Assembly (NCBI GenBank): GCA_029212745.1
Contig: JARGOL010000004.1
Span: 124,001 to 188,000, forward strand
Direction: 5' to 3'
Source: Alcanivoracaceae bacterium
GTDB lineage: Bacteria > Pseudomonadota > Gammaproteobacteria > Pseudomonadales > Alcanivoracaceae
Length of the DNA stretch: 64,000 nt
Under the pieces are notes generated by a model. It was not told the origin of the DNA, made no database searches, and saw only the letters and a program-made list of their open reading frames with translations. Position numbers and translations under genes: made by a program. Of this stretch, positions 1 to 64,000 are shown piece after piece. Positions within the stretch are counted from its first letter, which is position 1; the number at the start of each line of letters is the position of its first letter.

Positions 1-187
1 GGGCGGCGCCGTCGTCTTGCAGCTGCGGCCAGACTTTCAGGGCGGCGAGTTCCAGTTGCTGGTAAATGCCGGCGCAGTCGTCTTCGTCCAGGCCATCGAG
101 GCCGTAGATCACACCCACCTCCGCAGCAACCCGCACACGCGCCGAAGGCGTGAGTCGCAGGCAGTGCGTATCCGGTGTGTGGGCCAT
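1..187 (-). CDS. Hypothetical protein, N-terminal part (runs off the window)
   Basis: A minus-strand frame opens with ATG at 187 and stays open to the window edge; 62 residues are visible, beginning MAHTPDTHCLRLTPSARVRV. An AAGGAA Shine-Dalgarno lies 6 bases before the ATG. I do not recognise the family. The visible part is soluble and acidic toward its end, with no signal peptide or membrane segment. It is divergent from imuA, and the 146-bp gap between the two starts carries two LexA boxes, the nearer one 55 bp from this start. SOS control is therefore possible but not shown. Confidence 0.6.
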   Translation of the reverse strand, partial: MAHTPDTHCLRLTPSARVRVAAEVGVIYGLDGLDEDDCAGIYQQLELAALKVWPQLQDDGAA

Positions 188-235
188 GCAAGGTTCCTTT
201 TGCTCAACTCCAAAGTCTGCCCACCACAGAAATGC

Positions 236-264
236 TTGACCACTGTCCGGAAGGACAGTACAGT
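236..264 (+). promoter_or_regulatory. Predicted imuA promoter with LexA box 1 in its spacer
   Basis: TTGACC at 236-241 and TACAGT at 259-264 are 17 bp apart, a plausible sigma70 promoter. The perfect LexA palindrome CTGT-CCGGAAGG-ACAG at 243-258 fills that spacer, so bound LexA should exclude RNA polymerase. The hexamers are inferred from spacing and resemblance; the CTGT-N8-ACAG match is read directly. Confidence 0.75.
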
Positions 265-272
265 GACAAACA

Positions 273-288
273 CTGTACAAACGAACAG
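273..288. promoter_or_regulatory. LexA box 2 upstream of imuA
   Basis: A second perfect CTGT-N8-ACAG site (ACAAACGA centre) begins 30 bp, about three helical turns, after box 1. It would cover the predicted transcription start near 271. An 8-bp inverted repeat, GTACAGTG/CACTGTAC with a 5-nt spacer (258-278), interleaves with both boxes. Two sites suggest tighter or cooperative repression of this member of the mutasome. Confidence 0.8.
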
Positions 289-333
289 GTGCCACTGGGC
301 TCTCCCATCGGCACCGCCGCATCGAGGTGCTCT

Positions 334-1197
334 ATGGACAGCGTACTGCCCCTGCAAGCCAACACCGGCGCTTCTGCCGCTGCCGTTCCTGCTGCGATTG
401 GCGACCTGCTCGCCCGCCAGGACCTGTGGCGTGCCCGCGATGGCCGCCCCGCCGACAGCGATGCCCTGGCCACCGGCCATGCGGCACTGGACGGCGTGCT
501 CCAGCAAGGCGGCTGGCCGCGCCAGGGCATGACCGAGCTGCTCACCGAGGGCCCCTGCCCGCAGGCACTGCGCCTGCTGATGCCGGCCCTGGGCAAATGC
601 GATGACGGCCTGATCGTGCTGGTGAACCCGCCGGCACGGCCCAACGCCGCCCTGCTGCAGCGCCACGGCATTGCCAGTGGCCGGCTGCTGGTGCTGCGCA
701 GCGACAACCCGCGCACCCTGCTGCAGGCCTCCCTGGAAGCGGCCAGTTCACAGACGGTGAGTGCCATGGTGGTGTGGCTGCCGGAAGGAAAAGACGACGC
801 CACCAGCCTGCGCCGTCTGCACCTGGCTGCCCAGCAGGGCCGCTGCTGGCTGAGCCTGGTACGCGATGCGCGCCACGCCGAGCAGGCCTCGCCCGCCCCG
901 CTACGGATGACAGTAAAGACCCAGCCCGGCGGTGACCTGGCCCTGAATATTCTCAAGCAACCCGGCGGCTGGGGCGGCCAGACCGTCACCGTGGCCGTGC
1001 TGCCGAAAAGTGTGCGCGAGCTGTACCCGATGACGGCGGCCATGCCGGCACCGAATCACCAGCGCCAGCCACACGATGGCCGCTACCCGGTGCCGGATCT
1101 GAACAGCCGCTTTACGCGCAAACCGTTGCGCCAGCCAGGCAGCCCGCCGCCAGGCACGTTTCCCCAACCCGGCGACAGCCTGCCGCTGCCGTTTTGA
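334..1197 (+). CDS. imuA: ImuA, SOS mutasome accessory protein
   Basis: A 287-residue protein of the ImuA (RecA/SulA-like) family, which works with ImuB and DnaE2 in SOS-induced translesion synthesis. The region TGHAALDGVLQQGGWPRQGM matches the family's position over a degenerate RecA-like ATPase core, and the proline-rich tail is normal for the family. The ATG at 334 is preferred because GAGG at 324-327 is well spaced; a longer in-frame start at 175 would place both LexA boxes inside the coding sequence. Unlike the usual imuA-imuB-dnaE2 operon, the next gene is an unrelated one on the other strand, and a terminator follows at 1249-1274. imuB lies 15.8 kb downstream. Confidence 0.88.
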   Translation: MDSVLPLQANTGASAAAVPAAIGDLLARQDLWRARDGRPADSDALATGHAALDGVLQQGGWPRQGMTELLTEGPCPQALRLLMPALGKCDDGLIVLVNPPARPNAALLQRHGIASGRLLVLRSDNPRTLLQASLEAASSQTVSAMVVWLPEGKDDATSLRRLHLAAQQGRCWLSLVRDARHAEQASPAPLRMTVKTQPGGDLALNILKQPGGWGGQTVTVAVLPKSVRELYPMTAAMPAPNHQRQPHDGRYPVPDLNSRFTRKPLRQPGSPPPGTFPQPGDSLPLPF

Positions 1198-1248
1198 AGG
1201 TGCGTCTAAAAAAACAGTAACCCGTTTTCACAACCCCTAGCCTGCTTA

Positions 1249-1274
1249 CGGGGCCTCCCGGCCCCGCTTTTTTT
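1249..1274 (+). terminator. Rho-independent terminator of imuA
   Basis: A 7-bp stem CGGGGCC/GGCCCCG with a 4-nt loop is followed by a run of seven T. It lies 52 bp after the imuA stop and makes imuA a single-gene transcription unit. Confidence 0.85.
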
Positions 1275-1304
1275 CGCAGGTTTTGCTGGCAAGGTCTGAT
1301 GGGA

Positions 1305-1329
1305 TTCGCGGCGTGCACGCCGCTCCTAC
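1305..1329. repeat. REP-like palindrome (family A)
   Basis: TTCGCGGCG...CGCCGCTCCTAC is one copy of an intergenic palindromic repeat with a GCGGCG-NNNN-CGCCGC core and asymmetric GTAGGAGC/TTCGCGG ends. Other copies are at 10097, 16877, 18793 and 18847. The rest of the gap to 1462 shows no gene. Confidence 0.75.
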
Positions 1330-1462
1330 GGGCCGAGGCATCTTGCTTGGGGTTGCCCCGAATGCGGGGGCGCTGTGTCCGTGCTGCCCACATCCCTCGT
1401 GTCGGCACGGCACGGCGCTTCCGCAACGATCTTCGTCTCAGTCAGGCGGCGTCAGGCCGCCG

Positions 1463-2176
1463 TCATGCGCTGTCCAGCACGTTCTGCCATGCCTTTCTCG
1501 CCACTGCCCTGGCATCGGCGCCTATCAGATTGCCGTGGGCAAGAATGATGCGCTCAAAATCCCAGCCCATGATCGTTTCCAGCCCTTTCTTGACTATCTG
1601 TTTGTCGCCCCAGCCCATCTGGTACTCCGGCGCGGGCTTGGGGTTGTTCCACATATGGAACACCGCCTTCCACCAGAACTTCAGCAGCAAGCCGGCCTCA
1701 TGGGTGTAGTCATCGCCGATGTTCTCGAGCAGGTCCACAAGGATCAATGTGCCCGAAGGTTTATGCAGGAACGCCACTTCATTGATAAACCGGGTGCCCT
1801 GGATCAGCACCTGCTCGAACACCCCCTGCCAGCGTGGGTCAGGGCGATTGCCCAGCATCCAGTCAAACGCCAGGTCGGCGCGTTTTTTCTCAAGGCCGGG
1901 GCACAGGAAAGTTTCCGCATCAGGATACAGCGCCTGGAAATCGGCTACCCCCAGATGATGGAAGTTGCCCGGCGCCACGATGTAGGCCACCTCGCCCAGC
2001 GCATCCAGCTCGCCCTTGAGCGCCGCATCCGGCTTGCACGGGCTATGCACCCACAGCTTGCCATCCGGCAACCTGACAATGGTCATGCGGCTGAACAAAT
2101 CCAGCCCGCCAAAGCGGATCGGGTATTCAACAATGTATATCTCACCGGCGATGTATTCTTCGATGCTATACGACAT
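1463..2176 (-). CDS. DUF4336 domain-containing protein
   Basis: A 237-residue soluble protein resembling DUF4336, a metallo-beta-lactamase-fold family of unknown function. Typical features are the early IRFGGLDLFSRMTIVRLPDG strand region, VAPGNFHHLGVADF and the late ERIILAHGN segment, which correspond to places where metallo-beta-lactamases bind metal. The ATG at 2176 is chosen because GGGGAA lies just upstream; an alternative ATG sits at 2188, and a longer frame from 2224 would overlap the upstream gene. It follows the 128-residue membrane protein with about a 14-bp gap and is probably co-transcribed with it. The substrate is unknown. Confidence 0.75.
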   Translation of the reverse strand: MSYSIEEYIAGEIYIVEYPIRFGGLDLFSRMTIVRLPDGKLWVHSPCKPDAALKGELDALGEVAYIVAPGNFHHLGVADFQALYPDAETFLCPGLEKKRADLAFDWMLGNRPDPRWQGVFEQVLIQGTRFINEVAFLHKPSGTLILVDLLENIGDDYTHEAGLLLKFWWKAVFHMWNNPKPAPEYQMGWGDKQIVKKGLETIMGWDFERIILAHGNLIGADARAVARKAWQNVLDSA

Positions 2177-2190
2177 CGCATTCCCCATAT

Positions 2191-2577
2191 TCAGAGCGAC
2201 ACGATTCCAAACCCGGTCAGGCACAACCAGAGCCCCAGCAACAGAAGCAATACGGCAGATATTACCTGCCTGCTCTCAAACGTTTGTGCCCGTGCCTGGA
2301 TGGATTCCGGAAACCCGATCTTGTGAATGCCTTTAAGAATGGCGGCCCAGCCCAGCAGTGTGACCAGCAGGCGACTGTCGAGCGCCCAGATGTTATGCAC
2401 AGACACCGTCATCAAACCCATCAGCAGCGTGCTGTAGCCAGTGGCAACGATGAACTTTTTGTCGTCCGCCATCTCGATGGTTTTGCCAAGCTGGCGAGTC
2501 ACCACAAACAGCCCTCCAAAGATCAGGTAGAAGAGCCCCCAGAATCGCGACAGGGCCAGCGTTGCATCAATGTCCAC
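2191..2577 (-). CDS. Small multi-pass membrane protein, unknown function
   Basis: A 128-residue protein with about four predicted membrane helices: FWGLFYLIFGGLFVV near residues 12-26, YSTLLMGLMTVSVHNIWAL in the middle, LVTLLGWAAILKGIHKIGF, and VISAVLLLLLGLWLCLTGFG at the end. I do not recognise a named family. It precedes the DUF4336 gene closely on the same strand. The upstream gap to the FAD oxidoreductase gene is about 50 bp, so the three genes may form one unit. Confidence 0.7.
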   Translation of the reverse strand: MDIDATLALSRFWGLFYLIFGGLFVVTRQLGKTIEMADDKKFIVATGYSTLLMGLMTVSVHNIWALDSRLLVTLLGWAAILKGIHKIGFPESIQARAQTFESRQVISAVLLLLLGLWLCLTGFGIVSL

Positions 2578-2628
2578 ACGCCCTCTCCTCGATAAAAGGC
2601 CCTCGAGCTCCTACCCTGATCCGCCCAG

Positions 2629-4182
2629 TCATCGCATCAGCCGGAAAACACGCGGATCAACCGCCGCCGCACCCATCATGCCGCCATAAAAAGCGCCCGC
2701 GATGCCCGGGCCAACCACGTCCTGCCCCGACAGGAAAAGACCGGGCACCGGGGTGCGGGCGCGAAGCGCGTCGGACAGCACGCGACGCGGTGTGGTTTCG
2801 ACGCCATAAAAGCCACCCTTTTCGTGGCCGGTAAACGCCGCAGTGGCCAGTGGCGTGCCAAGTTCGTGATAGGTAATCAGCGGGGCAAGGTCCGGGAACT
2901 TTGCCTTGAAGGCTGCCAGCATGCGGGCCTCCACCCGCTGCTTGAACGCCTGCCATTGTTCGGGGTTTTGCTCGGCCCCGCCGTTGGCAAACGGCGCCAC
3001 TGACGCCCAGTCGGCCCACACCAGCATGTCGCCCGAATACTTTTTGTCCGGGCCCGGGTCATGGGCCTTATCCTTCAGTGCCCCGAACGAGACAAACATC
3101 ATGGGCAGCGGATCGTCTTCATTCGCCGACCAGACCGCGTCAGTGGCATCCCAGCTCTCATAGAACCAGTGGTTCGAGCCAGTGGCGCCGTGCGCAGCAA
3201 TATCGCCCTCGAAACCGAGGAACAGGTCGAAGTGGCAGATCGAGGGCTTGAAGGTGGCGATCTCCGCCGCCCAGTCATCGGCCTGAATCTCTTCAGGCAA
3301 AAGACGCTTGACCGTTTCGCCGGCGCCGATGGCTGATACGATCACCGGCGCCCTGAACACGTCGCCCGCAGCAGTACGCACGCCCACGGCGCTACCGTCT
3401 TCGAGGATGATCTCAGTGACGGCAGTACCCGCCAGGGCACGACCGCCAGCACCTTCAATCACCGGAACAAGTCCACGGGCAATGGCGCTGGCACCACCGA
3501 CGGGGTAGCCGGCGCCACCCAGGTAATGGCCAAGCACCATGCCATGAAAGCCGAAACTGGCCTCTTTGGGATTGCCGCCATAGGTGCCCCACTGGCAGGT
3601 CAGCACCGCCGCAAGCTCAGGATTGCTGATCAGCTCGCCGACAACCTCTCCGGTGGTACGTCCGCACCATCGGTGGATCTTCTTTTTGTTCCACCACTGG
3701 TGCGCAGAAAGAAAAGGCTCGGGCATGGCACGCTCGGCGGCTACCATCTGCATGGTCTCTTCCCCCGCCAGCAGCGCCTCGAAATAACCATCTATCTCGC
3801 CGGCATTGTCGGGGAAATGACGTTTCAGCTCCGCCTTGTAGGCATCTCCGGGTGACTTCACAGGAATATCGACGCCGCCCGGAAAGTGCAGCGTGTCATA
3901 GATCGGGCCCACCGAACTGAACTCGATAGCCCCATCACTAAGCTTGTCCAGTAACCGGCCCGCATACTGCTCATGACCGAAACTGCCGCAGTAATGAATC
4001 CCCACATCCCAGGTAAAACCATGGCGCGAGAAGGAGTGCGTGAGCCCACCGATCTCCTGCGCCTGTTCCAGCATCAGCACCTTTCGGCCCACCCGCGATA
4101 GTGCGGCAGCAGTGGTCATGCCGCCCATCCCGGAACCGATGACAATGACATCAAAATCAGTGGCAGGTGTTTTGCTACCCAT
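2629..4182 (-). CDS. FAD-dependent oxidoreductase, phytoene dehydrogenase/CrtISO-RetSat type
   Basis: A 517-residue member of the phytoene-desaturase/carotenoid-isomerase/retinol-saturase superfamily. The dinucleotide-binding motif VIGSGMGGMTTAAALSRVGR followed by VLMLEQ is at residues 13-40, HSFSRHGFTWDVGIHYCG follows as in CrtISO and RetSat proteins, and the C-terminal GLFLSGQDVVGPGIAGAFYG closes the FAD site. These enzymes saturate or isomerise polyene or isoprenoid chains, but the substrate cannot be read here and no carotenoid genes are nearby. The ATG at 4182 has AGGGAG upstream; the longer frame to 4266 has no such support. A 21-bp perfect palindrome lies 89 bp upstream. Confidence 0.85.
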   Translation of the reverse strand: MGSKTPATDFDVIVIGSGMGGMTTAAALSRVGRKVLMLEQAQEIGGLTHSFSRHGFTWDVGIHYCGSFGHEQYAGRLLDKLSDGAIEFSSVGPIYDTLHFPGGVDIPVKSPGDAYKAELKRHFPDNAGEIDGYFEALLAGEETMQMVAAERAMPEPFLSAHQWWNKKKIHRWCGRTTGEVVGELISNPELAAVLTCQWGTYGGNPKEASFGFHGMVLGHYLGGAGYPVGGASAIARGLVPVIEGAGGRALAGTAVTEIILEDGSAVGVRTAAGDVFRAPVIVSAIGAGETVKRLLPEEIQADDWAAEIATFKPSICHFDLFLGFEGDIAAHGATGSNHWFYESWDATDAVWSANEDDPLPMMFVSFGALKDKAHDPGPDKKYSGDMLVWADWASVAPFANGGAEQNPEQWQAFKQRVEARMLAAFKAKFPDLAPLITYHELGTPLATAAFTGHEKGGFYGVETTPRRVLSDALRARTPVPGLFLSGQDVVGPGIAGAFYGGMMGAAAVDPRVFRLMR

Positions 4183-4270
4183 GTGCGTACTCCCTTTCCC
4201 TGGTTGCTGCGCTTCAGGTGGTTCGGCAGCCTTTCCGGCGACGAGTCCGCGCCGAATTCGAGGCATGACA

Positions 4271-4291
4271 GACAGTAACAGTGTTACTGTC
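4271..4291. promoter_or_regulatory. 21-bp perfect palindrome, probable operator
   Basis: Arms GACAGTAACA and TGTTACTGTC flank a single central G. Symmetry, length and position in the promoter region of the FAD oxidoreductase gene are typical of TetR-family operators. No TetR gene is in the window, so the regulator is unknown. Confidence 0.6.
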
Positions 4292-4384
4292 GCCCTCGCG
4301 TTGGTTCTTGCGCGAGATCAAGACCACGGGGAATACATCGATTCGGTGTAGATGGTGTGAAAAAGAAGCGCCCGCTGTCGCTCT

Positions 4385-5203
4385 TCACCGCGGTGGGTTC
4401 ATCATCTCCAGCGTCATGTGCTCCAGCGGCTCGGCCGGCGGATTGCCGTACAGGTAGCTGCGTGGGGCCGCCACGTCATCCGGCCGCCCCGGGCCGAACA
4501 CTTCCAGGTAATCGAAATACTGGTTCTGGTACTCCGGATTACGAATAAAACGGCGCAGCTTGAGCAACGTAAAATACGGCGCATCACGCAACATGATGTT
4601 GGCCAGCCACACCGGCACATAACCACCCGGGTCCATCACCAACTGATAGGTGATCTCCACCTGCCGATCCCCCAGGCGCTGCAGCTTGAACATGCCACCC
4701 ATTTCCGGAAAGCGGACATAATCCGGATTAGGCGGGATACGCTCCGGACGGTTGCTGATATGGATGGTGATCTGCTCTTCCCCGGGCGTGATGCGCTGGC
4801 TGATGTCGGTCTGTACCACCGCCTCGCGGTCGGTGAGTGGCCAGGGCACCTCGGTAGTAAAGCGCATGTAGCGCTTCAACGGTGAGTCGCGGCCCAGTTC
4901 CTCGGCGCCGTCCACAAAGTGCATCCACTTGGGCACGCTGTCGTGGTCTTCCAGCAGCGCCACCAGGGCGTTCTCGTCCTCCAGCGTGATGCGGGTGACG
5001 CCGCGGAAGGTCTTCAGCTGCGAATTCTCGGTGTGGCGGGTATAGACCTGGATGCCGTCACGGTCGCTGATCAGCTCCCATTGCGCAGTCAGGCCGGTTT
5101 TCACCAGCGTGGGTTCCGCCAGTGCCTGCATCACCAGTGCGATTGACAACAAAACCGCCACCCGTGCGGTGCGCATCAAGGAAACGGTTGCCCTGCTCTG
5201 CAT
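4385..5203 (-). CDS. Exported START-domain lipid-binding protein
   Basis: A 272-residue protein with a signal peptide (hydrophobic VAVLLSIALVMQALA at about 15-29) followed by a START-type helix-grip domain. WELISDRDGIQVYTRHT, VPKWMHFVDGAEEL and VPWPLTDREAVVQT are diagnostic blocks of bacterial START proteins. The family binds a lipid or sterol-like ligand in a deep cavity; the export signal suggests a periplasmic site. The start is supported by AGGAGG five bases before the ATG. With the neighbouring oxidoreductase and Nudix hydrolase it suggests lipid or isoprenoid handling, but the ligand is unknown. Confidence 0.88.
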   Translation of the reverse strand: MQSRATVSLMRTARVAVLLSIALVMQALAEPTLVKTGLTAQWELISDRDGIQVYTRHTENSQLKTFRGVTRITLEDENALVALLEDHDSVPKWMHFVDGAEELGRDSPLKRYMRFTTEVPWPLTDREAVVQTDISQRITPGEEQITIHISNRPERIPPNPDYVRFPEMGGMFKLQRLGDRQVEITYQLVMDPGGYVPVWLANIMLRDAPYFTLLKLRRFIRNPEYQNQYFDYLEVFGPGRPDDVAAPRSYLYGNPPAEPLEHMTLEMMNPPR

Positions 5204-5309
5204 AGCGTCCTCCTGACAGTGCAGCGGGTGCGGCAGGCATCGGCTGCAGCCTGCCCCCTGTATCCCGCACGGTAATTCCGCGACGGATCATTGGCTCATT
5301 AAAGAGTCA

Positions 5310-5325
5310 TTACGCCAGTGCGTAA
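5310..5325. promoter_or_regulatory. Inverted repeat upstream of the START-domain gene
   Basis: TTACGC and GCGTAA are separated by CAGT, in the gap between the Nudix stop and the START gene start. It is a short possible operator; no regulator can be assigned. Confidence 0.3.
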
Positions 5326-5333
5326 AGGCGCGT

Positions 5334-5933
5334 TCAGACCCGCCTGTCCGTGTCGCCGGGTTGATAACCGCCCTTCTTCAGGTACTCGCGCAGCATGGAA
5401 TAGCTCAGCCCCCAGATGCAGTGCCCCTGATAGCGGCAGCACGGCAGGCGCACACGCCCCAGTGGCGAGCGCCAGTGCATCACCGACTGCTGCTCCGGCG
5501 CCGCCAGGTGCGCCAGTGGAATCCACACCAGTGATTGCACCTCGTGGTTAAGCACCACGTCATCATTGCCGTGCCAGGCATACACATACGGGGTAATCAC
5601 CATGGGCCGCCAACGGTGGTGCTGTCGTGTGAGGCGGTCGGACAGGCGTTGCTCGAAGCTGCCATAGCGCGTCAGGTCCAGGCCCGTCTCTTCAAGGGTT
5701 TCGCGCTCCGCGGCGGCGCGCGGGGTGGGATCATCCACATGCATCAGGCCACCGGGGAAGCTCATGTCGCCCGACCAGGGATCACCCGCGCGTTGCGCGC
5801 GCTGCATGAACAACAGCTCTTGCTGGCCCGCATCACCGGGGCGGTCACGGTGAATGATCGCCACGGCGGCACGCGCCATGCGCCGCCGCAGAGGAATCTT
5901 CAGGGGTGAACCAGAAATACCCGGCAGCGGCAC
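5334..5933 (-). CDS. Nudix hydrolase, CoA pyrophosphatase (NudL)-like
   Basis: A 199-residue Nudix protein. FPGGLMHVDDP followed by AAAERETLEETGL matches the Nudix box with the spacing of the NudL/CoA-diphosphatase subgroup, including the acidic residue in the first half and the metal-binding REx2EE. This subgroup cleaves CoA and CoA derivatives to 4'-phosphopantetheine and adenosine nucleotides. The C-terminal part (YQGHCIWGLSYSMLREYL) resembles the same subgroup. It lies 43 bp after a small membrane-protein gene that is coupled to the AraC regulator, so the three may be co-transcribed. Subgroup assignment is by motif only. Confidence 0.85.
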   Translation of the reverse strand: MPLPGISGSPLKIPLRRRMARAAVAIIHRDRPGDAGQQELLFMQRAQRAGDPWSGDMSFPGGLMHVDDPTPRAAAERETLEETGLDLTRYGSFEQRLSDRLTRQHHRWRPMVITPYVYAWHGNDDVVLNHEVQSLVWIPLAHLAAPEQQSVMHWRSPLGRVRLPCCRYQGHCIWGLSYSMLREYLKKGGYQPGDTDRRV

Positions 5934-5975
5934 ATCAGTCTCCTGTGTAAACGGGCACGCGCTGCCCGGACGCTT

Positions 5976-6272
5976 TCAAAAATCGATATCCACGCCACCG
6001 TCTCGCGTGAATAGCCTGCCCAGGAGTCTCAGCAGCCAGAGAAATACCTCCACGGGCAATTCCACAATAATTTCCAGCACATCCAGCACCACGCTTGAAT
6101 CCCGTCTCTGGCCTGATCGTCTCGACGGCCACAGAAAATAGGCCAGCACATAACCCAGCAGGGCCAGAAGGACCTGTGTTTTCACCACCGGGGTCGCCAG
6201 CAAGGTTTCCACCAGATAGGCGGTGGCCGCCACAAACACGATAAGTGCGAGACCGATGCGAACAGAGATCAT
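5976..6272 (-). CDS. Small membrane protein coupled to the AraC gene
   Basis: A 98-residue protein with hydrophobic segments at about 5-25 and 32-49 and an amphipathic stretch near 62-87, ending in the acidic DGGVDIDF. The ATG overlaps the TGA of the AraC gene (ATGA), so translation is probably coupled. I do not recognise the family. Its conserved-looking coupling to the regulator suggests a regulated membrane function, but nothing more can be said. Confidence 0.7.
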   Translation of the reverse strand: MISVRIGLALIVFVAATAYLVETLLATPVVKTQVLLALLGYVLAYFLWPSRRSGQRRDSSVVLDVLEIIVELPVEVFLWLLRLLGRLFTRDGGVDIDF

Positions 6273-7297
6273 CGACTCGCCCCGCCAGCCGATTCACCCT
6301 GCGCCTGGCGCCACTGGCGCGGCGATAACTGCTCCACCTGCTTGAATGCCTGGCGAAAGCAGGCGGTATCGCGATAGCCGAGCCGGTCGGCAATCTGCTC
6401 AATGCGCGCATCGGTGTCGCGCAGGTAGTGCACGGCCAGGTCGTGGCGCACATCCTTGAGCAGGTCACGGAAATTCACCCCCTCTTCCTGCAGCCGCCGG
6501 CGCAAAGTGCGCTCGGACATGGAGAGTTTTCGCGCCACATCGGCAATGGCCGGGTTCTCGGCCACGTTCAGCGCCAGCATCTCGCGTACCCGGTCGGCCA
6601 GGCCGGTGCGTGCCTGCACCTCCGCCAGCTCTTTCTCGCACTGGGCGGTGAGCAGCCGCAGGTTCACCGGGTTGCCGGTGAGCACCCTGGCATCCAGGTC
6701 ACGGGTACGAAACGTCAGCGACTGGTAGTCGGCATTGAAGGTAATGGGCGCGCTTATCCAGCGCTTGAACTGCTCGGCATAGGGCGGCTCGCGTTGCATC
6801 AGCGTGGCGGCCACCGGGGCAATGTCGGTGCCGGTAAGGTGCTGCAGGCTCACTGTCAGGTTTACCAGCATGGCTTCACCGAGTGCGCAGCTGAATTCCG
6901 GGTAGCGCGCCGAGGTGTGGATGCGCACCACGGTGTTACTGCCCTCTTCCACCGCCTCGGCGCGCACCCCGGGCAGGGCAATGGAGACAAAGCGGGTAAA
7001 CAGGTCGAGGGTGTCATGCAGCGTGCCGCTGGCCATAAAAGCCATGCCCATGTTGCCGTGGGCAGTCACCGGCACGGTGGCACCGAACTCGAGGAAAAAC
7101 CCGGCCAGCTGCGGGTGCTGGTACAGGCGCAAAAAGGCATTTGCCAGCACCTCTTCCGGCAGGCGCTGGCCGAAGCCGATCTGGCTGGCATCATCGATAC
7201 CGGCGGCCTTGAAGATGTCACTGACATCAAAGCCGCGCTGGCGCAGGATCTCATCCGCATAAGCCAGATAGATGCTGTAGCCGGTTACCTGCTCCAT
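6269..7297 (-). CDS. AraC-family regulator (PF12625-type) divergent from the AlkB-like gene
   Basis: A 342-residue regulator with an N-terminal ligand-binding domain of the Arabinose_bd/PF12625 type (to about residue 200) and a C-terminal double helix-turn-helix: IADVARKLSMSERTLRRRL and IEQIADRLGYRDTACFRQAF. The ATG at 7297 has GAGGTGG upstream; the open frame continues to 7408 without a better start. It is divergent from the AlkB-like monooxygenase (225-bp gap) and is the obvious candidate activator of that gene and its reductase. Relatives sense hydrophobic or amino-acid effectors; the effector here is unknown. Confidence 0.88.
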   Translation of the reverse strand: MEQVTGYSIYLAYADEILRQRGFDVSDIFKAAGIDDASQIGFGQRLPEEVLANAFLRLYQHPQLAGFFLEFGATVPVTAHGNMGMAFMASGTLHDTLDLFTRFVSIALPGVRAEAVEEGSNTVVRIHTSARYPEFSCALGEAMLVNLTVSLQHLTGTDIAPVAATLMQREPPYAEQFKRWISAPITFNADYQSLTFRTRDLDARVLTGNPVNLRLLTAQCEKELAEVQARTGLADRVREMLALNVAENPAIADVARKLSMSERTLRRRLQEEGVNFRDLLKDVRHDLAVHYLRDTDARIEQIADRLGYRDTACFRQAFKQVEQLSPRQWRQAQGESAGGASR

Positions 7298-7356
7298 ACC
7301 ACCTCTACCGCCCTGGCCGCTCAGGCTGGCTGCGCCACCCCGGCCCGGACACCGAC

Positions 7357-7415
7357 GTTTTGGCCAAAACCCTCTCTGCCCTACGGTCTTTGGCCGGAAA
7401 TATCCCATTCTGGCC
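7357..7415. promoter_or_regulatory. Candidate AraC operator: palindrome plus phased TGGCC repeats
   Basis: A perfect 14-bp palindrome GTTTTGGCCAAAAC is at 7357-7370. TGGCC recurs at 7361, 7391 and 7411, 30 and 20 bp apart, so all on roughly one helix face, as AraC-type activators often require. A -10-like TATAAC is at 7448-7453, placing the repeats about 45-100 bp upstream of a likely start for the AlkB-like gene. Confidence 0.45.
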
Positions 7416-7522
7416 CTGTGGGTGCCTACAGGGCAAGCCCCGACCTATATAACTTGTATACCACGCTGTGAGGAAAAGGCCCGAGACAGGGCCGGAAAAA
7501 CGACAATGACCGGGAGAACCCC

Positions 7523-8740
7523 ATGCTTCGTTACTTGCGTTTCTTTGTGAACCCCATCGTCATGACGATCATTTCCGTGGGCCTGCTGTTTGGCGGCGTA
7601 TGGATGTGGCTGCCGGGCATTCTCTACATTGCCGGCGTCGCCATTGCCGACCAGCTCTACCCGCACGACACCGAGGAAGCGCCGTACAAGTTTCCGGCGG
7701 TGCTGGATGTCGCCCTGTACCTGTCACTGCCCATGGTGCTGCTGCTGTTCGTCTGCCTGATGTGGGCCATGGGTTCCGGCAGCACCGACATCTTCGGTAT
7801 CGGTGCCTTTATCCAGCAGCACACCGGCATTGACGTGGTGGCCGCGCGCAACAACACCGCCTGGTACCACTACCCGCTGATGCTGCTGTCCATTGCCCTG
7901 CCCGCCAACGGCGCCTCGGGGCTGGCCGGCCATGAGCTGACCCACCGCACCTCGCGCCCGTTCGACCTGTGGCTGGGCCGCACTGCCATGGCCACCTGGT
8001 GGGGCATCGCCTTCCCCATCGAGCACGTGTATGGCCACCATGCCTATGTGGCCACCACCAAGGATCCGGCCACCGCCGCCCGTGGTGATTCCCTCTACCA
8101 GCACCTGCCCAAGGCGCTCAAGCGCACCGTGGTGAATGCCTGGGAACTGGAAACCGAGCGCCTGAAGAAGCTGGGCAAGTCGTTCTGGTCACCCTCCAAT
8201 GTGCTGCTGCGCATGGGTGCTGTGTCCGTGTTCTTCACTGTGAGCGCCTACATGCTCGCCGGCATCCCCGGTCTGCTGGCCTACTTCTACATCTGCTTCA
8301 TGTGCAAGGTGACGCTGGAAGCGCTGAACTATGTGGAGCACTACGGCCTGCTGCGCCAGCCTGACCAGCCGGTGCAACCGCGCCACAGCTGGAACTGCAA
8401 CCACACCGTAAGCGGCGTGTTCACTTACAACCTGACCCGCCACAGCCATCACCATGCCGATGCGCAGGTGCATTACCAGGACCTGAAGGCCTTCGCCGAG
8501 CAGCCGGAAATGCCCGGCGGCTTGCAGACCGCCTACCTGTCCGTGTTCGTGCCGTCCCTGTGGCGCAAGAAGATTGCACCGAAGCTGCTCACCTGGGATC
8601 GCGAGCAGGCCGCGGAAGCCGAGTACCCGCTGCTGGCCCAGGCCAACATCGACAGCGGCTGGCCGGAGCTGATGGACAGTGTCGCTAACGAGAAGACCGG
8701 CATGCATGGCCACAGCGGCGGCCAGACAGCCGCCGCCTGA
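7523..8740 (+). CDS. AlkB-like membrane diiron monooxygenase (divergent)
   Basis: A 405-residue integral-membrane fatty-acid-desaturase-superfamily hydroxylase. Histidine boxes are HELTHR (137-142), EHVYGHH (167-173), NYVEHYG (269-275) and RHSHHH (306-311), with hydrophobic helices at about 10-43, 60-84, 113-130 and 230-262. The last box has HHH where classical alkane hydroxylases have HSDHH, and the acceptor segment differs (NLTRHSHHHADAQVHYQDL). The next gene encodes a XylA-type ferredoxin reductase, as in xylene (XylMA) and p-cymene (CymA) systems, whereas classical AlkB uses rubredoxin. The substrate could be an alkane, alkylaromatic or terpenoid. AraC control is likely. Confidence 0.88.
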   Translation: MLRYLRFFVNPIVMTIISVGLLFGGVWMWLPGILYIAGVAIADQLYPHDTEEAPYKFPAVLDVALYLSLPMVLLLFVCLMWAMGSGSTDIFGIGAFIQQHTGIDVVAARNNTAWYHYPLMLLSIALPANGASGLAGHELTHRTSRPFDLWLGRTAMATWWGIAFPIEHVYGHHAYVATTKDPATAARGDSLYQHLPKALKRTVVNAWELETERLKKLGKSFWSPSNVLLRMGAVSVFFTVSAYMLAGIPGLLAYFYICFMCKVTLEALNYVEHYGLLRQPDQPVQPRHSWNCNHTVSGVFTYNLTRHSHHHADAQVHYQDLKAFAEQPEMPGGLQTAYLSVFVPSLWRKKIAPKLLTWDREQAAEAEYPLLAQANIDSGWPELMDSVANEKTGMHGHSGGQTAAA

Positions 8741-8750
8741 TTGCCGGCTT

Positions 8751-8870
8751 CCCTCACCCTGTCCCTCTCCCGAAGGGAGAGGGGACCAGATTTGCGGGGC
8801 AGTGCCGCTCTGCCTGAACGAGCAGCTACTCTAAGCCCCTCTCCCTCCGGGAGAGGGGTTGGGGTGAGGG
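8751..8870. repeat. Family B inverted-repeat element between monooxygenase and reductase genes
   Basis: Unit 1 at 8751-8785 (CCCTCACCCTGTCCCTCTCC...GGGAGAGGGGA) and unit 2 at 8836-8870 (CCCCTCTCCC...GGGAGAGGGG-TTGGGGTGAGGG) each form a hairpin. Their outer ends, CCCTCACCC and GGGTGAGGG, also pair, giving a 120-bp imperfect inverted repeat. The same element is at 16731 and 18497. Here it sits inside a probable operon and could stabilise or attenuate the message. Confidence 0.75.
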
Positions 8871-8996
8871 GTTGGGATGAGGGCGGCCGCCGCACATTGG
8901 ATTGGCAGCGTTCCCGTCAATCCGGGATGAACACTAACAAAGCGGGGCGGGGGCGCAGGTAGAAACAACCGCCCAACACCCGCAGAGGAGACAGCC

Positions 8997-10067
8997 ATGT
9001 TCGGTTTTCTGAAAGCCAAGCCACAACAGGTCACGCTGGTGGACGACAACGGCGAAACGGTGAAGTCGTTCACCACGGAGCCGAAGGAAACCGTGCTCAA
9101 CGCCGCGCTGCGTGAAGGCATCGACTTTCCCTACAGCTGCAAGGTGGGCGGCTGCGCCAGCTGCAAGTGCCAGCTGGTGAGCGGCAAGGTGAAAGAGCTT
9201 ACCGACAAGAGCTACCTGCTCAGCGCCGAGGAGCTGCAGTCGGGCTATATCCTCGGCTGCCAGAGCATCCCCAAATCGGAACTGGTGGTGCGCATGCCCG
9301 AGGCCGGCTCACCCGCCGTGCCCGGCACACTGACCAGCATCCACTGGCTCACCCATGACATTGCCGAAGTGCACCTCAATCTCGACAACACGGTGACGTA
9401 TCGTCCCGGGCAATACGCCTCGGTGGCGCCGGCAAACGCCAGCCTGCCGGCACGCTGTTATTCCTTTGCCCATGCCGTGAGTGACGGCGGTGACCGGGCC
9501 GTGTCGTTTTTCGTGCGCAAGATTCCCGGCGGCAACCTGAGCCACTGGCTCACCGATGCCGACAACCTGGGCAAGGCCGTCACCCTCTCCACCGTCGCCG
9601 GTGACTGCACCCTGCGCGAAGACAGCAGCCCCATTGTCTGCCTCGCCGGTGGCTCGGGCCTGTCGCCCATCGTCGCCATCCTGGAAGGGGCGCTGAAAAG
9701 CGGCCAGGATACGCGCCCGGTACAGCTGCTGTTTGGTGCCCGTCGCCAGGAAGACCTGTACTACCTGGGTGAGCTGAACGCACTCGGGGAAAAATGGCGC
9801 GCCGATTTCACCGTCACCCCGGTGCTCTCGGACGAGCCGCAGGACAGCGACTGGAAAGGCAAGCGCGGCTGGCTGGCCGATGCCATCACGGCAGAGAATG
9901 CCGCCGGCCACCAGGCCTACCTGTGCGGCCCGCCGGTGATGATCGATACCTGCATGGAAAAACTGAAAGCCCTGGGCATCGCCCCGGCGCAGATCTTCTT
10001 TGATCGCTTCAGTGACCAGAGTGACGGCACGGACTCGAACGTGGTGTCGATCAAGCAGGCGGGGTGA
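8997..10067 (+). CDS. XylA/CymA-type ferredoxin-NAD(P)H reductase
   Basis: A 356-residue electron-transfer protein. The plant-type [2Fe-2S] domain (about 12-95) has CKVGGCASC and a fourth Cys in ILGCQ, spaced C-x4-C-x2-C-x~30-C. An FNR-type FAD domain follows (RPGQYASV, RCYSFAHA), then an NAD(P) domain (LAGGSGLSPIVAIL, CGPPVMID). This layout passes electrons from NAD(P)H through FAD and the cluster to a membrane diiron hydroxylase. GAGGAG lies before the ATG at 8997. It is 256 bp downstream of the AlkB-like gene on the same strand and is almost certainly its partner. Confidence 0.92.
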   Translation: MFGFLKAKPQQVTLVDDNGETVKSFTTEPKETVLNAALREGIDFPYSCKVGGCASCKCQLVSGKVKELTDKSYLLSAEELQSGYILGCQSIPKSELVVRMPEAGSPAVPGTLTSIHWLTHDIAEVHLNLDNTVTYRPGQYASVAPANASLPARCYSFAHAVSDGGDRAVSFFVRKIPGGNLSHWLTDADNLGKAVTLSTVAGDCTLREDSSPIVCLAGGSGLSPIVAILEGALKSGQDTRPVQLLFGARRQEDLYYLGELNALGEKWRADFTVTPVLSDEPQDSDWKGKRGWLADAITAENAAGHQAYLCGPPVMIDTCMEKLKALGIAPAQIFFDRFSDQSDGTDSNVVSIKQAG

Positions 10068-10096
10068 ATAGCAACAGCATTGCCACACTGAAAAGA

Positions 10097-10118
10097 TTCG
10101 CGGCGTGTACGCCGCGAA
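10097..10118. repeat. REP-like palindrome (family A)
   Basis: A perfect hairpin with 10-bp arms TTCGCGGCGT/ACGCCGCGAA and a 2-nt loop, 30 bp after the reductase stop. It may serve as a transcript end in the convergent gap before the sugar-dehydrogenase gene. Confidence 0.8.
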
Positions 10119-10201
10119 CCCGACATCCCTGAAACACGCCCCGACGCCCCCGAATCACACCCGCGCCGAGCCATGAACCACCCAGCCCGCCAAGCGCCGA
10201 T

Positions 10202-11281
10202 TCAGTTATCCGGGACAATCCGGTAAATGCTGCCGTCATCGGTGGCCACGTACAGATACCCTGCCGGTCCCTCGATCACGTTGCGCACGCGCTGGTTCAG
10301 CTCGGCAAGCAAACGCGCCTCGGCCACGGCCTGGCCGTTGTCATCCAGCGTCACTCGATTCAGGTGCTTGAGTTTCATGGCGCCACTGAACAGGTCGCCC
10401 TGCCATTCGGGAAACTTGTCGCCGCGGTACCGCACCAGACCGCTGGGGGCGATGGAAGGAATATAGACTTTGACCGGATCTTCCATGCCGGGCTTGCTCT
10501 TTGCTTCGCCCACATCCAGCGGCCCCCAGTATTCCTTGCCCTGGGAAACCACCGGCCAGCCGTAATTGCGGCCGGGCTTGATCAGGTTGATCTCGTCGCC
10601 CCCGCGCGGGCCATGTTCGATGGCCCACAGCTCACCGGTGTCATCATCAAAAAACATCCCCTGCGGGTTGCGGTGACCAAGACTCCAGATCTCTGGCAGC
10701 ACATTGTCACGGCCCACGAACGGGTTATCGGCGGGCACCGAGCCATCCAGGTTCAGGCGCAGGATGCTGCCGGCATGGGTGGTCAGGTCCTGGCCGTTTT
10801 CGCGCACGCCCCGGTCACCGAGGCTGAAGAACACATGGCCGTTGCCATCAAAGGCAATGCGGCTGCCGAAGTGACGCCCGGTGTCGGTACCGGATTGTGT
10901 GTAAAGCAGCACCTGCCACTTGCGGATCGCCGTGCCCGCCAGCTGCGCCCGGGCCAGCGTGGTGACGCCAAACCCGTCATCGTTGCTGGCGGCATAGGTA
11001 AAGTAGATCCAGTCGCTGTCCGCCGGGATGGCCACATCCAGCAGGCCGGCCTGGCCCTTGGCATGCACCGCCGGCACGCCGCTCACGGTCTCGCGGCTGC
11101 CGGTTCTGGTATTGAGGACATAGAGCTGCCCTTCCCGGGCCGTGACCAGCATCTCGGTGTCATTCAGGAACGCCATGCCCCAGGGAATGCCATTGATGCT
11201 GCCGACTTTTTCCAGCTGATACGCCTGGGCAGCGCCCACCAGCAGCGCCAGCAGTGCAACCAGACAACGGATACCCGCCAT
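10202..11281 (-). CDS. Exported PQQ-dependent sugar dehydrogenase-like beta-propeller
   Basis: A 359-residue protein of the glucose/sorbosone dehydrogenase family (soluble aldose dehydrogenase, YliI/Asd-like). Residues 1-20 form a signal peptide ending AAQA. Family blocks are NGIPWGMAFLNDTEMLVTAR, GQAGLLDVA, GRHFGSRIAFDGNGHVFFSL, the SLGHRNPQGM segment bearing a cofactor-site His-Arg, and EHGPRGGDEINLIKPGRNYG. The likely reaction is periplasmic oxidation of a sugar or alcohol with PQQ. An AAGGAG site lies before the ATG. No PQQ biosynthesis genes are in the window, so cofactor loading is unproven. Confidence 0.87.
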   Translation of the reverse strand: MAGIRCLVALLALLVGAAQAYQLEKVGSINGIPWGMAFLNDTEMLVTAREGQLYVLNTRTGSRETVSGVPAVHAKGQAGLLDVAIPADSDWIYFTYAASNDDGFGVTTLARAQLAGTAIRKWQVLLYTQSGTDTGRHFGSRIAFDGNGHVFFSLGDRGVRENGQDLTTHAGSILRLNLDGSVPADNPFVGRDNVLPEIWSLGHRNPQGMFFDDDTGELWAIEHGPRGGDEINLIKPGRNYGWPVVSQGKEYWGPLDVGEAKSKPGMEDPVKVYIPSIAPSGLVRYRGDKFPEWQGDLFSGAMKLKHLNRVTLDDNGQAVAEARLLAELNQRVRNVIEGPAGYLYVATDDGSIYRIVPDN

Positions 11282-11448
11282 AGCCTCTCACTCCTTCAGG
11301 ATGTCGATGATCTTGCCCGTGACCACCAGTGTACCGCCACCGCTCGTCAATGCCGTGTTGCCAGGCCGGCCTGCCGTGCATCCGGCTGCTGGACAGCAGG
11401 CCACCGGCAAGCCACTCTTCCAATACACCATACGCCCGGGAAGCAGGC

Positions 11449-11952
11449 ATGCAATTCACCCTGCACAACAGCTACCCCTGGCCCGCGGACATTGTCGTGC
11501 AGGTGTTTGCCGACCAGGATTTCTTCACCGAAAAGTACCGCCGCTGCGGCGCGGAAAATATTCGGGTGCTGGCGTATGAACACGACGGCGACCGGTCACA
11601 TATCACCGTGGAACGCCAGGTGCGCCTGGCCGAGATACCCGCCTTTGCCCGGCGCATCCTGCCCACCACCCTGACACTGGTCCAGTCGGACGACTGGGAC
11701 CGCAGCAGCAAGAGCGGACATATCGATATCCGGCTCTCCGGCGTACCCGCACGCATTACCTGTGACATGGTGCTGGCAGACAACACCGGCGGTGCGGAGA
11801 TGACCCTCGATTTCCGGATCAACGTGGATGTGCCCCTGGTCGGCGAGCGCCTGGCACGCTTGCTGGCGCTCGACCTGAAACGCAAATTCCGTATCGACAG
11901 CGAACAGGCCGCCATCGTCATCGCCGAACTGGCACCACGCTACGGTGGCTGA
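11449..11952 (+). CDS. DUF2505 domain-containing protein
   Basis: A 167-residue soluble protein with the DUF2505 pattern, an SRPBCC-like helix-grip fold: it opens with MQFTLHNSYPWPADIVVQVF and DQDFFTEKYRRCGAENIRVL and ends with IDSEQAAIVIAELAPRYGG. The function of the family is unknown; the fold suggests a hydrophobic ligand. The start at 11449 matches the family N terminus and follows GGAAGCAGG; a longer frame from 11329 has no family support. It lies alone between the sugar dehydrogenase and alkB, and may share the alkane-related context. Confidence 0.8.
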   Translation: MQFTLHNSYPWPADIVVQVFADQDFFTEKYRRCGAENIRVLAYEHDGDRSHITVERQVRLAEIPAFARRILPTTLTLVQSDDWDRSSKSGHIDIRLSGVPARITCDMVLADNTGGAEMTLDFRINVDVPLVGERLARLLALDLKRKFRIDSEQAAIVIAELAPRYGG

Positions 11953-12126
11953 GCCCGGCGATTCGGCCGGCTGACAGGGCACGTGTGTGCGCCCCCACCA
12001 GCGCTGCCGTGGCCGGGACAGAGGCTATTGCAGACCTGCTCGCGGTGAGCCACACGGGAACTCTATCTCACTGTTTTGTAACGCTTTACTCGCCCATTCG
12101 CGACGCCCACCGCCGCCACCACTTTG

Positions 12127-12140
12127 TTGATCCAAATCAA
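12127..12140. promoter_or_regulatory. Perfect FNR/Anr box upstream of alkB
   Basis: TTGAT-CCAA-ATCAA matches the FNR/Anr consensus TTGAT-N4-ATCAA at every position. Its centre (12133.5) is about 46 bp upstream of the start predicted from the -10 element at 12168-12173, close to a class II activator position. It suggests oxygen-responsive control of the hydroxylase gene. Confidence 0.7.
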
Positions 12141-12154
12141 TACATCCAAAACTG

Positions 12155-12173
12155 TTACATCAGAGGATGTAAT
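12155..12173. promoter_or_regulatory. Inverted repeat and -10 element of the alkB promoter
   Basis: TTACATC-AGAG-GATGTAA (12155-12172) is a perfect 7-bp inverted repeat. Its right arm overlaps TGTAAT (12168-12173), a 5/6 match to TATAAT. A protein bound here would block the promoter, so this is a candidate repressor operator next to the Anr box. The remainder of the 273-bp gap from 11953 shows no gene. Confidence 0.5.
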
Positions 12174-12225
12174 CGTTAGCGCTGCTGGCGCCTTTTTACT
12201 CAATCACTTTGGCGAGGACCACACC

Positions 12226-13377
12226 ATGCTCGAGCACCTCAACCCCCGCATCATGGCGGCCTTGAAGAAATGGGGCTTCCTGCTGTTCTGGATCGCGGTA
12301 CTGCCGATCCTGCCCATTGCTGCCTATGGCGGCCGTGACACCGGCACCCAGGACTACTGGGCCTGGGCCATCTACTTCACCGTGTTCGGCATCATCCCGC
12401 TGCTCGATTACATGGTCGGCAAGGACCCCACCAACCCGGACGAGAAAACCGAGGTGCCGGCCCTGACCCAGGAGAAGATCTACCGCGCCTTCCCGCTGAT
12501 CCTCGGCTGCGTCTGGCTCGGTGTGCTCTACTTTGCCGGGCACATTTTTGCCACGGCGGATTACGGCCTGCTGGGTATGATTGGCTGGGTGCTGTCCATC
12601 GGCACGCTGGGCGGCGCCATTGCCATCGTGCTGGCCCATGAGCTGGTGCACAAGGACGAGCGCCTTGAGAACTGGTTTGGCGGGCTACTGCTGTCCAGCG
12701 TCTGTTACGCCGGCTTCAAGGTGGAGCACATTCGCGGCCACCATGTGTTCGTGGCCACACCCGATGACGGTGCCTCGGCGCAGTTTAACCAGAGTGTCTG
12801 GAATTTCCTGCCGAAAGCACTCGCGCACAACTTTGTTACCGCTTGGCAGCTGGAAGCGCAGCGTCTGCGCCGCAAGGGCCTGAAGGCGTTCTCCGTGCAC
12901 AATGAACTGATCTGGTGGTACGCCATCAGCGTCCTGTTTGCTGCCAGTTTTTTCCTGCTGTGGGGCTGGCAAGGCCTGGTGTTCTTCCTGCTGGTGGGCC
13001 TGGTGGCCGGCAGCACGCTGGAAGTGATCAACTATGTGGAGCACTACGGCCTGCACCGTCGCCTGCTGGACAACGGCAAGTACGAACGCGTCACCCCGGC
13101 GCACAGCTGGAACTCCAACTACTTCCTCACCAACCTGGCGCTGTTCCAGCTGCAACGCCACAGCGACCACCATGCCTACGGCAAGCGCCGCTATCAGGTG
13201 CTGCGCCATTACGAGGACAGCCCCCAGCTGCCCGGCGGTTACGCTGCCATGTATGTGCTAGCACTGGTGCCGCCGCTGTGGAAGGCGGTAATGAACCCAC
13301 GCGTGGAAGCCTACTATCAGGGCGAGATGGACCAGCTGTTCCGCGAGCGGCCGCGGGTCAACAACATCACCGCCTGA
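12226..13377 (+). CDS. alkB: Alkane 1-monooxygenase, canonical AlkB
   Basis: A 383-residue integral-membrane diiron alkane hydroxylase. The boxes HELVHKD (from 139), EHIRGHH (167-173), NYVEHYG (269-275) and LQRHSDHHAY (309-318) all match the alkane hydroxylase consensus, and helices are predicted at about 15-35, 44-64, 90-107, 112-137 and 230-266. It converts n-alkanes to 1-alkanols using rubredoxin and rubredoxin reductase, neither of which is encoded here. GAGGA seven bases upstream supports ATG 12226; a frame from 12124 would swallow the promoter elements. It has no adjacent dedicated regulator; the next gene is metR. Confidence 0.95.
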   Translation: MLEHLNPRIMAALKKWGFLLFWIAVLPILPIAAYGGRDTGTQDYWAWAIYFTVFGIIPLLDYMVGKDPTNPDEKTEVPALTQEKIYRAFPLILGCVWLGVLYFAGHIFATADYGLLGMIGWVLSIGTLGGAIAIVLAHELVHKDERLENWFGGLLLSSVCYAGFKVEHIRGHHVFVATPDDGASAQFNQSVWNFLPKALAHNFVTAWQLEAQRLRRKGLKAFSVHNELIWWYAISVLFAASFFLLWGWQGLVFFLLVGLVAGSTLEVINYVEHYGLHRRLLDNGKYERVTPAHSWNSNYFLTNLALFQLQRHSDHHAYGKRRYQVLRHYEDSPQLPGGYAAMYVLALVPPLWKAVMNPRVEAYYQGEMDQLFRERPRVNNITA

Positions 13378-13386
13378 GCCGTCCTG

Positions 13387-14295
13387 TCAGCCCGACGTTG
13401 CCTGGCCCGCCCCTGCGCGGGCCAGGTCAATGAAGGCCCGCAGGTAATCCACCGACAGGTCGCCCTCGCGGGCACCCAGCCAGATCTGCTTGTCGATGCC
13501 GGCCTTGCCCAGCCGCACCGGCACCAACGGCAAGGTGTCGGCGTACTGCTGCACCAGCCAGCGCGGCAACGCCGCCACACCGCGGCCACTGACCACCATC
13601 TGCAGCATGATGTCCGTGGTCTCGCTGGTCTTGTGCTGGCGCGGCCCGACACCGGCGGGCTGCAGGAACTGGCTGAAGATATCCAGCCGCTCCGGCGCCA
13701 CCGGATAGGTGATCAACACCTCGCTGGCGAGATCCGCCGGCAGCACATGGGTCTTGCCCGCCAGCGGGTGATCCTGGCCCACCACCAGCACCTGCTCGTA
13801 ATCGAACACCGGCTCGAACACCAGGCCCGGCTTGTGCAACGGGTCGGGCGTTACCAGCAGGTCAATCTCATAACCGAACAGGGCACCGATGCCGCCGAAC
13901 TGGAATTTCTGGCGCACGTCCACGTCCACGTCCGGCCACTGGTCCAGGTACGGCGACACCACCTTCAGCAGCCACTGGTAACAGGGATGGCACTCCATGC
14001 CGATGCGCAGGGTGCCACGCTCGCCCTGGGCGAACTGGGCCAGGCGTTGCTCCGCCAGCTCCAGTTGCGGCAGCACCCGGTTGGCCACCGCCAGCAGGAA
14101 TTCACCGGACTGGGTCAGGCGCAGGCTGCGCCCTTCGCGCAGCCACACCGGCGTGCCCAGCTGCTGCTCAAGCTTGCGCATGGTGTGGCTCAGCGCCGAC
14201 TGGCTCAGGCACAGCACCCCGGCGGCGGCGGTGAGGGAACCCTGGCGGTCCACTTCGCGAATGATGGACAGGTGGTGACGATCGAGGAATGACAT
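13387..14295 (-). CDS. metR: MetR, LysR-type regulator of methionine synthesis
   Basis: A 302-residue LysR-type protein. The N-terminal helix-turn-helix (GSLTAAAGVLCLSQSALSHT) is followed by the dimerisation helix and an effector domain containing GMECHPCYQWLLKV, a segment characteristic of MetR. It is divergent from metE with a 139-bp gap, the arrangement known from enteric bacteria and pseudomonads, where MetR with homocysteine activates metE. Its 3' end is only 9 bp from the alkB stop, so the two genes converge with no clear terminator between them. Confidence 0.93.
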   Translation of the reverse strand: MSFLDRHHLSIIREVDRQGSLTAAAGVLCLSQSALSHTMRKLEQQLGTPVWLREGRSLRLTQSGEFLLAVANRVLPQLELAEQRLAQFAQGERGTLRIGMECHPCYQWLLKVVSPYLDQWPDVDVDVRQKFQFGGIGALFGYEIDLLVTPDPLHKPGLVFEPVFDYEQVLVVGQDHPLAGKTHVLPADLASEVLITYPVAPERLDIFSQFLQPAGVGPRQHKTSETTDIMLQMVVSGRGVAALPRWLVQQYADTLPLVPVRLGKAGIDKQIWLGAREGDLSVDYLRAFIDLARAGAGQATSG

Positions 14296-14319
14296 ACATG
14301 AACCATATAGATTGTTTTC

Positions 14320-14332
14320 TGAATATTGATCA
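14320..14332. promoter_or_regulatory. Candidate MetR site in the metR-metE gap
   Basis: TGAATATTGATCA differs by one base from the MetR consensus TGAA-N5-TTCA. It lies in the AT-rich part of the divergent promoter region (14296-14434). Confidence 0.45.
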
Positions 14333-14434
14333 TTTTACTTCATGTTATGCCGTTCCTACCATGCCTGCCATTGATCACCCGGTTTCGCTCACCGGCTACT
14401 GGTCACCGGATAACAGACAACAGGAATTGCAGTC

Positions 14435-16723
14435 ATGGCCCTTACCCATAACCTTGGTTTCCCCCGCATCGGTGCGCGCCGCGAGCTGAAAATCGCGCTC
14501 GAACAGTACTGGAAGGGCGAGAGTTCCCTGGCGGACCTGCAACGGGCCGGCGCCGAACTGCGCCAGCGTCACTGGCAGCAACAGGCCGGCCTCGACCGGG
14601 TACCGGTGGGCGATTTTTCCTTCTACGACCAGGTGCTCGACATGAGCCTGACCCTGGGCCACCTGCCGGCACGGGCACAGGGTTTTGACGGCGAGCCGCT
14701 GGACAACTACTTCCGCATCGCCCGGGGCCGCTCGGCCGCCACGGACGATCAGGCCTGCTGCGCCATTGCCGCCGGCGAGATGACCAAGTGGTTCGACACC
14801 AACTACCACTACATCGTCCCGGAGTTCACCGCCGATACCGCATTCTCGCTGGATGCCTCGCGCCTGCTCGAACAGCTGCGCGAGGCCAGGGCGCTGAACA
14901 TCAACGCCAAGCCGGTGATCATCGGCCCGGTCACCTACCTGGCGCTGGGCAAGGCGAAGGACGACAGCAACCCGCTGGACCTGCTGCCGGCGCTGCTGGA
15001 TGTCTATGCCGAACTGCTCGTCACCCTGGGCCAGCATGGCGCCGACTGGGTGCAGGTGGATGAACCGCTGCTGGTCACCGACCTGGACGCGGACTGGAGC
15101 CATGCCTTCAATGTCGCCTATCACCAGCTGAAAAGTGCGCCGGTAAAGATCCTGCTGGCCAGCTACTTCGGCGGCCTGGATGACAACCGCTACCTGGCCG
15201 CCCACCTGCCGGTGGCCGGCCTGCACCTGGACGCCGTGCGCGGACGCGATGACGTACAGCCACTGCTCAACCTGCTGCCGTCCCATCGGGTGCTGTCGCT
15301 GGGTGTCATTGATGGCCGCAATATCTGGAAGACGGATCTGGGCGCCGTCCTCGACTGGCTTGAGCCCATTGCAGAGCGTCTTGGCGACCGGCTCTGGCTG
15401 GCGCCGTCCTGCTCGCTGTTGCATGTGCCGGTGGACCTGTCGCGGGAAACCACGCTGGATGACGAACTGCGTAGCTGGCTCGCCTTTGCGTTGCAGAAGC
15501 TGGACGAACTGGCCCTGCTTGCCAGCGCCCTCAACCAGGGCCGTGACAGTGTCGCCCCGGCACTGGCGGACAACCGCGCTGCCATTGCCTCACGCCAGCA
15601 ATCCACCCGGGTCAACAATCCGGCAGTACGTTCCGCCGTGGCGGCCATCACCCCGGCCCTCGGCGAGCGCCGCAGTGGCTACCCGCAACGCGCTGCGCAA
15701 CAGGCCGCACACCTGCAGCTGCCGGCCTGGCCCACCACCACCATCGGTTCGTTCCCGCAGACCGAAGAGATTCGCCGGGCGCGTTACCAGTACCGCCACG
15801 GCACCCTGGACAAGGACGCCTACCACGACGCCATGCGCACCGAGATTGCCCACAGCGTGGCCGCCCAGGAAAAACTGGGCCTGGATGTGCTGGTGCATGG
15901 CGAAGCGGAGCGCAATGACATGGTGGAGTACTTCGGCGAACAGCTGGACGGCTATGCCTTCAGTCGTTTTGGCTGGGTACAGTCCTACGGCTCGCGCTGC
16001 GTCAAACCACCGATCCTGTTTGGCGACATCAGCCGGCCGCACGCCATGACGGTGGAATGGATCCGCTATGCCCAGTCACTCACGGACAAGCCCCTGAAAG
16101 GCATGCTCACCGGCCCGGTGACATTGCTCAACTGGTCGTTCGTGCGTGATGACCAGCCACGCGCCGACACCTGCTACCAGCTGGCGCTGGCCATCCGTGA
16201 GGAAGTGCTGGACCTGGAAGCGGCCGGGGTGAACATCATCCAGATTGACGAGGCCGCCCTGCGTGAAGGCTTGCCGTTACGGCGCTCGCAATGGGCCGGT
16301 TACCTGGACTGGGCGGTGCAGGCATTCCGCATTGCGGCCAACGGCGTCGCCGACCGGACACAGATCCACACCCATATGTGCTATTCGGAATTCAACGACA
16401 TCATGGCCGCCATCGCCGCCATGGATGCCGATGTCATCACCATCGAGACGTCCCGCTCGCAGATGGAACTGCTGGATGCCTTTGATGACTTCCGCTACCC
16501 GAACGAGATCGGCCCCGGCGTGTATGACATCCATTCGCCCAACATTCCCGACGCCGAACACATGGTGGCGCTGATGACCCAGGCAGCAGAACGCATCCCC
16601 GCCGAGCGACTGTGGGTCAACCCGGATTGCGGCCTGAAAACCCGCCGCTGGGAGGAAGTCACCCCGGCACTGGAAAACATGGTGGCCGCCGCCCGGCAAC
16701 TGCGGGCCGCGCACATCAGGTAG
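14435..16723 (+). CDS. metE: Cobalamin-independent methionine synthase
   Basis: A 762-residue MetE, full length for the family. It transfers a methyl group from 5-methyltetrahydropteroyl-triglutamate to homocysteine. The N-terminal barrel begins with [20 protein letters not shown]. The catalytic barrel begins around [17 protein letters not shown] and carries the zinc ligands in [10 protein letters not shown] (His and Cys near 644-646), a Glu near 669 (VITIETSRS) and [10 protein letters not shown] (Cys near 731). AGGAAT precedes the ATG. It is regulated by the divergent MetR. Repeats of families A and B follow the stop. Confidence 0.97.
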
Positions 16724-16730
16724 TCGTGGG

Positions 16731-16872
16731 CCCTCACCCCAACCCCTCTCCCACAGGGAGAGGGGCTAAAACCGGACGCACGGCTCCCCTGTCAACGCCG
16801 AACGTACGGGCCCGCTGCAAACGCCCGAGGTACGGGCCCCCTCTCCCCCGGGGAGAGGGACAGGGTGAGGGC
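16731..16872. repeat. Family B inverted-repeat element
   Basis: Unit 1 (16731-16765, CCCTCACCCC...CCTCTCCC-ACA-GGGAGAGGGG) and unit 2 (16837-16872, CCCCTCTCCCCC...GGGAGAGGGACAGGGTGAGG) face each other. The copy lies between metE and imuB and is a counterpart of those at 8751 and 18497. Confidence 0.75.
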
Positions 16873-16876
16873 CCCC

Positions 16877-16904
16877 GCAGGAGCGGCGTACACGCCGCTC
16901 CTGC
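16877..16904. repeat. REP-like palindrome (family A)
   Basis: A perfect hairpin with 13-bp arms GCAGGAGCGGCGT/ACGCCGCTCCTGC and a 2-nt loop, next to the family B element and 59 bp upstream of imuB. Confidence 0.8.
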
Positions 16905-16929
16905 AGGCCAGCGGAATACGGTGATGCCT

Positions 16930-16971
16930 TTGCCGGGGTTTACCTGAGGTCTATACTGTCCATATGGACAG
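16930..16971 (+). promoter_or_regulatory. imuB promoter with a LexA box overlapping the start codon
   Basis: The perfect LexA palindrome CTGT-CCATATGG-ACAG (16956-16971) contains the imuB ATG at 16964. TATACT at 16952-16957 and TTGCCG at 16930-16935, 16 bp apart, form a likely promoter whose start would fall at about 16964, the A of the ATG. The message may therefore be leaderless. GAGG at 16946-16949 is 14 bases away and lies upstream of the predicted transcript start. Confidence 0.7.
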
Positions 16972-18451
16972 CACTAACTCCCCCACTGCACCCGCCCTGC
17001 TCTGGCTGGCCATCCGCCTGCCGGAGCTACCGCTGGATGCCCTGCTGCGCGCCGACCCGGACAGCGGTGCGCCCTGTGCTATCAGCCAGCGCCATCAGGT
17101 GTTGCTGGCCAATGCGGCGGCACAGGCGGCAGGCATCCATGCCGGCATGAAGGTAACCACGGCCCAGGCGCTGTGTGACGAACTGCGTCTGCTGGAACGG
17201 GTGCCTGAGCGCGAACAGCAGGCGCTGGCCGCGCTGGCGCAGCGGCTGCTGCACCTGACACCCCAGGTGTGTGTGTGGCCCGAAGATGCCCTGCTGCTGG
17301 AAATCGGCGGCTGCCTGAAGCTGTTTCGCGGCCTGCCCACCCTGCTGGCCCATGCCCGCGCTGACCTGGCTGCTGCCGGTTATGTCTTTGAGCTGGCCCT
17401 GGGCCACACACCGCTGGCGGCGTTGCATGCCACCTTCCTGCCAGTGAATGAGCGACCGAACCATGACCCGGAACAGCCACTGGACGCACACCATTGCCTG
17501 GCCGCGCTGGCTTCCCTGCCGTTGTCACAGCTGCGCCGTCCGGCGCGGGAAATTGAAAAACTGCAGGCACCGGGTTTTCGCACCCTGGGCGAACTGCTGG
17601 CACTGCCCCGCAGTGCCCTGGGCAAACGCACCGGCAAGGCACTGCTGTTGTGGCTGGAGCAGCTCACCGGTGAGCGTCCGCATCCGCTGGAACCGGTCAC
17701 GCCGCTGGCCCGTTTCTGCCAGCAACTGGAGTTCGCCGAGCCGCTGCACAGTGTCGATGCCCTGCTGTTTCCCATGCAGCGGCTACTCGGTGACCTGATG
17801 CGATTCCTGCAACGGCGCCAGTGCGAAGTGCGGGCCCTGCGCTGGCAACTCACCGACATCAATGGCCATCAGCAGACACTGATCATCCGCCGCAGCAAGA
17901 CCGACAACGACCGTCACACCTGGTTGCTGCTGACACGCCGGCAACTGGAGCAGGCCCGGCTCACCGCACCGGCGTTGCAGTTACGCCTGGACTGCGCCCG
18001 CCTGGTACCACTGGAGGCCGGCAGCGACACCCTGTTCCCGGACCCGGATGCACGCCCCGATCATCGCGAACTCCTCGACAAGCTCGCCAGCCTGCCGGGG
18101 CTGCGCCTGTCCATGCCGCAACCGCAGGACAACAGCTTGCCGGAACAACAGCAGCAGGACATGCATCCCCAGCAACTGAAAAAAGCCAACCCGTTCCCGG
18201 ACGCGCCCGCGTTCCAGGAACGGCCATTATGGTTGCTGGAAACACCGCAACCGCTGCGCGAAAAGGACGGCGTGCTGTTCCTGCAGCAACAGGCGCTGGA
18301 CATGTTCTACCGGGAAGAACGCATCAGCAGCCACTGGTGGGACCACAAACAACTGCGCCGCTACCGGGTGGCACGCCATCCGTCCGGGTTGTGTTGCTGG
18401 ATTTATCGCGATGAAACGCAGAAGCGCTGGTTCCTGCATGGGTTGTTCTGA
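16964..18451 (+). CDS. imuB: ImuB, Y-family polymerase-like SOS mutasome protein
   Basis: A 495-residue ImuB homologue: a Y-family (DinB/UmuC-like) fold lacking the catalytic acidic residues of active Y polymerases, which acts as the hub linking DnaE2, ImuA and the sliding clamp. LLWLAIRLPELPLDALL near the N terminus is diagnostic, followed by NAAAQAAGIHAGMKVTTAQA and WPEDALLLEIGGCLKLF. A helix-hairpin-helix-like part (GFRTLGELLALPRSALGKR) and the C-terminal WLLETPQPL...SGLCCWIYRDETQKRWFLHG follow. It stands alone between repeats rather than between imuA and dnaE2, and is controlled by its own LexA box. Confidence 0.9.
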   Translation: MDSTNSPTAPALLWLAIRLPELPLDALLRADPDSGAPCAISQRHQVLLANAAAQAAGIHAGMKVTTAQALCDELRLLERVPEREQQALAALAQRLLHLTPQVCVWPEDALLLEIGGCLKLFRGLPTLLAHARADLAAAGYVFELALGHTPLAALHATFLPVNERPNHDPEQPLDAHHCLAALASLPLSQLRRPAREIEKLQAPGFRTLGELLALPRSALGKRTGKALLLWLEQLTGERPHPLEPVTPLARFCQQLEFAEPLHSVDALLFPMQRLLGDLMRFLQRRQCEVRALRWQLTDINGHQQTLIIRRSKTDNDRHTWLLLTRRQLEQARLTAPALQLRLDCARLVPLEAGSDTLFPDPDARPDHRELLDKLASLPGLRLSMPQPQDNSLPEQQQQDMHPQQLKKANPFPDAPAFQERPLWLLETPQPLREKDGVLFLQQQALDMFYREERISSHWWDHKQLRRYRVARHPSGLCCWIYRDETQKRWFLHGLF

Positions 18452-18496
18452 ATGTGTATAGCCGGTGCCATTCCAGTCACTGCTTGCCTGCCAGCG

Positions 18497-18765
18497 CCCT
18501 CACCCTGTCCCTCTCCCCGAGGGAGAGGGGACCCTCCAGAGGAGCGTTGGGGTCTTGTCCCGCCGCCGGGAAAGCCCCAGACAAACATTGAAGCCACCTC
18601 CCCCCGGAGGAGGGGTTGGGGTGAAAGGTCCCGGGCCGTTGCCCTCACCCTGTCCCTCTCCCCGAGGGAGAGGGGACCCTCCAGAGGAGCGTTGAGGTAT
18701 TGTCCCGCCGGGAGAGCCACGTTGAGCCCCTCTCCCTCGGGGAGAGGGGTTGGGGTGAGGGCCCC
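18497..18765. repeat. Tandemly duplicated family B repeat array
   Basis: Part of the 436-bp gene-free stretch after imuB. Two copies of a segment of about 75 bp (18497-18571 and 18641-18714), sharing CCCTCACCCTGTCCCTCTCC and CCCTCCAGAGGAGCGTTG, lie 144 bp apart. Each is followed by a facing CCTCTCC/GGAGAGG-TTGGGG unit (18598-18628 and 18726-18761). This looks like a tandem duplication of one element with later divergence. No gene is seen. Confidence 0.75.
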
Positions 18766-18792
18766 GTAGCCGTGCCCTGCCGGCATGAAAGG

Positions 18793-18872
18793 TTCGCGGC
18801 GTACACGCCGCTCCTGCAGGTAAAACCGTGCCAGGAAAGATGGACCGTAGGAGCGGCGTGTACGCCGCGAAC
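18793..18872. repeat. Inverted pair of family A REP-like palindromes
   Basis: One unit at 18793-18820 (TTCGCGGCG...CCGCTCCTGCAGG) and one in the opposite orientation at 18847-18872 (GTAGGAGCGG...CCGCGAACC) form a BIME-like doublet about 26 bp apart, between imuB and the convergent hydrolase gene. It completes the repeat cluster on the downstream side of imuB. Confidence 0.75.
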
Positions 18873-18887
18873 CCCGCACTGGCCCGG

Positions 18888-19541
18888 TCAACCCGCAGAC
18901 GGCATAAAACACCCATGGCGCAGGAAATGCAGCACCTCTTGCGTCACTGCGCTATCGGCCATGATGAAGGTATGCCCCACATCCATCACACGAAAATCTG
19001 TCATCTCGGCAAGGCGCGCGCTGTGCACGCTGACCTTGCCGTCGTGCTGGTCGCCAAACAGCGGATCCAGCCATGGCGAATAACGGCGCGTGCCGGTAAT
19101 CACCCCGATCTCGGCATCCACCGGCGCCAGCTGGCGCGGTACGCTGTCATCGCCCGTACCCAGCTGCACGCTGGCCGGCCCCATGATCTTTTCAAACAGG
19201 GGAATGCGACGCACGTGGTCCACCAGCTCACTGCCCTGGTTGGGCGGCGCCAGCATCACCACACGTCCCGGACGCGGCAAAGGGTGTGCCTGCAACCAGC
19301 AACGCAACAGGATGCCGCCCATGGAATGGGTGACGAAATGAATCTTCGTCGGCGATGTCGCCTGGGCTTTCTCCAGTGCCATTGGTAGGGTCTGGTTGGC
19401 CAGGGCCTGTACCGAATGGCGCCGCGACGGATAACCCTGGTTGATCACCGTGTAACCGGCCCGGCGCAAACGCCAGGCCATGGGCAACATGGCCACTGCC
19501 GACCGGCCCAGGCCGTGCAGCAGAATCACCGCTTCAGTCAT
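18888..19541 (-). CDS. Alpha/beta hydrolase (lipase-like)
   Basis: A 217-residue alpha/beta-hydrolase. LLHGLGR (7-13) forms the oxyanion loop, THSMGG places the nucleophile at Ser73 (the first Gly of GxSxG is replaced by Thr, as in many PGAP1-like lipases), GDQHDG offers an acidic residue, and DVGHTFIM carries the catalytic His. No signal peptide is seen. The ATG at 19541 overlaps the stop of the GDYXXLXY gene by 8 bp, so it is the third gene of a coupled operon. The substrate is unknown; an ester or lipid is likely from the fold. Confidence 0.85.
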   Translation of the reverse strand: MTEAVILLHGLGRSAVAMLPMAWRLRRAGYTVINQGYPSRRHSVQALANQTLPMALEKAQATSPTKIHFVTHSMGGILLRCWLQAHPLPRPGRVVMLAPPNQGSELVDHVRRIPLFEKIMGPASVQLGTGDDSVPRQLAPVDAEIGVITGTRRYSPWLDPLFGDQHDGKVSVHSARLAEMTDFRVMDVGHTFIMADSAVTQEVLHFLRHGCFMPSAG

Positions 19542-20163
19542 CGCCTGCCTCACCCGTCGGTGCCGGGTTATCCGGCTCCACGGTGACCAGTGCGGCACGA
19601 CCGCTGTCGGCCACACTAAGCACGGCCCAGCCACCCTGGCGCAGGTCACGCTCGAGTTGCTGCGCTTTCAGCTTCGGCGCAAACCAGGCCTCGATGCCGT
19701 AGCGCAGGTGGTAGGCCCCGGTGAGTGACAAGCGTTCGTACTGCGGTTTTCCGTCGTCGTCCATGCCGGTGAATTCGCGATACTCCCCGGAACTGACCCG
19801 CTTGATGCGAGCGCGCAGGAACGGCTTCTCAGCCGGCGGCCGGGCATGAATGGACGCCGCCCGCCATCCGCCATCGCCGGCTTCGGTGAGGCGCACATAG
19901 ACCACATCGCCCTTGTCGAAATGCCCCTCACCGAGCTCCATGGGTAACGGCGACAGGTCATAATCGAGCCGGGCATAGTTGCCGCGGAACAGGTCACGCG
20001 GGTCCACCGGCTGCACCCGCAGGCGCAGGGGCTCACCCTTCCAGATCGGGTAGTGGGCCACGGCCCATTCACCCACCAGCACCAGTACCTGGGCCAGCAC
20101 CACCAGCAGAAGGGCCGGCACCAGAAAACGTTTTCCATGACCGCCCTGTTTGATGTCGTTCAT
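19534..20163 (-). CDS. GDYXXLXY-domain protein
   Basis: A 209-residue protein with one N-terminal membrane helix (FLVPALLLVVLAQVLVLVGEWA, about 13-34) and an extracytoplasmic domain carrying the name-giving motif as GNYARLDYDL, preceded by PVDPRDLFR. The family is widespread and uncharacterised and is usually found beside DUF2157 or DUF4401 membrane proteins, as here. The start overlaps the DUF2157 stop (ATGA). A structural role with its membrane partner is likely, but there is no biochemical assignment. Confidence 0.88.
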   Translation of the reverse strand: MNDIKQGGHGKRFLVPALLLVVLAQVLVLVGEWAVAHYPIWKGEPLRLRVQPVDPRDLFRGNYARLDYDLSPLPMELGEGHFDKGDVVYVRLTEAGDGGWRAASIHARPPAEKPFLRARIKRVSSGEYREFTGMDDDGKPQYERLSLTGAYHLRYGIEAWFAPKLKAQQLERDLRQGGWAVLSVADSGRAALVTVEPDNPAPTGEAGDD

Positions 20164-21482
20164 GCCGCGTCCTCCTTTTCCAGCCGGGCACTGGCACTGC
20201 GCTGCCAGTAACGCGCGGCGGCAAACAGTACACCGCCGGCGACCAGGAACAGCAGGGCACTGCCGAGGTAATCACCAATCAGGTTGAGGTACCGCATCAA
20301 CGCCAGCAGCAGCAACAGCACTACGCCGGAGTAGAACAACTCACCAACACGGATCTCCAGCCCGCGCACGATCAGCCGGATACCCAGCGCCAGCAGGAAC
20401 AGGTTCACCAGCACCGCCATCAGCACATGAATGGTGTCACTGTCCGGCAGCAGGAAGCCGCCCAGCACCATGACATTGGCGGTACCGGCCACCAGCACCA
20501 GGGTCACCAGCCGTGTCGGTGACAACGCCCGCGCTAGCCACACCAGCACCAGGTCGGCGAGCAGGAACAGGATCAGTGCCGGCGCGCCCACCTTGTGCAT
20601 GTGGGTGATGTAGTAATCCCAGGTATCGGCAAAGCTGAACAACAGCATGGCACCCACCGCCGCGCGCACCAGCCAGTGCTGCAGCCAGGCACCGGCCTCA
20701 CGCCAGTGACTGTCGGCATGGGTGGCCAGGCGCTGGGTGACGGTGAACAGCACCAGGGCCAGGCCGGTGTGCACCACCAGGTGGGCGGCATCCATGGACC
20801 ACAGCCAGTGCTTGCCCAGCCAGTGACTGAACGCCAGCTGGGTCCAGGCAAACAGGCCGAACAGCCACAGTGCCAGCAAGGCACGCAGGGGTGGCAGGCG
20901 CATCAGCTGCCAGCCCGTGGCGGCCAGGAACAGCGGGTAGCTCCAGGCCAACCCGTACTCGGCCTGCGTCAGCAACCACAGGGTTGCCAGCCCCAGTTGC
21001 AGCAGGTGCAACAGCCGGCTGCCACACAGCAGCGCCAGCGGCAGCACACCCAGGGCCCACCAGAACAGGCCATCGGGAAAATGTTCGCCGAGGTGGTAGA
21101 TCTGCGCGATCAGCATGATGGATGCGCCGTAGGCAAGGCCGCCTGCAAACAGCCAGCGCACACCGCTGTCGCGCAGGCCTCGCGCCACTTGCTGCACACC
21201 ACGCAGGTTCAGCCCGGCAGTGAGCAGGATCAGCGCACCCATTCGCACAACACGGGGAATCTCATCCCAGTTGTGGCTGATAACCAGCAGCAACGCCAGT
21301 CCGGCACACAGGATCGCCAGCCCACTGAGCACCATATAGCCCAGCGATGCGGCGCGGTCATCCACTGAAAGACCATAACGGGCGCGCAATTGCGCGGCCT
21401 GCTCGGCGCTGATGAGCTGCTCTTCTTCCCAGTCACGGATCTCCCGCGACAGCGAAGCACGAAACAGCGATGGCATGGCCAT
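20160..21482 (-). CDS. DUF2157 multi-pass membrane protein
   Basis: A 440-residue protein. A short cytoplasmic N-terminal segment (LSREIRDWEEEQLISAEQAA), typical of DUF2157, is followed by about twelve hydrophobic helices beginning LGYMVLSGLAILCAGLALLLVISHNWDEIP and ending LLFLVAGGVLFAAARYW. GGGGAG before ATG 21482 decides the start. It is the first gene of a three-gene coupled operon with the GDYXXLXY protein and the hydrolase. The function is unknown. The 190-bp gap to the divergent DUF805 gene must hold both promoters; I see no clear operator in it. Confidence 0.87.
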   Translation of the reverse strand: MAMPSLFRASLSREIRDWEEEQLISAEQAAQLRARYGLSVDDRAASLGYMVLSGLAILCAGLALLLVISHNWDEIPRVVRMGALILLTAGLNLRGVQQVARGLRDSGVRWLFAGGLAYGASIMLIAQIYHLGEHFPDGLFWWALGVLPLALLCGSRLLHLLQLGLATLWLLTQAEYGLAWSYPLFLAATGWQLMRLPPLRALLALWLFGLFAWTQLAFSHWLGKHWLWSMDAAHLVVHTGLALVLFTVTQRLATHADSHWREAGAWLQHWLVRAAVGAMLLFSFADTWDYYITHMHKVGAPALILFLLADLVLVWLARALSPTRLVTLVLVAGTANVMVLGGFLLPDSDTIHVLMAVLVNLFLLALGIRLIVRGLEIRVGELFYSGVVLLLLLALMRYLNLIGDYLGSALLFLVAGGVLFAAARYWQRSASARLEKEDAA

Positions 21483-21672
21483 AACAACTCCCCGGTGACA
21501 CCCGGACACGAAAGGTCCCTTGGCAATACCTCGAGACTGCCGCGAATTGCAGGCGCAGGCAACGGCGCAAGCGTTAGGGACTCTTGCCGGGGGTGTTCAA
21601 TAAACTGCCTTGTGACGCCTGCAGGCCGCTGGTTAAATGACAGTTCGCATGACAACAACAAAAGGCCTTTCC

Positions 21673-22203
21673 ATGAGCGACCATTACCAGACCCCCGGCG
21701 CCCACATCATCAGCGATGCCGAAGCCGAGTTTTACCAGCCACGCTTCCTGTCCCTGTCCGGGCGCATCGGTCGCCTGCGCTGGATGGCCTACAACATGGC
21801 CCTGGGCCTGATGTTCTATGCCGTGTTTGGCCTTGTGCTGGTGGGCCTTGGTGATACACAGGCGCTGATGAACGACCCGAAGGCATTCAACCAGGGCACC
21901 ACCGGGGTGATTTTCTGGGCGCTGTACGCCGTTATCATTGTTTTTTCCCTGGGCATGTCACGCCGGCGCCTGAATGACCTGGACCGCTCCGGCTGGCTGT
22001 TGCTGTTGATGCTGGTGCCGCTGGTCAATGCACTGTTCTCGCTTTACCTGCTGTTCGCCCCCGGCACGCACGGGCGCAACCGCTTTGGCCCGGCGCCGAA
22101 TGAAAACCCCACTGGCGTTGTCATCCTGGCCTTTATGCCGCTGATCTTTGCCGGGCTGGGCATCGCTGCCGCCATCCTGCTGCCGATGCTTGCCTCCGCC
22201 TGA
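21673..22203 (+). CDS. DUF805 family membrane protein
   Basis: A 176-residue protein with the DUF805 pattern: GRIGRLRWMAYNMALGL leads into the first helix, SRRRLNDLDRSGWLLLLMLVPLVNALFSLYLLF is the signature loop and helix, and GTHGRNRFGPAPNEN follows. About four membrane helices are predicted. The role of the family is unknown; members often sit near transport or stress genes. ATG 21673 matches the usual N terminus; a longer frame starts at 21637. A bidirectional terminator follows at 22225. Confidence 0.87.
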   Translation: MSDHYQTPGAHIISDAEAEFYQPRFLSLSGRIGRLRWMAYNMALGLMFYAVFGLVLVGLGDTQALMNDPKAFNQGTTGVIFWALYAVIIVFSLGMSRRRLNDLDRSGWLLLLMLVPLVNALFSLYLLFAPGTHGRNRFGPAPNENPTGVVILAFMPLIFAGLGIAAAILLPMLASA

Positions 22204-22224
22204 ACCGGGGCAACACGCCATTGC

Positions 22225-22252
22225 AAAAAAGGCCCCGGTTGGGGCCTTTTTT
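22225..22252. terminator. Bidirectional terminator between DUF805 and RDD genes
   Basis: AAAAAAGGCCCC and GGGGCCTTTTTT pair around a GGTT loop. The A and T tracts make it work on both strands for the two convergent genes. Confidence 0.9.
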
Positions 22253-22269
22253 GTGGCGGGCAACCGCAC

Positions 22270-22737
22270 TCAGCGACGCACCACCAGGGTGCCGGCCATC
22301 TTGTCATGCCAGCCCTGCTTGCGGCTGTCGAACCCCACCCAGATAAAACCCAGGTAGAACACCAGCGCAGAAATGATCTTGGCGAAGTAACGCCCGGTGG
22401 CCCTGCCGAAGCCGATCGGTTCACCGTTGATATCCACCACCTTGAGGCCCACAGCGCGCTTGCCCAGCGTGGCCTGGCCGCTGCCGCTTTCCATCAGGGC
22501 GAAGTACAGCCACATGGCAGGGATGGTGACCAGGTTGGCAACCAGGCCGGTGCTGTCGATGGAATAAAGCACCGCGGTGACGATCATCATCGGGATCATC
22601 AACACCACATAGTCGATTAGCAGGGCCGCGACCCGGATCCAGAAACCGGCGTAGTCGAGGGGGCTGTCCGTGGTGCTGACCCGACTCTCCGGGGTGGCAT
22701 ACACATCGGTGACGGTCTGCGTCGAATCGGTACTCAT
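22270..22737 (-). CDS. RDD family membrane protein
   Basis: A 155-residue RDD-family protein: AGFWIRVAALLIDYVVLMIP has the conserved Arg-Asp pair of the first helix, and QATLGKRAVGLKVVDINGEPIGFGRATGRYFAK is the family's cytoplasmic loop. Three to four helices are predicted. RDD proteins are poorly characterised; some act in Na+ or Li+/H+ exchange, which cannot be assumed here. AAGGAG before ATG 22737 decides the start over an alternative at 22761. Confidence 0.87.
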   Translation of the reverse strand: MSTDSTQTVTDVYATPESRVSTTDSPLDYAGFWIRVAALLIDYVVLMIPMMIVTAVLYSIDSTGLVANLVTIPAMWLYFALMESGSGQATLGKRAVGLKVVDINGEPIGFGRATGRYFAKIISALVFYLGFIWVGFDSRKQGWHDKMAGTLVVRR

Positions 22738-22835
22738 GTGGGGCTCCTTATTGCTGTCCATTGCCTGTTCCCTCAGGCCCTCACCATCATTACGGCGCCA
22801 CCAGGGTGATGCAAGGCCAGGACGCTATCAGCGGC

Positions 22836-22881
22836 GCTTTCCTGTCCCTGGCTTTCCTGTCCTTGGCCTGGCCTGTCCCTG
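22836..22881. repeat. Short tandem 15-bp repeat upstream of dnaE2
   Basis: GCTTTCCTGTCCCTG (22836-22850) and GCTTTCCTGTCCTTG (22851-22865) differ at one base; a degenerate third copy ending CCTGTCCCTG reaches 22881. It lies 24 bp before the LexA box. Confidence 0.6.
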
Positions 22882-22896
22882 CCGGCAAGCGGGCGC

Positions 22897-22926
22897 TTGA
22901 AATACTGTCTATTTGTACAGTATTCT
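22897..22926 (+). promoter_or_regulatory. dnaE2 promoter with LexA box in its spacer
   Basis: The perfect LexA palindrome CTGT-CTATTTGT-ACAG (22905-22920), extended by one base pair to ACTGT...ACAGT, lies between TTGAAA (22897-22902) and TATTCT (22921-22926), which are 18 bp apart. Repression by LexA is expected. The dnaE2 ATG is 80 bp downstream of the box. Confidence 0.8.
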
Positions 22927-23000
22927 GGCCGGCCCCGTGGCCACTGGCCAGCCACGGCCTTCATCACCGTGAACACACGGCAACCAGCCACGGGTGAGCG

Positions 23001-26000
23001 ATGTTTGCCGAACTGACCGTCACCACCAGCTTCACCTTCCTCACCGGCGCCAGCCAGCCGGAGGAACTGGTCTGCCAGGCGGCGGCCCTGGGCTACCGGG
23101 CCCTGGCGATTACCGACCACTGCAGCCTGGCCGGTGTGGTGCGCGCCCACCAGGCTGGCCGCGACCTGGATATCCAGCTGATCATCGGCAGCCGCTTTGC
23201 CGTGCCCATCGGCGGGCAGGAAGCCGACGCCACGGCCACAGCAGCCACACTGGTCCTGCTGGCCCCGGACCGGGCGGGCTATGCCGAACTGTCCGGGCTC
23301 ATTACCCGGGCCCGGCGGCGCACCGGCAAGGGCCACTATGACCTGCAACTGGCCGACATCGAGCGTCAGGTGCGTCATTGCCTGGCGATCCTCCTGCCCG
23401 GCGGTGACAACGGCCCGGACCGCCAGCACCTGGGTGCCCTGCAGCCGCTGTTCCCTGATCGCCTGTGGATTGGCTGCGCCCTGTTGCAGGATGGCGATGA
23501 CCAGCAGCGTTACCAGTACCTGTACCAGCTCGCTGACGATCATGGCCTGCCCCTGGTGGCGGTGAACGACGTGCACATGCACGAGGCTGCCCGCCAGCCA
23601 CTGCAGGACGTGCTCACCGCCATCCGCCTGGGTGTGCCCATCCAGCAACTGGGTTCGCGCCGTTTCCCCAACCAGGAACGCCACCTGCGCCCGCTGAAGC
23701 GACTGCAGCAGATCTACCCGCCTGCCCTGCTGGCGGAATCCCTGGCCATTGCCGAACGCTGCACTTTCTCGCTGGATGAACTGCGCTACCAGTACCCGCA
23801 GGAAGTGGTGCCGGAGACCATGACCCCGGCCGCCTACCTGCGCGCACTGGTGGAAGACGGTGCCCGCGAGCGCTGGCCCGAAGGGGTGCCCGCCGCCATC
23901 CGCACGCTGATCGACAAGGAACTGGCGCTGATCCGCGAGCTGCAGTACGAGTATTACTTCCTCACCGTATACGACATCGTCGCCTTTGCCCGCAGCCGCA
24001 ACATCTTCTGCCAGGGGCGCGGCTCGGCCGCCAACTCGGCGGTGTGTTACTGCCTGCATATCACCGAGGTGGATCCATCACGCAGCCAGTTGCTGTTCGA
24101 GCGTTTCATCTCCAGGGAACGCGACGAGCCGCCGGACATCGATGTGGATTTCGAGCACGAGCGGCGCGAAGAAGTGATCCAGTACATCTACAGCAAGTAC
24201 GGCCGCGACCGCGCGGCCCTGGCCGCCACCGTGATCAGCTACCGGCTGCGCTCGGCCATCCGCGATGTCGGCCGGGCGCTGGGCATCGAGGCGCAACGGG
24301 TGGCGCAGATCAGCAAGCACCTGGCCTGGTGGGACAGGCCGGACAAGCTGCCAGAGCGGTTTGCCGAAGCCGGTCTCACCGACTCACGCCTGGCGCGGTG
24401 GTACCAGCAACTGGTGGTGGACCTGCTCGGCTTCCCGCGCCACCTGTCGCAACATGTGGGCGGCTTTGTCATCACCCGCGACCCGGTGCATACCCTGGTG
24501 CCGGTGGAAAACGCCGCCATGGCCGAGCGCACCATCATCCAGTGGGACAAGGACGACCTGGAATCACTGGGCCTGATGAAAGTGGATGTGCTGGCGCTGG
24601 GCATGCTCACCGCCATCCGCAAGATGCTCACCGACGTAAACCGCTACCGCGACACACCGCTGGCCATCCAGGACATTCCGCCGGAGGACCCGGCCACCTA
24701 CGCCATGCTCAGCAAGGGCGACAGTGTTGGCGTGTTCCAGGTGGAATCGCGCGCGCAGATGAACATGCTGCCGCGGCTGCGCCCGGAAACCTTCTATGAC
24801 CTGGTGATCGAGGTGGCCATTGTCCGTCCCGGGCCGATCCAGGGTGACATGGTGCACCCGTACCTGCGCCGTCGCCACGGCCAGGAAAAGATCGACTATC
24901 CCGATGCCCGTATCCACGGCGTGCTGTCACGCACACTGGGCATTCCCATTTTCCAGGAACAGGTGATCCAGCTGGCCATGGTGGCAGCCGGGTTTTCCGG
25001 CGGCGAGGCCGACCAGTTGCGCCGTGCCATGGCGCGCTGGGGCAAGAGTGGTGAACTGCTGCAGTTCCAGAAGAAAGTCATCGGCGGCATGCTTGCCAAT
25101 GGCTATGACCAGGACTATGCCGAACGCATCTTCGAGCAGATGAAGGGCTTCGGCGGTTACGGCTTTCCGGAATCCCACGCCGCCAGCTTCGCCCTGCTGG
25201 TGTACCTGTCGGCCTGGCTCAAGCGCCACCACACCAGCGCCTTCTACTGTGGCCTGCTCAACAGCCTGCCCATGGGCTTCTACTCGCCATCACAACTGAT
25301 CCAGGATGCCCGCCGCCATGGCATTGAAGTGCGGCCGGCGGATGTCGATCACAGCCACTGGGACTACACCCTGGAAGACCGCACCCGCGTGGCGCTGGGA
25401 GTGCAGCCGGCCTTGCGCATGGGCTTGCGCCAGATAAAGGGGTTTAACGAGGACGCTGCCGGGCGGCTGGTCAATGCACGCACGCAGGCGCCGTTCCAGT
25501 CACTGCAGGATCTTTGCGAACGTGCCGCCCTCAATCCGCATGAACGGGACTGCCTGGTGACCGGCAACACCGTGCCGCGACTGGGCGGGCACCGCCACCA
25601 GGCCAGTTGGGAAATGCAGGGTATCCAGGAAGCACGGCCGCTGCTGGCACATGAACGCCAGGGGTCACTGCGCGACGGCGTGGCCCTGGATGCCCCCAGT
25701 GAATGCGACACCATGCTGGCCGACTACCGCCACCTGTCCCTGACACTGGGCCGTCACCCCCTCGCCCTGCTGCGCCACCTGCCCCCCTTCAGTCGCTGCC
25801 AGACAGCGCGTGCACTGAAGCAGTTACCCCATGGTCGCTTCGTGCGCCTGGCCGGACTGGTGACCAATCGCCAGCGCCCGGGCACGGCATCGGGTGTCAT
25901 GTTCATGACCCTGGAAGACGAAACCGGCAACAGCAACGTGGTGATCTGGCGCGACCTGCAGGAGCAGTTCCGCCAGGTACTGCTGGCCAGCCCGCTGGTG

Positions 26001-26120
26001 GTCCTGAAGGGCACACTGGAGAAAACGCCGGAAGGGATCATCCACGTGATCGCCGGCCACCTGGAAGACGCCAGCCATCATCTGCAGACACTGGAAGTGC
26101 GCTCACGGGACTTCCAGTAA
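23001..26120 (+). CDS. dnaE2: DnaE2, error-prone C-family DNA polymerase
   Basis: A 1039-residue SOS polymerase III alpha-type subunit, usual length for DnaE2. An N-terminal PHP domain (FAELTVTTSFTFLTGASQPE; LAITDHCSLAGVVRAH) precedes the polymerase palm with PPDIDVDFEHERREEV (catalytic Asp pair near 379-381), then ESHAASFALLVYLSAWLKRH, a helix-hairpin-helix region, and a C-terminal OB fold (VRLAGLVTNRQRPGTASGVM). It is shorter than DnaE at 46760 and lacks the replicative C-terminal tau-binding part. With ImuA and ImuB it performs mutagenic translesion synthesis. Here it is 4.5 kb from imuB and has its own LexA-controlled promoter. Confidence 0.95.
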   Translation: MFAELTVTTSFTFLTGASQPEELVCQAAALGYRALAITDHCSLAGVVRAHQAGRDLDIQLIIGSRFAVPIGGQEADATATAATLVLLAPDRAGYAELSGLITRARRRTGKGHYDLQLADIERQVRHCLAILLPGGDNGPDRQHLGALQPLFPDRLWIGCALLQDGDDQQRYQYLYQLADDHGLPLVAVNDVHMHEAARQPLQDVLTAIRLGVPIQQLGSRRFPNQERHLRPLKRLQQIYPPALLAESLAIAERCTFSLDELRYQYPQEVVPETMTPAAYLRALVEDGARERWPEGVPAAIRTLIDKELALIRELQYEYYFLTVYDIVAFARSRNIFCQGRGSAANSAVCYCLHITEVDPSRSQLLFERFISRERDEPPDIDVDFEHERREEVIQYIYSKYGRDRAALAATVISYRLRSAIRDVGRALGIEAQRVAQISKHLAWWDRPDKLPERFAEAGLTDSRLARWYQQLVVDLLGFPRHLSQHVGGFVITRDPVHTLVPVENAAMAERTIIQWDKDDLESLGLMKVDVLALGMLTAIRKMLTDVNRYRDTPLAIQDIPPEDPATYAMLSKGDSVGVFQVESRAQMNMLPRLRPETFYDLVIEVAIVRPGPIQGDMVHPYLRRRHGQEKIDYPDARIHGVLSRTLGIPIFQEQVIQLAMVAAGFSGGEADQLRRAMARWGKSGELLQFQKKVIGGMLANGYDQDYAERIFEQMKGFGGYGFPESHAASFALLVYLSAWLKRHHTSAFYCGLLNSLPMGFYSPSQLIQDARRHGIEVRPADVDHSHWDYTLEDRTRVALGVQPALRMGLRQIKGFNEDAAGRLVNARTQAPFQSLQDLCERAALNPHERDCLVTGNTVPRLGGHRHQASWEMQGIQEARPLLAHERQGSLRDGVALDAPSECDTMLADYRHLSLTLGRHPLALLRHLPPFSRCQTARALKQLPHGRFVRLAGLVTNRQRPGTASGVMFMTLEDETGNSNVVIWRDLQEQFRQVLLASPLVVLKGTLEKTPEGIIHVIAGHLEDASHHLQTLEVRSRDFQ

Positions 26121-26128
26121 CACGCGCC

Positions 26129-26863
26129 TCATTCCCCGGGCAGGTCGTCCACCTCTTCCACCGGCCGGTGCAATGACGGCAGGTTGTGATACACCGCCAC
26201 CATCACCGAGAGGAAATAGAACGAGGCAAACCAGTACAGTAGCTGCCAGACCATCAGCCAGAAACCGGCCGGCAACTGGTGCACTTCAAACAGGCTGTTG
26301 GCCAACAGCTGCAACACCTGCGCGGCCACATACAACACGCCGATGCCCAGAGTCAGAGGAATCAGGGCATCCTTGCTGTAGTCCATGCTGTTGACCACCG
26401 CGTCCAGCGGCGACTGGCGTTCTTCCAGCAACAGCACCGGATACACCAGCGTCAGCGCCAGCAGCAGCACACCGGGCACCACCAGTAGCGCGAAACCGAT
26501 ACTGACCAGCACACCCATGGCGAGACTGGTAAGGACAAAACGCCACAGCACCACAGAGGGCAACCGATAAACCTCGGCACCGCGCTCACCGAGCAGCACG
26601 CGCAACGACACCAGCATCAGGGGGATATACAGCAGCCAGGCCCAGAACAGCTTGCTGCCGCCAGCACCGGCATCACCCAGCAACGCCATCAGGGCGGCAA
26701 TCAGTAATGCCAACGGGCCGGTGTGGCGGACCAGTTCCGGCAATGTCTGCAGGTAACTCTGCCAGGCACCCAGTAACAGGGCCGGCACGGAAAAGGCCGT
26801 TTCCGGGCCGTCTTCATCCGGCGCCGGCGGCACGTTCTGCGACGGTGGCTGCGGATCGCTCAT
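26129..26863 (-). CDS. Multi-pass membrane protein, YciC/UPF0259-like
   Basis: A 244-residue protein with a Pro-rich cytoplasmic N terminus and about six helices, among them FWAWLLYIPLMLVSLRVLL, VLVSIGFALLVVPGVLLLALTLVYPVLLLEE and GFWLMVWQLLYWFASFYFLSVMVAVY. The PGVLLLALTLVYPVLLLE segment followed by an ERQSPLDAVVNSM-type loop is reminiscent of YciC-like and GlpQ-membrane-domain families. The function is unknown. ATG 26863 is chosen for the GGAGG eight bases upstream. Its stop is 8 bp from the convergent dnaE2 stop. Confidence 0.75.
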   Translation of the reverse strand: MSDPQPPSQNVPPAPDEDGPETAFSVPALLLGAWQSYLQTLPELVRHTGPLALLIAALMALLGDAGAGGSKLFWAWLLYIPLMLVSLRVLLGERGAEVYRLPSVVLWRFVLTSLAMGVLVSIGFALLVVPGVLLLALTLVYPVLLLEERQSPLDAVVNSMDYSKDALIPLTLGIGVLYVAAQVLQLLANSLFEVHQLPAGFWLMVWQLLYWFASFYFLSVMVAVYHNLPSLHRPVEEVDDLPGE

Positions 26864-26893
26864 GACACTTGCCTCCATGGACACTGAGTACCG

Positions 26894-26952
26894 AGTGTCA
26901 CACGGGTGGCGGGCGCCGTGAAGGGGGTCACGCCGTTGCACAGTGTTACACG
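26894..26952. promoter_or_regulatory. Repeated palindrome AGTGTNACACG in a divergent promoter region
   Basis: AGTGTCACACG (26894-26904) and AGTGTTACACG (26942-26952) are two near-identical copies of the palindrome GTGT-N-ACAC, 48 bp apart, between the divergent membrane-protein genes at 26863 and 27048. They may be paired operators for an unknown regulator. Confidence 0.35.
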
Positions 26953-27047
26953 AGGAGATGAGCTGTTACCGCATTGCCGTGCAGCTGCAACAGACCTTCT
27001 GGCGATAACGGAGCAGGCTGAAAGTACCAGATCAGGGAGAGACCACC

Positions 27048-27263
27048 ATGCATACGCCACTGCTGCAGACACCCCACGAAAACCGCCCCCCGGCAGACAA
27101 TCGCTCGCACCAGGCCCATGACGAGCGTGAACGGCTGGTGGACGAGATCAACCGGCAGCCGGTACGGCCTGAACCGGGCGAAACCCTGGCCATGGCCATG
27201 ATCGTGCTGGTGTTTGTCGGTGCGGTGCTGGCCTTTTCCATGGCCGCCACCCAGATGCTCTAG
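27048..27263 (+). CDS. Small single-pass membrane protein
   Basis: A 71-residue protein with a polar, charged N-terminal half (RSHQAHDERERLVDEINRQP) and one C-terminal helix (MAMIVLVFVGAVLAFSMAA, about 49-67). An AGGGAG site is well spaced before the ATG, and the sequence composition is that of a real gene. No family is recognised. It ends 20 bp before the convergent outer-membrane protein gene. Confidence 0.6.
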   Translation: MHTPLLQTPHENRPPADNRSHQAHDERERLVDEINRQPVRPEPGETLAMAMIVLVFVGAVLAFSMAATQML

Positions 27264-27283
27264 GCAGCGGCCGCTGGCCCGAC

Positions 27284-28333
27284 TCAGGGCCCGTAGGCTT
27301 TCTGCCAGCCGAACACCAGGGTGCGCTCCAGAGACAGGGCCGGCCCGTCCCGGCTCTCCGCCACCGGCAACAGGTACTCCAGGGCAAACCGGTGGCCCTT
27401 GATGGCGCCTCTGCGGGCGTAGAAGTTGTACCCCACCCCCACCTGGGTGCGCCAGCCGGCCTGCTTGTCCGGGTCGGCACCCACGTTCATCAGCGGCGAT
27501 ACCGTCAGGTCGCGATCACGCCCATGGATATCCGACCAGCGCTGGTGCGTCAGTGACAGGGACACCGACTGGCTGTCACTGAGGTTGCGCGCCGTCCACG
27601 ACGTAAACTTCTTGCGACTGCCCAGACGGTATCCCTGGCTGTTGGTGTCCAGCGGCACACGACCGCTCAGCTGAGCACCGTAGGACCAGTTTTCAAACTG
27701 CTGGAACCAGGTGATGCCCGGGCGCACTTCCACACTGCCACTGCCGAGCTGCATGCCATAGGGCAGACGGATGTTCTCCCCGGCCATCATGGAAAAGTCG
27801 CGCTCGCCAATGGAGCCCGTGGGCAGGCCCACACCCAGGTTCAGGTGCAGGCGTTTCTGGTCGCCCTGCCACAGGCGCACCAGCGCCGTCATGCCGATGT
27901 CACCCAGGCCCGCCGTTTCCGATTCCATGCTGCGCTCGGTGGTGTTGCCCATCATGGTGCTGCGGCTGTCCATCTCCATCTGCTTGCTGACGAAAGGCAG
28001 CATCAGGGTCCAGGTCACCGTGTCCGACGGTGCGTACATGGCCCCCAGCATGTGCATGCGCATGGTCATCTCGTCACCGATGGCCTTCATGTTCATGCCG
28101 CCGGCACCGGGCACCAGGGCAAAGGCCTCTTCCCGGGACAGTTCATCATCGCCATCAATGAGGTCGGACATGCGCATGTCCATATAGCGATAGGCCAGCA
28201 TCCACTCGCCCTTGGCATGCATGTGATCACCCATCACGGAAATGGGCGCATGGCCATCAGGACGGGCGCCGTCCCAGTGGGCGGCCACGGAAAACGGCCA
28301 CAGGCAGGCCACGGCGATCAGGAGTTTTTTCAT
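27284..28333 (-). CDS. Met/His-rich outer-membrane transporter-like protein
   Basis: A 349-residue exported protein: signal peptide MKKLLIAVACLWPFSVAA, then a Met- and His-rich stretch (MGDHMHAKGEWMLAYRYMDM; GGMNMKAIGDEMTMRMHMLG) followed by alternating strands typical of a beta-barrel of the phenol-MetA/transporter-like family. It ends LERTLVFGWQKAYGP. Similar Met-rich proteins are often encoded beside copper-handling genes, which suggests metal binding, but there are no other copper genes here. The Met clusters are seen directly; the metal link is inferred. Confidence 0.75.
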   Translation of the reverse strand: MKKLLIAVACLWPFSVAAHWDGARPDGHAPISVMGDHMHAKGEWMLAYRYMDMRMSDLIDGDDELSREEAFALVPGAGGMNMKAIGDEMTMRMHMLGAMYAPSDTVTWTLMLPFVSKQMEMDSRSTMMGNTTERSMESETAGLGDIGMTALVRLWQGDQKRLHLNLGVGLPTGSIGERDFSMMAGENIRLPYGMQLGSGSVEVRPGITWFQQFENWSYGAQLSGRVPLDTNSQGYRLGSRKKFTSWTARNLSDSQSVSLSLTHQRWSDIHGRDRDLTVSPLMNVGADPDKQAGWRTQVGVGYNFYARRGAIKGHRFALEYLLPVAESRDGPALSLERTLVFGWQKAYGP

Positions 28334-28422
28334 CAGGGTTCCCCGGCAGACGATAATGAGACGCTGCGCAGGGTACCGGCACAGGCCGGCAACCGGGATG
28401 CGGCAGATTGCCGCAGGGCGAT

Positions 28423-28734
28423 TCAGCCCGGCGGGGGGACGTGCCAGTCGGCATCCTCGTACTCGCCAATCAGGCGGAACTCGCAGTGCACCGCATGGCG
28501 CGCCAGGATGGCGCGCACCTCCTCGCTCTGGCTGTCGTCCTTGGCATCGCGCTGTTCCTTGCTGGCCCAGTGGGCGATGGCCAGCACCGTGTCCGGATCG
28601 CCGATCTTGCGGTGCAGCCAGGTGCCCCGTGCCCCGGGGTTCTGCTGGATGATGCGGCTGGCCTCGAGCCAGCCTTGGGCATACTCGTCCACCGTAAACC
28701 CGGGCTTCACCGTGACCTCGAAGATATACAGCAT
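28423..28734 (-). CDS. Small ABM-fold protein (antibiotic biosynthesis monooxygenase-like)
   Basis: A 103-residue soluble protein: MLYIFEVTVKPGFTVDEYAQ opens a dimeric ferredoxin-like fold, and GARGTWLHRKIGDPDTVLAIAHWASKEQRD matches the typical heme- or cofactor-free ABM pattern. GGAGG lies before ATG 28734. It follows the MAPEG gene by 25 bp on the same strand and is likely co-transcribed. Members range from monooxygenases to signal-related proteins, so no reaction is assigned. Confidence 0.75.
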   Translation of the reverse strand: MLYIFEVTVKPGFTVDEYAQGWLEASRIIQQNPGARGTWLHRKIGDPDTVLAIAHWASKEQRDAKDDSQSEEVRAILARHAVHCEFRLIGEYEDADWHVPPPG

Positions 28735-28759
28735 GCCGTCGCCTCCGTGATGGCCGGGC

Positions 28760-29188
28760 TCAGCCGGCGGCACCGCCAATCAGGGCGCTGATGGCCAGCC
28801 CGGCCAGGATCATCAGCATCAGCACACCAAACAGGAACAGGCGCATGCGCACGGGCACATAATTGGAATGGGTATGCACCCAGGCATGCAGGTAACGGCT
28901 GGCCACGAACAGGGTCGCCACCACCAGGGCCGCAGTGGAGACCGCATCCAGCAGCAACAGGCTCAGGCACAGCACATAGAACAGCACCGGCGCCTCGAAC
29001 TGGTTGCTGATGTTGTTGTTCACCTGTACCACCCGCGGCGGCCACACCCGGTTATCCAGGGCCGCCTTCTGGCGGTCCACCTGGCGTGCTTTCACGGCGG
29101 CTGCCTTGCGCACCCCCATGAGCACGTATACCAGTATCACCAGTAATACCTGCGCCAGCACCGGCGCCAGGATCCACTCTGCCTTCAT
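28760..29188 (-). CDS. MAPEG family membrane protein
   Basis: A 142-residue four-helix membrane protein of the MAPEG superfamily (eicosanoid and glutathione metabolism relatives). Helices are LAPVLAQVLLVILVYVLMG, FEAPVLFYVLCLSLLLLDAV, AALVVATLFVASRYLHAWVH and LFLFGVLMLMILAGLAISAL. The family loop RVVQVNNNISNQFEAPVLFY and the SRYLHAWVHTHSNYVPVR segment are well conserved. A glutathione-dependent role is possible but not shown. It starts 40 bp after the AraC stop on the same strand. Confidence 0.87.
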   Translation of the reverse strand: MKAEWILAPVLAQVLLVILVYVLMGVRKAAAVKARQVDRQKAALDNRVWPPRVVQVNNNISNQFEAPVLFYVLCLSLLLLDAVSTAALVVATLFVASRYLHAWVHTHSNYVPVRMRLFLFGVLMLMILAGLAISALIGGAAG

Positions 29189-29228
29189 CGTTTGCTCCCC
29201 GGTTTCAGATTGCGGTCAGCATGCCATA

Positions 29229-30248
<1,020 letters not shown>

Positions 30249-30458
30249 GATGGTTGCCTCTCCCTGAAGGCCATGACGCTAGGCCAGCCCACAGCGGGGG
30301 TCAACGTCAGGATGCGACAGGCCGACCAATTGTCCCCATCGCACCGTCGCAGCGCTGGTATCAATGGCTGGGCGACGGTAATCTTGGGCCCATTCCGGCG
30401 GCCAGTGCAGGCCGCGCCAGCCCTGCGCTGGCCCCATGCAGACAAAGAGGAATCATTG

Positions 30459-30890
30459 ATGCTCAAGCGTTATTACACCGATCTGGTCACCGAAGCCCCG
30501 GTACCGGCCAAACAGGCCTATCGTTTCTTTACCCGCGTGGATGACTGGGCAGACTGGTCTGCAGCGATCCACAAGGTGAAGCTGTTCGGCGGCGAATGGC
30601 GCAAGGGCGCCAACCTGGTGTTCATGCCCAAGATCGGCAACCTGCCACCTGTGCCCATTCCGGTGAAGATCCTCAGCGTCAAACCGGACCAGTCCATCAC
30701 CTGGGGCCTGGACCTGCCGGGTGCCAAGCTCAAGCACCGCTTCAGCTTCATTCCCGTCGGTGACGGTTTCTGCCGCATCCACCATGAAGAATGGTCCGAA
30801 GGCCTGATGACCCTGGCGGTATGGCCGGCCGGCGGCCTGATCAACAAGTTCAACAAGCAGTTCGCTGCCGAACTGGCAGCCATGTTCTGA
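30459..30890 (+). CDS. SRPBCC/polyketide-cyclase-like lipid-binding protein
   Basis: A 143-residue helix-grip protein. PAKQAYRFFTRVDDWADWS is the classic SRPBCC start, followed by GANLVFMPKIG, SITWGLDLPGAKLKHRFSF and the C-terminal long helix NKFNKQFAAELAAMF. These proteins bind hydrophobic ligands. GAGGAA precedes ATG 30459. It lies 67 bp before the RND transporter gene on the same strand, and with the divergent AraC regulator suggests a regulated system for a lipid-like substrate. Confidence 0.85.
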   Translation: MLKRYYTDLVTEAPVPAKQAYRFFTRVDDWADWSAAIHKVKLFGGEWRKGANLVFMPKIGNLPPVPIPVKILSVKPDQSITWGLDLPGAKLKHRFSFIPVGDGFCRIHHEEWSEGLMTLAVWPAGGLINKFNKQFAAELAAMF

Positions 30891-30957
30891 GCAGAGTGTC
30901 CGGTGCGCCGGACACCCCCTGTTTTTCTCCCACTATCCCCAGCGGCGGAGTCACGCC

Positions 30958-33507
30958 ATGCATCACCCGGTTTTCCGCGCCTATGAAAAACTGGTCCTGC
31001 GCCATCCGTGGCCGTGGCTGGGGCTGCTCCTGCTGGTCACACTGACATCGCTGTGGCACATCCGTGATCTGCGCCTGGATGCCTCGGCCGATTCACTGGT
31101 GCTGCAGGACGACAAGGCACTGGCCTACTACCGGGAAGTCGCCAAACGCTACGGCGGCAGTGACTTCCTGATCATCGCCTACAGTCCGGACAACGACCTG
31201 TTTACCCGTGACAGCCTGGCACACCTGGACAGCCTGCGTGACGAGCTTGCCACCGTGGACGGCGTGGCCTCGGTCTACAGCATGCTGGATGTACCGCTGC
31301 TGTTTTCGCCACCGGTGGCGTTCTCCGACCTTGCCAGCGGCTACCGCACGCTGCGCCATGACGAGGTGGACCTGGCCGATGCCCGCGAGGAGTTCCTCGA
31401 GGAGAACCCGCTTTACAAGGACATGCTGGTCAGCCCGGATGCCGGCACCACCGCCCTGCTGATCAGTTTCGAGCGTGACGAGCGCTACTTCGAGCTGCTC
31501 TACGCCCGCAACGACCTGGCCACCCTGGCCAGCGAGGGCGAACTCAACGACCAGCAGCAACAGGAATACCACCAGGCGCAGCGGGCGTTCGATGACTACA
31601 AGGAAAAACTGAAGCAGGAAAACGCCGCGCGCATCAGCACCGTGCGCAGCATCATGGATGGCTACCGCGACCAGGCCACCCTGTTCCTCGGCGGTGTACC
31701 CATGATCACCACTGACATGATCAGCTTCATCCGCAGCGACCTGCGCACCTTCGGCGTCGGTGTGCTGGCGTTCATCATCCTGACGCTGCTGGTGATTTTC
31801 CGGCAGCCGCGCTGGGCCGTGCTGTCAGTGCTGTGTTGCGGTGTCGCCACCCTGTGGCTGTCCGGCTGGCTCGGCTGGGTCAGCTGGCAGGTATCAGTAA
31901 TCAGCTCCAACTATGTGTCGCTGCTGCTGATCATCACCATGTCCATCACCATCCACCTGATCGTGCGCTACCGCGAGCTGCACGAGGAGAACCCGGACAA
32001 GGACCAGCGCTGGCTGGTGCGGGAAACCACCTGGCACATGATGCAACCGTCGTTCTTCATGATCGTCACCACCATGGTGGGCTTCTCGTCACTGGTATAC
32101 AGCGGCATCAAGCCGGTGATGGATTTTGGCTGGATGATGACCATCGGTATCGGCCTGGCGCTGGTGATCTGCTACCTGGTGTTCCCGGCATTCCTGAGCC
32201 CGCTGAAAGCACCGCCAGTGGTTGCCGGGCATGACTTCACCCGCGCCTTTACCACCGCCGTCGGCCGCTTTACCCGCGACCACACGCGTCTGGTGCTGGT
32301 ACTGGCCAGCGTCCTGCTGCTGGTCTCCGTGGCCGGCATGTTGCGGCTGACGGTGGAAAACCGCTTCATCGACTATTTCCAGGACGACACGGAAATCTAC
32401 CAGGGCATGCGCCTGATCGATCGCAAGCTGGGTGGCACCACGCCCCTGGACATCGTCATCGACGCCCCGGCAGACTACCAGCCCACGGATGACTTCGGTG
32501 GTGGCGAAGACCCGTTTGCGGATCCCTTCGATGCCCCTGCCGACGACGGCTTCGACGACCCGTTTGCTGATCCGTTTGCCGATGACACCAGCGACGTGCC
32601 GGACAACCCCCTCGAGGATGCCTACTGGTTCACGCCGCAGCGACTGGCCACGCTCACCGCCATCGAGGAATGGCTCAGCGCACAGCCGGAAACCGGCAAG
32701 GTGCTGTCGCTGGCCACCACCTACCGGGTGGCGAAGAAGCTCAATGGCGGTGACCTGAGTTACATGCAGCTGATGCTGCTGGGCAGCTTCATTCCCGCCG
32801 ACCTGCGCAGCCAGATGGTCAAGCCGTACCTGTCTGATGACGGCAACCAGGTCCGTATCACCGTGCGCATGATTGATTCCGACCCGAACCTGAAGCGGGA
32901 TGAATTCATCCACCGGGTGCGCACGGCGCTGCAATCGGAATTCGGGCTGGCACCGGAGCAGGTCCATCTTACTGGCGCCATGGTGCTCTACAACAACATG
33001 CTGCAGAGCCTGTTCGACTCGCAGATCAAGACCCTGGGGCTGGTGTTCCTGGCCATTCTGGTGATGCTGGCGCTGCTGTTCCGGCGCCTGCCGGTGGCAC
33101 TGATCGCACTGGGTCCCAGCATCGTCAGTGCATCGCTGGTGCTCGGATTGATGGGCTGGATCGGGCTGCCGCTGGACCTGATGACCATTACCATTGCCGC
33201 CATCACGGTGGGTATCGCCGTGGACGACACCATCCACTATGTGCATCGCTTCCGCGAGGAGTTGCCACGCGACAATGACTATGTGGCGGCCATGCTGCGC
33301 TGCCATGGCTCCATCGGCAAGGCGATGTTCTACACGTCCATCACCATCATTGCCGGCTTCTCGATACTGACGCTGTCGAGCTTCAACCCCACCGTCTACT
33401 TTGGTGTGCTCACCGGCGTGGCCATGGCCATGGCATTGCTGTGCAACCTGACGCTGCTGCCGGCATCGCTGGTGTTTTTCAAACCGAAGATGGCGGCGCT
33501 GGACTGA
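30958..33507 (+). CDS. RND-superfamily (MMPL) transporter with acidic DPFADPF insert
   Basis: An 849-residue inner-membrane RND/MMPL protein. The first helix is at about 17-34, then a periplasmic loop (LRLDASADSLVLQDDKALAY), a helix bundle at about 260-415 ending LVICYLVFPAFLSPLKAP, a second loop, and a final bundle from about 690 with ITVGIAVDDTIHYVHRFREE carrying an intramembrane Asp pair typical of proton-driven RND proteins. Between about 516 and 546 is an unusual Asp/Phe/Pro-rich repeat (DPFADPF twice). Relatives move lipids, hopanoids or glycolipids. There is no membrane-fusion protein or outer-membrane channel gene nearby. The substrate is unknown. Confidence 0.88.
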   Translation: MHHPVFRAYEKLVLRHPWPWLGLLLLVTLTSLWHIRDLRLDASADSLVLQDDKALAYYREVAKRYGGSDFLIIAYSPDNDLFTRDSLAHLDSLRDELATVDGVASVYSMLDVPLLFSPPVAFSDLASGYRTLRHDEVDLADAREEFLEENPLYKDMLVSPDAGTTALLISFERDERYFELLYARNDLATLASEGELNDQQQQEYHQAQRAFDDYKEKLKQENAARISTVRSIMDGYRDQATLFLGGVPMITTDMISFIRSDLRTFGVGVLAFIILTLLVIFRQPRWAVLSVLCCGVATLWLSGWLGWVSWQVSVISSNYVSLLLIITMSITIHLIVRYRELHEENPDKDQRWLVRETTWHMMQPSFFMIVTTMVGFSSLVYSGIKPVMDFGWMMTIGIGLALVICYLVFPAFLSPLKAPPVVAGHDFTRAFTTAVGRFTRDHTRLVLVLASVLLLVSVAGMLRLTVENRFIDYFQDDTEIYQGMRLIDRKLGGTTPLDIVIDAPADYQPTDDFGGGEDPFADPFDAPADDGFDDPFADPFADDTSDVPDNPLEDAYWFTPQRLATLTAIEEWLSAQPETGKVLSLATTYRVAKKLNGGDLSYMQLMLLGSFIPADLRSQMVKPYLSDDGNQVRITVRMIDSDPNLKRDEFIHRVRTALQSEFGLAPEQVHLTGAMVLYNNMLQSLFDSQIKTLGLVFLAILVMLALLFRRLPVALIALGPSIVSASLVLGLMGWIGLPLDLMTITIAAITVGIAVDDTIHYVHRFREELPRDNDYVAAMLRCHGSIGKAMFYTSITIIAGFSILTLSSFNPTVYFGVLTGVAMAMALLCNLTLLPASLVFFKPKMAALD

Positions 33508-33510
33508 CGC

Positions 33511-34467
33511 TCAATCGTCGTCCTGTTCACCACCGCCTGCCCGATCCACAGGTACGTGGGGTGACACGGCCACCGGGTCCTCATGGATGATGACATCGGC
33601 CATGGGGTAACGGGCGCGGATCTTCTGCTCCACACTCTCGGCCAGGGCATGGGCCTCGAACAGGCGCATGTTCTGGTCCATGTCCAGGTGTAACTGGATG
33701 AACTGGGTGCGCCCGGACTGGCGTGTACGCAGGTCATGAAAGCCCAGGGCATCCGGGTGCTCCGCCACGATGGCATGAATCACCTCGCGCACATCGCCGG
33801 GAATTTCCCGGTCCAGCAACAGCTGTGCGGCCTCATGGCCGATCTGCCAGGCCGCGCGCAGGATAAACACCGCGACGATGATACCGGTGGCGCCGTCCAC
33901 CCACAGGTAGCCCGCCTGCGCCGCCACCAGCGCCAGGATGATGCCGCCGTTCACCGCCAGGTCCGACAGGTAATGCAGGGAGTCGGCCTCGATGGCCGTG
34001 GACCGGGTCTTGCGCACCACGTACTTCTGCAGCGTCAGCAGCAGCAGGGTCATGACGATGGAGAACACCATCACCACGATGCTGACATCCACCGCTTCCA
34101 GGGCACGCGGGTTGGCCAGCTTGTCGATACCCTCGCGCAGCAGGAACAGGGACGAGCCGGCAATCAGCACTGACTGTCCGAGCCCGGCCAGGGCCTCGGC
34201 CTTGCCATGCCCGAAGCGGTGTTCATCATCCGGTGGCTCCAGCGCATAACGAATGGCGATCAGGTTCACCAGTGACGCCAGCGAATCCATCAGCGAATCC
34301 ACCAGTGAGGCCAGCACCGCCACCGAGTCGCTCATATACCAGGCCACCAGCTTGGCGAGAATCAACAGCACCGCGGTGGCCACCGAGGCGCCACCGGCAA
34401 GCAGCAGCAGACGCGACTGGTGCGCGTGGCTGAGATCCCGGGTGGGTGGAGATGAAGTGCCGGTCAT
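33511..34467 (-). CDS. fieF: Cation diffusion facilitator, FieF type
   Basis: A 318-residue CDF metal/proton antiporter with six helices and a C-terminal cytoplasmic ferredoxin-like domain. Transport-site residues are in SLVDSLMDSLASL (two Asp four apart, helix 2) and HYLSDLAVN (His and Asp, helix 5); the zinc-interface loop PPDDEHRFGHGKAEALAGL is typical of FieF. Likely substrates are Fe2+ and Zn2+, exported from the cytoplasm. Its stop is 3 bp from the convergent RND gene stop. It occupies the place downstream of nlpD where rpoS is found in many relatives. Confidence 0.92.
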   Translation of the reverse strand: MTGTSSPPTRDLSHAHQSRLLLLAGGASVATAVLLILAKLVAWYMSDSVAVLASLVDSLMDSLASLVNLIAIRYALEPPDDEHRFGHGKAEALAGLGQSVLIAGSSLFLLREGIDKLANPRALEAVDVSIVVMVFSIVMTLLLLTLQKYVVRKTRSTAIEADSLHYLSDLAVNGGIILALVAAQAGYLWVDGATGIIVAVFILRAAWQIGHEAAQLLLDREIPGDVREVIHAIVAEHPDALGFHDLRTRQSGRTQFIQLHLDMDQNMRLFEAHALAESVEQKIRARYPMADVIIHEDPVAVSPHVPVDRAGGGEQDDD

Positions 34468-34565
34468 GACGCAGTGAGTCCTTGTATCGAGCGGCGCGCA
34501 TTATCGCGATTCAGTGTGACAGTATAAAGGCCCGCGCCGTTGGGAGCAGTGTGTAATCCACCGCT

Positions 34566-35396
34566 TCAGCGGCGCGGCAGCAACTTGACCGGATCCACCG
34601 GCGTGCCGTTCTTGCGAATCTCGAAGTGCAGCTGGGTGCGGAACGTCCCGGAGGAGCCCATGGTGGCGATCTTCTCACCCGCTTTCACCGCAGTGCCCTC
34701 TTTCACCAGCATGCGCTCGTTGTGGGCATAGGCGCTCAGCCACTGCTCGCTGTGCTTGATGATCAGCAGGTTGCCATAACCGGTCAGGCCGTCACCGCGA
34801 TACACCACCGTCCCGGCCGCCGCCGCCTGCACCGGATCCCCCTTCTCGCCGGAGATCAGCACCCCCTGCCGGCCCAGGGTGTTGGCGGAGAAACTGCTCA
34901 GCAGTTTGCCGCCCGCCGGCCACTGCCAGGCCACCGGGCCGCTGCTGCTGCCGGACGTGCTGGTGGGCGCAGGTGCAGGAGACGTCCGCGTCGAGGACGC
35001 GCTGGTTGATGACGTGCTGCTGGCCGACGAAGACGTACTGGCCGAGGGTTTGCTGGTAGTGCGCGTGCCGGATGCACTGGCTGTTGACGAGGCCGGCCTG
35101 TCGAGGCGGATCTTCTGGCCGGGGTAGATGGTGTACGGCGCGCTGATGCCATTGGCCCGCGCCAGGGCACGGAAATCCCAGCCATAACGCCAGGCGATGC
35201 TGTACAGGGTCTCGCCGCCACGGACCACGTGGACGCCACGGGTCACCGGTTCACGGTTGCTGCTGGCACCATAGATATCCACCACTGGCGCATAATTGCC
35301 CGGCGCACAGCCCGCCAGTGCGAGCCAGAGCATCAGGAATAAATGGCGCGAGAATGGATGCCGCAAATGACCTGCCCTGTTATCCGTTGCCCTCAT
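34566..35396 (-). CDS. nlpD: NlpD-like LysM/LytM lipoprotein
   Basis: A 276-residue lipoprotein with lipobox LALAGC (Cys30), LysM domain at about 55-98 (HVVRGGETLYSIAWRYG), a Ser/Thr-rich linker at about 101-153, and a LytM (M23) domain. The M23 zinc ligands are incomplete: the first His-x3-Asp region reads GRQGVLISGEKGD, while SAYAHN and LHFEIR remain. That matches the degenerate NlpD/EnvC group, which activates amidases rather than cutting peptidoglycan itself. ATG 35396 overlaps the DUF368 stop by 17 bp. Confidence 0.88.
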   Translation of the reverse strand: MRATDNRAGHLRHPFSRHLFLMLWLALAGCAPGNYAPVVDIYGASSNREPVTRGVHVVRGGETLYSIAWRYGWDFRALARANGISAPYTIYPGQKIRLDRPASSTASASGTRTTSKPSASTSSSASSTSSTSASSTRTSPAPAPTSTSGSSSGPVAWQWPAGGKLLSSFSANTLGRQGVLISGEKGDPVQAAAAGTVVYRGDGLTGYGNLLIIKHSEQWLSAYAHNERMLVKEGTAVKAGEKIATMGSSGTFRTQLHFEIRKNGTPVDPVKLLPRR

Positions 35397-36309
35397 TATG
35401 CACAGACCCGATCCGGTAAAGTAGCCAGACCAGCGCCACCCCGGTGACCAATGCCAGTGCCGCCCAGCCCTGCATGGCGGGCAGTCCGCTGCTCTGCGTA
35501 TAGACAGACGGCAACAGGTTTTGTTCGAGCAGGGTGCCTTCAACCGGCACCCGCCAGGGCCACAGCTTGTTCAGGGAACCGGCCATGAAACCCGCCAGCA
35601 GGCCCATCACCGGGTCATGGTAGCGGTGCAGCATGAACTTGAGTACGCGCACAAACAGCAGCAGGCCGATGGCGCAGCCCGCCACGAACGACAGCAGCAA
35701 CAGGAACTCGCGCTCGTGTACCGCGCCCAGCACCGCCTGGTACATACCCAGCAGCAACAGGATGAAGGAGCCGGAAATGCCCGGCAGGATCATCGCGCAG
35801 ATGGCCAGGGCACCACTGGCGAAGAACACCAGCGGCCCATCCGCCACGGCCTGCAGACCGGGTTGGGTACCGATCCACCAGGCCAGCGCAAAGCCGGCCA
35901 GCAGATTGATGATCATGGCCGCGCTGATGCTGCGCAGGCGCGCCAGCACCAGCCAGACACTGGCTCCGATCAGGCCGGAGAAAAACGCCCACATGGGCAC
36001 CGGGTAGGTGGCCAGCAGATGGGTGATGACACTGGCCAGCACGGCAATACTGGAGAACACGCCGGCCAGCAACACCAGCAGGAACGTCAGGTTGGCCTGG
36101 CGCCACATGCTGGCAAAGCCGTCGCGACGCCAGACACTGAAAAGGTGCGGACCGATGCCACCCAGCGTGTCGATCAGCTCTTCGTAGATGCCAGTGATCA
36201 GCGCCAGGGTGCCGCCGGATACTCCGGGCACCACGTCCGCCGCGCCCATGGCAAGGCCGCGCGCATAAATACCGGGCAGGCGCGACACCGGCTTGTCTGT
36301 CTCACTCAC
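35380..36309 (-). CDS. DUF368 membrane protein (PopT-like polyprenyl-phosphate transporter)
   Basis: A 309-residue DUF368 protein with about eight to nine helices; the signature GLAMGAADVVPGVSGGTLAL near residues 18-37 and a second, related ILPGISGSFILLLLGMY near 165-181 form the family's internal repeat. DUF368 (PopT) proteins have been reported to translocate undecaprenyl phosphate, recycling the carrier for cell-wall synthesis. It is coupled to pcm (ATGA) and overlaps nlpD, so it belongs to the surE-pcm-nlpD unit. The transport role is family knowledge, not visible here. Confidence 0.88.
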   Translation of the reverse strand: MSETDKPVSRLPGIYARGLAMGAADVVPGVSGGTLALITGIYEELIDTLGGIGPHLFSVWRRDGFASMWRQANLTFLLVLLAGVFSSIAVLASVITHLLATYPVPMWAFFSGLIGASVWLVLARLRSISAAMIINLLAGFALAWWIGTQPGLQAVADGPLVFFASGALAICAMILPGISGSFILLLLGMYQAVLGAVHEREFLLLLSFVAGCAIGLLLFVRVLKFMLHRYHDPVMGLLAGFMAGSLNKLWPWRVPVEGTLLEQNLLPSVYTQSSGLPAMQGWAALALVTGVALVWLLYRIGSVHNEGNG

Positions 36310-36989
36310 TTGACGATACCCCGGGCAAACGGCACAAAACGCACCGGATCAAGCTTGCGGATCTTGAACTCGTCACCGATCCGGTCCACCACGGTCAGGC
36401 GCTGCTGGCCTTCTTCCCCCATCGGCATGACCAGACGACCGCCATCGGCCAGTTGCTTGAGCAGGTCATCGGGAATGTCCGGCCGGCCACAGGCGGCCAG
36501 AATACCGTCGAACGGCGCCTGCGCCGCCCAGCCAAAGCCACCGTCGGCGTGCTTGACCTGGACGCGGGCCAGCCCCAGGTCCATGAGACGCTTGCGCGCC
36601 TGTTCCATCAACGGGCGGATGCGCTCCACCGAATAGACATCACAGCCGAGCCCGGCCAGGAACGCGGTCTGGTAACCGCAGCCCGTGCCCACCTCCAGCA
36701 CCTTTTGCGGGATACCGTTCTCGGTCAGCAGTTCGGTCATGCGCGCCACCACCCAGGGCTGGGAAATGGTCTGGCCATGACCAATGGGCAGGGCGTTGTC
36801 GTCATAGGCCTGGTGCGCCAGCGCCTCATCAATGAACAGGTGGCGCGGCACCATGCGCACCAGATCAAGGATCTTGGGCGAACTGATGCCGTTGTCCCGA
36901 AGGCGCTTCACCAGCCGCTCGCGGGTACGTGCCGACGTCATGCCGATGCCGGCGAAATTGGGAATGTCGTTATTGGATGTTGTCATCAT
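36306..36989 (-). CDS. pcm: Protein-L-isoaspartate O-methyltransferase
   Basis: A 227-residue SAM-dependent methyltransferase that repairs isoaspartyl residues. MVPRHLFIDEALAHQAYDDN and PIGHGQTISQPWVVARMTE are PCMT blocks, VLEVGTGCGYQTAFLA is SAM motif I, and HADGGFGWAAQAPFDGILA follows. It lies 6 bp after surE, in the normal order, and overlaps the DUF368 start. Confidence 0.95.
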   Translation of the reverse strand: MMTTSNNDIPNFAGIGMTSARTRERLVKRLRDNGISSPKILDLVRMVPRHLFIDEALAHQAYDDNALPIGHGQTISQPWVVARMTELLTENGIPQKVLEVGTGCGYQTAFLAGLGCDVYSVERIRPLMEQARKRLMDLGLARVQVKHADGGFGWAAQAPFDGILAACGRPDIPDDLLKQLADGGRLVMPMGEEGQQRLTVVDRIGDEFKIRKLDPVRFVPFARGIVK

Positions 36990-36995
36990 GCGGTA

Positions 36996-37739
36996 TCACA
37001 AATCGGCCAGCCAGCCCTGCAAGGTTGAAAAGGTATCATAGCGTGTCATGTCTGCGTGCAACGGCGTCACCGAGACATACCCGTTGGCCACGGCATGGAA
37101 GTCCGTGCCGTCACCGGAATCAGCCGGCTCACCGGCAACACCGATCCAGAATGCCCGGCGTCCACGCGGATCGACAATGGGCTCCACATCAGAGGCGCGC
37201 AGCCGGTGCCCGAGCCGGGTCAGACGCACACCCTTGATCTGCGCCAGTGGCAAATCAGGGATATTGACGTTGAGCACGGTGCGTTCCGGAAGGCGCAGGG
37301 TATCAAGACTGCTGAGCAAGCGGAACGCCACTTCCGCGGCATCTTCCCAGTAGGACGGCGTCCAGCTGGTAACGGAAAACGCCACCGCCGTGTTGGCCAG
37401 GAAACGCCCCTCCACCGCCGCTGCCACTGTACCGGAATAGAGCGCATCGTCACCCAGGTTGGCGCCGGCATTGATGCCACTGACCACCCGCTCCGGGTCT
37501 GCCGGCAGCAGGCCATTGATGGCCAGGTGGACACAGTCTGTGGGCGTGCCGTTGACGGCATAGCGCCGTTCATCCACCTGTTCCACCCGCAGCGGCTTGT
37601 CCAGGGTCAGGGCATTGGAATAGCCGGAGCGGTTACCGTCCGGCGCCACCACGACATAGTCGGACAGGCGACTGGCGGCAGCCACCAGGGCTTTCAGGCC
37701 CGGTGCATGAATACCGTCATCGTTGGCCAGCAGCCACAT
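36996..37739 (-). CDS. surE: 5'/3'-nucleotidase SurE
   Basis: A 247-residue SurE, a metal-dependent survival nucleotidase. The N-terminal LLANDDGIHAPGLKALV contains the metal-binding DD pair, VVAPDGNRSGYSNALTL follows, and VVSGINAGANLGDDALYSGT carries the Asn of the active site. It starts 2 bp after the truD stop and precedes pcm, the standard order. Confidence 0.96.
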   Translation of the reverse strand: MWLLANDDGIHAPGLKALVAAASRLSDYVVVAPDGNRSGYSNALTLDKPLRVEQVDERRYAVNGTPTDCVHLAINGLLPADPERVVSGINAGANLGDDALYSGTVAAAVEGRFLANTAVAFSVTSWTPSYWEDAAEVAFRLLSSLDTLRLPERTVLNVNIPDLPLAQIKGVRLTRLGHRLRASDVEPIVDPRGRRAFWIGVAGEPADSGDGTDFHAVANGYVSVTPLHADMTRYDTFSTLQGWLADL

Positions 37740-37741
37740 GA

Positions 37742-38809
37742 TTACTCTCCTGCGCCCGGCGGCGCCTGTTGTGTTCTGGCGGCACGCGAGCCGTCTTCCA
37801 CCGCCAGCAGTTCCGCCAGCACCGAGGTGGCGAAGGCGCCACTGGGCAGCGCGAATGCCAGCGACAGTTGCGCTGCCGCCGTATCCAGTTGCCAGTCCAT
37901 GTCGGTCACCGGCAGGCGCGTGGCACGGCGCATGCCGTCCACCCGCTGCCCTGCCAGGGCCGCAATCAGCTCGGCATGTGGCGCCAGCACGCGCGCCTCC
38001 AGCGCCGCACAGGCCCCTGTCGGTGCCATGCCACCGGCACCGGGCAGCGGCGCCGTGGGATGGACGTCACCGGCGGCCACACGGGCGGCGGCGGTGTCAT
38101 CCGCATCTGCCAGGAACAACCCGCGGCTGCCCTCGGGCTGGAGGATGTCGCCATCGAGCAGTTGCGACCAGCAATCCGTGCGCACTCGTTCTGCCAGCAC
38201 CTGGTTGAACAGGTCCGAACGTAGCGCCGACAGCCACATGCTTTTGCTGGCCTGCTTGCGCGGCGCTTCGCCATTACCCAGCAGCCAGTCGCGACCGCGG
38301 GAAACGTTCTTTGCCTCGCGGCCAAACCGCTGGACACCAAAATAGTTGGGCACCCCGTGGGCCGCCACCTGCTCGAGCCGCGCCTGGAGGCCATCCAGGT
38401 CACCGCCCAGTGCCTTCACCCGCAGTGAAAACCGGTTGCTGCGGTGGGTGCCACGGTTGAGCTTGCGCCGGTGACGCACCTGCGTCAGCAGCGTCACGCC
38501 GTCAGGCACGGCATCCAGGTTCGGGTCGTCCTTGCCCGGCAAATGCACACTGAACCACTGCCGGGTCACGGCATGGCGGTCCTTGAGGCCGCTGTAGCCC
38601 ACCGCCCGCAACGGCACGCCGCAACACCCGGCCAGCCAGCTGGCCACATCGGTGGTATTCCAGCCCCGTTTTTCCACCTGCAGCCAGAGATGCTCGCCGC
38701 CCTCGCCGGGCGCGAAACCCAGCACTTCATCGACACGGAAATCTTCCGGGCACTGACGGATGACGCCGTGGGCGGTTACCGCGCCGAACGCGGTGGGACA
38801 CTCAATCAC
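37742..38809 (-). CDS. truD: tRNA pseudouridine(13) synthase TruD
   Basis: A 355-residue TruD. It modifies U13 of certain tRNAs; [18 protein letters not shown] contains the catalytic Asp, and NYFGVQRFG and the long insert domain are characteristic. The start is a GTG at 38809 (VIECPTAFG) inside the 3' end of ispF, an 8-bp overlap; the open frame continues upstream but that part is shadow of ispF. The weak start suggests expression by coupling to ispF. Confidence 0.92.
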
Positions 38810-39284
38810 AGGATTCCAGCAGGACCACTGCGGTGACAGCAATGCCCTCTTCCCGGCCGGTGAAGCCAAGGCGCTCGCTGGTGGTGGCCTTGACTGATAC
38901 CTGCGCGTCATCGGCCCCCAGCAGTGCAGCCACCCGTGCACGCATGGCCGGCACATGCGGTGCCAGCCGCGGCGCCTGGCAGATAACGGTGATATCGGCA
39001 TTGCCGAGCCGGTACCCGCGCTCGCGCACCAGCGCCTGGACCTGCTCCAGCAAGCGGGCGGAATCGGCACCGGCATAGCGTGCGTCGGTGTCCGGAAAAT
39101 GCTGGCCGATATCCCCCAGGGCCAGCGCCCCGAGCAGCGCATCCGCCAGGGCATGCAGCACCACGTCGCCGTCGGAATGCGCTTTCAGGCCACGCTCATG
39201 GTCGATGCGCACACCGCCGAGCATGACATGGTCTCCCTCGGTAAAGGCATGCACATCGACGCCCTGTCCTATGCGGATTGCCAT
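38802..39284 (-). CDS. ispF: 2-C-methyl-D-erythritol 2,4-cyclodiphosphate synthase
   Basis: A 160-residue IspF of the MEP isoprenoid pathway. [20 protein letters not shown] has the zinc-binding Asp-x-His, and [19 protein letters not shown] and [11 protein letters not shown] are invariant blocks. It overlaps the end of ispD by 16 bp and truD by 8 bp. With IspD and Dxr (58635) three MEP enzymes are in this window. Confidence 0.97.
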
Positions 39285-40006
39285 TGCAGTGCCTCCTGCT
39301 CCTGACGGGCCAGGTACCAGTCGGCCAGCGCCAGGTCGTCCGGCAGCGTGACCTTGATATTGTCGGCGCGTCCGGCCACCAGCAACGGCCGCTTGCCTGC
39401 CAGCTCCATGGCCGATGCCTCGTCTGTAATCTGTCCAGGATGCGATGCCAGCCCGTGCTGCAACGCCTCAAGCAGGGCGCCCAGAGGGAACAACTGCGGT
39501 GTCAGCGCGCGCCAGACCTGCGAACGATCCAGGGTCGCCTCGATCTGCTGGTGGCCATCGGCGCGCTTGACCGTGTCGGTCACCGGCAACGCCAGGATGG
39601 CGCCAGCATCAGTACTGGCCTGTACAAGACGCTCGACATCTGACAGGCGCACACAGGGACGGGCCATGTCATGCACCAGCACCCAGTCGCCCGGACGGGC
39701 CCCCGCCTGCCCCAGCAACGCCTGCAGCCCCGCCACCACGGACTCGGCCCGGGAGGCACCGCCGATACAGTTGAGCACACGCGGATGCCGTGACAGGGCC
39801 AGCTCCGGCCACCACGGATCGCTGGCCGCCACCGGCACGGCAATACGCTGGATACGGGCCAGTGCCAGCAGGCGTGTCAGGGTCTGCTCGGCCAGGGTGC
39901 TGCCGCGCAGGGTCAGGTACTGTTTTGGCAACGCAGCAGCCATGCGCTGGCCAGTGCCGGCCGCCGGTACCACGGCAAACAGTTTTGCATCAGCGGGAAT
40001 CGGCAT
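39269..40006 (-). CDS. ispD: 2-C-methyl-D-erythritol 4-phosphate cytidylyltransferase
   Basis: A 245-residue IspD, forming CDP-methylerythritol. [22 protein letters not shown] is the CTP-binding N terminus, and [20 protein letters not shown] and [17 protein letters not shown] are conserved. ATG 40006 is preferred, and it overlaps the ftsB stop by 17 bp; a longer frame to 40048 only reads through ftsB. Confidence 0.95.
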
Positions 40007-40307
40007 CTGGCTCCCCGTCCCCATCCAGCACCATGTAGAAGGTTTCACCCTCGCGGATCATGCCCAGGTCCTTCCTGGCAATTTCCTCCACCGCATCCTG
40101 GCCTTCCTTGAGCCCGCGCACGTCGGCACTCATCAGGCGGTTGCGGTCACTGAGCTCGGCATTGGTGGCACTCAGGGTGGCCACCTGCGATTCCAGCCGG
40201 TTCATGTGCTGGAGACTGCCCTCACCGAGCCAGAGCCGTGCCTGCAAGCCAAGCAGCACCAAGGCAAGTACGGCAACGATAATCTGGCGTTTCGGTGACA
40301 GCTTCAT
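39990..40307 (-). CDS. ftsB: Cell division protein FtsB
   Basis: A 105-residue bitopic divisome protein. A short cytoplasmic end is followed by a helix (IIVAVLALVLLGLQARLWLG, about 9-28) and a periplasmic coiled coil (HMNRLESQVATLSATNAELS). GQDAVEEIARKDLGMIREGE is the family C-terminal block. FtsB joins FtsQ and FtsL. AGGAG before the ATG supports the start. It is between eno and ispD, the standard position. Confidence 0.93.
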   Translation of the reverse strand: MKLSPKRQIIVAVLALVLLGLQARLWLGEGSLQHMNRLESQVATLSATNAELSDRNRLMSADVRGLKEGQDAVEEIARKDLGMIREGETFYMVLDGDGEPDADSR

Positions 40308-40348
40308 GCACGCTCCTGCGGGCGCCGGCGCGGGGCCGGCGACACCGT

Positions 40349-41659
<1,311 letters not shown>

Positions 41660-41670
41660 TTAATACAAGT

Positions 41671-41700
41671 AAAACAAAAACGGGCACCGCCACGGTGCCC
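41671..41700 (-). terminator. Rho-independent terminator after kdsA
   Basis: On the minus strand GGGCACCG-TGG-CGGTGCCC is followed by a T-rich tract (GTTTTTGTTTT). It begins 11 bp after the kdsA stop and separates kdsA from eno. Confidence 0.88.
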
Positions 41701-41710
41701 TGCCAAAACG

Positions 41711-44252
<2,542 letters not shown>

Positions 44253-44329
44253 TTAACGTGGCTTGCACTGCATCAGGACGGGAGGAAATGGTATCAGATG
44301 GTGCCGGCCGGGACAATCTGAAATGACAG

Positions 44330-45646
44330 TCAGGCGCACATTCGGATGCAGCAGGCCGGCGCATCCGGCGGCACTTGCCAGTCGTCTGCCACGCCGATAC
44401 CGGCCACGGCCACCAGGGCATCCCCGGCATATAACAGGGGCAGGCGCTGGCGCTGCCACGGCGGCACTCCGGCAACACGCCACAGTTCGCTGACCTGGCG
44501 GTGCATGCCGCGCAGCAGGATACGCTCGCCGCCACTGGCGCGCTTGACCGTCAATGCCCCCACCGTGGACGGCAGCCGCAACGCATCCGGCGCCGCGCTG
44601 TCCGTGCTCGCCTGCAGGGCCCCCGCCGTGTCGAGCGACAGCTCCGGGTCCCGGCGCCAGTCCCAGTGCACACTGTCCGGCAGTGGCACCAGCTGCGCCA
44701 GGGGCAGGCACCAGAGCAGCTCGCCATGGCGCGCCAGGGCACCGCCGGGCCAGCGCAACACGGGATTGCGGTCATCGCCGGCCGCCAGCACTTCGCTGTC
44801 CAGTCGCTCGAGGATCTGCCGCTCAGGCAGGGAAAAACCGCGTTGGCGCAGCCACCAGGTCACCAGGTTACGTCGCCGCGGCCCGGACAGGGCACGGATG
44901 CCGGGCAACGACAGTGCCGTGTCATGCACCAGGCAGTGCCCGGCATCAGCGCGCGCCAGGTCGTCCAGCAACGCGCCGGCCTCGGCAAACTGCTCACCCG
45001 CCCGCACCAGCCGCTCGCCGGCGGGCCAGCGCGACTGCAACAGGGGCAGCACCTGGTGGCGCAGGAAATTGCGATCAAAGCGTTCGGCCTGGTTGGACGG
45101 GTCATCCACCCAGTCCAGTTGCCACAGGCGCGCCACACCCGCCAGCGTGTCCCGTGGCCAGTCCAGCAGGGGCCGCCACAGGCTGACACCGTTGCGCTGG
45201 CTGTGTACACGCATGCCCGCCAGCGCCGGCACCCCGGCACCGCGCAAGAGACGGAACAGCACGGTTTCCGCCTGGTCATCGCGATGATGGGCCAGTACCA
45301 CAGCCTCGTCAGCATCAAGGCTTGCATCAATGGCCCGGTAGCGTGCCTCGCGGGCGCGTGCTTCCAGGTTACCGCCCGCCGCCAGCGTCACTGCCTCTAC
45401 CTGGCAGGCAACACCCAGGTCGGCACACTGGCGCTGGCAATGCGCCGCCCAGGCCGACGCCTGCGGATCGAGACCGTGATTGACGTGCATTGCCCGCAGG
45501 CGCGGCGCGAAGCCGGCGCGGACCAGGGCGTGCAACAACAGGGTGGAGTCCAGCCCGCCACTGAGGGCAAGCACCAGGGGCGTGTCGGCCGGCAGGGTCG
45601 CGGCCAGGGTGGCGAGCAACTGGCGAGCGTCGGATTCGGCACCCAT
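44330..45646 (-). CDS. tilS: tRNA(Ile)-lysidine synthase
   Basis: A 438-residue TilS that adds lysine to C34 of the AUA-reading tRNA-Ile. The PP-loop LALSGGLDSTLLLHALVRAG is near residue 26, AMHVNHGLDPQASAWAAHC and ALAHHRDDQAETVLFRLLRG-type segments follow (read VVLAHHRDDQAETVLFRLL), and the C-terminal part has SGGERILLRG...LWRVAGVPPWQR. It starts 14 bp after accA. Confidence 0.96.
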   Translation of the reverse strand: MGAESDARQLLATLAATLPADTPLVLALSGGLDSTLLLHALVRAGFAPRLRAMHVNHGLDPQASAWAAHCQRQCADLGVACQVEAVTLAAGGNLEARAREARYRAIDASLDADEAVVLAHHRDDQAETVLFRLLRGAGVPALAGMRVHSQRNGVSLWRPLLDWPRDTLAGVARLWQLDWVDDPSNQAERFDRNFLRHQVLPLLQSRWPAGERLVRAGEQFAEAGALLDDLARADAGHCLVHDTALSLPGIRALSGPRRRNLVTWWLRQRGFSLPERQILERLDSEVLAAGDDRNPVLRWPGGALARHGELLWCLPLAQLVPLPDSVHWDWRRDPELSLDTAGALQASTDSAAPDALRLPSTVGALTVKRASGGERILLRGMHRQVSELWRVAGVPPWQRQRLPLLYAGDALVAVAGIGVADDWQVPPDAPACCIRMCA

Positions 45647-45660
45647 GGCCCGCTCCGCAA

Positions 45661-46632
45661 TCAGCTCTCGGCCGTGGCCGATGTCACGTTGGAATAACTG
45701 AGCAGGCGGTCATAGCGACGCTGCACCAGGGCCTCACCCTGGTGGGCATCGAGGGCCTCGAGACTGGCAACCAGGCTGGCGCGGACGCGCTCGGCCGCCT
45801 GGTCGTAATCACGATGGGCGCCGCCGAGGGGCTCATCGATGACCTGGTCAACAATGCCCAGCTCATGCAGACGCGCCGCGGTCAGGCCCATGGCCTGGGC
45901 GGCTTCCGGCGCCTTGTCGGCGCTGCGCCAGAGGATCGAGGCACAGCCTTCCGGGGAAATCACCGAGTAGGTGCTGTACTGCAGCATCTGCAGGTGATCA
46001 CAGACACCGATGGCCAGCGCCCCGCCAGAGCCACCCTCGCCGATCACCGTGGCAACGATGGGGGTGTCCAGCTTCGACATCACCATCAGGTTGCGGGCAA
46101 TCGCCTCACTCTGGCCGCGCTCTTCGGCATCAATGCCGGGAAAGGCACCGGGGGTGTCGATGAAGGTCAGGATGGGCAGGCGGAAACGCTCGGCCATTTC
46201 CATCAGGCGCAACGCCTTGCGGTAGCCCTCGGGCTTGGGCATGCCGAAGTTGCGACGCACCTTGTCTTTCACCGAACGGCCCTTCTGGTGACCGATGATC
46301 ATCACTGGCCGGTCGCCCAGCCGTGCTGTGCCACCGACAATGGCCGGGTCGTCGGCAAAGGCGCGGTCACCGTGGAGTTCGTCGAAGTCGGTAAACACCC
46401 GCTCGATGTAATCGAGCATGTAGGGCCGCTGCGGGTGCCGCGATACCTGTGAGATCTGCCAGGGCGTCAGATCCTTGAAGATGCTCTCGGTGAGGCTGAT
46501 GCTCTTCTGCTGCAGCTTGCCGATCTCGTCCGAGATATTGACGTCGCTGCCCGTACCCACCAGGCGCAGTTCCTCGATTTTCGCCTCAAGATCAGCAATA
46601 GGTTGTTCAAATTCGAGGAAATTCGGATTCAT
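45661..46632 (-). CDS. accA: Acetyl-CoA carboxylase carboxyltransferase alpha subunit
   Basis: A 323-residue Acc[21 protein letters not shown] is the conserved start, and [40 protein letters not shown] and [20 protein letters not shown] form the crotonase-like core. With AccD it transfers CO2 to acetyl-CoA, the first step of fatty-acid synthesis. AGGAG precedes ATG 46632. It follows dnaE by 127 bp on the same strand, the usual gammaproteobacterial order. Confidence 0.97.
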
Positions 46633-46759
46633 CGGGCCCACTCCTTCATGTTGCGCCAAGTGTAGCCTCAGGCTGCCGACAACGTCGACCGCCCGGGCCC
46701 GGTTTTCCGCCACGATTGCTTTGCAAACTGTTTCAGGGCGCCAGGCGCGGAGGGACCGG

Positions 46760-50259
<3,500 letters not shown>

Positions 50260-50260
<1 letters not shown>

Positions 50261-50907
50261 CAGAACAGTTTCCCCTGGCTGATTACCGTGGCCACCGGGC
50301 CGAATGAACGTCGATGCTCCGGCAAGGGCCCGTGGGCCGCCAGCGCATCCAGATGGGCACGGGTAGGATAGCCCTTGTGACGGTCAAACCCGTATTCCGG
50401 GTGCCGGGCATGCAAGGCCACCATTTCCTCGTCCCGGGCCACCTTTGCCAGGATCGAGGCGGCACTGATGGCCGGCACCCGCCCGTCCCCTTTTACCACT
50501 GCCTCGGCCGGACAGCCAAATTCGGTGACCCGGTTGCCGTCCACCAGCACGGCATCCGGTGCCTGCGGCAGTGCCGCCACGGCGCGGCGCATGGCCAGCA
50601 GCGTGGCATGAAAGATATTCAGCTCATCGATTTCCGCCGGCTCCGCCCGCCCCAGGGCCCAGGCCAGGGCCTGCTCGCGGATGGCCACAGCCAGTGCCTG
50701 GCGACGTTTCTCCGTCAGCTTCTTGGAATCGGCCAGCCCCGGAATGGGCCGCGCCGGATCGAGAATCACCGCCGCCGTGACCACCGCGCCCACCAGTGGC
50801 CCGCGTCCCACCTCATCCACACCGGCAATGCGCATACCCGCCTGCACCGGGAAGGCGGCGGGCAGGAACGGGTCATCCAGCTGGTATTCCGCAAACGGGT
50901 CAATCAT
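50260..50907 (-). CDS. rnhB: Ribonuclease HII
   Basis: A 215-residue RNase HII, removing RNA from RNA-DNA hybrids and misincorporated ribonucleotides. [20 protein letters not shown] has the Asp-Glu of the DEDD site, [10 protein letters not shown] follows, and [14 protein letters not shown] has the later Asp. ATG 50907 overlaps the lpxB stop by 8 bp; a longer frame to 51036 is lpxB shadow. Confidence 0.95.
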
Positions 50908-52063
50908 CGACAATCGGCTCACCGGCAAGCAGCTGTGACACCGCCCGTGCCGCCCGCTCGCTGGCACCGCGGCGCAGCTGGCGGTGCATGTCGGCAAAGC
51001 GCTGGCGCAGGCTGTCGGCAGCGCCCGGATGGTCAAACCAGTGCTCGACCTGTTCCACCAGGGCGTCCACGGTGAGGTCCTGCTGGATCAGCTCCGGCAC
51101 CAGCCGCTCGCCGGCCAGCAGGTTGGGCAGTGCCACATGGGGTGCCTTGACCAGGCGCGACAGGATCAGGGCACTGAACCAGCCAATGCGATAGCCCACC
51201 ACCATGGGCTTGTTCAGCAGCATGGCCTCGAGGCTGGCGGTACCGGAGGTGAGCATGACCACATCAGCCGCCGCCATCATCTCGCGGCTCTGGCCCACCG
51301 CCACCTGTACCTGTCCGGCCAGTGCCGCCGGCAGCAATGCCTGTATCTGTTCAAGCCGCTCGTTGTTCGCCGCCGGGATGAGAAAGCGCAGGTCAGGCCG
51401 GCGCCGGAGCAGTGCATGCATGGCCGCCACAAACACCGGCATCATCTTGCCCACCTCGCCACGACGGCTGCCCGGCAGCACCGCCAGCACCGGCACATCC
51501 GCCGGTATCTTCAGGGCCTGTCGCGCCGCCGGCACATCCAGCGTCAACGGCACCCGGTCTGCCAGCGGATGGCCAACGAACGCCACCGGCACCTGGTGGT
51601 CCTCATAGAAGCGCGCCTCGAATGGCAGCAGGCACAGCATCAGGTCGATGCTCGCCTTGATGCCGTGGATACGCCCCTGGCGCCAGGCCCACACCGACGG
51701 ACTGACATAGTGCACCGTGCGGATACCCTGTTCGTGCAGGCGCCGGGCAATGGGCAGGTTGAAATCGGGGGAATCGATGCCGATGTAGGCATCCGGCTTC
51801 TCCGCCAGCACGGTTTCCACCAGCTGCCGACGCAGGCGCAACAATTCAGGCAGGCGGGCCAGCACTTCGGTAATTCCCATCACCGACAGCCGGTCCATGG
51901 GGAACAGGGAATCCAGCCCGCTGGCCTGCATCTCCACACCACCCACGCCGATGAAACGACAGCCGGGGTAGCGCGCCGACAGTGCCTGCATCAGGCCTGC
52001 GCCGAGAATGTCCCCGGAGGCTTCCCCGGCGACAATGGCAAAACAGGGCGCGTTGTTGCTCAT
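50900..52063 (-). CDS. lpxB: Lipid-A-disaccharide synthase
   Basis: A 387-residue GT-B glycosyltransferase joining UDP-diacylglucosamine and lipid [21 protein letters not shown] and [20 protein letters not shown] are N-terminal blocks; [19 protein letters not shown] and [19 protein letters not shown] are also invariant. Its start shares one base with the lpxA stop (TGATG). Confidence 0.97.
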
Positions 52064-52866
52064 CAGTCGTCGTCAGCGCCCTTGCGCCGCTCACGCACGA
52101 TGCCACGCTTGCTGCTTTTGAGGGAGTCCACGAACAGGCCCAGCTCGGCGCACGTCGGCACACCATCCTGCAGCCGCTCAATGGCCTCTTCCAGGGTATT
52201 GCCCTGCCGGTACACCACGCGATAGGCATCCCGCAGGGTACGGATCAGGTCACGGGAATAGCCACGCCGGCGCATGCCTTCCACATTCATGCCACGCGCC
52301 CGGCCCGGGTAGCCCTGGGCCATGACGAACGCTGGCACATCCATGTTGATGGCCGAATACATGCTTGTCATGGCAAAGGAGCCGATCTTGCAGAACTGGT
52401 GCACAGCGGTGAAGCCGCCAAGGATCACGCCGTCACCCACATGCACATGGCCGGCGATGGTGGCGTTGTTGGCAAACACGCAGTTGCTGCCCACCATGCA
52501 GTCGTGGGCAATGTGCACATACGCCATGAACAGGTTGCCGCTGCCGACGCGGGTGATGCTGTTGTCCTGGATGGTGCCACGGTGGATGGTGACGCATTCA
52601 CGAATGACGTTGTCGTCGCCCATTTCCAGCACCGTGGGCTCGTCATTGTACTTCTTGTCCTGGCAGGCCTCGCCCACCGAGGCAAATTGGAAAATACGGT
52701 TGTTGCGTCCCAGGGTCGTGGGGCCATTGACCACCACATGCGGGCCGATCACGGTGCCGGCACCAATGCGCACGTCCGGGCCGATGACGGAGTAGGCGCC
52801 AACCTCGACATCGCTGTCCAGTTCCGCCTTGCTGTCGACCACTGCTGTCGGATGAATCTTGCTCAT
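52063..52866 (-). CDS. lpxA: UDP-N-acetylglucosamine acyltransferase
   Basis: A 267-residue left-handed beta-helix protein with hexapeptide repeats (VEVGAYSVIGPDVRIGAGTV). It performs the first lipid A step, 3-O-acylation of UDP-GlcNAc. MAYVHIAHDCMVGSNCVF contains the catalytic His, and VGDGVILGGFTAVHQFCKIG follows. The Shine-Dalgarno is weak. Confidence 0.97.
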   Translation of the reverse strand: MSKIHPTAVVDSKAELDSDVEVGAYSVIGPDVRIGAGTVIGPHVVVNGPTTLGRNNRIFQFASVGEACQDKKYNDEPTVLEMGDDNVIRECVTIHRGTIQDNSITRVGSGNLFMAYVHIAHDCMVGSNCVFANNATIAGHVHVGDGVILGGFTAVHQFCKIGSFAMTSMYSAINMDVPAFVMAQGYPGRARGMNVEGMRRRGYSRDLIRTLRDAYRVVYRQGNTLEEAIERLQDGVPTCAELGLFVDSLKSSKRGIVRERRKGADDD

Positions 52867-52935
52867 GAAACGCCGATCCCGTCTGTGATTGCCCGATCAG
52901 TATAGATCATGCGGAGGTGACATTGATGAGACCGG

Positions 52936-53370
52936 TTACACCTTCTGCTCGGCCACCAGGAAATCCGCGCTCGCCACCAGTTGCCCGTCAACCCGGCCTT
53001 CACCGGAAAACTTGAGGATATTACGCTTCACCGCCACCAACCGGGCAGTGAGCTCGAGCTGGTCACCGGGCACCACCTGGCGCTTGAAACGGGTGTTATC
53101 GACACCGCAAAGCAGGTAGATGTAGCCATCAGACGGTCGCTTGCCCTGGGTAATGAAGCCGAGAATACCGGCGGTCTGCGCCATCGCCTCGATGATCAAC
53201 ACACCGGGCATGATTGGCTCGTCAGGGAAATGGCCAGTGAAGAAGGGCTCGTTAACGCTGACATTTTTCAGCGCCGTGGCCTGTTCACCGGGCTGCAAAT
53301 CGATGATCCGGTCGATGAGAAGGAACGGGTAACGGTGCGGGAGATACTCCCGGATTTCCTTGATATCCAT
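52936..53370 (-). CDS. fabZ: 3-hydroxyacyl-ACP dehydratase FabZ
   Basis: A 144-residue hot-dog-fold dehydratase of fatty-acid elongation. The [20 protein letters not shown] start and [20 protein letters not shown], with the catalytic His and Glu, identify it. It lies between lpxD and lpxA, where it balances fatty-acid against lipid A synthesis. AGGAAAGG precedes the ATG. Confidence 0.97.
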
Positions 53371-53391
53371 GTGTTGCCTTTCCTGGGGACG

Positions 53392-54429
53392 TTACCGTTC
53401 GGTATCGCCGTTGTCCTGAGAGCACTTCTCCAGACGCTTGACCCGCCGGAACAGGTCATCGAGCTGTCGAATGCGCACTGTATTCTTGCGCCAGTTGGCA
53501 TGCTGGTCCACAGGCTGCCCTGACGCATACACGCCCGGCTCATTGATGGACCGCGATACCAGCGACATCGCCATGATCTGAACCCCGTCACAGATATCCA
53601 GATGCCCGGCAATGCCCACCGCCCCGGCAATAACGCAGTTGCGGCCGACGCGAGCACTTCCGGCGATACCGGCCTTGCCGGCAATCGCGGTGTGATCACC
53701 AATGACCACGTTGTGGGCTATCTGCACCTGATTGTCGATGATCACGCCATCGCCAATCACCGTATCCTCGATGGCACCACGGTCAATGGTGGTACCGGCG
53801 CCAATATCCACATCCGCACCGATACGCACGCCACCGACCTGGGCGATTTTCTTCCATCCGGCACCGGCGGGCGCAAACCCGAAACCGTCAGCGCCGATCA
53901 CAGCGCCGGAATGTATGGTAGTGCGCGGGCCAATGACGACGCCATGGTAAATTGTAACATTCGGCCACAGGCGAACGCCCTGCCCCAGCCGGGACCCGGC
54001 TCCCACGACGCTGTTGGCCATCACCACCACGCCGTCTTCCAGCACCGCGCCGGCCTCGATAATGGCATTGGCACCAATACTGACGTTGTCCGCCAGCATT
54101 GCTGTGTCGGCAACCAGCGCGCGCGGGTGAATGCCCGGCTCAGGGGAAGGCGCTGTATCAAAGCGATGGCTGATGTCGGCAAAGGCACCGTAGGGGTCAT
54201 CCACCACGATGCTGGCCACAGGGTTGTGCGCGACCATATCCGGCCGGCACAACACGGCTGTCGCCCGAGTGGATTCCAGACTCTGCCGGTAGCGCGGATT
54301 CGCCAGGAAACTGAGCTGGCCCGGCTGCGCCGACTGCAGGGTTCCCAGGGCACTCACCTCGAGGCTGTCGTCACCCTCTACCCTGCCACCCGTGCATTCG
54401 GCCACCTGGGCCAGCGTCATGGATTTCAT
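53392..54429 (-). CDS. lpxD: UDP-3-O-acylglucosamine N-acyltransferase
   Basis: A 345-residue LpxD. The N-terminal uridine-binding domain (LAQVAECTGGRVEGDDSLEV) precedes a hexapeptide beta-helix; VQIAHNVVIGDHTAIAGKAG contains the catalytic His. A C-terminal coiled segment (LDDLFRRVKRLEKCSQ) is also usual. It adds the N-linked acyl chain in lipid A synthesis. A second in-frame ATG at 54420 is possible. Confidence 0.96.
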   Translation of the reverse strand: MKSMTLAQVAECTGGRVEGDDSLEVSALGTLQSAQPGQLSFLANPRYRQSLESTRATAVLCRPDMVAHNPVASIVVDDPYGAFADISHRFDTAPSPEPGIHPRALVADTAMLADNVSIGANAIIEAGAVLEDGVVVMANSVVGAGSRLGQGVRLWPNVTIYHGVVIGPRTTIHSGAVIGADGFGFAPAGAGWKKIAQVGGVRIGADVDIGAGTTIDRGAIEDTVIGDGVIIDNQVQIAHNVVIGDHTAIAGKAGIAGSARVGRNCVIAGAVGIAGHLDICDGVQIMAMSLVSRSINEPGVYASGQPVDQHANWRKNTVRIRQLDDLFRRVKRLEKCSQDNGDTER

Positions 54430-54441
54430 GGCCGTTACCCG

Positions 54442-54945
54442 TTACTTCATCTGGTTGATCTTCTGGGTAACCTGCTCGGTGATATCAACACCGGCTTCAT
54501 GGAACAGCGCTGCCTGGGAATTGAGCACCAGATCGAACCCGGCATCACCAGCCAGCTCGGCCACCGCCTGCTCAAGCTTGGGCTCCATCAGCTGGATCAG
54601 TTCCTGGCGGTCCTGCTTGACGCGCTTCTCCAGTACCTGCTGCATGGACTGGAACTCGATCATCTTGCCGTCGCGCTCATCAACCAGCTTCTTCTGGTCG
54701 TCCTTGGACATGGTCATGCCGTCTTTCTTCAGGCGCTGCTCGATGGCCATCACTTCTTCACGCAGGCCGCGCAGCTTGGAGCCCTGGGCTTCAATGTCTG
54801 CCTGGATCTTCTCCGAACGCTCCTTGAACAGGGCGGTTTCACCGATGGCCTTGATCGGGTCAACAACGGCGATGCTCATTTCTGCTGCTGCGTTCATGGT
54901 GAAAGCGAACAGCGCGGTAGCGAGAATGGCTTTGATTGTTTTCAT
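54442..54945 (-). CDS. skp: OmpH/Skp family periplasmic chaperone
   Basis: A 167-residue Skp-like protein with a signal peptide (AILATALFAFTMNAAA) and long charged coiled-coil arms (ERSEKIQADIEAQGSKLRGL through EKRVKQDRQELIQLMEPKLE), the shape of the trimeric chaperone that escorts unfolded outer-membrane proteins. AGGAG precedes the ATG. It is between bamA and lpxD, as in most relatives. Confidence 0.92.
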   Translation of the reverse strand: MKTIKAILATALFAFTMNAAAEMSIAVVDPIKAIGETALFKERSEKIQADIEAQGSKLRGLREEVMAIEQRLKKDGMTMSKDDQKKLVDERDGKMIEFQSMQQVLEKRVKQDRQELIQLMEPKLEQAVAELAGDAGFDLVLNSQAALFHEAGVDITEQVTQKINQMK

Positions 54946-54953
54946 GGGTTCTC

Positions 54954-57302
54954 CTAAAAAACCTGTCCAATGGAAAACTGGAAGACTTCCGTATCGTCTC
55001 CAGGTTGATCTCGTAACGCTTTTGCGAAGTTGAAGCTCAGCGGACCAATCACGGTCAGCCAGGAAAGGCCGATACCGGCTGATGCCCTCAGCTCCGCCGC
55101 GTCATACTCGAACAGGTTGTCCTCCTGCTCGGTCTGGAAAACGTTGCCTGCGTCAGCGAAGAAGAAGGTTCGCACTGATCGGCTCTCCGGTGCAAATGGC
55201 GTCGGGAAAATCAGCTCCAGGCCCCCTTCCACCAGCATATTGCCGCCCACCGGGTCCGGATTCGGGTCAATTACACGGGGATTGCTTGCCACGTAAGCCA
55301 GCGCCTCGGAGCGCGGGCCGAGCGAACGGGACTCATAACCGCGCACCGATCCAATGCCGCCGGAGAAGAAGTTCTCGAAAAACGGCAGCACATAGTCGCT
55401 TCCATATCCGTCACCAAACCCGAGGTCGCCACGGGAACGCAGCACCCATCCCCCCGCAACCGGGAAGTAACGTTGACCTGACCAGGTCAACTTGTAGTAC
55501 AGGTAATCGCTACCGGGCGTTGCCAGCTCAAGCCCGACATTCTGTGACCATCCGCGGTCGGGCAGCACGCCGCGGTTAAGCGTACTTTTCTGCCAGCCGA
55601 GGTTGAACTTGAACTCGTCAAAGCGGTTTCCTTCCACCTCGAGGAAGCGCCAGATGTCCACGGCCACGAAATCACCGGTGACGAGATCAATACGGTCATA
55701 GCCGAAGCCGAAACTCAGGCGCGAGTATTCCGACAGCGGATAGCCATAGGTAACCGCGCCACCGAGCCGGTCAGACGCATAGGCCGCCACCGTGGTTTCG
55801 GAGAAATCGATCTCGGTGAAATACAGGCTGAAACCACGGCTGACGCCATCCAGGGTGTAGTAGGGATTGAGGTGCGAGAAACTGTAGCTGTCACGCACAT
55901 CCGAACGGTTCAGTGAGAAGGACACGCGGTTGCCGGTGCCCCTGAAGTTGTTCTGCGACACACTGGCGCCAAACACGAAGCCATTGGCCTCGGAATAACC
56001 CACGTTGGCGCCGATGGAGCCGGACGGCTGCTCTTCCACCTTGTAGGTCACGTCCACCAGGTCCTCTTCCCCCGGTACACGTGGCGTATCCGCCTCCACC
56101 GTGGAGAAGAAACCCAGCCGCTGCAGGCGGCTCTGGGACAGGTCAATCAAGGCGCTGTTGGCCGGCGCACGCTCGAACTGGCGCAGCTCCCGACGCAACA
56201 CTTCGTCATGGGTCTTGCTGTTACCCTCAAACTCCACCCGGCGTACATATACCTTCCGGCCCGGGTCCACAAAGAACGTCACATCAACCGTCTGTTCTTC
56301 TTCATTAACCTCGGTAAACGCGTTCACGTCGGCGAAGGTATAACCCTCATTGCCCAGGCGGCGGGTTATCAGGTCACTGCTGTATGTCAGCAACTGCTGG
56401 GAAAAGATCTGGCCGGCATTGACCACAATCAACGGGCGCAACTGGCGCTCATCCACCACCAGGTCGCCAGACATCTGCACATCACCAACGCGGTAACGCT
56501 TGCCCTCTTCCACGTTGATGGTGATATAGACACGGGAGCGGTCATCGGTCACCGACACCTGGGTCGAGTCGAGGCTGAAGTTGATATAGCCACGGTCCAG
56601 GTACCAGGAACGCAACGATTCCAGATCACCGGAAAGACGCTCTCGGGAATACTTGTTGTCACCCTTGAGGAACGACCAGAAATGAGAGCCCTTGAGCTCG
56701 AAGATATCCTTGAGCTCGTCGTCTGAGAACACCTCGTTGCCAACGATATTGATATCGTTGATGCGGGCAGGCTTGCCCTCGTAGACATTGATTTTCAGCG
56801 CCACCCGGTTGCGCGGCAACGCTGTGGTCTCGGTGCTGATATCGGCACCGTAGCGGCCCTGCGCGACATACTGTCTCTGCAGTTCGCCGGTGAGTGCTTC
56901 CAGGGTGGAGCGCCTGAACACCTCGCCTTCCGAGAGCCCGGCTTCTTCCAGCCCTTTTCGCAGGTCATCGTCACCGATGGCGCGGTTGCCGTCGAGCTCG
57001 ATGCGGGCGATGGCCGGCCGTTCGGAGACATTGACCACCAGCACGTCGCCGTCCCGGCCCAGCTGGACATCCTCGAAGTCGCCCACCGCATACAGGCGGC
57101 GAATGGCATTCACCACGGTGTCCCGGGTGACCGTGTCGCCCGGCTGGATGCCAAGATTGCTGTAGACCCTTTCCACGGGCAGGCGCTGCAGCCCCTCGAC
57201 CCGGATGTCGGCGACCTGCATGGGCAATACGCCCGCCGCAAGTGCAGCCGGTGACATCCAGCAAAGAATCAGTGCCAGAACAAGCGTCAGATTAAATCGC
57301 AA
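54954..57302 (-). CDS. bamA: Outer-membrane protein assembly factor BamA
   Basis: A 782-residue BamA: signal peptide to about residue 23, five POTRA domains (first begins VADIRVEGLQRLPVERVYSN) to about 425, and a C-terminal barrel with SGGIGSVRGYESRSLGPRSE, the VRGY loop-6 motif. The last residues, EVFQFSIGQVF, are a C-terminal beta-signal. It inserts barrel proteins in the outer membrane. The frame has no ATG at its natural start; the codon is TTG at 57302, with GGGGGAAA just upstream. Confidence 0.96.
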   Translation of the reverse strand: MRFNLTLVLALILCWMSPAALAAGVLPMQVADIRVEGLQRLPVERVYSNLGIQPGDTVTRDTVVNAIRRLYAVGDFEDVQLGRDGDVLVVNVSERPAIARIELDGNRAIGDDDLRKGLEEAGLSEGEVFRRSTLEALTGELQRQYVAQGRYGADISTETTALPRNRVALKINVYEGKPARINDINIVGNEVFSDDELKDIFELKGSHFWSFLKGDNKYSRERLSGDLESLRSWYLDRGYINFSLDSTQVSVTDDRSRVYITINVEEGKRYRVGDVQMSGDLVVDERQLRPLIVVNAGQIFSQQLLTYSSDLITRRLGNEGYTFADVNAFTEVNEEEQTVDVTFFVDPGRKVYVRRVEFEGNSKTHDEVLRRELRQFERAPANSALIDLSQSRLQRLGFFSTVEADTPRVPGEEDLVDVTYKVEEQPSGSIGANVGYSEANGFVFGASVSQNNFRGTGNRVSFSLNRSDVRDSYSFSHLNPYYTLDGVSRGFSLYFTEIDFSETTVAAYASDRLGGAVTYGYPLSEYSRLSFGFGYDRIDLVTGDFVAVDIWRFLEVEGNRFDEFKFNLGWQKSTLNRGVLPDRGWSQNVGLELATPGSDYLYYKLTWSGQRYFPVAGGWVLRSRGDLGFGDGYGSDYVLPFFENFFSGGIGSVRGYESRSLGPRSEALAYVASNPRVIDPNPDPVGGNMLVEGGLELIFPTPFAPESRSVRTFFFADAGNVFQTEQEDNLFEYDAAELRASAGIGLSWLTVIGPLSFNFAKALRDQPGDDTEVFQFSIGQVF

Positions 57303-57317
57303 GTTTCCCCCGGGACG

Positions 57318-58634
57318 TCATGCAAACTGCCGCATCAAATCGTTATAGATGGCGAGCATCATCAAACTGAAAACAAACATCATGCCCATGACCTGGGCAT
57401 TGGCGAGAAAACGGTCCGACAGAGGACGTCCCCGCAGCATTTCCACCAGGCCGAACACGATCCAGCCACCGTCAAGCATGGGCACAGGCATCAGGTTGAT
57501 CACACCCAGACTGACACTCAGGAAAGCCATGAAGCCAAGAAAGGCAACCACGCCGACCGCTGCTGTCTTGCCTGCCGCGTCAGCAATACTGATCGGGCCA
57601 CTGAGCGTTTCCAGGGACAGTTTCCCGGTCACCAGTTTGCCCATGGCGCCGACGATCAGTGAGGTCTGGTCCCACAACCTTTCGGCTGCCGCCGGCACGG
57701 CGGAGAGGGGACCATAATGAATCTTCTTCAACCCGGCAACCGCGACGCCCACCCGGCCAATGGTCTCGCCGGCCTGTTCCACCGGCTCGGGCACCACGGT
57801 CAGGGTCAGCTCGCGAGCATCACGCCGCACCCGGGTTTCCAGCGGTCGGCCGGGGTTGTCCCGAACCAGCACCACCCAGTCACCGAAAGAGGCAATTTCC
57901 TCGCCGTTGACGGCCAGCACCAGGTCACCCTCCTGCAGGCCCGCCTGCCGGGCGGGACTGTCATCCGAGATAGCACCCACCAGCGGCGGCTGGGCGGCCG
58001 CCTTCAGTCCCAGTACCGGGAATGGATGCTGCTCGGGGTCTGCAGACCAGGCGCCGATGTCCAGCGCCAGGGTGGCAGTCTCCTGGCCACGACCGACGGT
58101 GACCGGCACCGGCGCCTGCTCACCCAGGTGGCGCATCAACTCGGCGGGCACGTCATTCCAGTCGTCCACCTCGCGGCCCGCCACGGCGAGCACGATATCA
58201 CCATGGCGGAAACCGGCCAGGTCTGCTGCGGAACCGGGCTCAGGCGCACCGGCAATGGGCCGCAGGGCCGTTTCGCCGCCCAGCAGGATGACCCAGAAAA
58301 TGAACCAGGCCAGCACCAGGTTGGCCAGCGGGCCAGCGGCATAGGTAATGATGCGCTGCCATGCCGGCTTGCCGGAAAACTCGCCAGCGCGGTCTTCGTC
58401 AGGGACATCGCTGTCATGGCGATCCAGCGGCTTGACGTAACCACCCAGGGGAATGCCGGAGATGACAAAATCGGTGCCATGCCGGTCACGCCAGCTCAGC
58501 AGGCGCGGACCAAAACCAACGGAAAAGGTCAGCACCCGAACGCCGAAAAGACGCATGGCCAGGTAGTGGCCGTATTCATGCACGGCCACCACGACAATGA
58601 TTGCAGCGATAAACGCCAGCAGGGTCGTCAGCAT
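57318..58634 (-). CDS. rseP: Site-2 protease RseP
   Basis: A 438-residue intramembrane zinc metalloprotease. HEYGH is at residues 19-23 in the first helix, two tandem PDZ domains follow (EPGSAADLAGFRHGDIVLAV and DDSPARQAGLQEGDLVLAVN), and NLMPVPMLDGGWIVF holds the third zinc ligand Asp. It cleaves anti-sigma factor RseA in the envelope-stress response. Its ATG directly abuts the dxr stop. It lies before bamA, whose products it helps monitor. Confidence 0.97.
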   Translation of the reverse strand: MLTTLLAFIAAIIVVVAVHEYGHYLAMRLFGVRVLTFSVGFGPRLLSWRDRHGTDFVISGIPLGGYVKPLDRHDSDVPDEDRAGEFSGKPAWQRIITYAAGPLANLVLAWFIFWVILLGGETALRPIAGAPEPGSAADLAGFRHGDIVLAVAGREVDDWNDVPAELMRHLGEQAPVPVTVGRGQETATLALDIGAWSADPEQHPFPVLGLKAAAQPPLVGAISDDSPARQAGLQEGDLVLAVNGEEIASFGDWVVLVRDNPGRPLETRVRRDARELTLTVVPEPVEQAGETIGRVGVAVAGLKKIHYGPLSAVPAAAERLWDQTSLIVGAMGKLVTGKLSLETLSGPISIADAAGKTAAVGVVAFLGFMAFLSVSLGVINLMPVPMLDGGWIVFGLVEMLRGRPLSDRFLANAQVMGMMFVFSLMMLAIYNDLMRQFA

Positions 58635-59801
58635 TTACTCATCCCGCGAAGACAGGCAGGCCGCCACATACCGGCGTGCCGCCCTGTCGATATCCATGAC
58701 GTCGTCAATGTTCCGGCAACGCGGCGCCAGCACACTCTCCAGTGCCCGGTTGACCAGCTCGGCAATCTCCATGAAGCCAATCCGCCCCTCCAGGAAGGCC
58801 GCCACGGCCTCCTCGTTTGCTGCATTGAGCACCGCCGTGGCGGTACCCCCCGCCTCCAGCGCCTGGCGTGCCAGTGCCAGGCACGGGAAACGCTGCACAT
58901 CAGGCGCTTCAAAAGACAGCTCGCCCATGCGGGTGAAATCCAGCGCCTGGGCCCCGGAAGCAATCCGCTCCGGCCAGGCCAGGGCCACCGCGATCGGTGT
59001 CTTCATGTCCGGCGTGCCCAGTTGTGCCAACACGGAACCGTCCAGGTACTCCACCATGGAATGCACCACGCTCTGCGGATGCACCACCACGTCAATACGT
59101 TCACCGGGCAGACCGAACAGCCAACTGGCCTCGATCAGCTCCAGCCCCTTGTTCATCAGCGTCGCCGAATCCACGGAAATCTTCGGCCCCATGTCCCAGT
59201 TCGGGTGACGCACGGCCTGCGCCGCTGTCACTGCGCCAAGCTGCTCCGCCGAGAAGGTCCGGAACGGCCCGCCGGACGCGGTCAGGCACAGTTTCTTCAC
59301 CCCGGCCAGCGGGTCATCGCCGCCGGGCAGGCACTGAAAAATGGCACTGTGCTCGCTGTCCACCGGCAACAGCGTGGCCTCATGCCGAGCCACCGCGTCC
59401 ATGAACAACTGCCCGGTGACCACCAGGGCCTCCTTGTTCGCCAGCAGAACGCGCTTGCCGGCCTTTACCGCGGCCAGCGTCGGGCGCACACCGGCGGCGC
59501 CAACGATGGCCGCCACCGTGGTGTCTGCCTCGGCGGCCACCTGCTCGAGGCTGTCCTCGCCCGCCAGCACCTCAGTGTCTGACCCGGCGTCGCGGAGATG
59601 GTTCCGGAGCGCATCCGCCGCCACAGGGTCCGCCATCACCGCCACGGCCGGACGGTGGCGCAGGCAGATTTCAGCCAGCGGCTGCCAACGGGTGTTGGCC
59701 GTTACCGCAAACAGGCGATAGCGCTCCGGATGACGGGAAATAACATCGAGGGTTTGCTCACCGATGCTGCCGGTGGCACCCAGCAGGGCCAGCGTCTGCA
59801 C
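58635..59801 (-). CDS. dxr: 1-deoxy-D-xylulose 5-phosphate reductoisomerase
   Basis: A 388-residue Dxr, second enzyme of the MEP pathway, NADPH- and metal-dependent. [20 protein letters not shown] binds [31 protein letters not shown] and [20 protein letters not shown] form the active site. The start codon is GTG at 59801, directly after the cdsA stop. Confidence 0.97.
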
Positions 59802-60623
59802 TCACAGCCCCCCGGGCAGACCGGTCAGTGACAGCATGGCCACCGCCACCGGCAAGGCCGCGGTAACACTGTCGATTCGGTCGAGCATGCCGCCGTGGCC
59901 AGGCAACAGGGTACCGCTGTCCTTGATACCCACCTGGCGCTTGATCATGCTCTCGAACAGGTCGCCCAGCACCGACGCCACCACTGTCACCAGCGCCACC
60001 AGCAACAGCGGCGCAATAGCCGCCGTAACCGGCCCCTGCCAGGCCACCAGCCCGGCCACCAGCAGGGCCAGTGCAGCACCACCGACCAGGCCTTCCAGGG
60101 TCTTGCCCGGGCTCACCGAGGGGGCCAGCTTGTGCCGGCCGAATGCGCGCCCGGCGAAATAGGCGCCGGTATCCGCCGCCCAGACCCACAGCAGCACAAA
60201 CAGCAGCGCCCAGAATCCATCCAGTCCCAGGGCACCCTGGTCCTGCAGGTGCACCACCGCCGCCCAGGACGGCACCAGCAGCAGGTAACCCAGCACGGCC
60301 AGCACCGGCAGGCGAAACCAGCCACCGGCCAGGCGCGGGTATGCCACCACCAGCACCAGGGCCAGCAGCCACCAGGCCGGCAACAGGGTCAGCAGCCATG
60401 CCGGGCGCAACGTTTCTGCCGCCAGCAGCAGGCCGGCCAGACTGGCCAGCCAGATGACCCGCACGGCCTTGCCCGGAGCGCGCATCATGCCGCTCCACTC
60501 CCAGCCGCCGGCCAGGAAGAACAGTGCGGCAACGCCGGCGAACGCCTGGCGCTCAAGGAAGAACATGGCCCCCAGCACAATCGGCAGCAGCACCAGGGCG
60601 GTTATTACACGCAACTTCAGCAT
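59802..60623 (-). CDS. cdsA: Phosphatidate cytidylyltransferase
   Basis: A 273-residue, multi-helix CDP-diacylglycerol synthase. The C-terminal signature is seen as VWAADTGAYFAGRAFGRHKL followed by SVSPGKTLEGLVGG and GHGGMLDRIDS. It produces the common phospholipid precursor. It overlaps the uppS stop by 7 bp and abuts dxr. Confidence 0.96.
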   Translation of the reverse strand: MLKLRVITALVLLPIVLGAMFFLERQAFAGVAALFFLAGGWEWSGMMRAPGKAVRVIWLASLAGLLLAAETLRPAWLLTLLPAWWLLALVLVVAYPRLAGGWFRLPVLAVLGYLLLVPSWAAVVHLQDQGALGLDGFWALLFVLLWVWAADTGAYFAGRAFGRHKLAPSVSPGKTLEGLVGGAALALLVAGLVAWQGPVTAAIAPLLLVALVTVVASVLGDLFESMIKRQVGIKDSGTLLPGHGGMLDRIDSVTAALPVAVAMLSLTGLPGGL

Positions 60624-61393
60624 TGGTCGGGCTCCCTTGCTGCCACTTGCTCCCCGGACCGGCCAAAGCGCCGCTGGCGACCGGTATAGTCGGCCAACGC
60701 CTGGTCCAGGCAGTGTTCATCAAAATCCGGCCACAACACGGGGCTGAACCAGAACTCGCTGTAGGCGCACTGCCACAGCATGAAATTACTGATGCGCTGC
60801 TCACCGCCGGTGCGGATCAGCAGGTCAGGCAACGGCAGGTCGGCACCAGAGACATGTTCGCCAATCAGCCGGGCATCAATGCTGTCGGCACTGCGCTCAC
60901 CGGCGGCCACCTCGCCTGCCAGCTTTCTGGCGGCAGCGGCAATGTCCCACTGACCGCCATAATTGACCGCCACCTGCAGGGTCATGGCCCGGTTGCCGGC
61001 GGTAGTCTGTTGCGCCTGTGCCATGCCGGCACGCAGGTCGTCACTGAAGGCCGACAGGTCACCGATGAAGCGCAGACGGATACCATTGCCATCCAGCTCC
61101 GGAACCCGCTTGTTAAGGGCCTGCAGGAACAGTGCCATCAGGTGGCGCACTTCGTCATCGGGACGCCGCCAGTTCTCTGAACTGAAAGCAAACACCGTCA
61201 GTACCTCGACCCCGCGCTCGCCACAGGCACGGACAATCGCCTGCAGGGCATCCTCGCCGGCGCGATGCCCTTCAGCCCCGGGCAGCTGGCGCTGGCGTGC
61301 CCAGCGGTTGTTGCCATCCATGATGATGGCCACATGCCGCGGCAGAGTGCCCTCGTGGCTGTCGACGTCAGGCGCCGAGGAGTGCTGTTGCAT
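60617..61393 (-). CDS. uppS: Undecaprenyl diphosphate synthase (cis-prenyltransferase)
   Basis: A 258-residue UppS, making the C55 carrier for cell-wall and O-antigen synthesis. HVAIIMDGNNRWARQRQLPG contains the catalytic Asp, FAFSSENWRRP is the second block, and LLIRTGGEQRISNFMLWQ follows. ATG 61393 is chosen; a TTG two codons upstream (61399) is possible. Confidence 0.96.
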   Translation of the reverse strand: MQQHSSAPDVDSHEGTLPRHVAIIMDGNNRWARQRQLPGAEGHRAGEDALQAIVRACGERGVEVLTVFAFSSENWRRPDDEVRHLMALFLQALNKRVPELDGNGIRLRFIGDLSAFSDDLRAGMAQAQQTTAGNRAMTLQVAVNYGGQWDIAAAARKLAGEVAAGERSADSIDARLIGEHVSGADLPLPDLLIRTGGEQRISNFMLWQCAYSEFWFSPVLWPDFDEHCLDQALADYTGRQRRFGRSGEQVAAREPDQC

Positions 61394-61462
61394 GATCAAC
61401 CCCGCAAACGGAATCGGGCTGACAACCAGCCCGATTCCATCAACCGTGAGGATGAAGCGTAC

Positions 61463-62020
61463 TTACACGGTAAGCAGCTCTTCCTCTTTTTCCTTGAGCA
61501 TCTTTTCCACCTCGCCAACCATCTGGTCGGTGAGCTGCTGGATCAGGTCTTCACCGCGGTGCTCCTCGTCCTCGGAAATTTCCTTTTCCTTGAGCAGCTC
61601 CTTCAGGTCGCTGTTGGCATCGCGGCGAATGTTGCGGATGGCCACCCGGGCACCCTCGGCCTCGCCGCGCACCACCTTCACCAGGTCCTTGCGGGTTTCC
61701 TCGGTCAGTGGCGGCATGACCAGACGAATGACACTGCCCGCCGTAGACGGATTCAGGCCCAGGTCGGAGGCGAGAATGGCTTTCTCGATATCCGGGATGA
61801 GGGTCTTGTCGAACGCCGTCACCACCAGGGTACGGCCTTCTTCCACAGAAACGTTGGCGACCTGGTTCAGCGGCGTGTCGGCGCCGTAGTAGGACACTTC
61901 CAGGCCATCCAGCAAGCCCGGGTTGGCGCGACCGGTGCGCACCTTGCGAAATGCCTTCTCCAGGGCGTCCAGGCTCTTCTTCATACGCCCTTCGGCGTCT
62001 TTCTTGATATCTTCAATCAC
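61463..62020 (-). CDS. frr: Ribosome recycling factor
   Basis: A 185-residue RRF, standard length. It splits post-termination ribosomes with [21 protein letters not shown]-like text (read [20 protein letters not shown]) and the late [20 protein letters not shown] are diagnostic. The start codon is GTG at 62020 with GAGG upstream. Confidence 0.97.
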
Positions 62021-62049
62021 CGTCTAGTCCTCATCAGAAACCTGATTGA

Positions 62050-62787
62050 TCAGGCGGATTCTACCAGCGTGCCCTCGCTTGACCCCAGCATCAGGCTCAG
62101 CAGCGCACCCTTCTTGTTCATGTTGAATACCCGCAGCGGCATGTTGTGATCGCGACACAGGCAGATGGCGGTCAGGTCCATGACGCCGAGCTTGCGGTCC
62201 AGCACCTCGTCATAGGTGAGGCGGTCATACTTGACGGCAGAGGGATTCTTTACCGGATCCGAGTCGAACACGCCATCCACCTTGGTGGCCTTGAGCACCA
62301 CGTCAGCGCTGATCTCGATACCGCGCAGGCAGGCCGCCGAGTCCGTGGTGAAAAACGGGTTGCCGGTGCCGGCGGAAAACACCACCACCTCACCGTTCTT
62401 CAGGTAGCGGTTGGCATTGCGGTGGTCGTAATGCTCCACCACTCCGCTCATGGGAATCGCTGACATCAGGCGTGTGCGGATATTGGAACGCTCCAGCGCA
62501 TCGCGGATGGCCAGGCCGTTCATCACCGTCGCCAGCATGCCCATGTGATCCCCGGCCACCCGGTCGAGGCCGGACGCCTGCAGGGCAGCGCCGCGGAACA
62601 GGTTGCCGCCACCCACCACCATGCCCACCTGGACACCGATGCCCACCAGCTGGCCGATTTCCAGGGCAATGGCGTCCAGCACCTCCGGATCGATGCCGAA
62701 ACCCTCGTTGCCGGCCAGTGCCTCACCGGACAGCTTCAGCAGGATACGCTTGTAACGGGGTGAACGGTCTTTGCTCGGTGAGGGCAT
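62050..62787 (-). CDS. pyrH: UMP kinase
   Basis: A 245-residue amino-acid-kinase-fold UMP kinase. [20 protein letters not shown] is the N-terminal nucleotide loop, [16 protein letters not shown] and [15 protein letters not shown] follow, and [15 protein letters not shown] binds UMP. GGAG before ATG 62787 decides the start. It lies after the tsf terminator, so readthrough or a separate promoter is needed. Confidence 0.97.
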
Positions 62788-62895
62788 GTCAGTATCTCCG
62801 CCAGTGGGTGCCATGGTCGCGTATTGTAGCGGGTAATTGCCCGCCATGTGCAGATGCCTGCACCCCGAGGCCAACAACGGGCCATGCCGGGGCTT

Positions 62896-62938
62896 TCAAA
62901 AAAAAGCGCCTTGCTGAAATCCTCAACAAGGCGCTTTT
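62896..62938 (-). terminator. Rho-independent terminator after tsf
   Basis: On the minus strand AAAAGCGCCTTG and CAAGGCGCTTTT pair around a 13-nt loop and are followed by more T. It begins about 22 bp after the tsf stop and partly separates rpsB-tsf from pyrH-frr. Confidence 0.88.
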
Positions 62939-62960
62939 GGGTACGGCGGGAATCGACGTA

Positions 62961-63839
62961 TCAGCCTTTCACGGCCGCTGCCACTTCGGCAGCAAAATCC
63001 GTCTCTTCCTTCTCGATACCTTCGCCAACCACCAGGCGAACAAACGCCTCGACCTCAGCGCCCTGGCCCTTGACCAGCTTGCCAATGGTGGTGTCCGGGT
63101 CTTTCACGAACGGCTGCTCAACAAGGCTGACTTCTTTCAGGTACTTGTTGATACGGCCGCCGAGCATCTTCTCGACGATCTCGGCAGGCTTGCCTTCCAT
63201 GTCCGGCTGGGCACGGATAACGTCTTTCTCGCGGTTGAGCACGTCTTCCGGCACGTCATCGGGGCTGACAACCATGGGCGCGACAGCGGCCACATGCATG
63301 GCCACATCACGGGCCAGCTCTTCAGCACCGCCCTTGAGGCCAACCAGCACGCCGATCTTGCCGCCGTGCACATAGGCACCAATGGTGTCCGAGGCATTCA
63401 GTGACGCCGCACGGCGTACCTGGATGTTCTCACCGATTTTCTGCACCAGCGCCTGGCGGGCTTCCTCTACCGTGGCGCCGTCGTCGAGCTTGAGCTCGGC
63501 GATCCTGGCGGCATCGGCCTCACCGGCGGCGAGGGCGGCATCAGCAACCTTGTTGGCGAATGCCAGGAAGTTGTCATCACGGGCGACAAAGTCGGTTTCC
63601 GAGTTGATTTCAACCATCAGCGCCTGCTTGCCATCATCAGAGACAGCAACGACAACAGCGCCTTCAGCCGCGGTGCGGCCTGCTTTCTTGGCGGCCTTGG
63701 CCTGACCCGACTTGCGCAGGTCATCAATGGCTCGCTCGATATCACCCTCGGCTTCGACCAGTGCTTTCTTGCACTCCATCATGCCGAGGCCAGTGCGTTC
63801 ACGCAGTTCCTTGACCAGAGCAGCAGTTACAGCAGCCAT
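62961..63839 (-). CDS. tsf: Elongation factor Ts
   Basis: A 292-residue EF-Ts, the nucleotide-exchange factor for EF-Tu. [20 protein letters not shown] is the N-terminal signature, [20 protein letters not shown] the second, and the C-terminal coiled part ends [30 protein letters not shown] precedes the ATG. It follows rpsB, as is universal. Confidence 0.98.
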
Positions 63840-63906
63840 GATTTTCCTCTTTCATGAATCCGGTGACTGGAACCGCCGGCAAGATGCCGGCGGCGTATAA
63901 TCAGGA

Positions 63907-63929
63907 CAGGGGCACGCGCGGTGCCCCTG
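63907..63929. other. Intercistronic hairpin between rpsB and tsf
   Basis: A perfect 9-bp stem CAGGGGCAC/GTGCCCCTG with loop GCGCG lies 5 bp after the rpsB stop. There is no T tract, so it may moderate readthrough or protect the rpsB message rather than terminate. Confidence 0.55.
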
Positions 63930-63933
63930 AGAA

Positions 63934-64000
63934 TCACTCCGCGGAGGACTCTTCGCTTTCCTCGACCTCGACGAAGTCGCCTTTCTCGCCGGTACCGGTG
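63934..64000 (-). CDS. rpsB: 30S ribosomal protein S2, C-terminal end (partial)
   Basis: The last 21 codons of a minus-strand gene that runs off the window: TGTGEKGDFVEVEESEESSA then Glu and TGA. An acidic tail and the position directly before tsf identify it as rpsB. The body of the protein is outside the window. Confidence 0.85.
   Translation of the reverse strand, partial: TGTGEKGDFVEVEESEESSAE

Follow-up and report, generated by a model that had tools for sequence, protein, structure and literature searches.

Two adjacent genes in the genome of an Alcanivoracaceae bacterium probably encode a two-gene hydrocarbon monooxygenase with the AlkB fold, in which a reductase would feed the diiron centre directly and replace rubredoxin, and the substrate is most likely an aliphatic hydrocarbon (we put the probability of this reading at about 0.72). 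The genes lie in a 64,000-nucleotide stretch of DNA (the window). The first (7523..8740, plus strand) is an intact open reading frame for a 405-aa AlkB-type integral-membrane diiron hydroxylase and the second (8997..10067, plus strand) is an intact open reading frame for a 356-aa [2Fe-2S]/FAD/NAD reductase. In the proposed mechanism, the reductase would oxidise NAD(P)H, probably NADH, and pass electrons from FAD to its [2Fe-2S] domain, which would dock on the hydroxylase from the cytoplasmic side of the membrane and reduce the histidine-bound diiron centre without rubredoxin reductase or rubredoxin. Of the two atoms of O2, the hydroxylase would insert one into a C-H bond; the terminal methyl group of an aliphatic hydrocarbon is the likeliest site. 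A divergently encoded AraC-type protein probably turns the pair on, the signal being presumably a hydrocarbon or its product.

The hydroxylase matches Pfam FA_desaturase PF00487 in a profile search (E 1.2e-30) and the AlkB structures 8f6t and 8sbb by sequence (E 3.3e-42 and 1.8e-40). Its histidine boxes are HELTH (7931..7945, plus strand; residues 137-141), EHVYGHH (8021..8041, plus strand; residues 167-173), NYVEHYG (8327..8347, plus strand; residues 269-275, with Glu and His ligands) and RHSHHH (8438..8455, plus strand; residues 306-311). In an alignment of 46 sequences that includes the window (L055, L056, L061 and L085 were left out), H137, E138, L139 and H141 of box 1 and the whole of box 2 are invariant, as are the nine AlkB metal histidines and the Glu. 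The full last box reads T305-R306-H307-S308-H309-H310-H311, with the extra H309 replacing the Asp of AlkB; the neighbouring canonical alkB has QRHSDHH, so the difference in this box claimed by the original prediction is real. Among the 75 rows of AlkB-like hydroxylases paired with a [2Fe-2S] reductase (the [2Fe-2S]-coupled set), the fourth residue of RHSHHH is His in 69; in canonical AlkB it is Asp in 12/12 rows, which stand for 11 genes because one gene is given by both L003 and L004 (L106 and L007, which are without the motif, were left out). Thus, RHSHHH is the rule among [2Fe-2S]-coupled hydroxylases of this type.

The Pfam match and its name would suit a fatty-acid desaturase or lipid hydroxylase, but PF00487 scores the canonical AlkB as strongly as the window hydroxylase (107.5 and 107.6 bits, respectively). 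An AlphaFold2 model of the hydroxylase (pLDDT 92.2) aligns with 8f6t at Z 40.6 and an rmsd of 2.4 Å over 355 residues, and the predicted fold matches that of FtAlkB. Its two alignments to AlkB (Z 40.6 and 37.1) contrast with Z 5.2 to stearoyl-CoA desaturase, a fold result on which identity as a fatty-acid desaturase was rejected; the broader desaturase or lipid hydroxylase reading is extremely unlikely. Two FtsHi-complex chains also align with the model (Z 11.8-12.6, rmsd about 5 Å).

The reductase contains Fer2 (1.6e-16), FAD_binding_6 (4.9e-5) and NAD_binding_1 (3.7e-19) domains, in agreement with the suggestion that the partner is a [2Fe-2S]/FAD reductase and not rubredoxin, and carbazole and benzoate dioxygenase reductases are among its relatives of known structure. 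Elsewhere in the genome it has four matches with an E of 1e-10 or lower, the top one 30% identical. A same-strand reductase-type match adjoins the hydroxylase in 75 of 80 named relatives and is absent from that position in the other five; in four of the 80 there is a match of ferredoxin length only. Hydroxylase and reductase form a single chain in seven of the 80 and also in Polaromonas pPNAP01. As a control, the same reductase query found nothing in any of the five canonical AlkB loci of the genome itself (L002-L006, which have short flanks and of which L003 and L004 overlap) and recovered XylA in the XylM locus. A rubredoxin partner for the window hydroxylase was rejected, as the sole rubredoxin-family match in the genome at E 0.001 is on another contig (C12; the window is on C17). 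Compared with the relative L016, whose hydroxylase is 95% identical, dN/dS is 0.075 for the hydroxylase, 0.142 for the reductase and 0.104 for the AraC gene, indicating that all three genes are under purifying selection. The invariant metal ligands, these ratios and the recurrent pairing together place the observation beyond chance.

The FtAlkB arginines that face rubredoxin are named in a section of PMC10113152. At six of these positions the window hydroxylase has T, L, Y, K, a gap and P. Across the 75 rows of the [2Fe-2S]-coupled set, the alignment has T/S at R143, L/M/W at R148, Y at R169 (75/75 rows), a gap at R284 (74/75 rows) and P/A with one R at R287. R or K occupies each of these positions in 8 to 11 of the 12 canonical AlkB rows (11/12 at R169). 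Two rubredoxin-facing arginines of canonical AlkB lie in the stretch after box 3, where the window hydroxylase is five residues shorter in the alignment. The replacement or deletion of most of these arginines across the set would fit a switch of electron donor. Arginine loss is an imperfect guide to the donor, since XylM-like rows, which are not rubredoxin coupled, keep R at R143 and R148 (two of the six positions, 4/4 rows) and the R215 position is still R/K in 74/75 rows of the set. XylM too is without the rubredoxin-facing loop, and on a tentative and rather doubtful reading rubredoxin coupling would be derived within the AlkB superfamily. Because RHSHHH, EHVYGHH and the five fewer residues after box 3 track a different neighbouring gene, the type of donor might be predictable from the sequence pattern. 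A large survey of hydrocarbon genes treats AlkB/M as rubredoxin dependent, according to a passage of PMC9535955.

On the hydroxylase tree, the canonical AlkB clade (12 rows) and the XylM-like clade (four rows) each have 100/100 support and each excludes the window hydroxylase, bearing out its predicted divergence from AlkB. (Duplicate loci L001, L002, L008, L009 and L069 were skipped before the 109-row set was made, and 91 of the 109 rows were kept after 18 rows from 11 loci were removed as redundant.) The window hydroxylase falls among rows of the [2Fe-2S]-coupled set, which includes the known fused "ferr_ferrR_AlkB" proteins. The best tree does not recover this set as a single clade (two label changes; AU p 0.29 for one clade). 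Within the set, the window gene and 12 relatives form a deep 13-row subclade, group I, with a stem of 2.09 changes per column and hosts in the Alcanivoracaceae, Solimonas, Zhongshania, Moraxellaceae, Porticoccaceae and others. As to whether the enzyme sits firmly inside an already characterised clade that shares its partner and has a known substrate, the outcome is split: the larger set has characterised members, and for group I a limited literature search found no characterised or assayed member.

A methyl hydroxylase for alkylaromatics of the XylM/CymA type, compared here through XylM, is suggested by the kind of reductase partner, by the short stretch after box 3 as in XylM and by the reductase tree, where XylA adjoins Spirochaetota reductases of the set (SH-aLRT 89) and is therefore not far outside. 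This reading is highly unlikely. XylA is in its own clade (98) and seven group I reductases form another (SH-aLRT 99), on a tree that leaves out 18 loci as well as L017, L021 and L024, whose slices contain a stop, and that holds no reductase from L023, L043 or L092. XylM of pWW0 is 29% identical to the window hydroxylase and has TNHINHH as box 4 and AHVNTHH as box 2. The tree and the missing TNHINHH box rule out XylM membership for the window hydroxylase. The XylM-like rows are pWW0, Marinobacter SBY-1, pNL1 (L098) and Sphingopyxis (L102), of which L098 and L102 are annotated as alkane 1-monooxygenase and were assigned by box 4. Additionally, a benzaldehyde dehydrogenase gene lies beside XylM in three of five XylM-like loci, and a scan of ten window proteins turned up no such enzyme. 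Given the separate clades and the AlkB-like substrate leucines discussed below, XylM kinship is not supported as a guide to substrate.

Aliphatic hydrocarbons appear to be the likeliest substrate. The alkane is positioned by L274 and L318, according to part of PMC10110569, and both positions are Leu in 13/13 group I rows. The fused members act on alkanes and do not epoxidise alkenes in the account given in a section of PMC8918992, and prefer C10-C12 in passages of PMC12903215, where one 754-aa fusion supports growth on n-octane and n-decane. Mutants with the AlkB domain intact retain growth on octane in the same passages, which therefore do not establish a need for the fused reductase half. 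In Oleispira and Thalassolituus, n-C14 (tetradecane) raises Fer2/AlkB neighbour genes 11- to 21-fold (portions of PMC6304351 and PMC7318663). Across these four papers, the relatives tested by assay or by induction are active on n-alkanes or upregulated on them.

The same electron chain could serve another substrate class, such as branched, alicyclic or isoprenoid hydrocarbons or an alkyl side chain, with the resulting acid passing to specialised acyl-CoA dehydrogenases; we regard this as unlikely and thinly supported. The group I stem is long and distinct, so the substrate could have shifted. At L315 of 8sbb, a position that contacts the substrate, 13/13 group I rows have Thr and 9/12 AlkB rows have Leu. 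Acyl-CoA dehydrogenase genes lie near 4/13 group I hydroxylases vs 0/58 others (Fisher p 0.0007 with relatedness ignored), and locus L024 has a PimC/PimD-like pair, well under the cut-offs of those models, with an SDR and an acyl-CoA ligase. However, the sequence searched near the window pair has no such neighbours, nor do L016 and L017, beta-oxidation genes suit plain n-alkanes too, and the two key leucines are kept. In GPo1, W55 is a residue that sets chain length. A more far-reaching proposal is that group I is an undescribed [2Fe-2S]-coupled AlkB lineage with its own substrate class, in which H309, seen in almost all rows of the set, tunes the diiron site differently or adds to it; this is tentative and rather doubtful.

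An inference of substrate from the Polaromonas L013 cluster was dropped. Its AlkJ-type dehydrogenase and aldehyde dehydrogenase each have a homologue in 1/44 group II and 0/13 group I loci, its ligase in 1/44 group II, 1/13 group I and 1/9 'Ab' loci, and its OmpW in 0/71 loci, so the cluster does not generalise. In these locus counts, which leave out 10 redundant loci, 'Ab' is a nine-row Aquabacterium/Nevskiales clade of the hydroxylase tree and group II is all rows not set apart, including L092 and L093, which are loosely placed on the tree.

The regulator predicted to be divergent from the hydroxylase is a minus-strand gene (6269..7297) with Arabinose_bd (PF12625) and HTH_18 (PF12833) domains; its open reading frame extends to 7408 and its likely start at about 7297 is common to L016. 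An AraC homologue is found within 39/44 group II and 7/13 group I loci. The intergenic region (7298..7522) is the presumed site of a regulated promoter; positions 7400-7540 are partly conserved compared with two relatives, and no sigma-70-type match was found within 7300-10300. The 256-bp gap between hydroxylase and reductase, which is 70 bp in L016 and 14 bp in L017, holds a dispersed palindromic repeat element (8751..8870) with an inverted repeat at 8763-8795 / 8825-8857. The genome has 86 matching pieces, a count that includes this element and palindrome hits on the opposite strand. The canonical alkB (open reading frame 12124-13377) has a likely ATG start at 12226, read from the sequence, which lies about 3.5 kb from the end of the hydroxylase at 8740, the distance originally given. 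The window neighbours CrtI-like oxidoreductase, DUF4336, START, GSDH and DUF2505 gave no substrate clue. A Nudix-type gene (5334-5933) was named by eye from the sequence. If the substrate of group I proves different, a two-gene system would widen the range of hydrocarbons open to oil-degrading bacteria; if n-alkanes are the substrate, the redundancy of six AlkB-type genes in a 3.3 Mb genome becomes the question.

Among the closest known systems are the ferr_ferrR_AlkB fusions, reportedly described by Nie (2014) and Williams (2022), in which an AlkB-type hydroxylase likewise has a [2Fe-2S] ferredoxin/reductase as its partner. The fusions are covered in parts of PMC8918992, PMC12903215 and PMC10113152. 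The window genes differ in being separate, in running from hydroxylase to reductase and in belonging to a different deep subclade, and so fall outside ferr_ferrR_AlkB in the narrow sense of one polypeptide with reductase and ferredoxin N-terminal to the hydroxylase, though the pair may function in the same way. The Polaromonas pPNAP01 fusion is 41% identical to the window over the hydroxylase and has the box SRHSHHH. Unfused, n-C14-induced Fer2/AlkB neighbours are described for Oleispira antarctica (C34430-C34450, a Fer2 oxidoreductase with AraC; a section of PMC7318663) and Thalassolituus oleivorans (TOL_2658/2659; a section of PMC6304351). Both sections term the AlkB neighbour a ferredoxin, that of Thalassolituus with a separate reductase, and the likeness of these loci to the window is one of gene-neighbour kind, drawn from the descriptions. 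Oleispira sp. L034 and Thalassolituus marinus L061 have AraC, reductase and hydroxylase as in the window, with hydroxylases 41% and 36% identical to it that lie outside group I. The rubredoxin-dependent FtAlkB (8f6t/8sbb) has the fold, the nine histidines and Glu, and the two substrate leucines in common with the window hydroxylase, but is 29% identical, and the window has His for Asp in box 4 and most rubredoxin-facing arginines replaced or missing. XylM/XylA of pWW0 resembles the window in its two-gene layout and short stretch after box 3 and differs in boxes 2 and 4 and in the separate clades of both proteins. The window pair has the look of a so far uncharacterised branch within a type of alkane hydroxylase that is already known, if little studied, and not of a new enzyme type.

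The hydroxylase encoded at 7523-8740 (plus strand) is apparently a functional AlkB-type enzyme linked to a [2Fe-2S] reductase. The gene is intact and encodes a 405-residue protein that matches PF00487 and no NCBIfam family at E 0.001. The intact reductase gene (8997-10067, plus strand) follows, and an AraC-type gene on the minus strand is divergent from the pair. As the original prediction held, the partner is a [2Fe-2S]/FAD reductase, its 356-residue product matching Fer2, FAD_binding_6 and NAD_binding_1; none of the 22 NCBIfam families listed for it reaches its own cut-off (the top one is BenC, 195 of 430 bits). All three genes appear to be maintained, since dN/dS against L016, a related locus from an Alcanivoracaceae MAG, is 0.075 for the hydroxylase, 0.142 for the reductase and 0.104 for the AraC gene. 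A dispersed palindromic repeat, CCCTCTCCC...GGGAGAGGG (8751-8870), with 86 matching pieces across the genome (self-matches counted), interrupts the intergenic region of the pair. According to locus coordinates this gap is 256 bp in the window, 70 bp in L016 and 14 bp in the related locus L017, and co-transcription of the window pair may therefore be weaker than in those two loci. Elsewhere in the window, a CrtI/carotenoid-isomerase-like FAD oxidoreductase (2629-4266, minus strand), under the cut-offs of the models shown, lies near a DUF4336 gene (1463-2224).

An AlphaFold2 model of the hydroxylase, built on a 46-sequence alignment, has a mean pLDDT of 92.2 and a pTM of 0.89. It superimposes on the AlkB-AlkG structure 8f6t with Z 40.6 (rmsd 2.4 A across 355 residues) and on FtAlkB 8sbb with Z 37.1, compared with 5.2 for stearoyl-CoA desaturase. 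Ten residues (H137, H141, H168, H172, H173, E272, H273, H307, H310 and H311) are invariant in 46/46 aligned sequences, and their counterparts are the nine histidines and the glutamate of FtAlkB described in an excerpt of PMC10113152. H309 is an additional histidine among these invariant ligand positions. It lies in box 4, the last histidine box, which does depart from the AlkB type as predicted (TRHSHHH in the window versus QRHSDHH in the neighboring AlkB).

The hydroxylase tree contains 91 rows: 12 rubredoxin-type AlkB rows (11 genes), 4 XylM-like rows and 75 others, every one of the 75 retrieved via the window's protein; the tree program warned of long branches that meet. The AlkB and XylM-like rows each form their own clade (100/100). 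The 75-row set, which includes the window gene and fused ferredoxin/reductase/AlkB proteins, requires two label changes on the best tree, and a single-clade constraint is not rejected (AU p 0.29). Within it, the window hydroxylase and 12 relatives form group I (support 100/100, stem of 2.09 changes per column), drawn from Alcanivoracaceae, Solimonas, Zhongshania, Porticoccaceae, Moraxellaceae, Nevskiales and unassigned Gammaproteobacteria. Of the 46 genomes searched from the window's family, six give a match with an E value of 1e-80 or lower: three, one of them the own genome, have 79-100% identity and the other three 40%. AraC homologues occur at 7/13 group I loci, the remaining six having a TetR (4) or LysR (2) homologue, at 39/44 loci of group II (the rows not set apart), at 2/9 of the Aquabacterium/Nevskiales clade and at 0/5 of Spirochaetota. 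The residue at the AlkB-Asp position of box 4 is H in 69 of the 75 rows, A in five (all Spirochaetota) and D in one (L051), compared with D in 12/12 canonical AlkB rows and N (3/4) or D (1/4) in XylM-like rows. Because H is found in 69/75 rows, a His-type box 4 is the norm of a large set and not a quirk of the window gene. RHSDHH in L051 (Rhodoferax) and RHSAHH in the Spirochaetota loci L037, L056, L057, L065 and L067 offer naturally occurring variants with which the function of the extra histidine could be probed.

At 75/80 named relatives, a reductase-type match is found no more than 700 bp from the hydroxylase and in the same orientation (60 upstream, 15 downstream). It is absent at L023, L043 and L092, and at L045 and L062 it is about 2.95 kb away on the opposite strand. 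Single-chain fusions account for 7/80 (L031, L032, L066, L082, L088, L090 and L094), and Polaromonas pPNAP01 is also fused. Matches are partial at L026 and L087, and at four loci only the ferredoxin end is matched, over 78-112 residues (L025:757-1098, L065:6211-6444, L086:4661-4966 and L093:5410-5700). This suggests that the neighbor there is a stand-alone ferredoxin instead of a complete reductase, an arrangement that would agree with direct electron donation by the Fer2 domain. As controls, the same query recovered XylA in the XylM locus and nothing at the five canonical AlkB loci of the own genome (L002-L006, 1.5 kb flanks, two overlapping). Four other reductase matches in the own genome reach E 1e-10, the top one being 30% identical. 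The reductase tree joins seven reductases from group I in a single clade (SH-aLRT 99), and its three XylA rows form a clade at 98 adjoining Spirochaetota reductases.

Most of the arginines that face rubredoxin in AlkB are changed in the set. An excerpt of PMC10113152 lists R143, R148, R169, R215, R284 and R287 as the FtAlkB arginines facing rubredoxin and states that specific salt bridges were not seen. These positions were mapped by motif offsets via L101, a rubredoxin-adjacent AlkB. Across canonical AlkB they hold R or K in 9, 8, 11, 11, 11 and 8 of 12 rows, respectively. Group I has T, L and Y at the first three (13/13 each), K or R (12 + 1) at R215, a gap at R284 and P at R287 (both 13/13). 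At R284, 61 of the other 62 set rows have a gap and the remaining one a D; at the first four positions these 62 rows have T/S, M/L/W, Y and R/K (one T), and at R287 P/A (one R). The spacing from HYG to H-S/A-WN is 17 residues in 12/12 AlkB rows versus 12 in 72/75 set rows; it is 13 in one row, and in two the pattern reached a later match. Given the shorter spacing and the changed arginine positions, a docking surface is absent from the enzymes that have a different partner gene. The relation is a correlation, and the electron donor of the set may differ from rubredoxin. XylM-like rows share the spacing of 12 in all three rows with a pattern match and keep R at the R143 and R148 positions and R/K at R215, the remainder being missing; thus, the arginine pattern is partly not common to all reductase-coupled enzymes.

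When leucine positions, published data on the wider set and group I neighbor genes are weighed together, aliphatic hydrocarbons are the likeliest substrate of the window hydroxylase, and the class may be another. L274 and L318, alkane-positioning leucines according to a portion of PMC10110569, are conserved in 13/13 group I rows and are V and I in XylM-like rows; the L315 position is T in 13/13. The published data concern members of the wider set, none of them known to belong to group I. Fused members are reported in PMC8918992 to be active and not to epoxidise alkenes. A section of PMC12903215, citing Williams 2022, states that fused members favor C10-C12. The same section describes a 754-aa fusion associated with growth on n-octane and n-decane only, mutants of which still grew with the AlkB domain intact, and whose N-terminal half was read as desaturase-like; we infer that it resembles the fusions found here in size and domains. 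Excerpts of PMC6304351 and PMC7318663 report an 11- to 21-fold rise of Fer2/AlkB neighbors on n-C14. Acyl-CoA dehydrogenase genes lie near the hydroxylase at 4/13 group I loci versus 0/58 others (Fisher p 0.0007, which ignores kinship), and none occurs in the stretch searched around the window pair or in L016 and L017. Zhongshania L024 has a PimC/PimD-like pair with scores well under the models' cut-offs.

As in the window, a canonical AlkB lies near the reductase-coupled pair at 9/80 named loci (L062, L073-L077, L079, L081 and L083), eight of them near-identical Aquabacterium-type loci; the window's nearby alkB has no counterpart inside the 5-kb flank of L016. Two more AlkB genes, which share about 62-67% identity with the canonical AlkB of the window, lie in tandem on contig C8 of the genome (L003 and L004). 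In total, six AlkB-type genes and one weak match (E 8.9e-4) are present in the genome, versus a single rubredoxin match, which is on a different contig from the window. Within the literature searched, the group I subclade appears uncharacterised, and the kind of system to which it belongs, a reductase-linked AlkB-type hydroxylase, is already known.
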